Below are positions 1 to 64,000 of a stretch of DNA of 64,000 bases, piece by piece. This DNA is from Gammaproteobacteria bacterium (lineage in GTDB: Bacteria > Pseudomonadota > Gammaproteobacteria > Steroidobacterales > Steroidobacteraceae), in contig JAGWWY010000007.1 in NCBI GenBank assembly GCA_018970145.1, forward strand, positions 1 to 64,000, read 5' to 3'. Position numbers and translations under genes: made by a program. Positions within the stretch are counted from its first letter, which is position 1. Each line of letters begins with the position of its first letter. The notes under the pieces are model-generated. The model searched no databases. It was not told the DNA's origin and was given only the letters and a program-made list of their open reading frames with translations.

Positions 1-2
1 CC

Positions 3-125
3 ATGCTCGGCTTCGCTTCTTTGCTGTGGTTCGGCCTCGAGTTGTGGCCAGCAGCGGTCGGCCCGGTGCTGCTGATCGCAGCCGTGATCGTGCTATGGGT
101 TGGCGGGCGTCGCGCAGGTCGCTAG
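3..125 (+). CDS. C-terminal end of a membrane protein (partial)
   Basis: This is the last 40 codons of an open frame that enters from outside the window. The visible residues are strongly hydrophobic (a Leu/Ala/Val-rich segment containing VLLIAAVIVLWV) and end in a short basic tail, GGRRAGR. That is typical of a final transmembrane helix with a cytoplasmic positive tail. The stop codon TAG at 123-125 sits in a CTAG shared tail-to-tail with the putative small gene on the other strand. Nothing more can be said about its family. Confidence 0.45.
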   Translation: MLGFASLLWFGLELWPAAVGPVLLIAAVIVLWVGGRRAGR

Positions 126-307
126 AAATTCAACCGTTCATTTTTTCGGCATCGCGCGCCACCCCAATCGGATACCGTCAGACGCTTTGAACCAGGCACA
201 TCGACACCGGCGAGCCCCGCGTGACCCACCATGGGTGACAGCAAAGCGACCAATACGACCGCCCAAAGGGTGATCGCGGGCGACGTTCGGCAGAGCGAGC
301 TGGCCAT
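122..307 (-). CDS. putative small exported peptide, 61 aa
   Basis: This small minus-strand frame starts with an ATG whose A overlaps the last base of the dctA stop codon (TAATG). An AAGGA stretch lies just upstream. The protein has a signal-peptide profile: a short polar N-terminus, a hydrophobic core (ITLWAVVLVALLSPMV) and a GHA cleavage-like site near residue 29. A roughly 32-residue mature part remains. It would be the last cistron of the trp-dctA transcript. I recognise no family, and a frame this short can be spurious. The overlap with the preceding stop and the signal peptide are the only support. Confidence 0.35.
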   Translation of the reverse strand: MASSLCRTSPAITLWAVVLVALLSPMVGHAGLAGVDVPGSKRLTVSDWGGARCRKNERLNF

Positions 308-1575
308 TATCCTTTGAGTTCGCGTGAAAGACGTTCGGTGTCGAGAGCGCCTTCCCAGCGCGCAACGACAATCGTTGCTACGGCATTGCCCACGAAATTG
401 GTGATGGCGCGGCATTCGGACATGAAGCGATCAATGCCGAGAATCAAGGCCATACCGGCCACGGGTACGGCAGGCACCACAGCCAACGTGGCGGCCAAGG
501 TGATGAATCCTGCACCGGTGACGCCGGCGGCACCTTTGGAGCTGATGATCGCAACTAAAAGCAGCAATACCTGATCAGTGATGCTCAAGTCCACGCCGGT
601 CGCCTGTGCGATAAAGAGTGCCGCCAAGGTCATGTAGATATTGGTGCCATCGAGATTGAATGAGTAACCGGTCGGCACGACAAGACCCACGACCGACTTG
701 GCACAGCCCACCTGCTCTAGCTTACGCATCAAAGATGGCAGCGCCGATTCGGACGAGCTGGTGCCAAGCACCAACCACAACTCTTCTTTGAGATAAGTGA
801 GGAGTCGCCAAAGAGAGAAGCCCGAGGCCCTCGCGATCAAACCCAATACGACCAAAATGAAAAAAGCCGAGGTCAAATAGAAAGTGGCGATCAAAGCGGC
901 GAGATTAGCGATAGAGTCGATGCCGTATTTTCCGATGGTAAAGGCAAAGGCACCAAAAGCACCGATTGGTGCAAAGCGCATCAACAAGGTCACCATTTTG
1001 AAGAATGTCTCGCTGATGAGGTGCAAGCCTTCGACGACCCGGCGTCGGTTTTGGTCGAGATTGGCGACGCTAATACCAAAGATGATCGCGATGAAGAGCA
1101 CCGAGAGGATCTGACCACTCGTGAGCGCGCCAAGAAACGTTTCGGGAATAATCGAGAGCAGAAACGTTACGATATCCTGCTCTTGCGCCTTGCCTACGTA
1201 ACCTGCCACAGCGCCGTCATCGAGCGTGGCCGGATCGACATTCATGCCATCACCCGGCCTGACCACATTCGCCACGATGAGGCCAATCACGAGTGCGCCA
1301 GTCGACACGACGACAAAATACAGTAACGCTTTACCAGTCGTACTGCCCAGACTCGCCAGTGACGACATGCTCGCAATGCCACTGGCAACGGTCAAAAAAA
1401 TCACTGGCGCAATCACGAGCTTGACGAGCTTGATGAAGGCGTCGCCCAGCGGCTTGAGTTGGACAGCCATGTCAGGGGCGAAATGTCCGAGCGCCCCTCC
1501 CAAGAGGATGGCGAGTAGGACCTGCGCATAAAGTGCGGTCCACCAAGGCTTGGAGGGCGCCGTTGCGGAACTCAT
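307..1575 (-). CDS. dctA: DctA/GltP-type dicarboxylate or amino acid:cation symporter
   Basis: This is a 422-residue carrier of the DAACS family (GltPh fold), an inner-membrane secondary transporter driven by H+ or Na+. Family marks are visible in order: multiple hydrophobic helices, a serine-rich hairpin ([13 protein letters not shown]), the substrate/cation loop ([13 protein letters not shown]), a second hairpin ([12 protein letters not shown]) and the C-terminal motif [16 protein letters not shown]. The C-terminal motif reads most like DctA (C4-dicarboxylates). Aspartate or glutamate as substrate cannot be excluded. I chose the ATG at 1575 because it overlaps the trpA stop as ATGA; an in-frame upstream codon at 1596 would lie inside trpA. 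This is tight coupling to the trp operon, which is unusual for dctA. Confidence 0.85.
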
Positions 1576-2339
1576 CCCCGCAGCGCCCGCAACCACGGAC
1601 GCGGATCTTCTCCTCTTTCGAGCACTTCGACCAAGGCGGAACCCACGACGACCCCGGCGACGTAACTGCGTAATTTCTCGACCTGTTCGCGCGAACGAAT
1701 GCCAAACCCCGCGCAGACGGGAACAGGGGATATTGCGGTTACCGCCTTGAGATACTCGATCACCGTGTCGGGTACCGCGACATTCTTGCCGGTAGTTCCC
1801 GTCATCGTTACGGCATATACGAAGCCGTCGCTCGCCGCGCAGACTTGCTGCAATCGCGCCGGCGTCGTCACCGGTGTGACCATTTGTACGAGTGCTACGC
1901 CCTCGGCGGCGAGCGCCACACGCAGCTCATCGCCTTCATCGAAAGGCAGATCCGGCACAATGAATCCACAGACGCCGGCTGCAGCCGCATCGCGAGCCAG
2001 TGCGGCATAGCCATACTGCAACAGCGGATTGAGGTAACTCATGAGCACGAGCGGTGCTGCAGGCCGCTGCATGCTGGCGAGTTCCGACATGATCCAACGC
2101 AAACTCACACCCTGCTTCAAAGCGGCCTGGCTCGAGCGCTGAATGGTCATGCCATCGGCCATGGGATCGGTGAAGGGCACGCCGATCTCGACGACATCCG
2201 ACTCGCTAGCGACCATCAGTAAATGTTCACGGAAATGGTCTTTGCGCGGAAAGCCTGCGGTCATGAAAGCCACGATAGCGGGCTCACCGCGCTTCGCTGC
2301 GGCACGCACGGCTTCGGCTAATCGCTCACTCGGCCTCAC
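1572..2339 (-). CDS. trpA: tryptophan synthase alpha chain
   Basis: TrpA (255 aa, normal length) cleaves indole-3-glycerol phosphate to indole and glyceraldehyde 3-phosphate and channels indole to TrpB. The catalytic pair is present in [14 protein letters not shown]: Glu51 and Asp62, matching Glu49 and Asp60 of the Salmonella enzyme. The phosphate-binding Gly-rich segments ([13 protein letters not shown] and [10 protein letters not shown]) are also intact. It starts with GTG, which overlaps the trpB stop as GTGA. It is cytoplasmic and the last biosynthetic gene of the trp operon. Confidence 0.97.
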
Positions 2340-3589
2340 GATACTTTCTCCGCGAGGATGGTTCTTTGCAAAGTCGGCATATCTTTGTCACCACGCCCCG
2401 ACATACAAAGGATGACCTGCGCGCCTCGATGGGTCTTGGCCCAGCGCTTCACGCCGTGCAACGCGTGAGCGGTTTCAAGTGCGGGCAATATCCCTTCGAG
2501 CTTTGAACACTCGGTCAGTGCAGATAAGGCTTCCTCGTCCGTCGCTGACTCGTACTTCACTCTGCCTGCCGACATCAACAAAGCATGTTCGGGTCCTACG
2601 CCCGGATAATCGAGACCCGCGGAAATGGAGTCGGTCTCGTGAATCTGCCCGTTCTCATCTTGTAGCAACAAGGAGTAGCAGCCTTGCAGCACACCGGGCC
2701 AGCCGTAGCTGAGGCTCGCCGCATTCTCACCCAAGTTGATACCGCGGCCACCGGCTTCGATACCGACGATTTCGACTGACGCATCGGGAACGAAAGCATG
2801 GAACATACCGATCGCGTTCGATCCGCCACCCACGCAAGCAAACACCGCATCTGGCAATCGACCGTTGCGCTCTAAATATTGGGCGCGCGCCTCACGGCCG
2901 ATGATCGCCTGCAACTCGCGCACGAGGAAAGGATAGGGATGTGGGCCCACGGCGGAACCGAGTAGATAAAACGTGCCCATCGGATCGGAGACCCAATCGC
3001 GTAGCGCTTCGTCGATGGCGGCGCGCAGGGTCTGATCGCCACCGGTGACCGGCACGACCTCGGCACCCATCAAGCGCATACGCCCGACGTTCGGCGCCTG
3101 TCGCTCCATGTCGATAGCACCCATGTAAACGATGCACGGCAAACCAAGCCGCGCGCAAGCCGCCGCACTCGCGACGCCATGCTGCCCGGCACCGGTCTCG
3201 GCGACGATCCGCGTGGCACCCAAGCGTTTGGCGAGCAGTGCCTGACCGAGCGCATTGTTGATCTTGTGTGCGCCGGTGTGCGCGAGGTCTTCGCGCTTGA
3301 ACCAAATCTCGGCACCCCACGCAGCCGACAGACGCGGTGCATAGCTCAACGACGTCGGTCGCCCGACCCAGTGTCGCAACTGTTCGGTCAGTTCCGCTTG
3401 AAAATCGGCGCGGTGCAGATGCTCGCGCATGCCGGCCTCGAGACGCTCGAGGGCGGGAATCAAGGTCTCAGGAACGTACCTGCCACCGTAAGGACCGAAC
3501 CGACCGCGTGGATCCGGATATTGGCCACCGAGCTCGGCATCGAGCATCCGACGCTGCTCATCGACACTGAATTTCACATGGGCATTCAT
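2336..3589 (-). CDS. trpB: tryptophan synthase beta chain
   Basis: TrpB (417 aa) is the PLP-dependent subunit that condenses indole and L-serine to tryptophan in the alpha2beta2 complex. The PLP-binding lysine is Lys109 in HTGAHKINNALGQ. The phosphate-binding loop is the GGGSNAIGMF segment, and AETGAGQHG of the active-site region is conserved. It is a type 1 TrpB that pairs with TrpA. The ATG lies 3 bases downstream of the trpF stop. Confidence 0.97.
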   Translation of the reverse strand: MNAHVKFSVDEQRRMLDAELGGQYPDPRGRFGPYGGRYVPETLIPALERLEAGMREHLHRADFQAELTEQLRHWVGRPTSLSYAPRLSAAWGAEIWFKREDLAHTGAHKINNALGQALLAKRLGATRIVAETGAGQHGVASAAACARLGLPCIVYMGAIDMERQAPNVGRMRLMGAEVVPVTGGDQTLRAAIDEALRDWVSDPMGTFYLLGSAVGPHPYPFLVRELQAIIGREARAQYLERNGRLPDAVFACVGGGSNAIGMFHAFVPDASVEIVGIEAGGRGINLGENAASLSYGWPGVLQGCYSLLLQDENGQIHETDSISAGLDYPGVGPEHALLMSAGRVKYESATDEEALSALTECSKLEGILPALETAHALHGVKRWAKTHRGAQVILCMSGRGDKDMPTLQRTILAEKVS

Positions 3590-3592
3590 CTT

Positions 3593-4192
3593 TCATACTC
3601 CTGCAGAGGCGCGGCGGACCGCCTCGACGAATTCGATGATTTTCTGCGGCGCCTTGCGACCGGGTGACGCCTCGACACCACTCGATACATCGACACCAAA
3701 CGGACGCACGGCACGAATCGCTGCTTCGACGTTATCGGGCGACAACCCACCCGCCAAGACCAACTCGGTCGCAACGGCAACCTCGGCTGCTTGGTGCCAA
3801 TCAGCCGTGACACCCGCACCGCTACGAGGCCCCTCGAACAAGATTCGCGCAGGCCAGTGCGTCGGCGCGAGCTGCTGCTGACGGACGACCGGCAGTATAC
3901 GAGCTGGGTCCAGCGGTGGCAGCGAGGCGAGATCCGCCCAATCGAGCTGCAATAAATCGGGTTGGAACTCCTGCAGCAGCGTCGTCACGAGCGCTGCCGA
4001 GGGATGCAAGGTAACCGCGACACACAGCGCCTGACCCCGCACCGGCTCTGCCAAGCGCTGCGCTTGATCGATACTGAGTTCTCGCGGTGATGGTGCGAAT
4101 ACGAAACCGATCGCATCGACTTGCTGCTCGAGTGCGACCGAAATAGCCGTTGCATCCGTCAAGCCACACACCTTGATCCAAACCGTCTTCAT
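3593..4192 (-). CDS. trpF: phosphoribosylanthranilate isomerase (divergent active site)
   Basis: TrpF (199 aa) converts PRA to CdRP by an Amadori rearrangement. The N-terminal IKVCGLTD carries the catalytic Cys9. The C-terminal phosphate-binding segments LAGGLSPDNVEAAI and VDVSSGVE are typical. Two positions are odd. The usual QLHG motif reads QLDW (residues 82-85). The general-acid aspartate found in the family (LDxxxxGGSGxxFDW) is glutamate here: LFEGPRSGAGVTADW, Glu120. Both may be tolerated, since the gene is intact and sits 5 bases after trpC and 3 before trpB in the operon. It is separate from trpC, unlike the E. coli fusion. Confidence 0.92.
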   Translation of the reverse strand: MKTVWIKVCGLTDATAISVALEQQVDAIGFVFAPSPRELSIDQAQRLAEPVRGQALCVAVTLHPSAALVTTLLQEFQPDLLQLDWADLASLPPLDPARILPVVRQQQLAPTHWPARILFEGPRSGAGVTADWHQAAEVAVATELVLAGGLSPDNVEAAIRAVRPFGVDVSSGVEASPGRKAPQKIIEFVEAVRRASAGV

Positions 4193-4197
4193 GATCT

Positions 4198-5079
4198 TCA
4201 GGAGCGCGACGATGATCGACGCTGCTCGACCGCCGAACGAGCTGACTCGAGCATGGCCGCGAGATGCGTCGCAGGGTCTGGCGCTTGCATCAATGCACCG
4301 CCGATCAACGCCAAGTCATAGCCGACGCTCGCCATACGCGCTGCGTCGGCCGTTGTGACGACACCGCTCTCGGCCACACGGGGCACCGACGTCGGCAACT
4401 CGGACACCAAATTCTCCAGGCGATCCGGCACGACTTGCAGACTTGCGAGATCACGACTATTGATTCCGATCAATAACGACGTGCTCGCTGATCGATAACG
4501 TTCGATCAAGCGCGCTGCCCGCTCGATTTCGACTCGATCAAATGTCTCGATCAACACAAAAAGCTGCTGCGCGAGCGCCGTTTCGCAGAGCAAGCTCAAG
4601 CTATGCTCATCGAGCATCCGAACGATCAACAACACCCCACCGGCACCTGCTGCCCTAGCCTCCAAAATCTGATACGGATCGACCAAAAAATCCTTGCGCA
4701 TCGTCGGAACGCGCGCGCCGCGACCATCCGCTGAGTGTCGAACCACACGTAACGCAGACGCGGCGCGCAAATGATCGAGCGAACCATCGAAGCGGTCCGG
4801 TTCGGTGAGCACGGAAATAGCCGCAGCGCCCCCTTGGACGTAGGAGCGGATTCGCGCGTCGGCCGAATCACCCGTGGCGTTACCGAGCTGTCCGAGCGCG
4901 GGTGAGCGCAACTTCATCTCGGCGATCACATCGAAGCCTCGCTCGGAAAGCGACAAAGCCGGCGGCGCTGGCAGATCCTCGAGTGACGCCGCGAGTTCCG
5001 ACTGCGGTAGCAGCAATTTGGCGGCCTCGACCCGAAGTCGACTACTCGCCGCCATCGCCGCAAGAAAGTCCTCAGCCAC
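4198..5079 (-). CDS. trpC: indole-3-glycerol phosphate synthase
   Basis: TrpC (293 aa) is a TIM-barrel enzyme that closes the indole ring from CdRP. The catalytic motifs are IAEMKLRSPALG (Glu and Lys of the usual E-x-K-x-x-SP), MRKDFLVDPYQI (the second lysine) and VAESGV (Glu-Ser). The INNRxL loop reads INSRDL, with Ser in place of Asn. I chose the GTG start at 5079, which overlaps the trpD end by 8 bases, because a clear GGAG lies 7 bases before it. Upstream in-frame codons have no such site, and ATG 5055 would cut the N-terminal helix. Confidence 0.93.
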   Translation of the reverse strand: MAEDFLAAMAASSRLRVEAAKLLLPQSELAASLEDLPAPPALSLSERGFDVIAEMKLRSPALGQLGNATGDSADARIRSYVQGGAAAISVLTEPDRFDGSLDHLRAASALRVVRHSADGRGARVPTMRKDFLVDPYQILEARAAGAGGVLLIVRMLDEHSLSLLCETALAQQLFVLIETFDRVEIERAARLIERYRSASTSLLIGINSRDLASLQVVPDRLENLVSELPTSVPRVAESGVVTTADAARMASVGYDLALIGGALMQAPDPATHLAAMLESARSAVEQRRSSSRS

Positions 5080-6121
5080 GTCCAAACTCCGCCAAGCGCT
5101 GCAACATCTGCTTTGCGGTGCCGTTCTCGATGACGGCCGACGCTCGCGCGACGCCCTCCATCGCACTTGTCACGAGTCCGGCACACTCGAGCGCCAGAGC
5201 GGCTCCCATCAGCAAGGTATCGCGATGTGCGCCGACGTCGCGCCCCTCGAAAACCGCGCGTAACGCGGCCGCGTTATTCGCGGCATCACCACCTGCAAGC
5301 TCGGTTGGCTCGCAGGTGCGCATCCCGTAATCGCCGGGGCTACGAACACTGCGCGTTACGACACCGGGTCGTACATCGAACAATACGAACGGCCCTGCCG
5401 TAGTTGGCTCGTCCCAACCGAGCGCACCGTGTACGACAAAAGCGCGCGTCACACCGGATGAACCGGCGAGCGTCTCGGCCATGAGCTTCGCTATCGGCTC
5501 GCTGTAGGCACCAACGAGCTGAAACGGGGGTGCCGCCGGGTTGGTGAGGGGACCGAGCACATTGAAAATCGTGCGAATGCCGAGCGCTTGTCGGATCGGT
5601 GCGATCGCCTTCATCGCCGGATGGTAATGCGGCGCAAAAAGAAACGAGAAACCAGTCGCGCGCAAACACTCGCCGGCGCGCTGCTCATCGAGTGGCAACG
5701 GTAAACCGAGGGCTTCGAGCACATCGGCACTGCCGCTACGGCTCGAAATGGATCGATTGCCATGCTTGATGACCGGAGCACCACACGCGGCCACGAGTAG
5801 TGAAGTGCCCGTCGAAATATTCACGCTGCCGGACGCGTCGCCGCCTGTGCCCACGATGTCGATGGAGCGACGCTGTAGATCGACAGCGACTTTGGGCTTG
5901 CGTGCCAACTCGCGCATGGCGGCCGCGAAACCGCGCAACTCCGCCGCCACGACACCCTTCGCTCGCAACGCAGCGAGGACCGCGCCTGCAACCGCTGGAG
6001 GCAAAGACGGATCGGTTAGGGTTTTGAGAAGCCTTGTGCTCTCTTGCTCGCTCAGATGATGACCATCCAGCACACACTCGAGCATTTCTTTGACCAATTT
6101 TTCTGTGACGGAGTCAGTCAC
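5072..6121 (-). CDS. trpD: anthranilate phosphoribosyltransferase
   Basis: TrpD (349 aa) transfers the phosphoribosyl group of PRPP to anthranilate. The PRPP/Mg-binding glycine-rich loop [14 protein letters not shown] and the segment [21 protein letters not shown] are fully conserved, as is GVRHRAxxP-like [15 protein letters not shown]. It starts with GTG at 6121, 5 bases after GGGAGG, and overlaps the trpG end by 8 bases. It is a separate protein, not fused to TrpG as in E. coli. Confidence 0.97.
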
Positions 6122-6707
6122 GATAACCTCCCGACTGCAGCAGAAAATTTTGCATCAGTCGAGGACCATCCGGCGTGAGCACGCTCTCGGGATGGAATTG
6201 CACCCCCTCGACCCGGAGCTCACGATGCCGCACGCCCATGATTTCTCCCTCGGCGGTCTGTGCGGTGACCTGCAGATGAGCCGGGAGAGTCTCCGGTTGT
6301 GCAATCAAAGAATGATAGCGACCGATCTCACAAGGATTCGGCAGACCTTCAAACAAACTCCGGCCGTCGTGCGTGATCTGGGATGTTTTGCCGTGCATCA
6401 AGCGGCCGGCACGAACCACCTTGCCACCGAAAGCTTCGACGATGGACTGATGCCCGAGACAAACGCCGAAAATAGGCACTGTGCCGGCGAAGGCCCGAAT
6501 CACCTCCATCGAAACGCCCGCGTCGTACGGCGTACCAGGACCCGGCGAGATACATACATGGGTCGGAGCGCTCGCGAGTGCCTCTGCCACGGTCACGGCG
6601 TCGTTGCGCCGCACGTCGACCTCGGCACCCAAGATCAGAAACGCCTGCACGAGGTTGTAGGTGAAGGAGTCGTAGTTGTCGATCAGCAGCAGGCGCGGCG
6701 CAGTCAT
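6114..6707 (-). CDS. trpG: anthranilate synthase component II (glutamine amidotransferase)
   Basis: TrpG/PabA (197 aa) is a class I glutamine amidotransferase that supplies ammonia to TrpE. The oxyanion loop ISPGPGTP, the nucleophile elbow GVCLGHQ (Cys83) and the His-Glu pair in [10 protein letters not shown] are all present. I use the ATG at 6707, which has GGAGGG 9 bases upstream. The in-frame TTG at 6713 lies too close to that site and inside the trpE stop. The protein could also serve aminodeoxychorismate synthase if no other pabA exists. Confidence 0.95.
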
Positions 6708-6709
6708 GA

Positions 6710-8104
6710 TCAAAGACCCTCCGCGGCCATCGCAAGCGCACGCGCGGCAGAGCTACTCTTGGCGAGCACCTCATCGTATTCGCTTTGGGGCTGACTGTCG
6801 GCAACGATGCCAGCGCCTGCCTGATAGGAGTATTCGTCGCCACGGAACACCAGCGTTCGGATGGTGATGGCCTGATCCATGTCGCCTTGAGCGCCAAAAT
6901 AACCGACCGTGCCACCATAGAGCCCACGCCTGACCGGTTCGAGCTCATCGATGATCTCCATCGCACGCACTTTTGGTGCACCGACCAAAGTGCCAGCCGG
7001 GAACGCAGCCGCGAACAGATCGAATGCATCACGACCCGGCGCGAGCTCGCCGCGCACGCCACTGACCATATGCATGACATGACTGTAACGCTCGATGGAT
7101 TTGTAGGGCGCCACATGCACGCTGCCAGGCTTTGCGACACGCCCCAAGTCGTTACGCGCCAAGTCAACGAGCATGACGTGTTCGGCATTTTCTTTGGGAT
7201 CAGCGAGTAGATCGATCTCGCGTTCGCGATCAAGGAGATCATCTGTCGAGCGCGGTCGGGTCCCTGCGATCGGTCGCAATTGCGCTTGTCCGTGCGAGAG
7301 CTTCACCAGCGCTTCGGGCGAAGACCCGACGACCGTGATGTCGCCGAGCGCGCAGTAGTACATGTACGGCGATGGATTGATGAGGCGCAGCGCGCGATAG
7401 GCCTCGAACGGATCGACATCATGTCGCCCCGCAAAACGCACCGATAACACGAGTTGGTAGACATCGCCCGCCGCGATGTATTCCTGCGTGCGGCCCACCT
7501 TGGCTAAAAATTCGCTCTGCGACATCGAGGCCACCGGCGCACTGAACTTCCCGCGGGCACTCGGCAGCGGAACCCCTCCCCGCAGCGCGAGAATGATCTC
7601 GCGACGCAAGGCTTGGCGTTCGGTCTCGCTGCCCGAATGCAGCAAAGCGATGCCGCGCGTCAGATGATCGAACACGAGCAACGACCCCGGCGCGACGTAG
7701 TGCAAATCGGGTACGCCGGCTCGATCGGGTGTGAATGGCGGTAACCGCTCAAAGAATCGAACGACATCGTAAGAGGCGTAGCCCACCAGGCCGCCCGCCA
7801 ACGGGAAATCAGGGCCGGCACCAGGAGCGGTCGGCCTCGGCGCTTTCGACAACGCAACTCGCAATGCGGCCAACAACTCTCGCTGATCCCGAGGAATCGA
7901 CAGCGGCTGAGTCCCCTGCGTGAAGCCATCCGCAGCGAGGCGAATGGCGAAACCCGAGTCACCGAAACCGATGAAGGAGTAGCGCGCGAGACGTTCGCCC
8001 CCCTCCACGCTCTCGAGCAAGAAAGTCGGGTTGAAGGCGCGCAGCTTCAAGAACGCCGATACGGGCGTGTCCAGATCACCAGCGATGTCGAATGGTGGTT
8101 TCAT
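6710..8104 (-). CDS. trpE: anthranilate synthase component I
   Basis: TrpE (464 aa) makes anthranilate from chorismate with TrpG-derived ammonia. The N-terminal feedback-site motif [17 protein letters not shown], with the LLES signature of tryptophan inhibition, is intact. The chorismate-binding core is seen in [35 protein letters not shown] and [12 protein letters not shown]. The ATG at 8104 lies only 6 bases after the U-run of the attenuator hairpin, so the purine-rich part of the 3' arm (GGGATGGG) is the only Shine-Dalgarno candidate. Translation may therefore also be masked when the terminator forms. Confidence 0.97.
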
Positions 8105-8110
8105 AAACGC

Positions 8111-8144
8111 AAAAACCCATCCCGGTTGTGTCCGGAGATGGGTT
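8111..8144 (-). terminator. trp attenuator (rho-independent terminator before trpE)
   Basis: Read on the minus strand, the arms AACCCATC-t-CCGG and CCGGGATGGGTT pair around an ACACAA-type loop. One T is bulged, and the hairpin runs into TTTTTG. It sits between the leader peptide and trpE. The Trp-codon stretch of the leader contains GGGTT, complementary to AACCC of the 5' arm, so an alternative pairing that would disrupt the terminator is possible. This is the classical ribosome-mediated attenuation layout. Confidence 0.85.
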
Positions 8145-8190
8145 CGGGTGGCTCATCCTCTTTGGATTTTTAGATCGACAGCGCCCCGCG

Positions 8191-8271
8191 CCCTCTCCCT
8201 CAGGAGCGGCGCCAACCCCACCAGCGGCGGGCATTCAATTGGTTGTACGAGGCAGCGAACATAGGAGAGGG
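8191..8271 (-). repeat. 8-bp inverted repeat bracketing trpL
   Basis: GGAGAGGG at 8264-8271 on the plus strand and its exact complement CCCTCTCC at 8191-8198 flank the leader peptide frame. One arm lies immediately after the leader stop codon, the other between the -10 and the ATG. If transcription starts downstream of the -10 run, the first arm is not in the RNA. The repeat would then be a DNA element or chance. If it is transcribed, it would form a stem closing over the leader. Confidence 0.4.
8200..8262 (-). CDS. trpL: trp operon leader peptide
   Basis: This 20-codon frame begins MFAASYNQ and ends in RRWWGWRRS, with three tryptophan codons in four (W-W-G-W). It lies 95 bases before trpE and is followed by the attenuator hairpin. 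Ribosome stalling at the Trp codons when charged tRNA-Trp is scarce would favour antitermination. There is no Shine-Dalgarno sequence: the bases before the ATG are a pyrimidine run (CCCTCTCCT). A promoter -10 ends only 9 bases before the ATG, so the mRNA probably begins at or next to the start codon. Confidence 0.85.
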   Translation of the reverse strand: MFAASYNQLNARRWWGWRRS

Positions 8272-8301
8272 AGTATCGCCGTCGAGCCAAACACGCGTCA
8301 A
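8272..8301 (-). promoter_or_regulatory. trp operon promoter
   Basis: On the minus strand TTGACG (8296-8301) and GATACT (8272-8277) are separated by 18 bases. They match the sigma70 -35 at 5/6 and the -10 at 4/6. The site lies between the stop of the TSUP gene (8312) and trpL. The ATG of trpL starts 10 bases after the -10, which predicts a leaderless or nearly leaderless transcript. No TrpR operator of the E. coli type was recognised. Confidence 0.6.
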
Positions 8302-8311
8302 GGACTGCCGC

Positions 8312-9073
8312 TCAGGCGTGATTGGCTAACCACCACTCGAAGAGGCCGAAACCCGCTAGACCCATCACCATCAAGCCGATTGCGGTAATGGCAATTCGTG
8401 ACGGGACGTGCTTAGCAATCCACGCACCGAAAGGCGCCGCGATGACCCCGCCGCCCAACAGAGCGATGACGAGATCGTACCGCCGCCAATCAAACGTAAA
8501 TAAAAACGTGATCGAGATCGCCAGCGTGACGAAGAACTCGGCGGCATTGGATGTGCCCACTGCATATCGAGGGGGCACACCATGCGCAATCAACGATGGC
8601 GTCGTCACCATTCCCCAACCACCACCGCCGATGGCATCGAGAAAACCTGCCGCTCCGCCGAGCGCATGACTCGGCGCACGCGCAAGTTCCGGCTCACTGC
8701 GACGCGACGCACGACGCAGCAGCAGCACGCCCATGACGAGAAGGTAGGCAAACACAAAGGGACGCAAGATGTTGCCATCAATAGAACTGAGCAAATAAGC
8801 CCCCAACGCACCCCCCACCATTCCGGGTATCACGAGCTTGATGAAAATACTGCGGTCAAGATTCCGAAACCACGCATGCGAGAGGCCTGATGCACCCGTG
8901 GTGACGACTTCAGCAGCATGGACGGTGGCGCTGACGAATGCCGGCGGATGCCCCATCGTTGTCAGGAACGCGCTCGCCGAGACGCCGTAGGCCATCCCCA
9001 TGGCGCCGTCGATCAACTGCGCGAGGAATCCAACGAGCACCAGCGGCCAAAATTCGGGGGAGAGCACATCCAT
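8312..9073 (-). CDS. TSUP (TauE/SafE) family permease
   Basis: This 253-residue inner-membrane protein belongs to the sulfite exporter TauE/SafE family. The two halves of the family repeat are seen as FLAQLIDGAMGMAYGVSAS near the N-terminus and GFLDAIGGGGWGMVTTPSLIA in the middle, separated by a basic cytoplasmic loop (LLRRASRRSEPELARAPSH). About eight hydrophobic helices follow this pattern. Family members move sulfite, sulfonates or other organic anions; the substrate here is unknown. A TAGGAT hexamer lies 6 bases before the ATG, but AGGA could equally serve as its ribosome binding site. Confidence 0.85.
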   Translation of the reverse strand: MDVLSPEFWPLVLVGFLAQLIDGAMGMAYGVSASAFLTTMGHPPAFVSATVHAAEVVTTGASGLSHAWFRNLDRSIFIKLVIPGMVGGALGAYLLSSIDGNILRPFVFAYLLVMGVLLLRRASRRSEPELARAPSHALGGAAGFLDAIGGGGWGMVTTPSLIAHGVPPRYAVGTSNAAEFFVTLAISITFLFTFDWRRYDLVIALLGGGVIAAPFGAWIAKHVPSRIAITAIGLMVMGLAGFGLFEWWLANHA

Positions 9074-9100
9074 ATCCGCATCCTAACGTAACGCATTACC

Positions 9101-9106
9101 TATAAT
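9101..9106 (+). promoter_or_regulatory. -10 element with leaderless start
   Basis: A perfect TATAAT ends exactly 6 bases before the ATG at 9113, with no Shine-Dalgarno sequence in between. The expected +1 would be the A of the ATG. No good -35 is visible at 16-18 bases upstream. Confidence 0.55.
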
Positions 9107-9112
9107 CGGCGC

Positions 9113-10387
9113 ATGAACAGCAAGTCGTCTCGTCCCTTAAGGGCTCTCCCCGGTCTACTCGCACTCGGCATCCTCGGCTGCAGTGGCGGCACTGGCGACA
9201 TCGCCGCCCCTCGCGATGGCCTGTGGCGCGCGGTACTGCAAGTGCCGGGCGGTGAATTACCATTCGGGCTCGAGTTTAAGATCGAGCAAGGTCGTCGTCA
9301 TGCCGTGCTCATCAACGGCGACGATCGAGTGCGAGTCGACGAACTCAAGATCGAGGGCGAGCGGATCACCCTGCGCATGCCGGGGTACGAGAATCGCATC
9401 GAAGCGCGTTTCAAAGACGGCGCCCTCGAAGGCACGCTCACGATGGTCAAAAGTGGCGGCAAGCTGCAAGTCATTCCGCTCACCGCAAAATACGGTGAGG
9501 ACTGGCGATTTACGGCGTCGACCGAGTCGCTCCCGGCACCGGTAGCGGATCTCAGCGGTCGATGGGCGTGGCAATTCGTGGATGGCGATAAAATTTATCC
9601 GGCAGTCGCCGAGTTCAAACAACGTGATGCCATCGTCACAGGCACGGTGATGACGCCGACCGGTGATCATCGTTTCATCGCAGGCGAATTGCGCGGCAAC
9701 CAGCTGCGCCTCTCCAAGTTCGACGGTGGGCACGTTTTTCTTTATCACGCCACCATCAAAGAAGATGGCACGCTCGAGGGTCAGTTCTGGTCGGGTACGG
9801 CACACACCGAGAAATTTACGGGTCGTCGTGATGCGGCCGCCTCGCTGGGTGACGCCGCAGACAAAACCACTCTGGTCGGCGACGCCGAGAAACTGAATTT
9901 CACATTTCCGGACCTTGGCGGTAGCTCGATTTCTCTGAATGACCCGTTCTTCCGGGGCAAGGTGATCGTCGTGGCCTTGGCCGGCAGTTGGTGCCCAAAT
10001 TGCCACGATGAAGCAGCCTTCCTCGCGGATCTGCACCGACGCAAACGATCACAAGGGTTTGAGGTGGTCTCGCTGATGTTCGAACAGTTCGGCGATTTCC
10101 CGCAGGCGGCTGAAGCGGTCTATCGATTCCGCGAGCGCTACAAGATCGAATATACGACGCTGATCGCAGGCATTTCAGATAAAGACGATGCGGCATCGAA
10201 ACTACCGCAACTCAACGGAGTTTTTGCATTTCCGACGACCCTCTTCGTCGATCGTAGCGGCAAGGTACGCAAGATCCATACCGGCTTCTCGGGTCCTGCT
10301 ACTGGCATACACTACGAGAAACTCGTCAGTGAGTTCGAGAAAACGACAGAGATGCTGCTCGCCGAAGCAGCTCCGCCAGCGACTTAA
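9113..10387 (+). CDS. thioredoxin-like (TlpA/AhpC-TSA fold) lipoprotein
   Basis: The 424-residue protein starts with a lipoprotein signal whose lipobox ends at Cys23 (GILGC), so it is probably anchored in the periplasm. Residues about 30-245 are a beta-rich region without a family I can name. Residues about 260-420 form a thioredoxin fold of the TlpA/ResA type with the redox motif SWCPNC (Cys294, Cys297). The fold also carries FAFPTTLFVDRSGKV with the cis-proline. It is likely a periplasmic disulfide reductase or peroxiredoxin-like protein. The large N-terminal domain is an unusual addition. It is divergent from the TSUP gene. Confidence 0.85.
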   Translation: MNSKSSRPLRALPGLLALGILGCSGGTGDIAAPRDGLWRAVLQVPGGELPFGLEFKIEQGRRHAVLINGDDRVRVDELKIEGERITLRMPGYENRIEARFKDGALEGTLTMVKSGGKLQVIPLTAKYGEDWRFTASTESLPAPVADLSGRWAWQFVDGDKIYPAVAEFKQRDAIVTGTVMTPTGDHRFIAGELRGNQLRLSKFDGGHVFLYHATIKEDGTLEGQFWSGTAHTEKFTGRRDAAASLGDAADKTTLVGDAEKLNFTFPDLGGSSISLNDPFFRGKVIVVALAGSWCPNCHDEAAFLADLHRRKRSQGFEVVSLMFEQFGDFPQAAEAVYRFRERYKIEYTTLIAGISDKDDAASKLPQLNGVFAFPTTLFVDRSGKVRKIHTGFSGPATGIHYEKLVSEFEKTTEMLLAEAAPPAT

Positions 10388-10410
10388 GCGCAGCACTCGA
10401 GGCCACCGTC

Positions 10411-10899
10411 ATGCCCTCTTTCGATGTCGTCTCGGAAATTGATCGTCACGAGCTCACTAATGCCATCGATCAGGCCAACCGCGAGCTGTCGCAGCGTTTC
10501 GACTTCAAAGACACCGGTTGTAAATACGAATTCAAGGAAAAAGAATTCGTCGTCCAAATGCAGGCGCAGGTGGAATTCCAGCTCAAGCAAATGCTGGATA
10601 TCCTCAAGCTGAAACTCACCAAGCGAGGCATTGACGTCGCCTGTCTCGATTTGAAAGAGGCGCAGACAAATCTCGCCGAAGCACGACAAGACGTGTCGCT
10701 GCGCCACGGCATCGATCAGGAATGTGGCAAGAAGATCGTCAAACTACTCAAAGAATCCAAGCTGAAGGTACAAGGCGCCATCCACGGCGAGAAAGTGCGC
10801 GTCACGGGCAAGCAGCGTGATGACCTGCAAGATGCCATCGCGTTGCTACGCCGACAGGAGTTCGATCGGCCACTGTCTTACGACAATTTCCGAGATTGA
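10411..10899 (+). CDS. yajQ: YajQ family cyclic-di-GMP/nucleotide-binding protein
   Basis: This 162-residue protein has the full YajQ signature: MPSFDVVSEIDRHE at the N-terminus, the RFDFKDT motif, and KVRVTGKQRDDLQ with RPLSYDNFRD at the C-terminus. YajQ proteins are two-domain ferredoxin-like folds that bind nucleic acids or nucleotides. The Xanthomonas homologue binds c-di-GMP and acts as a transcriptional co-regulator; that role is not shown here. It lies 23 bases after the TlpA-like gene, with GAGG 8 bases before the ATG, so it is probably co-transcribed. Confidence 0.95.
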   Translation: MPSFDVVSEIDRHELTNAIDQANRELSQRFDFKDTGCKYEFKEKEFVVQMQAQVEFQLKQMLDILKLKLTKRGIDVACLDLKEAQTNLAEARQDVSLRHGIDQECGKKIVKLLKESKLKVQGAIHGEKVRVTGKQRDDLQDAIALLRRQEFDRPLSYDNFRD

Positions 10900-10923
10900 C
10901 GCTAGAGACACACCCCTCGGGGC

Positions 10924-11226
10924 TCAGTGCTTCGAATCGAGCTGATCGAGTAGTTGCCGGAAATCCGCGAGAATCCGGATCGCCTCTGGCGTCACACTGA
11001 CCAGTTTCTCGCGTCCGTCACTGCTCTTGCCGCCTTCGACCTTCAGCAGAGCCAGGGTCGAGAGGCGATGTACCAGTTTCTTGCACGCGCTCTCGCCGCC
11101 GAAACCATACAAGCGAAACAGCAAGACCAGATCACCGACTGTCAGCGGCCCGTGTCTTGCGGCCAAGAGCAAGGCCGGAACGTGTACGACGTTCTTCATC
11201 GGTTGTGGGAAGGGTGCCTTCCGCAT
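10924..11226 (-). CDS. small winged-helix-like protein, 100 aa
   Basis: The protein contains a helical segment followed by GPLTVGDLVLLFRLYGFGGESACKKLVHRLSTLALLKVE and a basic wing-like GGKSSDGREKLVSVTPEA. This is reminiscent of MarR/ArsR-type winged helices in which a recognition helix precedes a beta-wing. No exact family is recognised. An alternative start at 11199 (MKNVVHV) would place a perfect 15-bp palindrome just upstream of the gene. It is convergent with yajQ and downstream of the amino acid permease. Confidence 0.55.
   Translation of the reverse strand: MRKAPFPQPMKNVVHVPALLLAARHGPLTVGDLVLLFRLYGFGGESACKKLVHRLSTLALLKVEGGKSSDGREKLVSVTPEAIRILADFRQLLDQLDSKH
11208..11222. repeat. perfect palindrome near start of the winged-helix gene
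   Basis: GGAAGG-gtg-CCTTCC has 6-bp arms and a 3-bp centre. It lies within the first codons of the longer version of the winged-helix gene and 9 bases upstream of its alternative ATG at 11199. It could be an autoregulatory operator, but this is a guess from position only. Confidence 0.3.
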
Positions 11227-11341
11227 TGTCGAACCATGGTGAAAAAACCCGCCGTATTCTCACACCATCGACACCCCGATCAGTACAAAGAAATCGTTGT
11301 TTATTCTCAAAAAAAACTAGATCTTAAATATCGATCCTTTT

Positions 11342-12727
11342 TCAGAGTCGATTTCGATTCCAATAGAAGTACAGCGGGACACCCAGCAGGATTACGCCGA
11401 TACCGAGCAGTGCCTGCTTCGGCGTGGCAACAAGGGCGCTGATCAACAATGCCGCGGAAACGAGCACGAAAACGATCGGTGTGAACGGATATCCCCACGT
11501 CTTGAACGGCCGCGGCAGATCCGGCTCTGTGCGCCGGAACAGGATGACCGCAGCGGCACTCAAGGCATAGAAAAGACAAGAGGCGAATACCACCGAATCG
11601 GTCAAGGTATCGTATGTGCCCGAGAGCGTGAGCACGCTTGCCCACGCCGCTTGAGCGAGCACCGCATTTACCGGCACCCGAGTGCGCTCAGACACCTTGG
11701 CCAAGGGCTTGAAGAACATGCCGTCGCTCGCCATCGCGTACGGGACGCGCGAATTGGCGAGCACTGATGCGTGCAGGGAACCCAAGGACGAGAGCATCAG
11801 TGCCGCGGCCATGAAGGTCACCGCGGCAGGTCCTGCAAATGTCTTCAACACCTCGGTGGCAACCGACGACGTCGCCGAAACGTTCGCGATCTCCTGCGGT
11901 GAAAGCACGTAGAAATAAGCCGCATTGACGCCGATATAGAGCGCGATCACGAGCAAGGTTCCCCAGATGAACATACGTGGCAGGTTGCGCTGCGGATCCT
12001 TCACCTCTCCGCAGAGCGGCGCGACGTTGTTCCAGCCGTCATAGGCCCAAAGAGCACCGAGCGTCGCCGCACCAATACCTGCCAGACCGCCCATCGCACT
12101 CGCTTCCACGCCTTCGCAGCTGCCCCCGCTCGCTGACCCTGACAGATGCGTCAAGTCACCCTGACCGAACGCGAACGCACCGATACCGACAGCGAGCACC
12201 GTGATGACCTTCATCACCGTGAGTATGGTGGCGGCGCTACCGGTCGTTGCCACGGAGGCGCAGTTGAAGAGCGTGACCAGCCACAGTGCCGACAAAGCGA
12301 CGACCGTGAGTCCCGTGAGCGAGACGCCGCTACCGACTGGCAGTGTCAGCCAGCTTTGGTCCAACGCGCCGCCGAGCGCTGCGTTCATGAAGATAGCGAA
12401 GCCAACTGCAAGCGCCGCCTGCGACCCGGTCTTCATGATGGCAAAAACAGTCCAGCCGTAAAGAAAGCTCGTCGGCTTGCCGTAGGCGCGTCGCAAAAAA
12501 ACATAGTCGCCACCGGCTGCCGGCATCATCGAAGCAAGCTCGGCGTAACAAAATGCACCGAGCAGCGACAACAACCCCGCGGCGAGCCAAACCGCCATGA
12601 CGATCATCGGATCGTCGACATTGCAGGTCATGACCCGCGTTTTGAGAAAGACGCCGGTGCCAATGACGTTGGCAACATTGACTGCAATGCCCGCCCACAA
12701 TCCCAAACCGCGATTGAGCCCTGACAT
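11342..12727 (-). CDS. APC superfamily amino acid permease
   Basis: This 461-residue permease has about 12 hydrophobic helices. The first-helix motif GLWAGIAVNVANVIGTGVF and the GAFCYAELASMMPAAGGDYVFLRRAYG segment are typical of APC-family transporters, including the LAT/YfnA-like branch. It is likely an inner-membrane amino acid uptake or exchange carrier of unknown substrate. It starts 6 bases after the outer membrane protein gene, making it the last gene of the Feo-led operon. Confidence 0.85.
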   Translation of the reverse strand: MSGLNRGLGLWAGIAVNVANVIGTGVFLKTRVMTCNVDDPMIVMAVWLAAGLLSLLGAFCYAELASMMPAAGGDYVFLRRAYGKPTSFLYGWTVFAIMKTGSQAALAVGFAIFMNAALGGALDQSWLTLPVGSGVSLTGLTVVALSALWLVTLFNCASVATTGSAATILTVMKVITVLAVGIGAFAFGQGDLTHLSGSASGGSCEGVEASAMGGLAGIGAATLGALWAYDGWNNVAPLCGEVKDPQRNLPRMFIWGTLLVIALYIGVNAAYFYVLSPQEIANVSATSSVATEVLKTFAGPAAVTFMAAALMLSSLGSLHASVLANSRVPYAMASDGMFFKPLAKVSERTRVPVNAVLAQAAWASVLTLSGTYDTLTDSVVFASCLFYALSAAAVILFRRTEPDLPRPFKTWGYPFTPIVFVLVSAALLISALVATPKQALLGIGVILLGVPLYFYWNRNRL

Positions 12728-12733
12728 CGCGCT

Positions 12734-13459
12734 CTAGAACCGCAGACCGAGTTTGGTCGACGCTCCGAGCGCATCGCCGGTCTTGTCGACCTCGAGGGAA
12801 AGACTGCCGATCACGAGTCCGAATTGCAGTCCAGCGAACACCCGATTCTGGGTCGGCGATAGCGACTGCAAGGTCGCAGCTGCCGCCGAATTCGGCGTGA
12901 CATCACCCCAGACGCGTCCGATGCCCGCATAAGGCGTGAAGGCAAGCAAACCCTTCGAGAGGACGAGCTCAACACTGCGCGTGTCGAGGTCGAGTTGCTC
13001 GACACCGGAGAGGCGTGTGACACCGCCACGCAAGGCAAGCGCAGGCAGTACCGAGTTGCCGGCGATCAGTGCGTACTGCACTTGACCACCGTAAACCAAA
13101 ATATTGCTGCCGGGCACCGCTGCGACGAACGCACCAAGATCAACATCGAACGGCAACCCCTTCGATAGCGACACTTTCGGGATCGGCAGATACTCACTGG
13201 TGCTGCCCGTTGCGACACCCCAGGATTCCGCGTGCTCGAGTCGAACCAGTGACACGCCAAGGCCGAGGTCGAAGCCCAGCACGCCAAGTGGCTCTGCGGG
13301 TGCACTCGACTTGTAACTGAGTGCCGCCACGAGATCACCGGCAAACGCTTCGAACTGCTTCGGTGTCAGGCGATCGATGGCATCGATATCGTCTGCCCGA
13401 GCGAGCGCACTCGTGCATACGATCAGCGCTAACGTCAGTATCGGGCGTAGCATGTTCAT
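12734..13459 (-). CDS. outer membrane beta-barrel-like protein
   Basis: The 241-residue protein has a signal peptide (LTLALIVCTSALARA, cleavage near residue 22). It then shows alternating hydrophobic/polar strands with many Gly and aromatic residues, and ends in a C-terminal phenylalanine (KLGLRF). This is the classic pattern of an outer-membrane barrel. The family is not recognised. Its ATG overlaps the stop of the BtuF-like gene (ATGA), so the two are translationally coupled. Confidence 0.65.
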   Translation of the reverse strand: MNMLRPILTLALIVCTSALARADDIDAIDRLTPKQFEAFAGDLVAALSYKSSAPAEPLGVLGFDLGLGVSLVRLEHAESWGVATGSTSEYLPIPKVSLSKGLPFDVDLGAFVAAVPGSNILVYGGQVQYALIAGNSVLPALALRGGVTRLSGVEQLDLDTRSVELVLSKGLLAFTPYAGIGRVWGDVTPNSAAAATLQSLSPTQNRVFAGLQFGLVIGSLSLEVDKTGDALGASTKLGLRF

Positions 13460-14370
13460 CGACGCGATGCTCCTTTGCGCATGGGTTGCAGTTGCTCGCA
13501 GAGCGCGGGGACGGCATCGATTGCCGTCGGCCCCATACGGGTCAGTCGAATATCAATAAAATGACTCATCTGCCGCGCAGCGACCGCCGACACCGCCGGA
13601 AACTGGCTCCAGCGCTCCCGCCAATCGCGCGACGTAATGGGTGGCGCACCCATCAGGATCACATCGGGGTTACGCTTCTTGATTTCTTCGAACTCGACGA
13701 TAGGTGCGGGGAAATCGATGTCGTCAAAGATATTGTGTGCCCCGCAACGCGAAATCGCATCGTTCATTAAATGTCGACTACCCACGGTGTATAGCGGCAC
13801 ATCCCACATCATGAAAAATACGGAGGGTATGTTCGCCGCAATCTTCCCAGCAGGGCGTTTTGGCAGCACGGCGATGCGCGCCTCTACTTGGCGCGCAGCC
13901 GCCTCGGCCACCGATTCCGTACCAGCCAGTTGCCCAAGACGTCGGATCGAGCGCGGCATGTCGTCGAAACTTCGAAGGCTGACCTGATAGATCGGCAAGC
14001 GCAATTTCTGCAGACTCTCGAGAACCAGTTCGTGGGTCATGTCACGCCAGATCACGATCACATCCGGCTTGAGCGCTTTCAGCCGCTCGTATTTGAGTGC
14101 ATTGGCATCACCGAGTCGCTCGATCTTTTTAGCGGCCTCCGGCGCATCGGCGCCGATGACAGTGCCAACGACCCGATCTCCAGCACCCGCGGCAAACAGC
14201 AACTCGGTCGCACCGGGTGAAAGACTCACGATACGAGTGGGTCTTTGCGACAAAGACAGCGATTTACCCGCATCGTCGGTCATGGTGATCGCAAGCGATT
14301 GCGCGAAACCCGAGGTTGCGCAGAATCCGCCCAGGAGCGCCGTCACAAACCATCGTCGTAGCGGTCTCAT
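13456..14370 (-). CDS. periplasmic BtuF/FhuD-like metal-chelate binding protein
   Basis: The 304-residue protein has a Sec signal (FVTALLGGFCATSGFAQ) and the helical-backbone metal receptor pattern of class III binding proteins: RIVSLSPGATELLFAAGAGDRVVG, KPDVIVIWRDM, a long central helix, and NPDVILMGAPP. Such proteins deliver cobalamin, heme or siderophores to an ABC importer, but no permease or ATPase gene is adjacent. I chose the ATG at 14370 (GAGG 8 bases upstream, ATGA overlap with the small gene before it). The longer open frame upstream is a shadow of that small gene. The Feo operon setting suggests a role in iron or heme acquisition. Confidence 0.8.
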   Translation of the reverse strand: MRPLRRWFVTALLGGFCATSGFAQSLAITMTDDAGKSLSLSQRPTRIVSLSPGATELLFAAGAGDRVVGTVIGADAPEAAKKIERLGDANALKYERLKALKPDVIVIWRDMTHELVLESLQKLRLPIYQVSLRSFDDMPRSIRRLGQLAGTESVAEAAARQVEARIAVLPKRPAGKIAANIPSVFFMMWDVPLYTVGSRHLMNDAISRCGAHNIFDDIDFPAPIVEFEEIKKRNPDVILMGAPPITSRDWRERWSQFPAVSAVAARQMSHFIDIRLTRMGPTAIDAVPALCEQLQPMRKGASRR

Positions 14371-14540
14371 CGAGATGACCTCGGATTGTTGCGCGCCGCG
14401 CAATCGGCACAGCTGCCGCGATCGACGTGCCCACCCCAACGGGTTACGATCCGACGTCGAAATGACTGCGGTGCAAGCGACCAAACTACGTAGCACACAG
14501 CGGCGCTGACGGCGATCACGACGATGAGGTTCTGCCACAT
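14367..14540 (-). CDS. small FeoB-associated membrane protein, 57 aa
   Basis: This short frame encodes one N-terminal transmembrane helix (LIVVIAVSAAVCYVVWSL), a basic stretch and a C-terminal Cys pair (GSCADCAA). It resembles the small Cys-containing proteins that often follow feoB. It starts 5 bases after the feoB stop and overlaps the next gene as ATGA, so it fits the operon exactly. It may assist FeoB in the membrane. The assignment rests on context and architecture. Confidence 0.7.
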   Translation of the reverse strand: MWQNLIVVIAVSAAVCYVVWSLAPQSFRRRIVTRWGGHVDRGSCADCAARNNPRSSR

Positions 14541-14545
14541 ACGGC

Positions 14546-16390
14546 TCAAGCTCCCGTCAACATTAAGGTCAGACGATACGTTACGAATGCAGCCACGTAG
14601 GCCAAGGTAAAGAGGTAGGTCGCCATCATCAAGGGATGACGCCAGCCGCCCGTTTCGCGCTTGACCACAGCCAAGGTTGCAAGACACTGCGGTGCAAACA
14701 CGTACCAAGCCAACAACGCCAACGCGGTGCCTAAGCTCCACTCGGTCGAGATCGTGGCGGCAAGCGCGCCGGTGACCGTCTCTTCGCTACCGGATAGAGC
14801 ATAGACGGTACCGAGAGCGCCGACCGCGATTTCGCGCGCAGCCAAACCCGGTACCAGCGCGATCGCGATCTGCCAGTTGAAACCGATGGGCTCGAGCACG
14901 ACCGCGAGCGCCTTACCGATATGACCGGCAAAACTGGTTTCGATCGCCGGCGTCGTGGCTCCCGATGGTGGCGCCGGATACGTCGAGAGAAACCATAACA
15001 AAACGACCATGGCGAGAATGATGCCACCGACGCGCGCGAGGAATACGCGTGCTCGATCGTAGAGACCGACCAACAAATTCAACGGATTCGGCCATTGGTA
15101 GTCCGGTAGTTCCAACATCAAGAGGTGTTGATCGCTCGTACCCTGCCAACGCTTGATCACGTACGCGACCAGCAGCGCAGAGACGATGCCTGCGAAATAC
15201 AGCGCAAACAACACGAGGCCCTGCAGATTGAAGATGCCAACGTCGCGATCGGGGATGAAGGCCGCGATCAAGAGAGCATAGACCGGCAGACGTGCCGAAC
15301 ACGTCATCAGCGGCGCGACCATGATGGTGGCGATACGATCACGAATACTCGGAATGGTGCGAGTCGCCATGATCCCGGGAATGGCGCATGCGAACGAGGA
15401 AAGCAACGGAATGAAGGCCCGACCGGAAAGTCCCACGCCACTCATGAGCCGATCCAGCAGATAGGCCGCACGTGGCAGATAGCCGCTATCCTCCAACACG
15501 AGGATGAAGGCGAACAGAATCAGGATCTGCGGCAGGAAGACCACGACACTACCGAGTCCTGCAATGACGCCGTCGATCAGCAAGCTGCGCAGCACCCCGT
15601 CCGGCATCTGCGTTACCAACAACTCACCAAGCCTCGCGACACCGGCATCGATCAGATCCATCGGCACACTCGCCCAACTGAATACAGCTTGGAAAACGAG
15701 GAAGAGGATGACCGCCAAAGACAACATCCCGAAAATCGGATGCAGCAACACGCGATCAGCGGCAGCGACCGCGGCGCTACGCGCGGGCTCCTGATGATGG
15801 GCCATGGTCAGAAGTCGTGCGACCTCGCGATGCGCAGCGATCACATCGAGTGCGGTCGGCTCTTGCCACTCGAGCGCGCTCGTCTTTGGCCAAGGATGCT
15901 GCTCGAGTGTCTGCACCAAAGCGTCTGCGCCACCGGCTCTGGTCGCCACGGTCTCGATGACCGGGATTCCGAGTGCGCGCGACAAGGCCGCCAGATCGAG
16001 TTGAAATCCCCGACGTCGGGCGATGTCGCTGCGATTGATCGCGAGCAGCATCGGGAGTCCGACACGACGCGCTTCGAGTGCCAGACGTAGAGAAAGCGAG
16101 AGATGCATCGCATCGGCCACGAGCACGATCAACTCAGGGCGTGGCTCACCGGCTAACCGACCGAGCGCCACATCGCGCGTGATCGCCTCATCGAGCGTCG
16201 TCGGCGTGAAGCTGTAGAGACCGGGAAGATCGAGCAACTGATGGAGCTCGCCCTTCGCGTCCGAGAAAACCCCTTCCTTGCGCTCGACCGTGACGCCTGG
16301 ATAGTTGGCTACCTTTTGGCGACTCCCAGTCAATCGATTGAACAAGGCGGTCTTGCCACAGTTCGGCAAGCCGATCAGCGCGATTCTCAT
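14546..16390 (-). CDS. feoB: ferrous iron transport protein B
   Basis: FeoB (614 aa) is the Fe2+ transporter of the inner membrane, with a cytosolic GTPase domain. G1 is GLPNCGKT (residues 7-14), the G2/G3 region includes YPGVTVERKEG and DLPGLYSF, and G4 reads NRSD instead of the usual NxxD with a hydrophobic residue. Two Gate-type regions follow, the first containing the conserved SGVGLSGRAFIPLLSSFACAIPGIMATRTI. At 614 residues it is shorter than E. coli FeoB (773), because the helical/linker region after the G domain is compact. I chose the ATG at 16390 because it overlaps the feoA stop as ATGA. Confidence 0.95.
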   Translation of the reverse strand: MRIALIGLPNCGKTALFNRLTGSRQKVANYPGVTVERKEGVFSDAKGELHQLLDLPGLYSFTPTTLDEAITRDVALGRLAGEPRPELIVLVADAMHLSLSLRLALEARRVGLPMLLAINRSDIARRRGFQLDLAALSRALGIPVIETVATRAGGADALVQTLEQHPWPKTSALEWQEPTALDVIAAHREVARLLTMAHHQEPARSAAVAAADRVLLHPIFGMLSLAVILFLVFQAVFSWASVPMDLIDAGVARLGELLVTQMPDGVLRSLLIDGVIAGLGSVVVFLPQILILFAFILVLEDSGYLPRAAYLLDRLMSGVGLSGRAFIPLLSSFACAIPGIMATRTIPSIRDRIATIMVAPLMTCSARLPVYALLIAAFIPDRDVGIFNLQGLVLFALYFAGIVSALLVAYVIKRWQGTSDQHLLMLELPDYQWPNPLNLLVGLYDRARVFLARVGGIILAMVVLLWFLSTYPAPPSGATTPAIETSFAGHIGKALAVVLEPIGFNWQIAIALVPGLAAREIAVGALGTVYALSGSEETVTGALAATISTEWSLGTALALLAWYVFAPQCLATLAVVKRETGGWRHPLMMATYLFTLAYVAAFVTYRLTLMLTGA

Positions 16391-16635
16391 CGCACCATCA
16401 CCAAATCGGCCTCTTGTCGGCGCAAGGCGAAGGTTGAACCACCGATGCGGACGGCGAGCGGGTCCTGCCCCGGCCACATCGAGGCAACCACCTCGACCGT
16501 CGCACCTTCGATGCAGCCGATCTCGAGCAACCGGCGCGACAGTACGGCCGAATCGGTGATGGCTTCGACGAGCGACCGCTCCCCTAGCGGCAAAGCCGAT
16601 AGCGGACGCAGCGGCGTTGACAGATTCTCATTCAC
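16387..16635 (-). CDS. feoA: ferrous iron transport protein A
   Basis: FeoA (82 aa) is a small SH3-like cytosolic partner of FeoB. The family pattern is visible: PLSALPLGERSLVEAI, RRLLEIGCIEGATVEVV and a C-terminal RIGGSTFALRRQEADLVMV. The likely start is GTG at 16635, since the upstream in-frame region overlaps a promoter-like TATACT (16644-16649) located 8 bases before the GTG. No Shine-Dalgarno sequence is present. It is the first gene of the operon that runs to the amino acid permease at 11342. Confidence 0.88.
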   Translation of the reverse strand: MNENLSTPLRPLSALPLGERSLVEAITDSAVLSRRLLEIGCIEGATVEVVASMWPGQDPLAVRIGGSTFALRRQEADLVMVR

Positions 16636-16643
16636 AACGAGCG

Positions 16644-16649
16644 AGTATA
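16644..16649 (-). promoter_or_regulatory. feoA -10 element, leaderless start
   Basis: TATACT (5/6 to TATAAT) on the minus strand ends 8 bases before the GTG of feoA, with no ribosome binding site between. No strong -35 or Fur box was recognised. Confidence 0.45.
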
Positions 16650-16675
16650 AGGGCCATGCGGTACCCTTGCGCCCC

Positions 16676-17068
16676 ATGGACGGCAGCGGCGGTGGCGACA
16701 ACCCTCAAGTGAATGTGTTCGGCGAACCGCTCGCGCCGTGCAGCCTCGCACCCAAGACCGGCTGGTTCCGCAGCGGCTGTTGCGAGACCGAGTCCCGAGA
16801 TGTCGGCTCGCACACCGTCTGCGCGATCATGACGGCCGAGTTTCTCGAATTCTCGCGCTCACGTGGCAACGATCTCTCTACCCCCCAACTCGCTTACGGC
16901 TTTCCCGGTCTGAAACCCGGTGATCGCTGGTGTCTCTGCGCTGCTCGTTGGCGAGAGGCCTTGCAGGCGGGCAAAGCGCCTAAGGTATTGTTGAAGGCCA
17001 CCCATCGGCGGGCCCTCGAGCTCATCGCCCTCGCCGACCTCAAAGCGCACGCTGTCGATCTTGTCTGA
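16676..17068 (+). CDS. DUF2237 family protein
   Basis: This 130-residue protein matches the DUF2237 pattern almost throughout: NVFGEPLAPCSLAPKTGWFRSGCCET, GSHTVCAIMTAEFLEFSRSRGNDLSTP, and YGFPGLKPGDRWCLCAARWREA. Several conserved cysteines (C-C pair, HTVC, WCLC) suggest metal or redox binding, but the function of the family is unknown. I chose the ATG at 16676. The frame stays open upstream, but those codons are antisense to feoB/feoA. It is divergent from feoA. Confidence 0.9.
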   Translation: MDGSGGGDNPQVNVFGEPLAPCSLAPKTGWFRSGCCETESRDVGSHTVCAIMTAEFLEFSRSRGNDLSTPQLAYGFPGLKPGDRWCLCAARWREALQAGKAPKVLLKATHRRALELIALADLKAHAVDLV

Positions 17069-17798
17069 CACGTCACGCCGAGACGCAGTCCTGCGCGGCG
17101 CGCAGGAGCTGCTACCGCTCAGCCCGGGCATCTTCGCATGGGGCTTGGTGACAGGCGTTGCCATGGTCAAGTCGGGGCTCAGCACCCTCGACGCCACGAT
17201 TCTGAGTTTGCTCGCTTATGCCGGCAGCGCCCAGCTGGCAGCGATGCCCCTGATCGCAACGCTCGCCCCCCTCTGGCTCGTGTTGCTAACGGCGATCATC
17301 GTGAACCTCCGGTTCGTCGTGTACACGGCACTGCTGCGCCCGCACTTCACGCACCTCTCAGCGGGTCGACGCCTGTGGCTCGGTTACATCGTCGGCGACA
17401 TCATGTTCGTGCGCTTCACGAGCTTGCTCCAGCAGGAGCCGAATCATCCGCACAAGGTCGCCTACTACACCGGCGGCGCGCTGGCCAACTGGGCCATCTG
17501 GCAGGTGTCCTCCCTGATCGGCATCTTTGCCGCCTCGGCCATCCCTGCCAGTTGGGGGCTCGAACTCGCCGGGACCCTCGCCCTCGTGGCGCTGCTCGTG
17601 CCGCTGTGCCGCCAGTGGCCGGCGCTCGCCGGGGCCGTTACCGCTGCGGTCGTCGCCGTGCTCGCGCACTCACTGCCGCTGCGTCTCGGCTTGCTCTGCG
17701 GCGTGATCGTCGGTATTGCGGTCGCGCTCGCGGTCGACCATCAGTCGAGAGACCGCCGGGCCAGACGGCGCGCTGCCTCGGAGAGATTCCTTTCATGA
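17061..17798 (+). CDS. azlC: AzlC family branched-chain amino acid exporter subunit
   Basis: The 245-residue integral membrane protein has the AzlC features GAQELLPLSPGIFAWGLVTGVAMVKSGLS, YAGSAQLAAMPL and the NLRFVVYTALLRPHF segment. AzlC with AzlD forms a transporter linked to export of branched-chain amino acids or analogues. The only good start codon is TTG at 17061, overlapping the end of the DUF2237 gene by 8 bases with no clear Shine-Dalgarno sequence. The start is therefore less sure than the identity. Confidence 0.88.
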   Translation: MSDTSRRDAVLRGAQELLPLSPGIFAWGLVTGVAMVKSGLSTLDATILSLLAYAGSAQLAAMPLIATLAPLWLVLLTAIIVNLRFVVYTALLRPHFTHLSAGRRLWLGYIVGDIMFVRFTSLLQQEPNHPHKVAYYTGGALANWAIWQVSSLIGIFAASAIPASWGLELAGTLALVALLVPLCRQWPALAGAVTAAVVAVLAHSLPLRLGLLCGVIVGIAVALAVDHQSRDRRARRRAASERFLS

Positions 17799-18145
17799 CG
17801 GACCTGTTGAGCGCCACAGACCCCTACGTCTGGCTTGCGATCCTCGGGGTCACCGCCGCGACGTTCATCACCCGCTCGAGTTTGTTCGTACTCGGCGCGC
17901 GGGTTCAGTTTCCACCCGTGGTCGAGGCAGCGCTGCGCTTTGCACCCGCCTGCGCCCTCGCGGCCATCGTCGCGGCGGATCTCGCATTCGTCGAAGGACA
18001 GCTCAGAATCGATCTCAGTAACCCGAAATTGATTGCTGGGTGCGTCGGTATCGTCATTTTCTCAATCACTCGTAGCATTATTGGAACAATCGCGGGTGGC
18101 ATGATCACCTTTTGGTTCCTGCATTTCTGGCTACCCGTATTGTGA
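17795..18145 (+). CDS. azlD: AzlD family protein, partner of AzlC
   Basis: AzlD (116 aa) is a small four-helix membrane protein. It contains the family segments LAILGVTAATFITRSSLFVLG and FAPACALAAIVAADL near residues 14-65. The ATG overlaps the azlC stop as ATGA, with GGAGAG about 9 bases upstream, the standard azlCD arrangement. The open frame extends upstream through azlC but that part is out of frame with the real azlC product. Confidence 0.88.
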   Translation: MTDLLSATDPYVWLAILGVTAATFITRSSLFVLGARVQFPPVVEAALRFAPACALAAIVAADLAFVEGQLRIDLSNPKLIAGCVGIVIFSITRSIIGTIAGGMITFWFLHFWLPVL

Positions 18146-18216
18146 GCTGAGGTCCGATCGCCGCGATCGCCATCAAACTGCAACAGTAATCCAAAGATAA
18201 AACGTCAGTTTATTCA

Positions 18217-18245
18217 TTGACAAAATGTCAATAGCGCGGCAGATT
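18217..18245 (+). promoter_or_regulatory. tetR promoter with overlapping palindromic operator
   Basis: A perfect -35 TTGACA (18217-18222) and CAGATT (18240-18245) are 17 bases apart, and the ATG at 18252 follows after 6 bases. The -35 is one arm of the palindrome TTGACA-aaa-TGTCAA (18217-18231). A repressor bound there would block the promoter, which fits autoregulation by the TetR protein encoded next. Confidence 0.6.
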
Positions 18246-18251
18246 CGCCGC

Positions 18252-18902
18252 ATGAGTTACCTCGCCGAACGCCGTCTCGAAGAAAAAGAACGTCGCCGAC
18301 TGGAGATCCTCGACGCCGCGGCCGAGGTCGCTGGCGTCGTCGGTTTCGATGCCATGACGATGGAACAGGTCGCCCGCAAGGCCCGTCTCTCACGCGCCCT
18401 CGTCTACGTGTACTTCAAAGACAAGCACGATCTGCTGGTTGGTCTGTGCGTTCGGGCGCTCGAGCTTTTGCGTGAGCGGTTCGCAGCGGCCGTGGCCGCA
18501 GAGACCCAGGGCTATCGACAGGTCGAGGCCTGTGGCCGAGCCTACGTTCGCTTCGCCTCCGACCACCCCACCCTGTTCGATGCGCTAGCTCAGGTCGAGG
18601 CCCACACGCCGATCGCCGATGACCCGTCGCTCGAGGTGTCCCTCAAAGCGGGTGATGAATTGCAGTGCATCCTCGTCGAAGCCATCGAGCGTGGCAAAGC
18701 CGATGGCTCGATCCGCCCCGACGCCGGTCCCTCGGCGCTCCTCGGTCTGACCCTCTGGGGTCTGATGCACGGAGTACTGCAGCTCACCCAACACAAGTCG
18801 GGTAGCCTCGAGTCGGCTGGGGCGAGTCCGGTCGAACTCATCGAACAGAGCTTCGTGTTTGCGGCTCGGGCCATCGCGAGCCTCTCGGTGCTTCGATCGT
18901 GA
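18252..18902 (+). CDS. TetR family transcriptional regulator
   Basis: The 216-residue protein begins with a typical TetR helix-turn-helix: RRRLEILDAAAEVAGVVGFDAMTMEQVARKARLSRALVYVYFKDKHDLL (about residues 15-65). A divergent all-helical ligand domain follows. It heads the tolC-adaptor-RND operon and presumably represses it and itself. I prefer the ATG at 18252 over the ATG at 18225. The latter lies inside the palindrome and would be removed if transcription starts 6-7 bases after the -10. Confidence 0.9.
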   Translation: MSYLAERRLEEKERRRLEILDAAAEVAGVVGFDAMTMEQVARKARLSRALVYVYFKDKHDLLVGLCVRALELLRERFAAAVAAETQGYRQVEACGRAYVRFASDHPTLFDALAQVEAHTPIADDPSLEVSLKAGDELQCILVEAIERGKADGSIRPDAGPSALLGLTLWGLMHGVLQLTQHKSGSLESAGASPVELIEQSFVFAARAIASLSVLRS

Positions 18903-18913
18903 AGGGTCAGATC

Positions 18914-20356
18914 ATGAAGGCTTGGATCGGACTGACCCTTGGGCTACACACGGCGTTGCTCGGTGCCACCAGCGCGATAGCAGGTTCGGTTGCCGGACCC
19001 ACGCTCGAGGCGGCGGCCACCTTGCCGGTTCCGACTGAGCGGACCGTCGCCGAGGTGCTGGGCGCTTATGTGGACGAAGCGCTGCGCTCGAACCTCGCGC
19101 TGCAAGCGGCCGGGCTCGAGGTCGAGCGGAGTCAGGCGATGCTCGAGGCCGCGCGGGCGCGCTTCTTCCCGGAGGCCACCCTGAACGCCCGCTACACCCG
19201 TGCCGAAGGCGGCCGCGAGGTCTCACTGCCGCTCGCGGCGGCCTTCAACCCGGTCTATGCGACGCTGAATGAACTATTGCTGGCCGATGGCAAGGCGCCG
19301 CGCTTCGGCAGTATCGAGGATCCCCGCTTCCTGCTGCAGCGCGACGAAGAGCAGGACTCGCGGATCAGCCTGCGCCAGCCCCTGTATGCGCCGGCCCTCC
19401 CGGCGGCCGTACGCGCGCAGCGCGCCGCGATGGCAGCGACGAGTTACGCCAAGCTCGCCCTTGAGCAGCGTCTGCAGCGGGATGTGTCGGTCGGCTACCT
19501 CGACTGGCTGCGTGCCAACCGCAGCGCCGACATCGTGGCCGCCAGTCGTGCTCTGTTGCAGGAAAATCTACGTATCAACGAATCGTTGTTTCGAAATGGC
19601 ACGATCACCGAAGACCAGGTGCTGCGTGCGCGCGCGGAATTGCTCGCCGTCGAGCAACAACTCTCCGAGACAAGGCAACTACGAGATCAGGCACGCAGTT
19701 ACCTGAATTTTTTGTTGAACCGGCCGCTCGATACGATGCTCGACGATGCCGTCATCGACGGTGAGCTCGTACAGGTCGCCCTCGGTCTCGAACAACTGCG
19801 TGCGCTCGCTCTCACGCAACGACCCGACGTGGGTCAATTCGAGGGCAACGTCAAAGCGATGGAATCGCGCGTGGCGATCGCTCGTGCAGCGCGGCTGCCG
19901 TCACTTGGTCTGGCCGTCGACGGTGGCACGCAGGGCGAAAAATACGAGTTCGGGCGAGGCCGCAATTATGCCACGGTCTCACTGCTGTTGAATTGGACGC
20001 TGTTCGATGGTGGCGCGCGTCGTGCCGAAGAACGTGAAGCCAAGCTCGCTCTGCGTCAGATCGAGACGCAACGCATGCAACTCGCGCAGCAGATCGCACT
20101 CGAAGTTCAACAAGCGCTCGATCGACTGCAGACGAGTCAGGTCTCCCTGCAAGTGGCCGAAGCGCGCGCCGCTGCCGCCCGTGCCGCGTTTCGCATCGCC
20201 GGTCGTAAACGCGATGAGGGCGTGATCAGTCAGGTCGAGTTTTTGGATGCGCGCACTAGCCTCACCGCCGCCGAGTTGAATTTGAATGCCGTGCGGTTCG
20301 AATCACTCGCACGACAAGCTGACCTTGATTACGCCACCGGAGCACCCCGCTCGTGA
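18914..20356 (+). CDS. TolC family outer membrane efflux protein
   Basis: This 480-residue outer membrane factor has a signal peptide (WIGLTLGLHTALLGATSAIAG). It then shows two repeats of the OEP domain with long coiled coils, for example ALEQRLQRDVSVGYLDWLRANRSADIVAASR and the C-terminal ARAAFRIAGRKRDEGVISQVEFLDARTSLTAAELN. It would form the trimeric exit duct for the RND pump encoded downstream. The ATG at 18914 has AAGGG 7 bases upstream and is preferred over GTG 18899, which overlaps the tetR stop. Confidence 0.92.
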   Translation: MKAWIGLTLGLHTALLGATSAIAGSVAGPTLEAAATLPVPTERTVAEVLGAYVDEALRSNLALQAAGLEVERSQAMLEAARARFFPEATLNARYTRAEGGREVSLPLAAAFNPVYATLNELLLADGKAPRFGSIEDPRFLLQRDEEQDSRISLRQPLYAPALPAAVRAQRAAMAATSYAKLALEQRLQRDVSVGYLDWLRANRSADIVAASRALLQENLRINESLFRNGTITEDQVLRARAELLAVEQQLSETRQLRDQARSYLNFLLNRPLDTMLDDAVIDGELVQVALGLEQLRALALTQRPDVGQFEGNVKAMESRVAIARAARLPSLGLAVDGGTQGEKYEFGRGRNYATVSLLLNWTLFDGGARRAEEREAKLALRQIETQRMQLAQQIALEVQQALDRLQTSQVSLQVAEARAAAARAAFRIAGRKRDEGVISQVEFLDARTSLTAAELNLNAVRFESLARQADLDYATGAPRS

Positions 20357-21396
20357 AATATTTGATGCCGTTAACGCTGGTTCTGTTTTTGAGTGCCTGT
20401 GGCGCTGCACCCTCGGATCCCACTGCCGATCTGGGCACGCCGGTGCGGACGGGTATCGCCTCGAGCGGCCCCGCCATCGCCAGCCTCAAAACCAACGGTG
20501 TCGTCGCAGCACGCGACGAGATGCGCTTGTCTTTCAAGACTGGCGGAATCATCCGTCGCATCACCGTGCAAGAGGGGCAGCCCGTCAAACAAGGCCAGAT
20601 TCTCGCGGAGCTCGAACTCACGGAAATCAACGCGCAGTTCCAGCAAGCCAAACAAATGGCCGACAAGTCGGCACGCGATCTCGAACGCGGCGAACGCCTG
20701 CATGCCGATCAGGTGATCAGCCTCGAAGCGCTGCAAAACCTGCGCACACAAGCGGCCGTCACCGCCGCAGCTCGCGATGCCGCGCGCTTCAACCTCGGTC
20801 AGTCGACCATCGTGGCAACCCGAGACGGCGTGATCCTGCGTCAGTTAGCCGAGGAGCGCGAACTCGTGCCACCGGGGCAGCCGGTTATCGTGTTGGGCAG
20901 CAGTGAGCGCGGGTATGTCGTTCGCGCGGCGATCTCGGATCGCGACCTCGTCCGCCTGAGCGTGGGTGATCGAGCGGAGGTTCGTCTCGATGCCTACCCT
21001 GGGCAAGTTTTCACAGGCAAAGTGCACGAGGTGTCGGCTGCCGCCGATCCGCGTAACGGCCTGTTCCCCATCGAAGTGCGTTTCGACGTTCCCGCCGAGA
21101 CCAAACTGGCGACCGGTTTCATCGCCAAGTTGCAAATCACACCCGCGACCGCAAATGCGTCCAGCCTGACTTACATACCAATCGCCGCTCTCGTCGAGGG
21201 CGATGGCAACAAGGCGCAAGTCTTTGTCGTGGATGGCGCGCTGGCACGCAAACGCGAGGTGACGGTGGCGTTCATCGATGGCGAAGCGGTTGCGCTCGCA
21301 AGCGGACTCACCGCCGGCACGGCCCTCGTCACCGAGGGCGCTCTCTATCTGGTCGATGGCGAACGCATCAGCCCCGTCACCACCGAAACCAACTAG
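20353..21396 (+). CDS. RND efflux periplasmic adaptor (membrane fusion) lipoprotein
   Basis: The 347-residue protein has a lipoprotein signal ending at Cys16 (FLSAC). A lipoyl/biotinyl-like domain in two halves flanks a short hairpin (GGIIRRITVQEGQPVKQGQILAELE and NLGQSTIVATRDGVILRQLAEERELVPPGQPV). Beta-barrel and membrane-proximal domains follow. It bridges TolC and the RND pump. The GTG start overlaps the tolC stop (GTGA). Confidence 0.92.
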   Translation: MKYLMPLTLVLFLSACGAAPSDPTADLGTPVRTGIASSGPAIASLKTNGVVAARDEMRLSFKTGGIIRRITVQEGQPVKQGQILAELELTEINAQFQQAKQMADKSARDLERGERLHADQVISLEALQNLRTQAAVTAAARDAARFNLGQSTIVATRDGVILRQLAEERELVPPGQPVIVLGSSERGYVVRAAISDRDLVRLSVGDRAEVRLDAYPGQVFTGKVHEVSAAADPRNGLFPIEVRFDVPAETKLATGFIAKLQITPATANASSLTYIPIAALVEGDGNKAQVFVVDGALARKREVTVAFIDGEAVALASGLTAGTALVTEGALYLVDGERISPVTTETN

Positions 21397-21405
21397 GGGC
21401 CCAGC

Positions 21406-24400
21406 GTGTCGATACTCGAGTTTCCGATCAAGCGCTACCAGTTCACTCTGGTCGCTTTTCTTTGTCTCGTGGCGATGGGGATATACGCCTTCATTTCCGT
21501 GCCGCGCGAGGAGGATCCGTCGTTTCGGATCTCGGGTTTCGACATCGCGGCGATCATGCCGGGTGCCGACCCGCAGGATCTCGAGCGCCTCGTCGCCAAG
21601 CCTCTCGAAGATCGACTCTCCGAACTCGACGATGTTCGCCAACTGGAGACGGTGATCGCCGATGGCGTCTCGTTCACCATTGTCGAATTCGAAGCCTATT
21701 CCGACGCCAACAAAAAATATGATGAGGTCCTGCGCGAAGTCAACGCACTACGACCGAATCTACCCGCCGAACTTCGACAAATCAGTATTCGCAAGTTCAG
21801 CCCGGGACTCGTCAACATCGTTCAGTATGCTTTGGTCTCGGCCGAGGCGCCGTACCGCGAACTCGAAGATCATGCGCGCGCCTTGAAAGACGTATTGAAA
21901 TCTGTGCCGGGAATCCGCACCTCGGAAAGCTGGGCTTATCCGCCGCGCGAGTTGCGCATCGAAGTGAACATGGAGCGTCTGGCCGATTTCAAGCTGAACG
22001 CAGCCAGAGTCATCCAAGCGCTCGATAGCGAAAACGCGAACATCCCGGCTGGCATCATCGATGTTGGGTCGCGCAGTTTTACCGTCAAGAGCACCGGCTC
22101 CTACGAGAATCTCGAGCAGGTTCGCGATACGGTGGTCAGCGCCGAGGGTGGGCGCATCGTGCGAGTGCGAGATATCGCGGCGGTGCAGTGGGCTGAGGGT
22201 CAGTGGGGCCACGTCGGTCGCTACAACGGCCAGCGCGCCGTCTTCGTCACGGCCAACATGAAAGAAGGGCAAAACATTCTCCGAGTGCGTAAAGCGCTCG
22301 GGGAGGCGGTTGCTCGCTATCAAGCGGGCTTGCCGAAGCGCGTGCAATTGGAACTCGGCTTCGATCAGTCGCGCAACGTCGAATCACGCCTCGATCGTTT
22401 GTACATCGACTTTAGCATCGCCATCGCGTTAGTTCTCATCACCCTGCTGCCACTCGGCCTGCGGGCGGCAGGCATCGTGATGATTTCGATTCCATTGTCG
22501 TTGGCGTTCGGCATCGCGGTGCTGCACTTTCTTGGCTACTCGCTCAATCAGCTGTCCATCGCGGGTTTCGTGGTCGCTCTCGGTTTGCTGGTCGACGACT
22601 CGATCGTGGCGGTCGAGAATATCTCGCGTCACGTTCGGCTCGGCTACGATCGAACTCGAGCCGCCATCCTCGGCACGCGCCAAATCATGCTTGCCGTTCT
22701 CGGTTGTACGGCAACCTTGATTTTCGCCTTTCTGCCTTTGATGGCTCTGCCGGGAACCGCCGGAAAGTTCATCCGAGTGCTGCCCACCGCGGTAGTCGCG
22801 ACGGTCGTCGGCTCGCTACTGATCGCCCTTTTCATCATTCCTTTCCTCGCTTCTCGCATGCTGCGTGACGAGGATGTCGGGCACTCGAATCGGTTACTGC
22901 AGCGGATCATGGATGCGATCCACCGCTATTATCGACCCGCGCTGCATTATTGCCTCGCGAGACCCAAAGCGACGGTCGTCGCCGCTATTGGCGGCTCGCT
23001 GTTGCTCTCGTTTCTGCTCGTCCCGGTGCTCGGCTCGAGCCTGTTTCCGAAAGCCGATACACCACAATTTTTGGTGCAGGTCGACACGCCGACCGGTACT
23101 AGTCTCGCCGAGACCGACCGTGCACTGCGTTTCGTCGAAGCAGAACTCGACAAAGTGCCGGGCGTGCAATCGGTTTTCACCAATCTTGGTCGTGGCAATC
23201 CACAGATCTACTACAACCACATTCAGCGCAACGAGTCGGCGGGCTACGGCGAGATATTCGTCACGCTCGAATCGTATGACACGAGAAAGACCCCGGAGCT
23301 TCTCGATGGTTTGCGCACCCGACTCGATCAATACCCGGGCGCACGGATTTCAGTCAAAGAATTCATCAACGGTCCACCCGTCTCGGCGCCGATCGCTATC
23401 CGCGTCGTAGGACCCGACCTGCAGGTACTCGATCAACTCGCGCGGGAAGTTGAATCTTTACTCGACAAAACACCGGGAACCCGCGATGTACGTAATCCGC
23501 TGAAATTTCCTCGAACCAACATCTCGCTGCAAGCAGACACACAGAAAGCGGCCCTGCTCGGCGTTCCGGCGGTCGAAATCGATCGCGCCGCACGATTAGC
23601 CATCTCGGGCTTGCCGGCCGGCACATTCAAGGACGATGACGGCGAGCAGTATCCGATCGTGGTCAGAACTCCGCTCGACCGACGCGCCGACTTTGAGGCG
23701 CTAGAAGCGGCGCGTGCGATGTCGGTCACTGGCGAGCTCATACCGCTCAAGCAAGTGGCCTCGGTCGAGATGGAACCGGCGCCGGTGCTCATCTCCCGAT
23801 ATCTGCGAGAGCGCTCCGTCACGGTAAATGCCGAAGTGTTGCGCGGTGAGAATATCGGCAAAGTCACCGACGATGTCGTCAAACGACTCAATGAGCTCGA
23901 GTGGCCACGCGGCTATCGGTATGTTCTCGGCGGCGATGCCGAAGCGGGAGCGGATGCGTTTGGTGGGATCGGCACAGCCATCATCGTTGCTATCTTCGGC
24001 ATCTTCGCCATTCTGGTGCTCGAGTTCGGTAGCTTCCGATCAACGCTGATCGTGTTGACCGTGGTGCCACTTGGTGTCTTTGGCGGGATGCTGATGCTGC
24101 TGATCACCGACAACGACATCTCGTTCACCGCTGCCATCGGCTTCATCGCTTTGATCGGCATCGAGATCAAAAACTCTATCCTGTTGGTCGACTTCACCAA
24201 TCAATTACGTGAAGAGGGCGTGCCGCTCGATGAAGCCATCGAGCAAGCCGGTGAAATTCGCTTCCTGCCGATTTTGCTCACCTCCGCAACCGCCATCGGC
24301 GGTCTGCTGCCGCTGGCCGTGCAGAACATCGGACTCTATTCACCCATGGCCTGGGTGATCATCGGTGGCTTGATCACCTCGACACTGCTGGCGCGCCTGG

Positions 24401-24498
24401 TCACGCCGGTGATGTACAAGTTGATCCCACCGGCAGGACATGAACCGAAGAATATCGCGCGAGGCAATCAACCGGAGGCGTCCGGTGCGCTGCTCTAA
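21406..24498 (+). CDS. RND family efflux pump inner-membrane transporter
   Basis: The 1030-residue protein has the full two-repeat RND architecture with twelve transmembrane helices and large periplasmic loops. The proton-relay aspartates are Asp397-Asp398 in helix 4 (ALGLLVDDSIVAVEN). The second repeat carries FIALIGIEIKNSILLVDFTNQLREEG. The N-terminus, PREEDPSFRI, and pore-domain motifs place it in the HAE-like group, and the adaptor and TolC are encoded just before. Substrates are unknown. Its stop overlaps the convergent methyltransferase stop by 4 bases. Confidence 0.93.
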   Translation: MSILEFPIKRYQFTLVAFLCLVAMGIYAFISVPREEDPSFRISGFDIAAIMPGADPQDLERLVAKPLEDRLSELDDVRQLETVIADGVSFTIVEFEAYSDANKKYDEVLREVNALRPNLPAELRQISIRKFSPGLVNIVQYALVSAEAPYRELEDHARALKDVLKSVPGIRTSESWAYPPRELRIEVNMERLADFKLNAARVIQALDSENANIPAGIIDVGSRSFTVKSTGSYENLEQVRDTVVSAEGGRIVRVRDIAAVQWAEGQWGHVGRYNGQRAVFVTANMKEGQNILRVRKALGEAVARYQAGLPKRVQLELGFDQSRNVESRLDRLYIDFSIAIALVLITLLPLGLRAAGIVMISIPLSLAFGIAVLHFLGYSLNQLSIAGFVVALGLLVDDSIVAVENISRHVRLGYDRTRAAILGTRQIMLAVLGCTATLIFAFLPLMALPGTAGKFIRVLPTAVVATVVGSLLIALFIIPFLASRMLRDEDVGHSNRLLQRIMDAIHRYYRPALHYCLARPKATVVAAIGGSLLLSFLLVPVLGSSLFPKADTPQFLVQVDTPTGTSLAETDRALRFVEAELDKVPGVQSVFTNLGRGNPQIYYNHIQRNESAGYGEIFVTLESYDTRKTPELLDGLRTRLDQYPGARISVKEFINGPPVSAPIAIRVVGPDLQVLDQLAREVESLLDKTPGTRDVRNPLKFPRTNISLQADTQKAALLGVPAVEIDRAARLAISGLPAGTFKDDDGEQYPIVVRTPLDRRADFEALEAARAMSVTGELIPLKQVASVEMEPAPVLISRYLRERSVTVNAEVLRGENIGKVTDDVVKRLNELEWPRGYRYVLGGDAEAGADAFGGIGTAIIVAIFGIFAILVLEFGSFRSTLIVLTVVPLGVFGGMLMLLITDNDISFTAAIGFIALIGIEIKNSILLVDFTNQLREEGVPLDEAIEQAGEIRFLPILLTSATAIGGLLPLAVQNIGLYSPMAWVIIGGLITSTLLARLVTPVMYKLIPPAGHEPKNIARGNQPEASGALL

Positions 24499-25082
24499 GC
24501 ACTCTCCAGTTCCCACGCCACGAGCGGCGCCCCACGACGGATCCAAAAGCCCGCGCCAATATGGCGGAACTGTCGCCGCAGACGGCTGCGATACCACTCG
24601 GCAGTGCGCATGGTGACAGCGGGGTCAGTGCGTCGCTGATCCGCGTTCTCGCGCCAATCGCGACGTGTCAACGCGCTGAAAAACAACACCCCACGACATA
24701 GATTTGCGAAATTCCTTATCGCTTTCGCGGCCGACGCGTCGTCGAGGTATTGCAACACGTCGTAGCAAACCACAAGGTCGAAGGGTTGACGCGGCCGGTA
24801 ATCAGCGATGCTGCCGTTCAGCCAGCCGTATTTTTGGCAAAGATACTCGCTGTATTCCAAACCGACATAGGTGGCACCGGGCAAACCCCGCAACAAGGCG
24901 GTGCGCATCAGGCCAAGCCCACAACCCGCATCGAGAATGCTGCCGACCGGACAATCGATATGCTTGACGTAGGACACGATCAAATTGGCGCGCGCCGTCA
25001 TCTCGGCTTGCGAGGTGACGGAGCTGCGTGCATTTCGATAAAAGCGCTGGTAGTAGTCGCGCCCGAAATATTCCTTGCTCAA
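24495..25082 (-). CDS. class I SAM-dependent methyltransferase, 195 aa
   Basis: The Rossmann motif I is seen as ILDAGCGLGLMRTAL (about residues 49-63), followed by TYVGLEYSEYL (motif II) and DLVVCYDVLQYLDD (post-II), so SAM binding is likely. The substrate is unknown. The start is a TTG that overlaps the ubiD-like stop (TTGA), with an AGG about 6 bases upstream. This suggests co-translation with the decarboxylase. It could equally be a housekeeping small-molecule methylase. Confidence 0.75.
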   Translation of the reverse strand: MSKEYFGRDYYQRFYRNARSSVTSQAEMTARANLIVSYVKHIDCPVGSILDAGCGLGLMRTALLRGLPGATYVGLEYSEYLCQKYGWLNGSIADYRPRQPFDLVVCYDVLQYLDDASAAKAIRNFANLCRGVLFFSALTRRDWRENADQRRTDPAVTMRTAEWYRSRLRRQFRHIGAGFWIRRGAPLVAWELESA

Positions 25083-26572
25083 ACGATACCTGCCAATTTT
25101 CGTGCGATCGCTGCGACTTGGTCGGGGTCGGCCTTGGAGACTTCCGGATACTCGGTGAATCGCTCCGGGATTTTGATCGTCGCGTCGATACCCATCTGAT
25201 CCGATCGAAAGGCGCCAAACTGGGCCGACTTCTCACAGGAGGGATCCAGAATCATCGGGATGCCGTCAGGCTGGATGATGGAATCTTTGACCGGTTGCCA
25301 CCGGGTCATCATCGCCCACTCGACTTGCTTCAGATCGTACGGGTCGACATCGGGCCCCACGACGATGACGAGTTTGGCGGTCCGACCCCAGCGACCCGCA
25401 GAGCCCCACACAGCGTGAATGACGTATTTGCCAAAGTTCGGGTGGGGCTTTTGCCAGCCGTCAACCGACAACTGCACCACGTAGCACATGTTCGGCGTGA
25501 CCGCGACGTCATGTACCTCGGGAATCTTTTTGCGCAGATCCGAGAGTACTTCGCCTTCGACCGGCAACAAGGCGATGTAGTTGTGATCGAAGGGCGGCAC
25601 CATTTCCATGGTCGCGTGCCAAATCGGATTCTTGCGATAAGAGAGGCACTTGATACGCACCATCGGAAATACCTGGACGCGATCGTAATAACCGACCGGG
25701 TTCGAGTGCCAACCGATCGCCTCGAGCTCATCGGTGATGACCTCGCCCTCGAGTACCCATTCGGCGTGCGCGGGCACTTCGAGATCGACCGTCTCGCAAC
25801 GCACCATCTGAACAGGTGAACCACGCAGGCCGCCTGCGAATGCCGTCTCGTCGACGTTGAACGGGACGCCGGTCGCCGACGCCAAGTGCAGCGCAGGATC
25901 GCAAACACCTGCAATTGCCACTTCGAGACGCTGACCCATCTGCGAGGCTTTGAAGGTATGCCGACCAATATCGGAAAACGGCGGATTCCACCAATAAAAC
26001 GCGGCCAGATCGCGCTTCGCGCGCTCAGGCGGATAGGTACCGCCCTGGGGGTGGGTCGCATCAAGGAATTGCGTGAAGCGATACCAGCCACAGTTACGGC
26101 CACCGGTCTGCGGATCCTTGGAGAACGTCATCGCGTTGGTGATATAGGCTGGGCCTTCTTTACCAAACCAGACGTGCGGTAGCTGCTTATCGAGCGAAAC
26201 ATCATCACCTTTGATAATGACGTCCTTGCAAGGAGCGCTCGCTTTGTCGACCACGACTGGCGCATGCCACCGCGCGGGATCGGCAAGCACTTCGGAGTGA
26301 TAGAGCTTGGCTTCACGCCAATCTCGAAAACCGATGGTCATCGCGGTGCGTTCGCGGGTGCCAAACGGGTTGAACAAAATCGGGATGCCTTGGGTGTTAA
26401 CGGCATCGACGTTGTTGAGCATCAAGGCGGGACCATTTTTGGCGCAGATATAGTTCATCAACGACTGCAGCTCGTTGGTCCCGCGGCGCCCATCGAACGG
26501 CACGTCGATGTGCTTCAATTGCCCTTCTCGCTCGAGCAGCGCGAGATACTCGCGCATGTCCTTGAACGCCAT
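25079..26572 (-). CDS. UbiD family (prenyl-FMN) decarboxylase
   Basis: The 497-residue protein has the UbiD fold sequence: MREYLALLEREGQLKHIDVPFDGRR at the N-terminus, the metal/prFMN-binding core ITNAMTFSKDPQTGGRNCGWYRF, and the later VLEGEV region. UbiD enzymes reversibly decarboxylate unsaturated or aromatic acids with prenylated FMN made by UbiX; no ubiX is in this window. Its neighbours (SDR, FAD monooxygenase, methyltransferases) point to an aromatic-acid pathway rather than ubiquinone synthesis. The ATG has AAGGGGAG 5 bases upstream. Confidence 0.88.
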   Translation of the reverse strand: MAFKDMREYLALLEREGQLKHIDVPFDGRRGTNELQSLMNYICAKNGPALMLNNVDAVNTQGIPILFNPFGTRERTAMTIGFRDWREAKLYHSEVLADPARWHAPVVVDKASAPCKDVIIKGDDVSLDKQLPHVWFGKEGPAYITNAMTFSKDPQTGGRNCGWYRFTQFLDATHPQGGTYPPERAKRDLAAFYWWNPPFSDIGRHTFKASQMGQRLEVAIAGVCDPALHLASATGVPFNVDETAFAGGLRGSPVQMVRCETVDLEVPAHAEWVLEGEVITDELEAIGWHSNPVGYYDRVQVFPMVRIKCLSYRKNPIWHATMEMVPPFDHNYIALLPVEGEVLSDLRKKIPEVHDVAVTPNMCYVVQLSVDGWQKPHPNFGKYVIHAVWGSAGRWGRTAKLVIVVGPDVDPYDLKQVEWAMMTRWQPVKDSIIQPDGIPMILDPSCEKSAQFGAFRSDQMGIDATIKIPERFTEYPEVSKADPDQVAAIARKLAGIV

Positions 26573-26773
26573 GATGACTCCCCTTGAGTTGATCCCCGAG
26601 CGATGAGCCTACCGCCCGGCCACCATCCTGTACCAGCCCAAGCGGCAGCACCGACTCGCCATGTCCCTAGGTCGGACAGCGGATGTGGTTCGACAGCCTC
26701 GGAGTTGACACAGCCGGCATGATCACCCCACAGACGCAAGCTTGACGTCGAGCCACCCGTAGGAGCACGCCCC

Positions 26774-27589
26774 ATGTCCGAACCCGCCCGCAAAGTTGCC
26801 ATCATTACCGGATCGGCCACCGGAGTCGGCGCAGCGGCAGCGATCATGTTGGCCGGGCGCGGCTGTCACCTCGTGATCAACTACACCCGCAGTGAAACCG
26901 AAGCGCGCGAGACCGCAATGCAGTGCGAGGCCAAAGGCGCCGAGACGATCGTCTTTCAAGGTGACGTGGCGGATGATGTCGCCTGCCAAGGCATGGCGGC
27001 CGCAGCCATCGAGAGGTGGGGGCGTATCGACTACCTGATCAACAACGCGGCCAAGACCAAATTCAATCCTTACGAAAATCTCGACGGACTTTCGGCGGAC
27101 GACTTTCTCGCAATCTACAAAGTGAATGTCGTGGGTGCCTATCAGATGGTGAGAGCCGTCACGCCGCAAATGAAAAAACAAGGGCGTGGCTCCATCGTCA
27201 ATAACTCCTCCATCGGTGGTGTCACCGGCATTGCCTCATCGATGGCTTATGCAGCAAGCAAAGCCGCGCTCAACATGATGACGCAGTCGCTCTCGCTTGT
27301 GCTCGGTCCTGAAATTCGCATCAATGCCGTTGCGCCGGGCGCGATCCAGACACGTTGGCTGCAAGGCGGTATGACGCCCGAGCAATATCAGGACTTCCTC
27401 GTGAACGCCGCAGCGATGGTGCCACTCAAGACCGTACCGACGGCCGAGCAGATCGCCGAAGCCCTCGTCTGGTTTCTCGAAGGCGCTAGTGTTGTCACCG
27501 GGGAAGTACTGATGGTCGATGCCGGCTTGCACTGCGGTCGTCTACCGCCATCATCGAGCAACAAGGCAAGTTGGGACAACAAGAAGTAG
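26774..27589 (+). CDS. short-chain dehydrogenase/reductase (FabG-like)
   Basis: The 271-residue classical SDR has the cofactor motif TGSATGVG (residues 12-19), NNAA (90-93) and the catalytic Ser145/Ser146, Tyr159 and Lys163 (SMAYAASK). The N-x-T-R pattern after strand 2 (INYTRS) suggests NADP(H). It is divergent from the ubiD gene with a 201-base spacer. A perfect TTGACA occurs at 26705-26710, but I see no convincing -10. AGGAG lies 8 bases before the ATG. The substrate is unknown. Confidence 0.9.
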   Translation: MSEPARKVAIITGSATGVGAAAAIMLAGRGCHLVINYTRSETEARETAMQCEAKGAETIVFQGDVADDVACQGMAAAAIERWGRIDYLINNAAKTKFNPYENLDGLSADDFLAIYKVNVVGAYQMVRAVTPQMKKQGRGSIVNNSSIGGVTGIASSMAYAASKAALNMMTQSLSLVLGPEIRINAVAPGAIQTRWLQGGMTPEQYQDFLVNAAAMVPLKTVPTAEQIAEALVWFLEGASVVTGEVLMVDAGLHCGRLPPSSSNKASWDNKK

Positions 27590-27591
27590 CG

Positions 27592-27897
27592 CTATCGATT
27601 GAGCGACACGCGCCGTAATTCTTTGAATATGTCTTCGATGAATCGAGCTCGCTCGTCTTTCAGGCGAGCTGCCAAAACCGCATCGGGAATATGACGTTCG
27701 ATCTCGTCTCGAGCGACGATGCCTTTACTCTCGAGCAAGGCCTCGAGTGTCAGTCGGCGCTCCCGCTCGACCCAGACTTGCGCTGCCAACTCAAGCAACA
27801 TGCGCACCGTGGCATCCTGGATCGGATCGTTTAGATAAACCGGATCATCGCCAACAATCGGGGTACCACCCTCCGGGGTCTGCGCCCGATCAGACAC
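27592..27897 (-). CDS. hypothetical protein, 101 aa
   Basis: Acidic and helical, it carries VRMLLELAAQVWVERERRLTLEALLESKGIVARDEIERHIPD, a stretch that looks like a small helical subunit or an accessory domain. I recognise no family with confidence. The GTG start at 27897 overlaps the end of the methyltransferase gene. The frame continues upstream only as an antisense-like shadow. Its position behind the methyltransferase and FAD monooxygenase suggests it is part of that pathway. Confidence 0.6.
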   Translation of the reverse strand: MSDRAQTPEGGTPIVGDDPVYLNDPIQDATVRMLLELAAQVWVERERRLTLEALLESKGIVARDEIERHIPDAVLAARLKDERARFIEDIFKELRRVSLNR

Positions 27898-28960
27898 GGG
27901 TCGCGAACCAATGCTGCATATAGCCCGTGCCACCGGCTCGTTTGGCGAGCGGTGCGGCGGCCACCTCGAAGCCATTCGCAGCCAAGATATCGCCAAGCCG
28001 GCAGTCGCAGAAATCCTGCGAATAGGGCTCGCCGTTATGGCGCGCATCGAACCAACGGTGATACCGCTGATAGGGCGACTTACCTTCTGTACCGGTGAAG
28101 TCATAGATCGCAAAAATGCCGCCGCGACGGGTGACTCGCGCAGCCTCGCGGACTGTCTCGTCAATGATGCGTGGCGGTAATTCGTGGAACAGGATGAACG
28201 CGAAGGTGATATCGAAATGCGCGTCGGGAAAACCCGTTTTCTCAACCAGGCGCTGCGCGAAATTGACGGCATCGCCCTGCATTGCCGCGCGTCGGTGAGC
28301 CACGCGCAACATCGGCGCCGAATGGTCGATACCCCAGACGTCAGCCTCGGGGTAACGACGATGAAAGGCCGTGCTGCTCTGTCCGATCGAGCAGGCGAGA
28401 TCAAGGATGCGGTTAACCTTGCCGTCGCTCGGCGTCGGCACCGTGCCGACCAACTTGGCATGCAACTCGTCCTTGTCGTTATCACCACGGAAAAACACTT
28501 TGGTGCCGTAGTGGTACAAAAAGCCCGACAGCTCGTCTTTGTAATAGCCGCCTGGCTGCAAGTGAAAGTGCACGTTGGTGTAAGCGGGATGAACGAATGC
28601 CGGGTCGAGCAACAAGCGTCCGGGGCCGCGCTCGTCCCATTTGGCAAGTTCAGCGGTCAGTTGCGCACGCTGCTCACCGAAGCTGCGTTCGATCGCATGC
28701 CATTTCATTTCCTGCTGGCTGCGTGCCAGCCGATCGCGCAGACGACCAAGTGGCAAAGCGTGGACGAACTCGCGAATCTCCTCGACGTCGCCCCACGGAC
28801 GCCCGCGACTCGACGCCGTTCGCTCTAGTGCGCCGTTCAGCCGCTCCTCGAAATCGGCACCCTTACCTAAAATGAATTCTCGCAACCCCTCGACGAAGTC
28901 GAGATAGGCGGCATCAGAGCGCCGCGCCAGCGGCGGCAACGTTTCAGGGGTGGTGCTCAT
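27890..28960 (-). CDS. class I SAM-dependent methyltransferase with N-terminal extension
   Basis: The 356-residue protein has about 180 residues of helical extension before the SAM fold. The fold carries ILDLACSIGQSSTAFHRRYPEADVWGIDHSAPMLRVAHRRA (motifs I and II) and FAFILFHELPPRIIDETVREAARVTRRGGIFAIYDF. It is UbiE/COQ5-like in the catalytic part. Its ATG overlaps the stop of the FAD monooxygenase (ATGA), so both are made together. Methylation of a hydroxylated aromatic is a reasonable guess. Confidence 0.78.
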   Translation of the reverse strand: MSTTPETLPPLARRSDAAYLDFVEGLREFILGKGADFEERLNGALERTASSRGRPWGDVEEIREFVHALPLGRLRDRLARSQQEMKWHAIERSFGEQRAQLTAELAKWDERGPGRLLLDPAFVHPAYTNVHFHLQPGGYYKDELSGFLYHYGTKVFFRGDNDKDELHAKLVGTVPTPSDGKVNRILDLACSIGQSSTAFHRRYPEADVWGIDHSAPMLRVAHRRAAMQGDAVNFAQRLVEKTGFPDAHFDITFAFILFHELPPRIIDETVREAARVTRRGGIFAIYDFTGTEGKSPYQRYHRWFDARHNGEPYSQDFCDCRLGDILAANGFEVAAAPLAKRAGGTGYMQHWFATRV

Positions 28961-30132
28961 ATCGGTTGTGTGACCGGATTATAAGCAAAGAGCCCCAATC
29001 CCTCGTCAGCCGCCTTGCCTTTGGTCCGCTCTTTATAGGTGTCGGTATCCGGCGCATGGAACATTTTGCCCGCCCGACGCGACTCCTGCACCACGAAGGC
29101 GGCTCGCTCACGGCGACCCGATTCGTAGCGAATATAGGCTTCTTCGATGGAGTCAGACTCAACAAACGCCCGCGCGAGTACTACGGCGTCTTCAATAGCG
29201 AGCACCGCACCATGCCCGAGGAAGGGCAGCACAGGGTGTGCCGCATCGCCTAGCAGCGTGACGCGACCCTTCGACCATTGGCTCAAGGGTTCGCGGTCGA
29301 ACAAACCCCATTTGAACAACTGCTCCGGTGGCACCTGCTCCATGAAGCGGGTCACCCACGGTGTCCAGCCGCGGAATTCATCCAGAAGTTCCTCGACGCT
29401 CGATCGAATCGACCAGCCCTCCTCGGTCCACTCTTTTCGCTCAGCGAAAGCGACGAAGTTCAGTAACTCCCGATTACGAACCGGATAACGATTCACGAGG
29501 TGCCCAGGTCCCACGAACACGCCTGAAGCCGGTTGCAGAATCTCCTGCGGTACACGCTCCATCGGTACGAGGCCGCGCCATGCGATATAGCCCGTGTATT
29601 GTGGTTCGAGCGCACCAAAAATTTGATGACGCACGATCGAGCGTGATCCGTCGGCGCCGATCAACGCATCGAAGTTGCGGCTCGTGCCATCGGCAAAATC
29701 GACTCGCACGCCCGCGCTTGCCGATTCGATCGCGATGCAGCGCCGATGGAGTTCGATCGCTGCAGGATCATGCCGCCGTACTTCGGTAGCCAAGGCATCG
29801 TGCAGATCAGCACGATGGATGAGGTAGTAGCGCTCGCCGTAGAGCTCTTGCAAGCGTGCGCCGCGATTGATCCAGACGAGCGGACGGGCGTCCTGATAGT
29901 GACGAACGCATTGGTCTTCAGGGTGGTAGGCCTTCTCGGCTAGAGTCTGATGCAGGCCGAGATGATTGAGCGCATGCGCCGCCGTCGGGCTCAATGAAAG
30001 ACCTGCACCCACTTCGGCCAAATGAGGCGCTTGCTCGAGCACAAGCGGCTTGAACCCTGCGCGCTGCAATGCCAACGCGACGGACAAACCGCCGATTCCT
30101 CCGCCCACGATGCCGATGCTTGCCGCTCTCAC
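28957..30132 (-). CDS. FAD-dependent monooxygenase (salicylate hydroxylase-like)
   Basis: The 391-residue flavoprotein shows the GxGxxG nucleotide fold ([20 protein letters not shown], residues 7-26), the DG motif region [18 protein letters not shown] and the GD motif [19 protein letters not shown]. These define group A aromatic hydroxylases that use NAD(P)H and O2. It starts with GTG at 30132 and leads the monooxygenase-methyltransferase-101 aa unit. The actual substrate cannot be read from sequence. Confidence 0.88.
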
Positions 30133-30194
30133 GGTGGGTATTCAGCCTGAGCACTCGCTCGCACCAAAGAACCACGGCACCCTCGTCCAGACTG

Positions 30195-30224
30195 CGGACA
30201 AGCTTGGCCATGAGGCGGTAAAAT
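30195..30224 (+). promoter_or_regulatory. rimO promoter, leaderless GTG start
   Basis: CGGACA (30195-30200) and TAAAAT (30219-30224) are 18 bases apart, matching sigma70 at 4/6 and 5/6. The GTG of rimO follows after only 5 bases, without a Shine-Dalgarno sequence. Confidence 0.5.
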
Positions 30225-30229
30225 GCCCC

Positions 30230-31567
30230 GTGCCTGCCAAAAACATCCACGGGAATACCCCGAAAGTCGGTTTCGTTAGTCTCGGCTGCCCCAAAGCACT
30301 CGTGGACTCGGAACGCATCCTCACGCAACTGCGGGCCGAGGGCTATGTCGTCGCGCCTGATTACGAATCGGCGGATCTCGTGGTCGTCAATACCTGCGGG
30401 TTCATCGACTCGGCGATCGACGAATCACTCGATGCCATCGGTGAAGCGCTCGAGCAAAACGGCAAAGTGGTGGTCACCGGCTGTCTCGGTGCGAATCCAC
30501 AACGCATTCTCGAGAAGCATCCGAGCGTTCTGAAGGTCACGGGTCCGCATGCCTACGACGATGTGCTCTCAGCAGTGCATGAACATCTGCCACCGCTGCA
30601 TGATCCTTTCGTCGATCTGGTCCCGGCGCAAGGCATTCGTCTGACCCCGAAGCATTATGCATACCTCAAGATTTCCGAGGGCTGCAACAACCAATGCAGT
30701 TTCTGCATCATTCCGGATCTACGCGGCAAGCTCGCGAGTCGCCGTATCGACGAGGTGTTCAGAGAAGCCGAGAAGCTCGTTCGATCCGGCGTCAAAGAAT
30801 TGCTGGTGATTTCGCAGGATACGAGCGCCTATGGCTCGGATATCCGCTACGCCAAAGCAGATTGGCATGATCGAGCGTGGGAAACGCGCTTTCTCGATCT
30901 TGCCCAAGGACTCGGTTCACTCGGTGTGTGGGTACGCATGCACTACGTCTACCCCTACCCGCACGTCGACGATGTCATTACGCTGATGGCAGAGGGTCGC
31001 GTGCTCCCCTATCTCGACATTCCCTTCCAGCACGGCAGCCCGAGTGTACTCAAGCGTATGCGTCGCCCCGCCCACGCCGTAAACACCCTCGACCGGATTC
31101 ACGCTTGGCGTCGCGAATGCCCAGACCTGACGTTGCGCAGCACCTTCATCGTTGGCTTCCCGGGAGAGACCGAAGCGGAGTTCGAAGAATTGCTGCAGTG
31201 GCTCGAAGAGGCGCAGCTCGATCGCGTTGGCGCATTCAAATATTCACCCGTCGAGGGTGCGCGGGCGAACGACGTTGCAGCCCATGTGCCCGTTGAAGTT
31301 CAGGAACAGCGACTCGAACGCTTTATGCAAGTGGCACAAGAGATAAGTGCGCGACGTCTCGCGACTCGCGTCGGTCGTGAGGAGACCGTGTTGGTCGATG
31401 GCATCGAGGGTAATACCGCCATCGCACGTTCGCGTGGCGATGCGCCGGAAATCGACGGCATCGTCCGTGTGGCCCGAGGCGGTCATCTCGTGGTCGGCGA
31501 TTTTGCCAACGTTCGGATCACGGGCGCCGATGCCTACGATCTGAAGGCTTCGCCTCTCAAGGGCTGA
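30230..31567 (+). CDS. rimO: ribosomal protein S12 methylthiotransferase
   Basis: RimO (445 aa) adds a methylthio group to the S12 aspartate. The N-terminal UPF0004 cluster cysteines are Cys20 (SLGCPK), Cys56 (NTCGF) and Cys85 (TGCLG). The radical-SAM cysteines are Cys152, Cys156 and Cys159 (GCNNQCSFC). A C-terminal TRAM domain follows. The frame is open much further upstream, but the family start ([20 protein letters not shown] near the N-terminus) fits the GTG at 30230. The upstream codons are antisense to the FAD monooxygenase. Confidence 0.95.
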
Positions 31568-31579
31568 TAGTCATCAAAA

Positions 31580-33781
31580 TCATCCCTTGGTAAATCGGTA
31601 GCCCTCGGCACTGATCGGCAAACGACGAATGCGTCGACCGCTGGCGCTGAAGACAGCGTTACAAATCGCAGGTGCCACAGGCGGTAGCGCCGGCTCACCG
31701 AGACCACTCGGCGCGAAATCACTCTCGATGAAATGCACATCGATACGCGGATCGAGACCGATCCGCAGCAATCGGTAGCGATCAAAATTGGTTTGTACGA
31801 CTCGCCCGTTTCGATAATCGAGTTTTTGATCGAGCATCGCGCTCAAACCGTCTATCACCGAGCCCTGACATTGCGACTCGGCACCACTCAAATTCACGAT
31901 CGGGCCGACATCGCACACCACAGTGACCGAATGCACGGCAATCGTCTTGTCATCGCTGACACTGACTTCGGCAACCTCGGCTACGTGGGCCGTGTGACTA
32001 AAATAAAAGGCGAGCCCCCGCGCGCGGCCTTTCGGTAGCGCGGTGTTCCAGCCGCTTTTCTCGGCAGCGAGTTTCAGCACGCCGGCGGCCCGTCCGGTGT
32101 GCAGCGTGTTGCGATTACCGGGTGTCAGCCAACGCGGCTCACCCAAAATCTCCAGCAGAAATTCGAGATGATCTCGCCCCGCCGCGACGGACATCTCGTG
32201 CAGGAAACTCTGCAGCGGAAACGCAAACACACTAGCACCAGGCGCACGCCAGAAACCTGTAGGTGAGCGCCAGGGCAGCAGGGTACGGGTGTAACGAAAG
32301 TTGGGTATCAACTGAGAGAAATCTTCCTGTGCCCGCAGATCGCCACCGAGCACCGGCTTCTGTCCATCTCGCGTGAAAGTGATGAGATGCTGCTGCCATC
32401 CGCTGGCACGTCCGTCGGCATCGAGTGCCGCACGCAAACCGATCGTACCGCCGGCACGAACGAAGTCGTGGGTCATATCATCTTCGCGGGTCCATTGTAG
32501 TTTTACCGGACGAGCAAGTCGCTGCGCGATGGCGGCCGCCTCGCATGCGTAATCGTTCATTAGACGACGGCCGAAACCACCGCCGACTCGCACGGGATGA
32601 ATCGTGACCTTCGATTCGTCGATCTTCAACACGTTCGCGACGTTTTTCTGAGCTCGTTGCGGCGTTTGACTCGGCGGCCAAAGCTCACAGCCACCCGCGG
32701 TCGTCATGCGTGCCACGCAGACTTGCGGCTCAAGCTGCGCATGTGAGACGAACGCGTATTGATACGTCGCCTCGATGCGACGAGAGGCGTCGGCAACGCT
32801 TCGTGCGAAGTCACCGCGCTCCGCCACGATTTCTGATCCATCAATGTCGGCAAGACGTAAAGATTGAGCGCTGCTCGTAGCCCACTCGTCTTTCGCCGCA
32901 TCCGCCTCGTTCCACTCGACTTGCAGCTTTTGGCGCGCTTTGAGTGCCGCCCAAGTCGAGCTTGCGACGATCGCCACTCCAGGCTGCAACTCGACGATAT
33001 CTCCCTCGCCCTCGAGAACGAAGGCATCGATCACGCCGGGCTCGCGCTTCAACTCTTCGAGATTCGCGCTGACAGCCGAGCCACCGACAGCCGGGCATTT
33101 CACGTAGAGCGCATAGACCATCTCGGGCAGATAAACATCGCTCGCGAATAACTTTTGGCCCGTGACAACTTTACGGTTGTCGACACCGCCGATGCGTCGT
33201 TTCAACAAGCGTCGCTCGTTGGCAGATTTCAGGACCACCTGATCGGCGGCAGGAACCGGCAACGCAGCGGCGTCGGAGGCCAACTCGAGATATGTCGAAC
33301 GTCGTTGAGTTGCCAGGTGATGTACGGCACCGTCGCCACGGGTGATGCACTCCGACACCGGCACCTGCCAACGACTCGCCGCGGCGGAAATCAGCATGGC
33401 GCGCGCGGTCGCTCCCGCGCGGCGCAGCGGCTCCCAAGCGCGAGGAACGGAGGTGGACCCACCGGCAGCCTGAGAACCGTAGCGCATGGCGTCGATGACA
33501 GCTTGGCGAACCTCGATGTCTTCCCAAGCGGCATCAAGTTCTTCGGCGACGATCATGGGCAGCGCTGTTTTCACCCCTTGGCCGATCTCGGGATTCGGTG
33601 CGAACAGTACGATTCCACTCGCAGAGATATGCAGATAGCCGTTCGGTACGAAGTCGCGGGGTGCTTCGCCTGCATCTGCGTGGACGATCAGCCCTTCCGC
33701 TGAAAAAACGAGGGCCAGCACAGTACCCGTCGCTCCACTGAACTGTAGAAACCGTCGTCGATCGATTGATGGGTGGATCAT
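31580..33781 (-). CDS. molybdenum hydroxylase large subunit (isoquinoline 1-oxidoreductase beta type)
   Basis: The 733-residue protein carries a Tat signal (DRRRFLQFSGATGTVLAL). It then has the aldehyde oxidase/xanthine dehydrogenase molybdopterin domains: FAPNPEIGQGVKTALPMIVAEEL, the GGGFGRRLMNDYACEAAAIAQ motif, and the catalytic-glutamate region GLGEPALPPVAPAICNAVF. This is the IorB/CoxL-like periplasmic type. Members normally work with a small 2Fe-2S subunit (IorA-like) encoded next door. No such gene is adjacent here, so it is an orphan in this window. The ATG at 33781 has GAGG 5 bases upstream. Confidence 0.85.
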   Translation of the reverse strand: MIHPSIDRRRFLQFSGATGTVLALVFSAEGLIVHADAGEAPRDFVPNGYLHISASGIVLFAPNPEIGQGVKTALPMIVAEELDAAWEDIEVRQAVIDAMRYGSQAAGGSTSVPRAWEPLRRAGATARAMLISAAASRWQVPVSECITRGDGAVHHLATQRRSTYLELASDAAALPVPAADQVVLKSANERRLLKRRIGGVDNRKVVTGQKLFASDVYLPEMVYALYVKCPAVGGSAVSANLEELKREPGVIDAFVLEGEGDIVELQPGVAIVASSTWAALKARQKLQVEWNEADAAKDEWATSSAQSLRLADIDGSEIVAERGDFARSVADASRRIEATYQYAFVSHAQLEPQVCVARMTTAGGCELWPPSQTPQRAQKNVANVLKIDESKVTIHPVRVGGGFGRRLMNDYACEAAAIAQRLARPVKLQWTREDDMTHDFVRAGGTIGLRAALDADGRASGWQQHLITFTRDGQKPVLGGDLRAQEDFSQLIPNFRYTRTLLPWRSPTGFWRAPGASVFAFPLQSFLHEMSVAAGRDHLEFLLEILGEPRWLTPGNRNTLHTGRAAGVLKLAAEKSGWNTALPKGRARGLAFYFSHTAHVAEVAEVSVSDDKTIAVHSVTVVCDVGPIVNLSGAESQCQGSVIDGLSAMLDQKLDYRNGRVVQTNFDRYRLLRIGLDPRIDVHFIESDFAPSGLGEPALPPVAPAICNAVFSASGRRIRRLPISAEGYRFTKG

Positions 33782-33837
33782 GCGAACCTCACGCGGCTTC
33801 GTCGCGCACGACGTACATTGTGCCATCCCGCGCCACG

Positions 33838-33870
33838 TTGTCAGCGTTTTGTCCTCATTCCGTCATCGCC
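33838..33870 (+). promoter_or_regulatory. putative triple Pho box upstream of the glycosyltransferase
   Basis: Three tandem 11-bp units start at 33838 (TTGTCAGCGTT), 33849 (TTGTCCTCATT) and 33860 (CCGTCATCGCC). Each carries a (T/C)(T/C)GTC core at the same phase, like the CTGTCATAAAT repeat bound by PhoB. The site lies 30 bases before the glycosyltransferase ATG, facing it. A clear -10 is not visible. CATGTT at 33889-33894, 6 bases before the ATG, is the best weak candidate. Confidence 0.5.
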
Positions 33871-33899
33871 CTGCAACGGCTTAGAGGCATGTTTGACCG

Positions 33900-34946
33900 A
33901 TGCGAGTCGTACTGGTCACGGATGCCTGGGAGCCGCAAACCAACGGCGTGGTCAGCACCCTGCGTCAGACCATTTACGAGATGCAGCGCCTCGGAATCGA
34001 GGTGCGGCGGATTTCCCCCGAACAATTCGCCACGGTCCCCTGCCCGAGCTATCCCGAGATCCGCTTGGCCGTATTTCCGGGTCCGAAGGTCGGCGCGCAA
34101 CTCAATGAATTCCAGCCGGATGCCATCCATATCGCGACCGAGGGTACGCTCGGCGTAGCTGCGCGACAGTGGTGTATCGCACGAAAGCTGCGGTTTACGA
34201 CGTCTTACCACACACAATTTCCTGAGTACGTGCGAGCGCGTTGGCCTATCCCATTAGCGGCGAGTTACAGCTACATGCGATGGTTTCACGATGCGGCAGC
34301 ACAGACCATGGTATCGACACGCGAAATGCAGCTGTTGCTCGAGCAGCGCGGCTTTCGTCACCTCAAGCGCTGGGGCCGCGGTGTCGACACAGAGCTTTTC
34401 AGACCGAGTGAGCATTACGTCGCGGCTAGCACGCCGCTGTTTGCTTATCTCGGGCGTGTGTCGATCGAAAAAAACGTCGAAACATTTTTGACGCTTGACC
34501 TGCCTGGGCGAAAAGTCGTCATCGGCGATGGGCCCGCTCGTGAGATTCTCGAATCACGCTTTCCTCAGGTGCGATTCACCGGAGTGCTCAAAGGTTCTGC
34601 GCTCGTGTCGGAACTCAGCTTGGCGAGCGCACTCGTTTTCCCGAGTCGCACCGATACATTTGGTCTTGTGATGCTGGAGGCGATGGCCTGCGGCGTTCCG
34701 GTCGCAGCCTTTCCGGTTACCGGGCCCATCGACGTCGTCACACCCGGCGTGACGGGTGAGCTGAACGTCGATCTCCGTCTTGCCGCCTTGGCAGCACTGC
34801 AGCTGGATCGAGATCAAATACGAAAAGTGGCATTGACCCGTTCATGGGCCAACGCTACTGGCGAGTTTCTCGATAATCTCGTGCCGGCGAAGCGCGTCAC
34901 GACGGTCGCGCTTCGCCGGCCCAACGCATCTTCGATCAGAGCTTGA
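33900..34946 (+). CDS. GT4 family glycosyltransferase (Agt/SqdX-like glycolipid synthase)
   Basis: The 348-residue enzyme starts with VVLVTDAWEPQTNGVVSTLRQT, the N-terminal signature of the SqdX/Agt branch of GT4. The C-terminal nucleotide-sugar domain has LGRVSIEKNVETF, the VIGDGPAREIL segment and the FPSRTDTFGLVMLEAMACGVPVAAF EX7E-type motif. Relatives glycosylate diacylglycerol, and the Agrobacterium Agt is induced by phosphate starvation. The acceptor here is inferred. No Shine-Dalgarno sequence is at a good distance. Its stop overlaps the convergent TonB receptor stop by 11 bases. Confidence 0.8.
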   Translation: MRVVLVTDAWEPQTNGVVSTLRQTIYEMQRLGIEVRRISPEQFATVPCPSYPEIRLAVFPGPKVGAQLNEFQPDAIHIATEGTLGVAARQWCIARKLRFTTSYHTQFPEYVRARWPIPLAASYSYMRWFHDAAAQTMVSTREMQLLLEQRGFRHLKRWGRGVDTELFRPSEHYVAASTPLFAYLGRVSIEKNVETFLTLDLPGRKVVIGDGPAREILESRFPQVRFTGVLKGSALVSELSLASALVFPSRTDTFGLVMLEAMACGVPVAAFPVTGPIDVVTPGVTGELNVDLRLAALAALQLDRDQIRKVALTRSWANATGEFLDNLVPAKRVTTVALRRPNASSIRA

Positions 34947-37311
34947 CGCGCGCTCCCACGAACACGCTGTAACCGAACTGCTCGTACTCATAGACGCGGC
35001 TACGATTGCCAAAGTAACGGATGCCGGCGGTATTGGTGAGGTTCTTCGCTTCGGCAAACATCTCGAAGTTCTTCGTGAACTCGTAGCTGGCCGTCAGGTC
35101 GAGCTGATCGCGTCCTTCCCAGTAGAGATCCAGTTCACCGTCTTCAGCATTGATCTCGTTGAGATAGTCACCGCGGTCGGTGTAGCTCAGGCGGATGCTG
35201 ATCGGACCCTGCTCGTAGAACAGCGCGAAGTTGGCAACGCTCTCCGACTGCCCGGGCAACGGAAATTTCGAGCGCCCCGCATACGTACGACCCACGTCGA
35301 TTTCGGCATCGACTAAGGTCAGGTTCGCGAAGACGCCAAAGCCCGACATCCAGCCCGGCAGGTTGGTGAACTGCTGCTGCCACGCCAACTCGATACCCGA
35401 CAGCGAACCGTCCGCATTTTCTGGCGTAACCAGTGTCGCAGCTTGGCCGATGTAGGTGCCCGTGCTGCGTAACGTGTAGTTGTAGTCCTTGAGATCCTTA
35501 TAAAAGGCGCTTGCCGACAACAAACCCATCTTGTCGAAGTAATACTCGATCGACGCATCAAGGTTGTTCGAAAGGGTCGGCTTCAGATCAGGATTACCGA
35601 GCGAGACGACCAACGTCGAGCCCTCCTGGGTCTCGAGTGCGCGCGGGACGATATCCGTAAAGTTCGGACGTGTCATGCCACGCGTGACTGCGGCACGACC
35701 GATCAGCCCCTCGTTGAACTCGTAGCGCAAGGTCACACCCGGGAAAATATCGGTGTAAGAGCGGGTGTCGGTGCGGGATCGAATCGTGCTCGTGCGCGTA
35801 TCGAATACCGGGGCTGACCCGGTCGTTTCCGTCTTTTCAACGCGAACACCCGCCAGAACACCCAACCGGTCGTAATCGAGGTCCCACATCGCATAACCGG
35901 AAAGAATCTGCTCGTCGGCTCGATAATCCGCCGTCGCCGACTGCTCTACACGAGGCGGAGAAGTCTTCTTCGTGGTATCGAAATACGCGTCTGCCAGTGC
36001 CGGATCGATCTTGAAGCCTAAGTTGTATCCGTAGTTTTGACTGGCAGTGCTCGTCAAAAAAGCCGCCAGCGGCGAGGACGGTGCCGCCGTTGACGCGCGA
36101 TCACGGAAGCGGTTTTCATCCGCTTGACGTTCGCCGTCTTTCAACTTGAAGCCGAACTTGAATTGTCCCTCACCACCACCCACCGTCACGGGCAAACGGG
36201 CATTGATGGTGAACGCCTGAGTCTCTTCTGAGGTGGCACTTGTACGGTAAGCATTCTCGCGGAACGAGAAGTTACTGGGTGTCAGATGCTGATTGGACGT
36301 AAACAACGAAATCGACGGCTCGAGGGTGCTGTTACGATAATCGTAGGACAACGGTGCCGTTGCAGTACCGAGCGCCGCGGTACGGAAAAGCAGTTCGTCG
36401 CGGCGCGGATATGTCTGTTGGGTGTCCGCGAGCGACACTGACGCATCGACCACGAGATCGCCAAAAGCTCTCTCGCCACCAACTTCGAGAGTCGAAATTT
36501 CGTTTTCCTGGATGCGATGGCGAATTTGCTTAGCGACACGGATGTTACGGAAGCTTGCGGTCTGATCGGTCGCACCCGCGAGCAGTACGCCCTCGGACCA
36601 GAGGACGAGCAGTTGGTTGCGGTACTCGTCATCAGTGAATTTCGACAGCGTGCCGCGCACGAAGAAGCGATCGTTATCTGCGTTGCGCCACTCGGCTGCA
36701 CCGGTGAATGCGATGCGCTCGCGCTGCGTGTTGTAGTCCTTGAAGAGGTTTTCGGCAACTCCGAAAACAGAACCGCCTTCGGGCCGCGTGAGACGAACCC
36801 AGCCGGTTTCGATGTTGTCGACCTCGCGGTCAGTTTCCGAATAGCTCGCCGACAGGAGCATTCCAAACTTGTTGTCATCGCCCCAAATGTTACTGATCGA
36901 GCCGGAACCGCGCTTGTCGTTGGTTCCACCGAACTCGTTATAAGAGCCGCCAGCCGAAGCACGCGCGCGAAATCCTTTGTAATCGAAGGGTGACTGCGTC
37001 TTGATGTTCACCGCGCCCGTGATGGAATCAGCGTCCTGATCCGGGCGCAGCGTTTTACTAATTTCCAACTGTCCGACGATATCGGAGGGGATCGTGTCCA
37101 AGTCGATGGCGCGAGTCGACGGATCCGGTGCTGCGATACTGACCCCGTCGATCGTGACGGCTGAGAACTCCGACGGACCACCGCGCACGTTGATGTAACG
37201 GCCTTCGCCTTGATCACGCGCGATTGCGATGCCCGCTACGCGTTGCAGTGCCTCGGCGATGTTCGGGTCAGGGAAACGACCGACGGTGTCTGATGAAACG
37301 ACATTCGTCAC
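34936..37311 (-). CDS. TonB-dependent receptor lacking its N-terminus (5'-truncated)
   Basis: The frame encodes most of a Caulobacter-type TonB receptor. It has the plug (NVVSSDTVGRFPDPNIAEALQRVAG, YINVRGGPSEFSAVTIDGVSI) and a long barrel ending in GYSVFVGARVKL, with a basal TonB-receptor C-terminus. There is no signal peptide. The homologous frame continues upstream through AAEQQKNSRG for 19 codons and meets a stop at 37369-37371, and no export signal is found in any frame further up. The first usable start is GTG 37311, inside the plug. It is most likely a 5'-deleted remnant; an undetected frameshift or sequence error is the alternative. It is too long and intact otherwise to be old. Confidence 0.75.
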   Translation of the reverse strand: MTNVVSSDTVGRFPDPNIAEALQRVAGIAIARDQGEGRYINVRGGPSEFSAVTIDGVSIAAPDPSTRAIDLDTIPSDIVGQLEISKTLRPDQDADSITGAVNIKTQSPFDYKGFRARASAGGSYNEFGGTNDKRGSGSISNIWGDDNKFGMLLSASYSETDREVDNIETGWVRLTRPEGGSVFGVAENLFKDYNTQRERIAFTGAAEWRNADNDRFFVRGTLSKFTDDEYRNQLLVLWSEGVLLAGATDQTASFRNIRVAKQIRHRIQENEISTLEVGGERAFGDLVVDASVSLADTQQTYPRRDELLFRTAALGTATAPLSYDYRNSTLEPSISLFTSNQHLTPSNFSFRENAYRTSATSEETQAFTINARLPVTVGGGEGQFKFGFKLKDGERQADENRFRDRASTAAPSSPLAAFLTSTASQNYGYNLGFKIDPALADAYFDTTKKTSPPRVEQSATADYRADEQILSGYAMWDLDYDRLGVLAGVRVEKTETTGSAPVFDTRTSTIRSRTDTRSYTDIFPGVTLRYEFNEGLIGRAAVTRGMTRPNFTDIVPRALETQEGSTLVVSLGNPDLKPTLSNNLDASIEYYFDKMGLLSASAFYKDLKDYNYTLRSTGTYIGQAATLVTPENADGSLSGIELAWQQQFTNLPGWMSGFGVFANLTLVDAEIDVGRTYAGRSKFPLPGQSESVANFALFYEQGPISIRLSYTDRGDYLNEINAEDGELDLYWEGRDQLDLTASYEFTKNFEMFAEAKNLTNTAGIRYFGNRSRVYEYEQFGYSVFVGARVKL

Positions 37312-37434
37312 GCCCCGCGAGTTTTTCTGCTGCTCGGCTGCGCGCGCGGCGGACGAGGAGATTTGGTTTCACGGGCAACCTCTGGCGATAGATCATCAAG
37401 CGGAAAAATACGTGACGGATTTGTGATAGTTGAA

Positions 37435-37453
37435 AATGAAAGCTTTGTGACAA
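37435..37453 (-). promoter_or_regulatory. putative Pho box facing the truncated TonB receptor
   Basis: On the minus strand TTGTCACAAAGCTTTCATT matches the PhoB consensus CTGTCATAAATCTGTCATA at 14 of 19 positions, with the two cores exactly 11 bases apart. ACAAAT follows 11 bases after the 18-base box, a plausible weak -10. It lies upstream of the receptor frame. Confidence 0.45.
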
Positions 37454-37468
37454 AGACAAGGCGATTCG

Positions 37469-37490
37469 ATGTCGTCAATTTGTCGCGCCA
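37469..37490 (+). promoter_or_regulatory. putative Pho box upstream of the OlsF-like gene
   Basis: ATGTCGTCAAT followed directly by TTGTCGCGCCA gives two TGTC cores 11 bases apart, matching the Pho consensus at 12 of 19 positions. It faces the fused acyltransferase gene, whose ATG is 43 bases downstream. It is weaker than the neighbouring minus-strand site. Confidence 0.35.
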
Positions 37491-37532
37491 AGTTCATCTT
37501 GATGAAACGACGGCTGCCGAGACTCGAGTTCA

Positions 37533-39287
37533 ATGGACCAGCAGCTGATACCCCCGCCGCGCCCGATGCCGCCGTGGATGTGGCGACAACTTAGTCGTCT
37601 GACGGGAGTGGATCGCCTCGATCGGATGTATCGCAAGTTACCGACCGACTTGCGGGGCGCAGACTTTGCGCTCGCAGCCCTGCGCGAGCTCGGTGTGTCG
37701 TTCGATGTAACGCAAAGTGAGTACGAAAGAATCCCCGCCTGCGGTCCTGTAGTCGTCACGGCTAATCATCCATTTGGAGGAATAGACGGTCTGGCTGCTA
37801 TTGCCGCGATCGCCACTCGTAGGCCGGATTTGAAAGTCATTGCGACCACCGCTCTTGCATCCATTCCCGCTATTCGCGATTTGATCATCGCCGTTGATAA
37901 TTTCGGCGTGCGTGAGCGTCGCGCCGGTAATGTCACCGCAGCGCGGCAAGCACTGCGACATGTTCGCAGTGGTGGAGCGTTGTTGATTTTTCCGGCAGGC
38001 GAAGTAGCGAGTCTGGATTTGTCGCAGGGGTGTATCGCCGATCCCATCTGGAAGCGCGGCGCCATCACGCTGATCCGCGCGGCCAAGGCACCCGTTCTGC
38101 CGCTGTATGTGCACGGCAGTAATGGTCTTGGCTTTCAACTAGCGGGTCTATTGCACCCCGCGTTGCGCACCGCACTGCTACCGCGCGAGGTCGCCAACAA
38201 GCGCGGTAGTCGTCTCGACTTGCGTTTCGGTGAGGCCGTTCCGACCGAGCGTATCCAGTCCATCGAAGATCCATCGAAGATCGAAAAATTCCTGCGGATT
38301 CGTCTTTACGCGCTGGCGGCGCCTCGACCGGGCCTCACGGCGGATCGCAGCCGCAAATTCAATCTGGCCTCGGCGGAGCCAATCGCACCCGCACAGTCGA
38401 CGTGTCTGCTGGAGCGCGAGATCGGCGATCTTCCGACTTCGGCCCTACTGACGGAGCTCGGGAACCTGCAGGTGTACTCTGCCCCTGCGGCCGCGATACC
38501 CAACGTGTTGCAGGAAATCGGACGCCTGCGTGAGCTGACCTTTCGTGCCGTCGGCGAAGGAACGGGCGCCGCACTGGATCTCGATATCTACGATCAGCGT
38601 TACGAGCACCTGTTTGCGTGGGATGCGAAGAAAAAGAATCTCGTCGGTGCGTATCGACTGGCGAAGATCGACCAACTGCGTCGCTCGTATGGTCGACAAG
38701 CTTTTTACTTGACGACATTGTTCGAGTTCCGCGAGCCGTTTTTCGTCATGCTAGGGCCGGCGCTCGAGCTTGGGCGCTCCTTCGTTCGAGTCGAATACCA
38801 GCGGAGCTTTGCGCCGCTGCTCGCGCTCTGGCGGGGCATTGGTGAATACGTGGGTCGTAATCCGCGTTACTCGAAACTGATCGGACCAGTCAGCGTCAGC
38901 GCCGACTATGACAAAGCTTCGCATGCGCTACTCGTCCGCTACTTGAAGTGGCATCACTTCAATCCCGTGCTTGCGTCTTTGATCAAGCCACGTGTGCCGT
39001 TTCGCGCGACACACACCTTGGCGAATTTGAATAGGGAGCTGAGGGATGTCGATGGTCTCGATACCCTGTCAGATCTTTTGCCTGAGTCGGATGCCAAGCG
39101 GCAAGTTCCGGTATTGCTTCGTCAATACCTGAAGCTCGGCGGTGAAGTCGTGGGCTTCAATGTCGACCCCGATTTCGGACATTGCCTCGATTGCTTGACC
39201 ATCGTCGATCTGCGACGCACGCCGGATTCCGTATTGTCGAAGTACATGGAAGAAAGAACGCTGCGACAATTCCGCGCAACGAGCTGA
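37533..39287 (+). CDS. OlsF-like fused acyltransferase (PlsC-type + OlsB-type domains)
   Basis: The 584-residue protein joins an N-terminal lysophospholipid-acyltransferase domain and a C-terminal OlsB-like N-acyltransferase domain. The first has VVVTANHPFGGIDG (His79, Asp85) and IFPAGEVASLD. The second starts near residue 330, with LTFRAVGEGTG, HLFAWDAKKKNLVGAYRL and ALELGRSFVRVEYQRSFAPLLALWRGIG. Fused proteins of this order (OlsF of Serratia) make ornithine lipid, a phosphorus-free membrane lipid. The product here is inferred; a hemolysin-like acyltransferase annotation is also possible. Confidence 0.78.
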   Translation: MDQQLIPPPRPMPPWMWRQLSRLTGVDRLDRMYRKLPTDLRGADFALAALRELGVSFDVTQSEYERIPACGPVVVTANHPFGGIDGLAAIAAIATRRPDLKVIATTALASIPAIRDLIIAVDNFGVRERRAGNVTAARQALRHVRSGGALLIFPAGEVASLDLSQGCIADPIWKRGAITLIRAAKAPVLPLYVHGSNGLGFQLAGLLHPALRTALLPREVANKRGSRLDLRFGEAVPTERIQSIEDPSKIEKFLRIRLYALAAPRPGLTADRSRKFNLASAEPIAPAQSTCLLEREIGDLPTSALLTELGNLQVYSAPAAAIPNVLQEIGRLRELTFRAVGEGTGAALDLDIYDQRYEHLFAWDAKKKNLVGAYRLAKIDQLRRSYGRQAFYLTTLFEFREPFFVMLGPALELGRSFVRVEYQRSFAPLLALWRGIGEYVGRNPRYSKLIGPVSVSADYDKASHALLVRYLKWHHFNPVLASLIKPRVPFRATHTLANLNRELRDVDGLDTLSDLLPESDAKRQVPVLLRQYLKLGGEVVGFNVDPDFGHCLDCLTIVDLRRTPDSVLSKYMEERTLRQFRATS

Positions 39288-39297
39288 GCCGATCCGA

Positions 39298-40428
39298 TCA
39301 GGATACGCGCAGTTCGTTGGTAGTCAGACTCGTAATCGAACGAACTTCGCCCCGAGCGTCATGGAACTCGACGGTGATTCCAACGCCGTCCGGTCTCGCC
39401 CAATCGAATTCGATCAAGCCGAAGTTGATCTCTCGCAAGACCGAGCCGATCCGGCGCGAATTCGGCGGTGTCACCGGCCAAACTTCGGTCAAGCCACTCG
39501 AAGTGAAATCCCACAAGGGATAGGCCGCATTGGTCGTCAATCGAGAAACTTCGGCGTAATGGGTATCGCCGCTGATACAGAACAAACCGTTGGCGCGGCG
39601 TGTGCGAATCGTCTGCAATAACCGTTGATGGTCTTCAGCGTAGTTGATCCACGCCTCCCAACCCGGGAAGTCCGCCACGACTTGCAAACTCGAGGCCAAA
39701 ATACGGACCTCCGCAGGGCGTCCGAGTTGCTGATCCAGCCAGTCCCATTGTCTCTGACCAAGCATGGTCGCACCCGCATCCGGGTTACGCTCATAGGGGC
39801 CTGGCACCTCGAGCTTGGCACGCTCGAGCTCTTTAGCCCACGCGTCGTATCCCTTGCCACCCAAGTCGAGTGAACGGATCGGCGTTCGATTGAAGCGCAG
39901 ATCGGGCAAGAGAATCTGCAAGCGTCGGCCGTCCTGTTCGAACTCGATCGCGTCGTAAATGCCATCACGCGTTCGACGCAAGGAGTCCTCAGGTTCGCCC
40001 CAAAAGTCGCAGAAAATCTGTCGTGAATCTTCCTTGTGAGGATAGGCCGCACCCGCGTCGTTCTCGCCGTAGTCGTGATCATCCCAAGTGGCGAGGATAG
40101 GCATACGCTCGGTGAGACGGCCAAAACCCGGCTGCGCGGACAGTTCAGCGTACTTGCGGCGCAGCACGGCCATGTCACGCGTATCGCCGTAGATATTGTC
40201 GCCGAGAAAAATAAACAGATCCGGCTCAGCCGCCAACACGGCGCTCCAAATCGGTTGCGGCTTGTCCTGCTTGGCGCAGGATCCGAAAGCGATTCTCTTT
40301 GGTAAGCGCCGCCGGTCAGGACGTCGTGGACGCGCCCGCTGAATTGGCGAGTCGACGATTGCCTGGCTGGCCGGTGCACTGGTCAAGGCCAGTGCACCGG
40401 AACTCACCAGCCAATCGCGCCGATTCAG
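39298..40428 (-). CDS. phoD: PhoD-type alkaline phosphatase, probable CTG start and Tat signal
   Basis: The 376-residue protein is a PhoD family phosphodiesterase/phosphomonoesterase. The metal-binding motifs are FGSCAKQ, LGDNIYGD, ATWDDHDYGENDAG and CISGDTHYAEVSR. The first conventional start is GTG 40407, inside a hydrophobic stretch. Seven codons earlier a CTG at 40426-40428 overlaps the TonB receptor stop as CTGA. Starting there adds NRRDWLV, which completes a twin-arginine signal (NRRDWLVSSGALALTSAPA). A purine-rich AAGG lies 7 bases before the CTG. Tat export fits PhoD enzymes, which fold around cytoplasmically inserted metal. Confidence 0.85.
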   Translation of the reverse strand: MNRRDWLVSSGALALTSAPASQAIVDSPIQRARPRRPDRRRLPKRIAFGSCAKQDKPQPIWSAVLAAEPDLFIFLGDNIYGDTRDMAVLRRKYAELSAQPGFGRLTERMPILATWDDHDYGENDAGAAYPHKEDSRQIFCDFWGEPEDSLRRTRDGIYDAIEFEQDGRRLQILLPDLRFNRTPIRSLDLGGKGYDAWAKELERAKLEVPGPYERNPDAGATMLGQRQWDWLDQQLGRPAEVRILASSLQVVADFPGWEAWINYAEDHQRLLQTIRTRRANGLFCISGDTHYAEVSRLTTNAAYPLWDFTSSGLTEVWPVTPPNSRRIGSVLREINFGLIEFDWARPDGVGITVEFHDARGEVRSITSLTTNELRVS

Positions 40429-42683
40429 AACTCGGCCTTCAGCGAGAAGAAGAACTGGCGCGGTGCGCCGCGCAGCAAGGTTTGTGTCGTGCCGTTGGGG
40501 TCTGCATTGACGAAGCCGTTGGAACCGACCGTCGCGATGTAGACATTGTCTTCGATGTTCGTCAGTGCGCCTTGGACCGTCAGGCGTTTGGCGAACCCGA
40601 GGTCGTTCATGCGATAGCCGATTGATGCATTGAACAAAGTGTAGGCGTCGACGTGGCCTCGGTTCAGGAAGGTGTAATAACGCTTGCCGATGTAGTTACC
40701 GTCCGCGCGGACAAAGAAGTTGCCGTCGTCGTAGGCGATCTCCGAGCGCAGCAACAGATCCGGGGAATCGGGTACCGTCTTGCCGGCGACCGGAATCACA
40801 ACACCGTTGGTGGTGTAGTCATTGTCGAAGGTCGAATCGTTCCACGCCGCCGAGGTGAACCAGTTCACGTGGCGAATCGGACGCCAGTTGACCGCGGCCT
40901 CGAAGCCTTCGGTCGTGACACTGCCCACGTTCGCAAGCACGGCGGGGTTGCCGACGATGCCGGGGCCCTGCTGAATCGCGAGTTGGCGATCATCGAACAC
41001 GACACGATAGGCAGTCAAAGACGCCGTCGCCGACTCACCGCGATAACGCCAACCGAACTCGAGCGTGTCTGAGGTTTCAGGCTTCAGCACATCGCGAATG
41101 GCATTGAACCCCGCTTCGGAACTGCTGAAGGGACCTGCCGTACCGGCACTGACGAAGGCGCGCGCATTCTCGGCCGCTTGACCAAAGATTTCTTGAGAGT
41201 CAGACAAGGTCCAGTTGAAACCAATCTGTGGCAAGAAACCCTCGGATACGTCGATCGTGCCGGTCTTGTTCGCACCAGTGATGGTACGGGCCGTATTCTC
41301 GACCTTCATGCCCTTGAAGCCGACATTGAAACGCAGTGCTTCACCGATCTTGAAGGTATCGGTCAGATGGTACTGCTGCGTCTTGGTTTCAAACTCATAT
41401 TGCCACTGGGTCAACAACGGGTTCGACAGAAAACCCGTAAATTTCTGGGTCGGTGCGGCAATGTTGGGTTCCGGATAGAAGCGACGCGCTTGGTTGAAAT
41501 CGTTGTTTTCGATCCACACGCCAGCAGACAAATCGTGATCACCCAAGCTCCACTTGAGGTTCGCGATCAGGCCTTGACGATCGATATCGTATTCAGTCGT
41601 TCGGACTGCGAGCGGAGCACCACCCGGTGTCGATACGTAGGGCGTACCCCAGAGACCCTGGCCTTTGTTCTGGTGCGTGTAGGCTTTTGCGCTCAGCGCG
41701 ATGCCCTCGCCCAGCGGCAAATCAGCGCCGAGATATCCGAGCTTGTCTTCACGTACGCCGGCCGCGTTCCAGTAAGCGTCATCGCAAGCCTTCCCGTCGG
41801 CAAAACCGGCCGCAGCGCAGGCGGTCGCTGCTTTAATGGCCGACGACCAATCTGGGAACCAATTATCCCAATCCTTGCCACGACGACGAATGATGTCGTA
41901 CGAGAGATCCTGATAATCCGCTTCGGCGCGATCGGAGAAGTTGTAGTACGCAGTGACGCTTGCCGTGCCGATCGGCTGAACCAGCTTGAGGTTGTACATC
42001 TTTTGCTGCTGTTCGCCCGCGCCCTTCCATTTCTCCGTGGTGCCGTCCACTACCGTCACGGCAACACGAGTGCCGCTCGAGCCGAGCTCACCCGAGTCGA
42101 GTCGCGCGTAAACGCGACGGGTCGAGTCACTACCACCGGTAGCTTCGAGACGCGCGTTGAACTCATCCGCAAGGGCAGCCGACTCGAACTCGATCGTGCC
42201 ACCCAAATTGCTAGTCGAAGCCGTTGTCACTGCGCCAGCGCCCTGTGAAAGTGTCACGCGACCCACACTTTCGCTCGGAATCGCACGGCTGATGTGCAGG
42301 CCGTTGTGATTACCGTAGGACATGTCGCCGAGCGGTACGCCATCCAGCGTGAAGCCAAGCTGGTTCTGATTGAATCCGCGTACGACGATTCGCGTCGACC
42401 ACTCATAAGCGCCGAAAGGGTCTGCGGACTGGAAATTTACGCCTGGCAGCTTCTCGATGGCTTTTAGCGGACTCGTACCCGCCGGAAGAAAGCCGATTTG
42501 TTCAGCGGCAATCGATTGCTGCTGGCGAGCGACACCACGCGCAAAAATAATGACCTCTTCGAGCGAATCGACGGCGCCTTTGTCGGCGGCATTTTTTTCG
42601 GCAGATTCCTGTGCGCCCGTCAAAGCTGAGGCGACGAAAACAGCAACCGTAAGGGTTGTTTTGAACGAATGACGAAACGACAT
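40425..42683 (-). CDS. TonB-dependent receptor upstream of phoD
   Basis: The 752-residue outer-membrane receptor has a signal peptide (SFKTTLTVAVFVASALTGAQ), then a TonB-box-like stretch (LEEVIIFARG), a plug with IEKLPGVNFQSADPFGAYEWSTRIVVRGFNQNQLGFTLDGVPLGD, and a 22-strand barrel. It ends in an aromatic-rich C-terminus (LRGAPRQFFFSLKAEF). I chose the ATG at 42683 because AGGAG lies 6 bases upstream. It is coupled to phoD (CTGA). Together they suggest uptake of a phosphorylated substrate that is cleaved in the periplasm. Confidence 0.92.
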   Translation of the reverse strand: MSFRHSFKTTLTVAVFVASALTGAQESAEKNAADKGAVDSLEEVIIFARGVARQQQSIAAEQIGFLPAGTSPLKAIEKLPGVNFQSADPFGAYEWSTRIVVRGFNQNQLGFTLDGVPLGDMSYGNHNGLHISRAIPSESVGRVTLSQGAGAVTTASTSNLGGTIEFESAALADEFNARLEATGGSDSTRRVYARLDSGELGSSGTRVAVTVVDGTTEKWKGAGEQQQKMYNLKLVQPIGTASVTAYYNFSDRAEADYQDLSYDIIRRRGKDWDNWFPDWSSAIKAATACAAAGFADGKACDDAYWNAAGVREDKLGYLGADLPLGEGIALSAKAYTHQNKGQGLWGTPYVSTPGGAPLAVRTTEYDIDRQGLIANLKWSLGDHDLSAGVWIENNDFNQARRFYPEPNIAAPTQKFTGFLSNPLLTQWQYEFETKTQQYHLTDTFKIGEALRFNVGFKGMKVENTARTITGANKTGTIDVSEGFLPQIGFNWTLSDSQEIFGQAAENARAFVSAGTAGPFSSSEAGFNAIRDVLKPETSDTLEFGWRYRGESATASLTAYRVVFDDRQLAIQQGPGIVGNPAVLANVGSVTTEGFEAAVNWRPIRHVNWFTSAAWNDSTFDNDYTTNGVVIPVAGKTVPDSPDLLLRSEIAYDDGNFFVRADGNYIGKRYYTFLNRGHVDAYTLFNASIGYRMNDLGFAKRLTVQGALTNIEDNVYIATVGSNGFVNADPNGTTQTLLRGAPRQFFFSLKAEF

Positions 42684-42763
42684 GGCGAGCTCCTGATGAT
42701 CCAACCGAGAGGGTCCAACCGAGAAGACGGCGACTGCGGGAGGTTAGAAGGAGATTCTTAAGC

Positions 42764-42786
42764 CGAGATGTCGGAGATATGACGAA
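42764..42786 (-). promoter_or_regulatory. putative Pho box upstream of the TonB receptor-phoD pair
   Basis: On the minus strand TCGTCATATCTCCGACATC carries two CGNCAT cores exactly 11 bases apart and matches the PhoB consensus at 12 of 19 positions. AAGAAT lies 8 bases after the 18-base box. It lies 81 bases before the receptor ATG, facing it. Confidence 0.4.
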
Positions 42787-42789
42787 AAG

Positions 42790-42820
42790 GTGACCGGAGC
42801 GGGAAATCCGCTCCGGTCAC
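42790..42820 (-). terminator. rho-independent terminator after TonB receptor gene 42839-45400
   Basis: A perfect 13-bp stem (GTGACCGGAGCGG with its complement) closes a 5-base loop. On the minus strand it is followed by CTTTTC. It lies 18 bases after the receptor stop. It separates this unit from the next receptor-phoD unit. Confidence 0.85.
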
Positions 42821-42838
42821 GCAACACTCAGACTTCGA

Positions 42839-45400
42839 TCAGAAGTTGTATTCGTACTGGAAGAAGAACGACAACGGCTTGCCATTCCATCCGTACGTGT
42901 AGAAATACGCAGGATCACGGGCCGTGAGCTCACCGCGGACACCGGCGCGGGAGAAAGCACGATCCGTTGCGCCTCCGCGCTCCCAATACTCCTCATCGGT
43001 CACGTTCACCACACGCAACATCAAGCGATGCTGCTTCTCGTTACCCATGAAGTACTGCACAGACGCATTGAGCACGAAGTAGTCGCCGAAGTTGACGTCC
43101 GGGTTGGTGCGATTACCGCTTGCGTCGACGAGACGAGCCGCATTGTTTTGCACATACGCATACTCCGGACCCTGCCAACGCGGGTTCAAGGCAACCACCC
43201 AACGATCGGTCGGCGACCAGGTCAAAAGCGCAGATGCCATCCACTCCGGTCGTTCACCCGATTGACGGAAACGCTCTGACCCTGCGCGACCCGGCACGAT
43301 CGTCGTCAATGCTTGCCCGGTACCGGCACGAACGGCCGTCAGACCGAACAAGGGATTGAGCTCGAACGACTCTTGTTTGGTGAAACTGAAGTCGAGCGCC
43401 CACTGGTCGATATCAAAAGCGACATCGAGGGTGTAGCCCTTGATGTCCTGGATCGCCTTGGTGTTGAAGGTCGCCACGTCGAGCGGCGTCAATCCGAAGC
43501 TCGGCCAGCTAGCGCAGAACTCCGTCGGTGTGATGATGTTGGGATTGATCACGCGAGTCGGATCGACGCCCGGACACACATCACGAATCGCCGCGTTGCC
43601 GAAGAGATTCGAAATCTCGGTGTCGAAGTACCCAAGCTCGATATTGTAGGTTCCACCCATGAACTCGCTGTTGATACCAGCGCCTAAACCGAAGGTTTCG
43701 ACTTCCTGTGTCTCCAGCGACGGATTGTTTCGAGTGTTGCCAAAAAGACCGAGCTCCTGCGCGCGAGGATTGGCGTAGGAAGTGCCGGCGCTGCCGCGGA
43801 AGTAGTAACCTCTCGGGAACTCCTGACGAACGCTTGCGCGCCAGATGAACGTATCATCAAAGATATTATTGAAATCCTGGCGAGCAGCGATCGATAACGC
43901 CATTCCTTCGAGGATATCGAGGTTGGCTCGCAGGTCGGCGTATATTCCGTTCGATTCGATTTTTTCATCCGACACGCCGTATTCGGTAGCCGAGTTATCC
44001 TGCGTGATGATGCTCTGTACGCCAACGACAGACTCCAGATTGTCAGTCCAGAGAATCTTGGCGCGCGCATTCGCGCCATATTCCTTGTACCCCGCCTTGA
44101 ACTGAGTCCCCTCGCCGAAACCCTTTACCGGAATGCCGGTGCCGAAGCTCGCGACCGTTTGAATGACGTAGCCCATCGGCGCGCCGATCGGAAACGGATT
44201 CTGCAACGTGCCGTACAACTCGCCCTTGTCGTTCACGTAGAAACCATCTCGCGAGGTCCGATCCGCCTTAAGGCTGGTTTCCGGGTTCGTGACGCAGCCG
44301 GCCGGAATACCATTGGCCTTGGCGTACGCTTCGAACTCGGCAGCCAGCGTGAAGGGGCGCTTGGTTACCGGATTCAATACAGATTGCGGAATTCGGCAGA
44401 TTTGCGCATCGACTTCCGAGTTCTTCAAAGTCGGCGCCTGATAGAACGCTTCCGCCTCGAAGCTGATCTTGTCGTTGAGCGCCGTACGAAATGCTGCGTT
44501 GAACTTCGGATACTCCGTGTAGTTCGGATTGAAGATATGATCGTTCGGGAACGAATCGCGGAAGTCGACCGTCGCGAATTCATAACCTGCTTTGAAGTAC
44601 GTCTCATCGTCGATCTGCCAGCGGTATTTTCCGCCGATTAGATTGTAGGTGTACGGAAAGTCGTGACGACCGCCGAGCTCGAGCACGACATCGTTATAGG
44701 CTTCTTTACTGAAGATTTCATGGGCGTCTGATTCATACGAACGCCCATAGAACATCACGCTATGCACTCCGGCATCATCGATGGGATAAGCGACGTTGCC
44801 GTAGACTTCGCGTGTTTTGAACGAGCCGTAATAAGCGCCAAACTCACCCCTTTGTTCACCCTTCGGCTCTTTATAACGCACGGAGACCACACCGAGTCCG
44901 CCGTTGCCGCCGTAGTAGAGACTCTGACCACCGCGCAGAATCTCAACCGTTTCTATCATGCGTGGATCAATGGCCGTTGCGCCCCACAGATCTTCGAGCG
45001 GTGTTCCGCGATCGAACGTCGGTACGCCATCTAGCAACAGCAAGGTATCTCGATCGGAGCCGCCATCGATCCGGATGGTGAACTCACCCTCATCGGGCGA
45101 GTAGCCAATATTCGCTCCACGAATCAAACCCGAAGCGAGCTCGCCGAAGTTCGTGAAGCCACCCGTGTCGATCTCGACCGAATTGATGACTTGTACCTGG
45201 CTGCCAAACTTGGCAGCGTCATACGCGACGGTAGACATTTCTTCAGTTACACGTCGGCCTTCGATGATCACTTCTTCGAGATCATTGACCGAGGGCGTTT
45301 GGGTTTGCGACGTCGCTAGCGAACCAGACATTGCCATCATCGCCGACAAAGCGAATAGACAAATCCGGTGCCAGAGCGTCTTCAAGAAGAGCTCATGCAT
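42839..45400 (-). CDS. TonB-dependent receptor downstream of the PHP-domain gene
   Basis: The 853-residue receptor has a signal peptide (RICLFALSAMMAMSGSLATSQ), a LEEVIIEGRRV box region and a plug (INSVEIDTGGFTNFGELASGLIRGANIGYSPDEGEFTIRIDGGSDRDTLLLLDGVPTFDRG). A large barrel follows, ending YGWNGKPLSFFFQYEYNF. GAGG is 7 bases before the ATG. The substrate is unknown; pairing with an exported PHP protein suggests an ester or phosphoester. Confidence 0.92.
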   Translation of the reverse strand: MHELFLKTLWHRICLFALSAMMAMSGSLATSQTQTPSVNDLEEVIIEGRRVTEEMSTVAYDAAKFGSQVQVINSVEIDTGGFTNFGELASGLIRGANIGYSPDEGEFTIRIDGGSDRDTLLLLDGVPTFDRGTPLEDLWGATAIDPRMIETVEILRGGQSLYYGGNGGLGVVSVRYKEPKGEQRGEFGAYYGSFKTREVYGNVAYPIDDAGVHSVMFYGRSYESDAHEIFSKEAYNDVVLELGGRHDFPYTYNLIGGKYRWQIDDETYFKAGYEFATVDFRDSFPNDHIFNPNYTEYPKFNAAFRTALNDKISFEAEAFYQAPTLKNSEVDAQICRIPQSVLNPVTKRPFTLAAEFEAYAKANGIPAGCVTNPETSLKADRTSRDGFYVNDKGELYGTLQNPFPIGAPMGYVIQTVASFGTGIPVKGFGEGTQFKAGYKEYGANARAKILWTDNLESVVGVQSIITQDNSATEYGVSDEKIESNGIYADLRANLDILEGMALSIAARQDFNNIFDDTFIWRASVRQEFPRGYYFRGSAGTSYANPRAQELGLFGNTRNNPSLETQEVETFGLGAGINSEFMGGTYNIELGYFDTEISNLFGNAAIRDVCPGVDPTRVINPNIITPTEFCASWPSFGLTPLDVATFNTKAIQDIKGYTLDVAFDIDQWALDFSFTKQESFELNPLFGLTAVRAGTGQALTTIVPGRAGSERFRQSGERPEWMASALLTWSPTDRWVVALNPRWQGPEYAYVQNNAARLVDASGNRTNPDVNFGDYFVLNASVQYFMGNEKQHRLMLRVVNVTDEEYWERGGATDRAFSRAGVRGELTARDPAYFYTYGWNGKPLSFFFQYEYNF

Positions 45401-45425
45401 GATTTCCTCACCTGTATTGGGTTAT

Positions 45426-45450
45426 GTCGGTCGCTGCTCCAGCAACCGAC
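45426..45450. repeat. hairpin in the PHP-TonB receptor intergenic region
   Basis: An 11-bp stem (GTCGGTTGCTG with CAGCGACCGAC, one T-G wobble in RNA) closes a GAG loop on the minus strand. It has no T run on either side, so it is unlikely to terminate. It lies 26 bases before the receptor start, in the 5' region of the second cistron. It could be an mRNA-processing or stability element or an attenuating structure. Confidence 0.6.
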
Positions 45451-45514
45451 ACCAGTACATACGAGCGAGATAAAGCGCCGATTTAAGTGCAGTGAAGAAC
45501 TGTTTACTTCGCTG

Positions 45515-46828
45515 TTACGGACGGATGACTAGCGGTTGTGTCCAGGCCATCTCGCGGTCACCTTCGGCGTAGGGGTTCGAATGCAGCTTCGAGGAGATCA
45601 CCCTTGCACGCACGTAAATCTCGTCACCTTTTGCAACATAACGTGCCTTCGTCCCCTTGATGCTTGCGAGAGTGATGCCGATTTTCGAATCGTAAAGGCG
45701 ACTCGCCCGTCCAGGGGAATCGGCGGGCATTTCACGTTGCTCCTTGCCGTCGAACTTCACACCCTGCTTACTGCCGACAAATTCAATCGTGTAATCCACT
45801 CCTTGTTCAGCAATCACCTCGAGCTCGATGACGCCGTTTTTCATCGTGAGCTCCTTCAGCGTCACACCGGTGCTGTTGTAGAACTCGCCCTGCTTCATCG
45901 CTCGCGAGATGGAATCGGGAGTCAGACGGGCAGACCGCACCATCACCCAACCGCGACCCGGATTCACCTCGCGGACACCCCAAGCGGTGTATTCATGTGC
46001 ATCATCGGTTGCGATACCAAACATTACCGTCGTCTTGCGTTCGGCGAGACGCTTGGTAAGAACGATGTCCCACATGCGCTCCATGTCCGGATGCTGTGCG
46101 TCACCATCATTGCGAACACCCGGATGTCCGTTGTACATCTCGACAAAGCCATCGCCCTCGGCATGGTCGAGTGCAACGAGATCCTCGACGGTGATGGCAT
46201 AAAAGAAATTTGGGTGGTTGACGTGGGCAAACATCGGACGCCCGCTGCGTCGTCCTTGCTCCACCACGGCATCGACATTCTTCTGCAGCATCTCAGGAAT
46301 ATTCGCGCCTCCCTGTGGCACGATCGGCTTCTCAAGGTTCACGCCGTTCATGTGGATCGGATGCTTTTCGAACCGATCCGTGATCTCCATTCCTCGAATG
46401 AAAATGAACTCGTTCTTCGCTTCAAAAAAACTGCGAAATTCATCGAGCGTCTTGAGTTTGATCTCGGTGACGCCCTCGCGCTCGCGCGACTCGACCCAGT
46501 CGGATCCGAACTGATCGAGATAGGTTTTCAAGGCCTGTTTTTTCGGCTCGGTATTCACCGGATACCAAAACTCGCCCTCTTGCATGCGGTTGTGATCGCT
46601 GAGGACTAGAAAGTGATAGCCTCGTTCTCGATACCACGAGGCGACAGTCTCCGGTGGACTGTCTCCATCACTCCACCAAGTGTGTGTATGGGTGTTGCCC
46701 TTCCACCAACCCGACACCACCGGCGTTCGAGTCGTCTCATCCAAATGCGAGGCGCTTTCATGCGCCCAAACCCCCGGTACCAGCAGCGCAAAGGCGACAG
46801 TCACGAGCCATGGTGTTTTCGGTGTCAT
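45515..46828 (-). CDS. exported PHP-domain (phosphoesterase-like) protein
   Basis: The 437-residue protein has a signal peptide (WLVTVAFALLVPGVWA). A PHP superfamily metal-binding domain follows: GNTHTHTWWSDGDSPPETVASWYRERGYHFLVLSDHN, later PMFAHVNHPN and FGIATDDAHEY. These are the H-x-H, D-H, H and D-H ligands expected for a trinuclear metal site in phosphoesterases such as histidinol phosphatase and YcdX. The C-terminal 120 residues form a beta-rich domain. The ATG at 46828 has GAGG 7 bases upstream. It precedes a TonB receptor gene and may act on the imported ligand. Confidence 0.82.
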   Translation of the reverse strand: MTPKTPWLVTVAFALLVPGVWAHESASHLDETTRTPVVSGWWKGNTHTHTWWSDGDSPPETVASWYRERGYHFLVLSDHNRMQEGEFWYPVNTEPKKQALKTYLDQFGSDWVESREREGVTEIKLKTLDEFRSFFEAKNEFIFIRGMEITDRFEKHPIHMNGVNLEKPIVPQGGANIPEMLQKNVDAVVEQGRRSGRPMFAHVNHPNFFYAITVEDLVALDHAEGDGFVEMYNGHPGVRNDGDAQHPDMERMWDIVLTKRLAERKTTVMFGIATDDAHEYTAWGVREVNPGRGWVMVRSARLTPDSISRAMKQGEFYNSTGVTLKELTMKNGVIELEVIAEQGVDYTIEFVGSKQGVKFDGKEQREMPADSPGRASRLYDSKIGITLASIKGTKARYVAKGDEIYVRARVISSKLHSNPYAEGDREMAWTQPLVIRP

Positions 46829-46902
46829 CGGCAATCCTCGGATCTGAGCAAAACGCAAGCCTTGAGCGTGCGCGATCGCGGTGACGCCTGATTGAAAGGA
46901 TC

Positions 46903-46920
46903 GCGACAGATGTCTGGCAG
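46903..46920 (-). promoter_or_regulatory. putative Pho box upstream of the PHP-domain gene
   Basis: CTGCCAGACATCTGTCGC on the minus strand has two CTG(T/C)C cores 11 bases apart and agrees with the 18-base Pho consensus at 12 positions. TTCAAT follows but closer than usual for a -10. It lies 74 bases before the start codon. This is the weakest of the five sites. Confidence 0.3.
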
Positions 46921-46936
46921 ATAGGTTACGCGAACA

Positions 46937-48808
46937 TTACAACGCCACTTGCCCACCTGACTCCTGGATACGATGCGGCGGGATACCGAGGTGTTCGCCA
47001 GCGAACTCGGCGTTGCGCGACATGAAAGCAAACACGGCTTTTTGGATCCGCGTCAACGGGGCGCGGCCGTTGGTGACGATATCGTCGCGACCGATGACGT
47101 AGGTCACCTCCTGCGGAATCACATCCTTGTAGATTCGCTGCACGTCGCGAACGAGGGTCGGCACATTGATCGTCTCCATGAAGCCGACGGTACAGTGCAC
47201 ACGAAGCAAGCCCTCACTCAGCTCCGTCGCCTTGGTTCGAGTACCAATGCTGACTCTCGGTGTCGACGCAACACCGATTGTCATGATGATCGTACGGGCG
47301 TGTATTACGCGGTTCACTTGAACATTTCGCACCAGCGTTCGGGGAATCCGTGCGCCGTGGCTTGTCAGGAAGACCACCGTCTTGTCGACGCGTTGCGGCT
47401 GCACCTCGGCTAGCAAGCGTCGAAATTCAGCTTCTGTGTAATCCTCTCGGCTCGTGATGGCGTGGATGGCATCGCGACCTGACTGCCAAGTTCGCATGAT
47501 CCAATACAGACTGGCGCCGAAGACCAAAGGCACCCAGCCGCCCGCGGCGACTTTTTGTAAGTTACCGAGTAGATACGCTGCCTCGATCAACACAATGAAT
47601 CCGAGCAGTGTGATCTGCAAACGACGCCACCGTGGGGTTGAGCTGCCAAGGAACAGCACCATCAACAGCGAGTCAATCAACATGGTAATCGACACACCCA
47701 CACCATAGGCGCCCGCCAAACTTTCGGACGAACCGAAACCAATCACGAGCGCGAGAGTGAAAAAGCACATCATCCAATTGAGGAAAGGAACGTAAACCTG
47801 TCCGATCGACTCAGCCGATGAATGCTGGATCTTCATCCGCGGCAGCAAATCGATTCGCAAGCACTGGCGCGTGATGGAAAAAACTCCAGAGATTACGGCC
47901 TGCGATGCAATGACCGTAGCAAGCGTTGCAAGCACGATGAATGGCAACAACAGCGGCTCCGGGACGAGCAGATACAGCGGACTCTCGATTGCGCTGCCAT
48001 CGCGCAATACCAACGCACCCTGTCCGAAGTAGTTCATCAGCAGCGCTGGGTAGACAAGAAACATGAACGCTCGCGAAATCGCGGGCCGCCCAAAGTGGCC
48101 TAGGTCGGCGTACAAGGCCTCACCACCAGTCACACACAAGAAAACCGCCCCAAAAACAGACAGTGCCAACAAAGGGTGCTGAACAATGATGTGTTCGGCG
48201 TAGATCGGATTGATCGCAGCCAGCACTTGCGGATTCTGCTGCACCGACAGCAACCCCAGCACGCCCAGCGAAACGAACCAAACCAACATTACTGGACCGA
48301 ATAAGCGTCCAATCTGTTCGGTCCCTTTACGCTGCACTACGAACAAGCCGATGAGAATCACCACGGCGATCGGTACGATGAAACGGTGCAACGCCGGCGC
48401 GACCAGCTCGAGACCCTCGACGGCACTCAACACGGATATCGCCGGCGTGATCACACCGTCACCGAAGAACAGTGCGCAGCCTGCAACACCCAAGGCGAAG
48501 ACCATCGACGACCAGCGGTAAGAAACTCGCGTGGCCGCAAGCTGCATCAACGAGAGCACACCACCCTCGCCGTCGTTATCTGCCCGAAGAACTATCGCGA
48601 CATACTTGACGCCGACGACGAGTGTAATCGACCAGAAAATCAATGACAGAACGCCTAAGACGTTCTCCAAATTAGTTGGGTCGAGTTCGGATGCGGTGAA
48701 GACCGCTTTGAAGGCATAGAGCGGACTCGTACCGACATCACCGAACACCACTCCCATCGCACCGATGAGTAGCGGCAGAGAAACCGGGGATTTGGACTGC
48801 GTGGCCAT
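46937..48808 (-). CDS. kup: Kup potassium uptake protein
   Basis: The 623-residue K+/H+ symporter begins with LLIGAMGVVFGDVGTSPLYAFKAVF, the defining Kup/HAK/KUP signature. About twelve transmembrane helices follow, including GDGVITPAISVLSAVEGLELVAP, and a soluble C-terminal domain of about 170 residues. It is constitutive low-affinity K+ uptake in E. coli. It sits alone behind the inverted repeat at 48839-48856, with a TATGAT hexamer 14 bases before its ATG. Confidence 0.95.
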   Translation of the reverse strand: MATQSKSPVSLPLLIGAMGVVFGDVGTSPLYAFKAVFTASELDPTNLENVLGVLSLIFWSITLVVGVKYVAIVLRADNDGEGGVLSLMQLAATRVSYRWSSMVFALGVAGCALFFGDGVITPAISVLSAVEGLELVAPALHRFIVPIAVVILIGLFVVQRKGTEQIGRLFGPVMLVWFVSLGVLGLLSVQQNPQVLAAINPIYAEHIIVQHPLLALSVFGAVFLCVTGGEALYADLGHFGRPAISRAFMFLVYPALLMNYFGQGALVLRDGSAIESPLYLLVPEPLLLPFIVLATLATVIASQAVISGVFSITRQCLRIDLLPRMKIQHSSAESIGQVYVPFLNWMMCFFTLALVIGFGSSESLAGAYGVGVSITMLIDSLLMVLFLGSSTPRWRRLQITLLGFIVLIEAAYLLGNLQKVAAGGWVPLVFGASLYWIMRTWQSGRDAIHAITSREDYTEAEFRRLLAEVQPQRVDKTVVFLTSHGARIPRTLVRNVQVNRVIHARTIIMTIGVASTPRVSIGTRTKATELSEGLLRVHCTVGFMETINVPTLVRDVQRIYKDVIPQEVTYVIGRDDIVTNGRAPLTRIQKAVFAFMSRNAEFAGEHLGIPPHRIQESGGQVAL

Positions 48809-48838
48809 CGACGTGGGCCGGTATCATACGCCTCTCGA

Positions 48839-48856
48839 GATGACGTAACCGTCATC
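48839..48856. repeat. perfect inverted repeat before kup
   Basis: GATGACG-taac-CGTCATC has 7-bp arms. It lies after the methyltransferase stop and 31 bases before kup. It may be a weak terminator hairpin of the upstream genes or an operator for kup. The plus-strand side is followed by TTTGTT, the minus-strand side by no T run. Confidence 0.5.
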
Positions 48857-48860
48857 TTTG

Positions 48861-49493
48861 TTAGCCGGCGGTTTTTTTGGCCACTCCACTTGTCAACCAC
48901 GACACGATCTTCGGCAATTTGGGTGCGTAACGCTCCTCGTAATCACTGGATTGAACCTTCAAACCCGCTCGCTCAATGAGTGATCGCACCGGGCGATTAA
49001 GATGACACCCGCCACCGATGACTTTCTGGATAGGAGTCAATCGATGTTGCCATCTAGCAACGCCCTCCTCCGGTGACAGGCCGTGTTCGAGAAACAAGAG
49101 TTGCCCGCCGGGCTTGAGCACCCGATGAACCTCACGCAGTGCCGAGTCAACATCGGCAATAGAACAGAGCGTAAAAGTACTGACGACGGTATCGAAGCTG
49201 CTCGCATCAAAGGGCAAGTGCTCCGCAGACAGTGGGTGCACGATGACCTCACACGTACTCTTCGCCACTCGCCGCTCGGCGCGGGCATGAAGTGCTGCGT
49301 CCGGCTCGACGATCTCGAGCTGCCGAACCGACTCCGGATAGTGAGAGAGATTGGCGCCCGTGCCGAACCCGATCTCCAGTACTCGGCCGATCGCTGGAGC
49401 CAACACCGGTCGTCGATATCGACTGATACGTCGATCACTCATCGCGCGATCGAGCAACGGCGGCAGGATGTAGCGACGGTATAACCTGGTCAC
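48861..49493 (-). CDS. class I SAM-dependent methyltransferase (METTL7/UbiE-like)
   Basis: The 210-residue protein has motif I VLEIGFGTGANLSHY, the acidic motif LEIVEPDAALHARAERR, FDTVVSTFTLCSIADVDSALREVHRVLKPGGQLLFLEHG, and RLTPIQKVIGGGCHLNRPV. This pattern is that of small methyltransferases related to METTL7. The substrate is unknown. The GTG start overlaps the SIMPL gene stop (GTGA), so the two are coupled. Confidence 0.85.
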   Translation of the reverse strand: MTRLYRRYILPPLLDRAMSDRRISRYRRPVLAPAIGRVLEIGFGTGANLSHYPESVRQLEIVEPDAALHARAERRVAKSTCEVIVHPLSAEHLPFDASSFDTVVSTFTLCSIADVDSALREVHRVLKPGGQLLFLEHGLSPEEGVARWQHRLTPIQKVIGGGCHLNRPVRSLIERAGLKVQSSDYEERYAPKLPKIVSWLTSGVAKKTAG

Positions 49494-50224
49494 GGTGCGA
49501 TGGCGAAGCTGGCTTTTACGGCGACGCGCAAGCGGATGTCACCCGGTCGATAACTCTCGGCTACTGCTGTCTCATCGGCCGACACACCAGACGCCCGCAG
49601 CAACATCGGCGCAGCGAACGCCGGCGTATCGGGCTCGATGGCGTCGACTCGAAGCACCGCTCCAAGCTCGGCATCGAGTCCAGCAGCAACGGCAGCCGCG
49701 TTACGCTTGGCATCTCGGGTTGCGTCGGTGAGTAACTCGCGCCGAAGCACTCTTTCGTTTTGCAAAGCGAACTGGGGTGGCGCGATCTGATTGGCGCCCA
49801 CTTTAACCACGCGCTCTAAAATGACGCCGAGCTTGTCGAGATCGAGCAAGCGGACCCGCACAATGCGAGCGACGAGATAGCCCTGCAGACGACGTACGCC
49901 CGTTTTGGAATCCCACGAGAATTCCGGTTGTACGACGAGCGAACCGCTATCGATAGCCTCATCGGCTAGACCCAGTTCTTTCAGGCTACGCAGCACCGAA
50001 ACTGTTTTAGTGCCGGCCTCACGACGGGCGATGTCGAGCTTCGCGTCGCGACTGTCGATCGTGATGTCGAGATGCGCTACGTCCGGTCGGACCAAACGCT
50101 CCGCGGTGCCGGTGACGTTGATGACGCGAGTGGTCGACTCCGCGCGCGTCGCAGAGGCGGCGGACGCCAAGCACAACGCTGCGAGCGCAACGAGGAACGC
50201 CCGCGTATTTTGACTATGTTTCAT
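49490..50224 (-). CDS. SIMPL domain (DUF541) exported protein
   Basis: The 244-residue protein has a signal peptide (AFLVALAALCLASAASATRA). A SIMPL domain follows: INVTGTAERLVRPDVAHLDITIDSRD at the start and ELLTDATRDAKRNAAAVAAGL at the conserved helix. Family members (for example YggE and BP26) are periplasmic/outer-membrane oligomers of unclear role. The ATG at 50224 overlaps the stop of the upstream YjdF-like gene (ATGA), with no Shine-Dalgarno sequence in front. Translation coupling is likely. Confidence 0.88.
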   Translation of the reverse strand: MKHSQNTRAFLVALAALCLASAASATRAESTTRVINVTGTAERLVRPDVAHLDITIDSRDAKLDIARREAGTKTVSVLRSLKELGLADEAIDSGSLVVQPEFSWDSKTGVRRLQGYLVARIVRVRLLDLDKLGVILERVVKVGANQIAPPQFALQNERVLRRELLTDATRDAKRNAAAVAAGLDAELGAVLRVDAIEPDTPAFAAPMLLRASGVSADETAVAESYRPGDIRLRVAVKASFAIAP

Positions 50225-50817
50225 AGGAGAAAAACCAGAAGCATGGTGATGATCGACCCCAGAGTAGCAAGCGCCATATCTTTTTGTGCATCCCACTCAT
50301 CGCCTTGCGCGCCAAGATAAGCGGCGCCCTGTCCGTCGCCCAGGATTTCAGTCGCCCACCATTCCAGCACTTCGAAAATCATACTAGTGGCCATCACGAG
50401 CACCGGTGAGAGCACGTAGCTCCAATAGCCGACCGGTTTTGCATAGAGCTCGAACAGCTCAAAAAAAGGATACGCGAGCAATAAACCGTAGGCGAAATGA
50501 ACAAGCCGATCGTAGTGGTTACGAGCCCAGCCGAACAACTTCGATAGCCGGACGCCAATCACCGCGTGTGTCGCATCGTCATAAGGTACCCGGACGTACG
50601 TGTAGTACCCGCCGATGGTGTGCATGACGAGAAATATCACGATCAGGGTGTACGCGAGGTCGCCAAGGGGCCAAGTCGGATAAGTCCAGACCAGCGCGAC
50701 AACCGTCGCGACCGTAAAGGAGTTCTCGGCGATCCAGACGGAACGATCGTGCGGCTTGATCGCGAGCAGCAACCAGAGAACAGCGAACGGCAGCAGTAGC
50801 CAGTGTAGGTATGCCAT
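50221..50817 (-). CDS. YjdF family (DUF2238) membrane protein
   Basis: The 198-residue protein has about six hydrophobic helices and the DUF2238 segments HTIGGYYTYVRVPYD, NHYDRLVHFAYGLLLAYPFFELF and ATSMIFEVLEWWATEILGDGQGAAYLGAQGDEWDAQKDMALATLGS. These acidic and His-containing motifs are typical of E. coli YjdF relatives, whose function is not known. It starts 17 bases after glmS. Confidence 0.85.
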   Translation of the reverse strand: MAYLHWLLLPFAVLWLLLAIKPHDRSVWIAENSFTVATVVALVWTYPTWPLGDLAYTLIVIFLVMHTIGGYYTYVRVPYDDATHAVIGVRLSKLFGWARNHYDRLVHFAYGLLLAYPFFELFELYAKPVGYWSYVLSPVLVMATSMIFEVLEWWATEILGDGQGAAYLGAQGDEWDAQKDMALATLGSIITMLLVFLL

Positions 50818-50826
50818 CGTTTGAGA

Positions 50827-50843
50827 GTGGAGTGCTACTCCAC
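50827..50843 (-). repeat. hairpin spanning the glmS stop codon
   Basis: GTGGAGT-agc-ACTCCAC is a perfect 7-bp inverted repeat. The TAG stop of glmS lies in its loop region, and the RNA continues into TCTC without a real T run. It may slow ribosomes or protect the 3' end, but it need not be functional. Confidence 0.35.
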
Positions 50844-52670
50844 CGTCACCGATTTCGCGAGGTTACGAGGCTTGTCAACATCAGTGCCGCGCGCGGTCGC
50901 CACATGGTACGACAGCAACTGCAGGGGGATGGTGTAAACCACCGGGGCCTGCAGATAGCTCACGTGTTTCGGCATGGTAATCACCGTGACACCATCAGAG
51001 GACTGCATGCCGGAATCGGGGTCGGCAAAGACGATGAGTTCGCCGCCGCGGGCTCGCACTTCCATCAGGTTCGATTTGAGCTTCTCAAGCAGATCGGTGT
51101 TTGGCGCCACGGCGACCACGGGCATGTCGTCATCGACCAGGGCTAGAGGTCCGTGTTTGAGCTCACCGGCCGCATAAGCCTCGGCGTGGATGTAGGAAAT
51201 TTCTTTGAGCTTGAGCGCTCCTTCCATCGCGATCGGGTGCATGGTGCCGCGACCCAGGAAAAGCGCATGGTGTTTCGGTACGAAGCGCTGCGCCAACTCG
51301 CGGATCACCGGATCGAGCGCAAGCGTTTTCTCCATCATGCCCGGGAGCTCAACCAAGCGACTGACGAGCGTGTGCTCCTGCTCCGGGCTCGCACCGTGCG
51401 TCTTCGCCAAAGCGACGACCAACATGCCAAGTGCGACCAACTGAGTGGTGAAAGCCTTGGTCGAGGCGACGCCGATCTCGGGGCCTGCGCGCGTGAGCAT
51501 CACGAGCGCAGACTCGCGCACGAGAGAGCTCTCGGGCACGTTGCAGATGGCGAGCGAACTCAAATACCCCGCTTGTTTGGCAAGACGCAGCGCAGCCAGC
51601 GTATCGGCGGTCTCGCCCGATTGGCTGATCGTGACAAACAGCGAGTTTTTCGGCACGACTGGATTACGGTAGCGATATTCGCTTGCGATTTCGACCGTGC
51701 AGGGAATTTTCGCTAGCTGCTCGATCAGGTAATGAGCAACATAGCCTGCGTGGTAGCTCGTACCGCAAGCGACGATATGCACGTGCTCGGTCTTGGCGAA
51801 GATCTCGCTCGCAGCCGGACCAAATGCCGCCTCGAGCAAGCGGCCGTTGGCGACCCGCTCTTGCAGCGTGTCGGCCAGTGCACGCGGCTGCTCATGAATT
51901 TCTTTGAGCATGAAATGCTCGTATTGGCCTTTCTCGGCCGCATCGGCGGAAAGCTCGCTGACGTGCAACTTGCGCTCGACGTTCGAGCCTTCACGATCGA
52001 CCACTTTGACGCTCTGACGACGCACCTCGGCAACATCGCCCTCCTCGAGGAACAAGAAGTTCCGCGTGACCGGCAGCAGCGCGGCGATGTCGGAAGCGAC
52101 GAAGTTTTCACCCTCGCCCAAACCGATGACGACGGGGCAACCCTCGCGCGCCAGAATCACGCGATCGGGGTCGCGCTCGCTGACGACCGCCAAGGCATAG
52201 GCGCCTTCGAGCTCGCTCACCGTGGCGCGCACCGCCTTGAACAGATCACCGACGGATTTCATGTGGTGATGGATGCGATGGGCGATGACTTCCGTATCAG
52301 TTTCCGAAGTAAACTCGTACCCTGCGGCTCGCAACTCGGCTCGCAACTCATCGTGGTTTTCGATGATACCGTTGTGGACGATGGCGAGGCCGTCTTCGGA
52401 AATGTGCGGGTGCGCGTTACGTTCGCTCGGCACACCGTGGGTCGCCCATCGCGTGTGCGCGATACCAATCGAGCCATGGGTGGGTGATGCATCGATGGCA
52501 TCTTGCAGGATTTGCACTTTGCCGACCGTGCGCACCCGCTTGAGATGCCCCGAGCCGTTGAGCACGGCGACGCCAGCCGAGTCGTAGCCACGGTATTCGA
52601 GCCGACGCAAACCCTCGATCAGGATGGGGACAATATCGCGCTCAGCAATAGCTCCGACGATTCCGCACAT
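50835..52670 (-). CDS. glmS: glucosamine-6-phosphate synthase (isomerizing)
   Basis: GlmS (611 aa) makes glucosamine-6-phosphate from fructose-6-phosphate and glutamine, the first step to UDP-GlcNAc. The N-terminal nucleophile is Cys2 in [12 protein letters not shown], followed by RGYDSAG and HTRWATHG of the glutaminase domain. The two SIS isomerase domains include [27 protein letters not shown] and the C-terminal LAKSVTVE. No glmS ribozyme is expected in this phylum and none is seen. Confidence 0.97.
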
Positions 52671-52690
52671 GTAGCAAAGTCCGGTTGAAC

Positions 52691-52711
52691 AAAGGCGTAT
52701 TTTGCGCCTTT
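52691..52711. terminator. hairpin between vapC and glmS
   Basis: AAAGGCG-tattttg-CGCCTTT is a perfect 7-bp inverted repeat followed by TTTTC on the plus strand and TTTGTT on the minus strand. It lies downstream of vapC and upstream of glmS. It may terminate toxin-antitoxin transcription before glmS. Confidence 0.5.
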
Positions 52712-52746
52712 TCTAGGGACAGATACATCACCCGAAGTGGGTGGTT

Positions 52747-53142
52747 TCAGCGAGCGGATTTATCTAGGCGTAGCGCGCCGTCCAATTTCGCGAAAGCGCG
52801 ATCAAACGTGGCGAGCGGACTGTGCCCATGCTGCCGTGCGACTTCAAGAATCAGTAAATCACCCAAGCCGACCGACGCGCTCTGTCGCGAGAGTGTCACC
52901 ACACGACGTACTACCTCAGGTTCCTGCAACACCAAACTTTCGTGGTCGAGCAGAACCTCGAAGGTTCGGGTCAATTGTTGCGGTGTTCGTCGATAGCTGA
53001 CCGTCAAAACCCAGATGGTTTCAAGCAGCACCAATAGCGAGACCCAAGCGCCCGGGCGAACAAACATATCTGCAAGTTTCGCTTGTTCGAGATCGTCTCG
53101 AACCAGCATACGCACGAGTACGTTGGTATCAACGGCGCGCAT
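52747..53142 (-). CDS. vapC: VapC-type PIN domain toxin
   Basis: The 131-residue PIN-domain protein carries the acidic quartet: Asp5 (RAVDTNVL), Glu41 (VLLETIW), Asp95 (GLGDLLI) and Asp114 (ATFDRAF). It is expected to be an RNase toxin. The ATG at 53142 lies 14 bases inside the 3' end of the antitoxin gene, the usual overlap. Upstream in-frame codons are a shadow of vapB. Confidence 0.88.
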   Translation of the reverse strand: MRAVDTNVLVRMLVRDDLEQAKLADMFVRPGAWVSLLVLLETIWVLTVSYRRTPQQLTRTFEVLLDHESLVLQEPEVVRRVVTLSRQSASVGLGDLLILEVARQHGHSPLATFDRAFAKLDGALRLDKSAR

Positions 53143-53398
53143 GACGTTGCCGGATATAAGCGGCGATCGCTTCCTTGGTATCGACGGGCTTACGCGAGGA
53201 CGGTGCGACGTCACCAAACAAGGCCTGATGAGCATCGAGTGTGGTTGTCTTGCCGGCTCGACGGACGATGAAACTGTCGTCGCGCAACTCCCACTCAAGC
53301 ACGGCACCCGGGCCGACACCGAGGCGCTTGCGAACTTCCGCTGGCACGGAGATCTGCCCTTGAGCCGTGATGCGTGACTGCAGCAACTTCATCCACAT
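53129..53398 (-). CDS. vapB: VapB-type AbrB-fold antitoxin
   Basis: The 89-residue protein has an N-terminal SpoVT/AbrB swapped-hairpin DNA-binding domain (SRITAQGQISVPAEVRKRLGVGPGAVLEWELRDDSFIVR). Its C-terminal tail would neutralise VapC. ATG 53398 has GGGG 6 bases upstream. The in-frame ATG at 53392 is an alternative. A palindromic operator lies directly before it. Confidence 0.88.
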   Translation of the reverse strand: MWMKLLQSRITAQGQISVPAEVRKRLGVGPGAVLEWELRDDSFIVRRAGKTTTLDAHQALFGDVAPSSRKPVDTKEAIAAYIRQRHARR

Positions 53399-53400
53399 AA

Positions 53401-53414
53401 ATTACCCCGGTAAT
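53401..53414 (-). promoter_or_regulatory. vapBC operator palindrome
   Basis: ATTACC-cc-GGTAAT on the plus strand has 6-bp arms that are perfect complements. It sits 3 bases before the vapB ATG and overlaps the likely ribosome binding site and -10 region. It matches the expected position for autoregulation by the AbrB-fold VapB. Confidence 0.55.
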
Positions 53415-53455
53415 GAAGTCGGGACAAGTTGCTTATTTTGGTGGGCTGCTCGCGT

Positions 53456-53469
53456 CCGACGCCCGTCGG
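53456..53469. terminator. hairpin downstream of glmU
   Basis: CCGACG-cc-CGTCGG is a perfect 6-bp inverted repeat 31 bases after the glmU stop. It is GC-rich but lacks a following T run. It may be a weak or rho-assisted end of the atp-glmU operon, or a boundary of the inserted vapBC unit. Confidence 0.3.
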
Positions 53470-53499
53470 AAAACAGGTCAAGAAACGAATAAAGGAAAC

Positions 53500-54900
53500 T
53501 CAGCGCTTCTTCTGCGGCCGTTTCCAGCCATCGAGAGTGAGCTGCTTGGCCCTGGCCACGGTGAGCTTGCGCGCCGGCACGTCCTTGGTGACCGTCGAGC
53601 CGGCACCGACGGTCGCACCTTCGCCGATGGTGATCGGAGCGACGAGAACCGAATTGGATCCGGTGTGCGCGTCATCACCGATGGTGGTGTGATGTTTATT
53701 CGCACCGTCGTAGTTGGCGATGATGGTGCCGGCGCCGATGTTGACCCGTGCGCCGACCGTCGCATCGCCGACGTAAGCGAGATGGTTAGCTTTGGCGCCC
53801 GTTGCCATCGACGAGTTTTTGACCTCGACGAAGTTGCCGATGTGGACATCGTCCGCGAGCTCAGCGCCCGGTCGTAGCCGCGCGAACGGCCCGATGAGCG
53901 AGCCCGCGCCGACGCTCGCTTGCTCGATGACACAGTTCGGATGAACCACGACATCGCCCGCGATATCGCAATCACGCAGTACACAATTCGGTCCGATGCG
54001 CACTCGATCGCCGAGCGTGACTCGCCCTTCGAACACCACATTGATATCGATCGACACATCACGACCGATCGACACGGGGCCTCGAACATCGACTCGCGCG
54101 GGATCGACGAGCGTAGCGCCCGCCTGCATCAGTTCACGCGCACGCAGACGCCGGTGCTCTGCTTCGACCTCGGCCAGCTGCAACTTGTCGTTGATGCCAA
54201 GTACCTCAGCGACCGTCGGCGCGATGAGGGGTTGGACTAGGACGCCATCGGCAACCGCCATTTCGATGATGTCGGTGAGGTAGTACTCACCTTGAGCATT
54301 GCTGTTCTTCAGACGACTAAGCCAAGCGCGCAACTGTGCGACCGGCACAGCCATGACGCCCGTGTTGCCTTCGCGAATCGCAAGTTCATCAGAGGTGGCA
54401 TCTTTCTGCTCGACGATGCGCAGCACCTTGCCATCGGCATCACGCACGATACGACCATAGCCGGTCGGGTCGTCGAGCATCACGGTCAGCAAGGACATGG
54501 CGCCCTCACCGGCCAGCAGCAGCAAGTTCGTCAAGGTCTCCGCGCGAATCAGCGGCACATCACCATAGAGGACAAGCGCAATGGCCGCATCGTCGAGCGC
54601 GGGCAGTGCCTGCTGCACTGCATGACCGGTACCGAGTTGCTCGGCCTGCAAGGCCCATTGCAAGCTGGAGTCTGCGGCGAAAGCTTCACGAACACGATCG
54701 CCACCGTGGCCGAAAACCACATGCACGGATGCCGGGTTCAAACTTTGGGCGGTGGAGATCACATGGCCGAGAAGAGGCCGGCCAGCCAAAGGCTGCAAAA
54801 CTTTCGGCAGGTCGGATTTCATCCGCTTGCCCTGGCCGGCGGCCAGAATGACGATCGAGAGAGGCAAACCAGACCGAGCGCTGCTCGAGTCTCGAGCCAT
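53500..54900 (-). CDS. glmU: bifunctional UDP-GlcNAc pyrophosphorylase / GlcN-1-P acetyltransferase
   Basis: GlmU (466 aa) acetylates GlcN-1-P and uridylylates it to UDP-GlcNAc. The uridylyltransferase motif is SIVILAAGQGKRMKSDLPKVLQPLAGRPL near residues 14-43, with LYGDVPLI downstream. The left-handed beta-helix follows (VSIGRDVSIDINVVFEGRVTLGDRVRIGPNCVLRDCDI) and ends in the acetyl-CoA region. It follows atpC with 2 bases between, the classic atp-glmU order. Confidence 0.97.
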   Translation of the reverse strand: MARDSSSARSGLPLSIVILAAGQGKRMKSDLPKVLQPLAGRPLLGHVISTAQSLNPASVHVVFGHGGDRVREAFAADSSLQWALQAEQLGTGHAVQQALPALDDAAIALVLYGDVPLIRAETLTNLLLLAGEGAMSLLTVMLDDPTGYGRIVRDADGKVLRIVEQKDATSDELAIREGNTGVMAVPVAQLRAWLSRLKNSNAQGEYYLTDIIEMAVADGVLVQPLIAPTVAEVLGINDKLQLAEVEAEHRRLRARELMQAGATLVDPARVDVRGPVSIGRDVSIDINVVFEGRVTLGDRVRIGPNCVLRDCDIAGDVVVHPNCVIEQASVGAGSLIGPFARLRPGAELADDVHIGNFVEVKNSSMATGAKANHLAYVGDATVGARVNIGAGTIIANYDGANKHHTTIGDDAHTGSNSVLVAPITIGEGATVGAGSTVTKDVPARKLTVARAKQLTLDGWKRPQKKR

Positions 54901-54902
54901 GA

Positions 54903-55328
54903 TCAGCCTTTGATCTTGCGCAGTTTCGCGATCATCTTCAGCTGAGCCGCCGCACGAACGAGTTCGGCAAGCGCTTCAGCTTCAGAAATCTTGTCGAGGT
55001 GGCTCGCGAGCAATTCTTCGGCGCGCTGCTTGGCCTCGAGAGCGCGGGCCTCGTCGAGATCATGAGCCCGTAGAGCGGTGTCGGCGAGAACGGTCACCTT
55101 CTTCGGCTGAATCTCGATGGCGCCACCGCCGACGAAAAAGGATTGCTCCTCACCTTCTGGTGTCAACACGCGAACTTCGCCCGACTTGAGCAGCGTCAAC
55201 AACGGAGCGTGACGGGGCGCGATGCCCATCTCACCCTGCGACGCCGGGACGAACACCATCTTCGCCGCTCCCGAGAAAATCTCGCCTTCGGCGCTGACGA
55301 TATCGCAATGGATGGTGTTATCGGCCAT
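54903..55328 (-). CDS. atpC: ATP synthase epsilon subunit
   Basis: AtpC (141 aa) has the N-terminal beta-sandwich (IHCDIVSAEGEIFSGAAKMVFVPASQGEMGIAPRHAPLLT) and a C-terminal helical hairpin (LDEARALEAKQRAEELLA). It is the rotor-stalk and regulatory subunit of F1. Confidence 0.96.
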   Translation of the reverse strand: MADNTIHCDIVSAEGEIFSGAAKMVFVPASQGEMGIAPRHAPLLTLLKSGEVRVLTPEGEEQSFFVGGGAIEIQPKKVTVLADTALRAHDLDEARALEAKQRAEELLASHLDKISEAEALAELVRAAAQLKMIAKLRKIKG

Positions 55329-55355
55329 GTGGGGTTACCCGTGTTGCAACCGCAA

Positions 55356-57679
<2,324 letters not shown>

Positions 57680-57693
57680 GCGTTGTCAGCCGA

Positions 57694-59232
<1,539 letters not shown>

Positions 59233-59265
59233 GTGTGGTCCTCTAAAATTCTTGCAACGACTGGC

Positions 59266-59805
59266 TCAAACGCCAGCCATGGTGTTACCGAGTCGCTCGA
59301 TGCGCCCGCGCAGCGAGCCATCAACGACGAAATCTCCCGCCTTCACAACCGCGCCACCGATCAGAGCCGGATCGACCTGGCTGAAAAGTTGCACCTTGCG
59401 CTTCAAGCGCGCGGTCAACGCTTGCGTCAACTTCTCGCTCTGCTCTGGCGTCAACGGCATGGCCGAGGTCACGGTCACCTCGACCGTGTTCTCGACCTCA
59501 GCACGCATGGCTGCGTACTGCTCGGCGATTTGCGGCAGCGCAGCCAAACGACCGTTGTCCGCGAGCAACTGCACGAAGTTACGCGCCTGCGGATCGTCCG
59601 CGACACCGACAACGTCGAGCAAAAAACCGACGAGATCGGCACGTTTGACATGCGGATTGCCGATCAATGGCCGCACTCGCTCGTCACTGACCGCGATGCT
59701 CGCTTTCGCCAGCAACTCGCCCCACGGTGCGAGTTGCTTTGCAGCATGCGCGTGATCGAACGCAGCGCGCGCGTAGGGCCGCGCGATGGTTGCTCCGTCA
59801 GCCAC
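59266..59805 (-). CDS. atpH: ATP synthase delta subunit
   Basis: AtpH (179 aa) links F1 to the b stalk. The GTG start at 59805 overlaps atpF by 8 bases and gives the expected TIARPYARAAFDHA N-terminus. The C-terminal domain carries VTVTSAMPLTPEQSEKL and VDPALIGGAVVKAGDFVVDGSLRGRIERL. The open frame upstream of the GTG is a shadow of atpF. Confidence 0.95.
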   Translation of the reverse strand: MADGATIARPYARAAFDHAHAAKQLAPWGELLAKASIAVSDERVRPLIGNPHVKRADLVGFLLDVVGVADDPQARNFVQLLADNGRLAALPQIAEQYAAMRAEVENTVEVTVTSAMPLTPEQSEKLTQALTARLKRKVQLFSQVDPALIGGAVVKAGDFVVDGSLRGRIERLGNTMAGV

Positions 59806-60277
59806 GGGCGATTTCTTCCGCCAGTTTATCGAGCAGCTGCGCGTGCGTCTTCGCGTCGACTTCACGCTCGAGCAAACGCGAGGCGCCCACGACGACCATC
59901 GAACCGAACTCCTTGCGCAACGCTTCGCGAGCGCGACCGGTCTCGGTGGCTGCTTCGTCTCGAGCGGCGGCGACGATACGCGCGCCCTCGGTTTGTGCAG
60001 ACTGCTTCGCAGCTTCGATCGATTCATTGGAGCGGCGAGCGGCCTGATCTTCGATCTGCTTAGCGCGATCACGCGCCTCACGAACGATTGCATCAGCCCG
60101 CTGCGTTGCCTCGGACAGGTCCTTTAGGCCCTTGTCGGCGGCAGCCAGCCCGTCGGCGATTTTCTTCTGTCGCTCTTCGATGGCGCCGATGATCGACGGC
60201 CAGCCGAAGCGCATGACGAGCCAGGCGACCGCGAGGAACGCGAGGCCCTGGATGATCAGCGTGACGGTGATACTCAT
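59798..60277 (-). CDS. atpF: ATP synthase b subunit
   Basis: AtpF (159 aa) has a single N-terminal transmembrane helix (ITVTLIIQGLAFLAVAWLVMRFGWP) and a long coiled-coil stator stalk (IEERQKKIADGLAAADKGL onward). Only one b gene is present, as expected for a homodimeric stalk. Confidence 0.96.
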   Translation of the reverse strand: MSITVTLIIQGLAFLAVAWLVMRFGWPSIIGAIEERQKKIADGLAAADKGLKDLSEATQRADAIVREARDRAKQIEDQAARRSNESIEAAKQSAQTEGARIVAAARDEAATETGRAREALRKEFGSMVVVGASRLLEREVDAKTHAQLLDKLAEEIARG

Positions 60278-60304
60278 GCTCTTCTACCCCTGTTGCCTGG
60301 ATCG

Positions 60305-60326
60305 GCACCCGCCCGATGACGGGTGC
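60305..60326 (-). repeat. GC-rich hairpin between atpE and atpF
   Basis: GCACCCG and CGGGTGC form a perfect 7-bp stem around an 8-base loop. It lies 10 bases after the atpE stop in the minus-strand transcript, with no T run. Such a structure could shield the 3' end of the atpE message and help make the c subunit in excess over its neighbours. Confidence 0.6.
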
Positions 60327-60335
60327 GGGCGGCGA

Positions 60336-61906
<1,571 letters not shown>

Positions 61907-61907
<1 letters not shown>

Positions 61908-62872
61908 CAATGGATATGCGCCAAAATTCCGTCGAGTTCATCGAGCGAGTTGTAGCTGACGATCAAACGTCCCTTGCCGCCCTTGCCCGACTGCTCGATG
62001 ACGACTGTCGCACCCAAGGTGTCAGAGAGGCGGGTTTCGAGCTCACGAACGTTCGGGTCGCTGCTACCGGCGGCGGCGGCGCCGCGTCCAAAGGCGCGAT
62101 CTGCCTCGGCCGAGCCATCGTCTTTCGCCGGTGGATTGATCAGCCGGCGAACCAATGCCTCAGTTTCACGGACCGATAAGCCTTTTTTCGAGACTAATTG
62201 AGCGACTTCGATTTGCTGGCGAGCCTGCGTCAGGCCCAGTAGCGCGCGCGCGTGACCCATTTCTATCTCACGCCGATCGACGAGTTCGGCGACCTCGGGA
62301 GCGAGCTCCAGCAAACGCAGTAGGTTACTGACCGCCGCGCGCGAGCGACCCACAGCCTCTGCGGCTTGCTGATGAGTGATGGAGAACTCGCGGATCAGCC
62401 GGTCGAGGGCCCGAGCTTCCTCGAGGGGGTTGAGGTTCTCACGCTGGATGTTCTCGATGAGCGCCATCGCGATGGCGCCCTCGTCGGGTACGCGGCGAAT
62501 AATGGCGGGAATCTCAGTGAGCCCGGCCAACTGGGCGGCGCGCCAACGGCGCTCACCGGCAATGATTTCGTATCGTGAGGGTCGGCTGCCGGGGGCTGCG
62601 CCCGGCATCTCGATCGGACGGACGACGATCGGTTGCACCACGCCCTGGGCACGGATGGAGTTCGCCAGATCCTCGAGCGTTTCTTGACGCATGTCGACGC
62701 GAGGCTGGTACCGCCCACGCTGCAGGACATCGACCGGCAAGCGGGCCAACTCGTCGCCCGAAATCGGCGCGGCTCCCGTCGCCGTCGAGGCCGACGATGG
62801 GGCGCGCGCCGCGCTCATCTGTCCGAGCAGAGCGTCGAGTCCGCGCCCGAGGCTGGGCTTCTTCTGGTTCAT
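61907..62872 (-). CDS. parB: chromosome partitioning protein ParB
   Basis: ParB (321 aa) is the parS-binding CTP switch protein. The N-terminal domain carries YEIIAGERRWRAAQLAGLTEIPAI (GERRxRA) and ALIENIQRENLNPLEEARAL. A helix-turn-helix (ITHQQAAEAVGRSRAAVSNLLRLLEL) and a C-terminal dimerisation region follow. The ATG at 62872 overlaps the upstream membrane protein stop, with TATCAT 7 bases before it as a possible extra -10. Confidence 0.97.
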
Positions 62873-63660
62873 GCACGCGATGATAGCGGAGTCGCCGCCA
62901 CCGTCGCCTCGGCGCTTTCACGCGGCCGATTCTCGGACACTCCGAGAAAGATTTCGCGGAACGCGACATAGGTCAGCGCACCGAAGAAGCAGTAGAGCAC
63001 GGGCACCAACATCGGCAAGAGCAAACCGAATAGCACCGGCAACGCCACAAACAAAGCGCCGATCGCCAGCACCGAGTTGAGGTTACGAATCTGCCCCGCG
63101 GCGCCGAGACGCAACGCGTCCCGGTAAGGCAGACCGAGCAAGGTCATGCACGGAAACTGGAAGATCGAGGTCAAACCCGGAATATTGAGCCCGAAGTAAC
63201 AGAGCCCAAGGGCGAACGCGGAATAGACGAAGATCTGGCGCAGCGCGACGAACCCGTCAGGGCTCAACACATCGAGCGCATTACGCGAAGTGTAAAAAAT
63301 GTTCCACCACGCTACGCCGGGCTTGGCCAGCAACACGATCCAAATGATGGCACCTGCGATCGTGATCAAAGCCGAAAAACGTAGCGTGATCGGTGCATGC
63401 ACCGCGAGCATGGTGAGTATGTCGGCCAGACGGATGCGCGAACTGCGATCGACCTGCGCCGCGATCAAGATGCTGCCGAGCAAGGCCGACAACGCCAACA
63501 TGGCGCTGAGCAAAGGCAGGCGATGCCCGAAGAAAATCCACAAACACATGAGCAGACCGAGCGCGAGCCAAACACCCGCTCCGCGCCACAGCAACTGCAA
63601 CGCAGAGAGTACCCAGCGCCGCAACGCGCCGGGAGCCGCTTGCCGCGGCTCGAGCGTCAT
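62869..63660 (-). CDS. unknown membrane protein between parA and parB, 263 aa
   Basis: About six hydrophobic helices (for example WLALGLLMCLWIFFG, SAMLALSALLGSILIAA, LITIAGAIIWIVLLAKP, VALPVLFGLLLPMLVPVLYCFFGALTYVAF) surround a middle segment with GLPYRDALRLGAAGQ. I recognise no family. It overlaps parA (63657) and parB by 4 bases each, so it is translationally embedded in the partition operon. It may be a membrane link of the partition machinery or just a lineage-specific insertion. Confidence 0.8.
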   Translation of the reverse strand: MTLEPRQAAPGALRRWVLSALQLLWRGAGVWLALGLLMCLWIFFGHRLPLLSAMLALSALLGSILIAAQVDRSSRIRLADILTMLAVHAPITLRFSALITIAGAIIWIVLLAKPGVAWWNIFYTSRNALDVLSPDGFVALRQIFVYSAFALGLCYFGLNIPGLTSIFQFPCMTLLGLPYRDALRLGAAGQIRNLNSVLAIGALFVALPVLFGLLLPMLVPVLYCFFGALTYVAFREIFLGVSENRPRESAEATVAATPLSSRA

Positions 63661-64000
63661 GTAGCGGCGGCGAGCGGCTGTGCGAGAGGGGCTTCACCCC
63701 GCCCGATCATCTCGCCGGCTAAGGCGAGGTAAGCAAGCGCGCCGCGAGACTCCTTGTCGTGCAGCAACGCGGGCTTACCGAAAGAGGGCGCTTCGGCCAG
63801 ACGTACGTTGCGCGGGATGATAGTGCGGAACACTTTATCGCCAAAATAGTTGAGCAGCTGCGAACTGACTTCGTTGGCAAGATTGTTACGCGGGTCGAAC
63901 ATCGTGCGCAGCACGCCTTCGATTTCGAGCGACGGGTTCACCGCTTCACGGATCTGCTCGACCGTACTCATCAGCGCCGTGAGGCCCTCGAGAGCGTAGT
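63657..64000 (-). CDS. parA: chromosome partitioning ATPase ParA (C-terminal part)
   Basis: The last 114 codons of a Soj/ParA-type ATPase are visible: YALEGLTALMSTVEQIREAVNP, LRTMFDPRNNLANEVSSQLLNYFGDKVFRTIIPRNVRLAEAPSFGKPALLHD and a hydrophobic C-terminus. The TIIPRNVRLAEAPSFG segment is typical of chromosomal ParA. The Walker motifs lie outside the window. Confidence 0.95.
   Translation of the reverse strand, partial: YALEGLTALMSTVEQIREAVNPSLEIEGVLRTMFDPRNNLANEVSSQLLNYFGDKVFRTIIPRNVRLAEAPSFGKPALLHDKESRGALAYLALAGEMIGRGEAPLAQPLAAAT

Follow-up and report, generated by a model that had tools for sequence, protein, structure and literature searches.

A probable trp attenuator in the Steroidobacteraceae, its leader peptide leaderless or nearly so and its terminator abutting the trpE start

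Ahead of the Trp biosynthesis genes of a Steroidobacteraceae genome we find what is very probably a ribosome-mediated transcription attenuator of trpEGDC, whose leader peptide gene, trpL, would be translated from a leaderless or near-leaderless message. Its promoter, its leader reading frame, its conserved pairing blocks and the abutment of its terminator on the trpE start can be read from the sequence and from comparison among relatives. The element is real, well conserved and of a known kind, and where its terminator has repeatedly come close to the trpE start, control of translation may be added.

The window, by which we mean the whole 64,000-nucleotide stretch analysed (G000:C8:1-64000), comes from a source genome of 2.43 Mb in 23 contigs. 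Family profile matches place trpE, trpG, trpD and trpC on its minus strand, from 8104 down to 4198, with the candidate attenuator upstream of this Trp biosynthesis operon. The trpE gene (anthranilate synthase component I, 6710-8104), whose ATG start adjoins the terminator, has TIGR00564 as its best family (E 1.8e-141, 472 bits, under the model's curated cut-off of 518). The amidotransferase gene trpG (6114-6713) overlaps the end of trpE and matches TIGR00566 above cut-off, as trpD (5072-6121) does TIGR01245, and trpC (4198-5166) matches NF001377 below cut-off. Because this last match begins at residue 33, the trpC frame as listed, which starts within the end of trpD, is probably longer than the gene, and the true start lies further in.

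On the minus strand before trpEGDC, a -35 element, a -10 element, trpL and a terminator follow one another, and the account in the first-pass annotation holds in its essentials. Sequence and comparison identify the -35 element as TTGACG (8296-8301) and the -10 element as GATACT (8272-8277), 18 nt apart; this pair is the sole promoter-like match on both strands of positions 7700-8500, with one found against 0.2 expected in shuffles. Among the 125 family members with a leader, the best -35 match reaches at least five of six positions in 107, and the -10 element is GATACT, CATACT or AATACT in 108. The exact promoter-plus-ATG pattern has two sites in the source genome, trpL and one other; the second was rejected, as its frame runs for about 70 codons and lacks tandem Trp codons.

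For the comparison, 197 of 200 genomes searched gave a match, and 130 trpE upstream regions of the family were taken, one per genome: 29 of the first 30 loci, 100 further ones among the matches listed, mostly better-scoring, and L212. L020, which starts inside trpE, was left out, and L203, at a contig end, was omitted from the leader count, which therefore has 129 regions. Those relatives that carry a name are metagenome genomes labelled gammaproteobacterial or proteobacterial, and several come from lakes. Leaders were chosen by the peptide pattern W.?W, with ATG, GTG, TTG and CTG allowed as starts at offsets of 5-12 nt and ties broken towards ATG, and a hexamer was counted as -10-like if it matched GATACT at four or more of six places.

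In the window, trpL (8200-8262, minus strand) is a short frame of 20 codons that encodes MFAASYNQLNARRWWGWRRS before its stop codon, begins with an ATG at 8262-8260 and has no Shine-Dalgarno (SD) sequence. Its three Trp codons are codons 14, 15 and 17, the W-W-G-W run described earlier. The claim that this ATG stands 10 bases after GATACT, with pyrimidines only before it, is likewise borne out by an all-pyrimidine spacer of 9 nt, CCCTCTCCT (8263-8271), and transcription is predicted to start within this spacer or at its end. A W.?W leader frame with a -10-like hexamer ending 6-11 nt before its start is present in 125 of the 129 regions, with two to four Trp residues per leader. Leader starts comprise 124 ATG and one GTG, and the presumed trpE starts are ATG in 63 of the same 125 regions; an SD-like 4-mer precedes the leader start in 1/125 and trpE in 67/130. 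The leader frames thus carry one trait of leaderless mRNA, an AUG start (124/125) with no SD (a single SD-like 4-mer in 125). Dinucleotide shuffles of the sequence running from the -10 element to the first Trp codon predict an open in-frame ATG 5-12 nt past the -10 element in 6.0 of the 125 regions; it is present in 124.

The letters of the spacer and of the peptide diverge even among close relatives, and in the peptide only the Trp codons and the residues directly following are exempt from this variation. Since the -10-to-ATG spacing, the ATG and the absence of an SD are kept while these letters change, translation of trpL as a leaderless or near-leaderless frame, with a 5' UTR of at most about 6 nt, is well supported. 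The predicted length of 0-6 nt, which derives from promoter spacing only, follows from the first purine at the usual start distance, which falls 0-6 nt upstream of the first base of the ATG and is that A itself in 35/125 regions. The first-pass annotation had proposed a leaderless trpL outright. Family comparison upholds this as leaderless or near-leaderless, but the strict form does not carry over, because 90/125 regions have, 1-6 nt ahead of the ATG, a purine placed where transcription could plausibly start. We consider it very unlikely that trpL instead has a normal 5' leader, whether through transcription from an upstream start, such as read-through from the co-directional frame ending at 8312, or through translation from an upstream in-frame TTG (8301) or SD-dependent initiation. 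A TTG-initiated 33-aa frame does run in phase from 8301, and the upstream frame ends just 10 nt ahead of the -35 element. Yet that longer frame would begin on the -35 hexamer itself, members of the family share the -35/-10 pair but not the sequence ahead of it, and 124/125 leaders lack an SD-like 4-mer ahead of the ATG.

Departures from this arrangement are few. The leader pattern is missing from 4/129 regions, among them that of G132, a 1.4-Mb genome of the window's genus with no leader frame upstream of trpE. At this locus (L022), TTGACG and CATAAT stand directly before trpE together with sequence reminiscent of a degraded strand 3, and it looks like attenuator loss in a small genome. By eye, a similar -10-to-leader spacing recurs in more distant trpE loci, as GATACT plus 6 nt in Woeseia (L053) and CATACT plus 9 nt in L054, with L055 similar but less clear. 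In part of genus g18 (L024, L025, L117, L119, L130 and others), the leader frame extends beyond the Trp codons and strand 2 to give peptides of about 24-28 aa, so that the releasing ribosome would be shifted relative to the helices.

The RNA between the Trp codons and trpE can be laid out as four strands, all on the minus strand. By folding and alignment, strand 1, CGCCGCTCC (8203-8211), forms the 5' arm of hairpin 1:2, and the stop codon of trpL lies in the loop. Strand 2, GGGAGAGGGC (8190-8199), can pair with strand 1 or strand 3; strand 3, AACCCATCTCCGG (8132-8144), pairs with strand 2 as the antiterminator or with strand 4 as the terminator. Strand 4, CCGGGATGGGTT (8114-8125), is the 3' arm of the terminator, and is followed by a short U-tract of five U (8111-8115). 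The terminator hairpin AACCCATCTCCGG...CCGGGATGGGTT spans 8144-8114 at -20.3 kcal/mol, and the whole terminator 8144-8111. Within the window, these structures are unremarkable: a simple terminator scan of its sequence gave two sites against 1.5 expected, not above chance, and the fold of the whole leader scored z -1.46, with 14/200 shuffles as good. For this reason the case for an attenuator rests on the relatives.

Across 73 distinct regions from 16 genera, drawn from the 119 with a strand 2, with the window's genus capped at 12 and every other genus at seven, the alignment shows three conserved blocks. In the 3:4 helix, 89.0% of cells are paired and 5/12 pairs have changed on both sides, a number reached by 0/500 shuffles and exceeding every slid version of the helix. 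Together with the U-tract, these changes identify an intrinsic terminator before trpE. Counted as cells, changes on both sides come to 11, and two slid versions are higher (16 and 21); the innermost two pairs fail in 32 and 35 of the 73 regions. The protector hairpin 1:2 is paired in 80.4% of cells, with a covariation score reached by 0/500 shuffles, and its pairs changed on both sides number two, no higher than in the shuffles (mean 2.7). The competing antiterminator 2:3 is paired in 95.3% of cells, against 42-66% in slid versions. Covariation sought in 2:3 in the 73-region alignment was not seen, and this duplex is thus supported by conservation rather than compensation. In 99/119 regions at most 5/100 linker shuffles gave as good a 2:3 duplex; in the window, 25/100 pair equally well. 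Several g18 genomes have a strand 3 shorter by one base, which pairs with strand 2 without a bulge.

The letters of strands 3 and 4 are nearly invariant in the 73 aligned regions, and we suggest that strand 3 is held so because it has two pairing partners. The same conservation of the 3' end could be explained if the terminated RNA, of about 150 nt, were mainly a trans-acting dual-function sRNA like rnTrpL of Sinorhizobium meliloti, and a leaderless attenuator RNA with trans roles has been published (PMC7298713, PMC10117765). We regard this as improbable: having to pair with two partners is enough to account for the conservation of strand 3 with no trans target, and the leader peptide is variable in its letters except at the Trp codons and the residues that directly follow. 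A scan of the whole window with the Rfam covariance models gave 0 matches at gathering score. With E allowed up to 10 in 8000-8400, a single microRNA model on the plus strand (E 0.73) came up and was taken as chance. Rfam holds a Trp leader family.

Attenuation of trpEGDC would then proceed as follows. Transcription would start at the trpL AUG or a few bases from it, and trpL would be translated as a leaderless or near-leaderless frame. When Trp-tRNA is sufficient, the ribosome would get to the stop codon and cover strand 2, leaving the 3:4 terminator to form. When Trp-tRNA is short, the ribosome would stall at W14, W15 or W17 and cover strand 1, upon which 2:3 would form and the polymerase would read on. 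We infer the position of the 5' end and any effect on translation, and likewise the stalling and the termination, both read from the classical three-way pairing logic. Even when strand 1 is covered, leaving the RNA unconstrained gives a lower energy than imposing 2:3, both in the window (-46.2 vs -42.6 kcal/mol) and in the medians of the regions with an abutting terminator (-45.4 vs -43.2 kcal/mol), and 2:3 must therefore win by timing rather than stability.

The hairpin had been said to end 6 bases before the trpE ATG (8104), which is correct for the U-tract but not for the stem, whose last G lies 11 nt before it; at this distance the trpE start region falls inside the footprint of the inhibitory hairpin. 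A hairpin with a T-rich tail lies at most 70 nt from trpE in 123/130 regions. The other seven are L022 (no leader), L210 (none found), L185 (degenerate), L180 and L209 (hairpin further off), and L125 and L146, in which the automatic pick took another hairpin and the usual one is visible. We call a terminator abutting if its hairpin ends at most 14 nt before the trpE start, as in 25/123 regions from four genera: 15 from the window's genus (g1), five from g10, four from g18 and one from g7. The remaining 98/123 are spaced, often with a GGAG or GAGG of their own. On a quick trpE tree of 70 rows, 18 of whose 67 forks are weak, abutment needs six changes. Four spaced relatives fall inside the window's genus, including G078 and G162 on early, unresolved branches. 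In 15/15 abutting regions of g1 the last G of the stem stands 11 nt ahead of the ATG, though the letters of the spacer vary.

Strand 4 also holds the sole SD-like stretch before trpE, GGGATGGG. That much of the earlier description stands, but the stretch is weak, with a duplex energy of -7.0 kcal/mol predicted against what we take to be the anti-SD string, and none of the SD motifs searched is present in it. With so weak an SD candidate, trpE may rely on its ATG in an SD-poor context once the hairpin opens. In raw counts, the trpE start is ATG in 25/25 abutting regions and an SD is present in 1/25, against 36/95 and 60/95 in the spaced ones. Over six independent tree pairs, one or two differ in ATG and none to two in SD, and a link of abutment to an ATG start or to SD absence is not significant.

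In g21, 9/9 regions (L133, L149, L150, L159, L160, L163, L170, L174 and L177) have CTG at the position that aligns with the trpE start, with GAGG or AGGA ahead of it in seven. Since L149, L170 and L174 have no in-frame ATG, GTG or TTG before the upstream stop, CTG is the likely trpE start in these three; in L150 and L177 an alternative start is possible, at an in-frame ATG 6 nt and at a GTG 9 nt upstream, respectively.

Folding of the leader RNA, a check put forward with the first-pass annotation, gives little for the leader as a whole but does bear on the trpE start. The cost of opening positions -18 to +12 of trpE was computed for free RNA from the leader start and for RNA from strand 2 on, with strand 3 paired upstream. 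Imposing 2:3 lowers it from 20.6 to 11.5 kcal/mol in the window and, in the median, from 20.3 to 10.6 kcal/mol in abutting regions (n=25), against 10.5 and 10.1 kcal/mol in spaced ones (n=89); one further region of the 115, of intermediate spacing, was excluded from both groups. This difference is a folding-model prediction that follows from geometry, and the rank test on it ignores kinship.

Dual control, of transcription and of trpE translation, is therefore plausible in the abutting subset only. As strand 4 and the U-tract are the trpE ribosome-binding region, it is possible, although we lean slightly against it, that the 3:4 hairpin would block trpE initiation on read-through mRNA and that 2:3 would free it. 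The fuller scheme, in which one hairpin serves as terminator and, in the window's subset, as a translational lock on trpE, has arisen several times independently, and has both layers set by the stalled ribosome, we consider somewhat less likely than not. If it were true, a single ribosome stalled on a leaderless mRNA would both admit the polymerase and expose the trpE start, and leaky read-through under Trp plenty would remain untranslated.

To the simpler account we give an even chance: the element would act by transcription attenuation only, and the abutment would be a tolerated compaction of the spacer that leaves the regulation of translation untouched, since trpE would be loaded with ribosomes before the hairpin can refold. 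The hairpin must open for the polymerase to have passed. In keeping with this account, the 98/123 spaced relatives keep the terminator further from trpE with the same kind of leader, 35/95 spaced regions also lack an SD 4-mer before trpE, and the independent pairs give no significant link to abutment. Less easily accommodated are the predicted opening drop of about 10 kcal/mol in the abutting subset, absent from the spaced medians, the appearance of abutment in four genera with six changes on the tree, and the spacing fixed at 11 nt in every abutting g1 region.

Wider searches looked for this type of unit elsewhere. A class-wide pattern with three consecutive Trp codons, which misses the window's own WWGW leader, matched 40/143 genomes, and its reversed control 24/143. 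Set by eye against the trpE places listed, only the match in G015, of the same family, lies directly upstream of trpE; several of the matched genomes have no trpE place among the matches listed. In other gammaproteobacterial families, 19/40 trpE upstream regions (the best 40 listed) contain a frame of at most 45 aa with W.{0,2}W, and no unit of the window-family type was seen in those 40. Some of these W.{0,2}W frames also lack an obvious SD. Within the window's genus, the only trpE-like match of G065 (1.8 Mb, 95% complete) and of G126 (1.4 Mb, 83% complete) is distant (E about 1e-53, 41-42% identity), and a search of both for trpC, at these levels of completeness, gave no match, which suggests that they are Trp auxotrophs.

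In textbook trp attenuation, an SD precedes the leader peptide and the terminator stays clear of the ribosome-binding site of the structural gene. The family described here breaks with the first of these in almost every region analysed and with the second in 25/123. Its abutting and spaced attenuators, built of similar parts, are natural pairs and make the action of a terminator on translation directly testable.

Compared with known systems, the predicted unit shares with Escherichia coli trpL its 1:2, 2:3 and 3:4 logic and its tandem Trp codons. It differs in that its leader has no SD and its terminator lies at the trpE start; in E. coli an SD lies in the 5' UTR of trpL, and the trpE ribosome-binding site is apart from the terminator. 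The trp leader of Bacillus subtilis, in which the TRAP protein controls read-through as well as trpE translation and a separate hairpin sequesters the SD, offers a parallel for the two-layer control predicted here, for which the sensor would be the leader-peptide ribosome rather than a protein. Mycobacteria reportedly carry polycysteine attenuators with leaderless short reading frames (work cited in PMC13236596), which would resemble the present case in joining a leaderless leader frame to an amino-acid response, theirs to cysteine and ours to Trp. In the literature, mainly that outside subscription journals, we noticed no description of a Steroidobacteraceae trp attenuator and, in the same scope, no leader-peptide attenuator whose terminator overlaps the trpE start.

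A comparative paper argues for a terminator-to-gene distance of at least 40 bp, presuming the terminator to be clear of the ribosome-binding site (PMC4833913), and classical trp attenuators are described for Corynebacterium and Streptomyces in another paper (PMC1262725). Leaderless trpL is already known from two lineages. In S. meliloti, the small mRNA rnTrpL starts with the AUG of trpL, and the trpLE(G) arrangement (rnTrpL/peTrpL) resembles ours in its Trp-rich trpL upstream of trpE, its AUG-start mRNA and its terminator/antiterminator model (PMC10117765, PMC7298713). That system is alphaproteobacterial and the present one gammaproteobacterial, and here the terminator enters the trpE start region. 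Streptomyces lividans trpL1, transcribed leaderless and encoding a WWW peptide, is likewise a leaderless Trp leader before trpE, with two hairpins and a U-rich stretch, in an actinobacterium whose trpE, unlike ours, is reported to be monocistronic (PMC8079986). The family described here would extend leaderless leader peptides, published for an alphaproteobacterium and for actinobacteria, to a gammaproteobacterial lineage.
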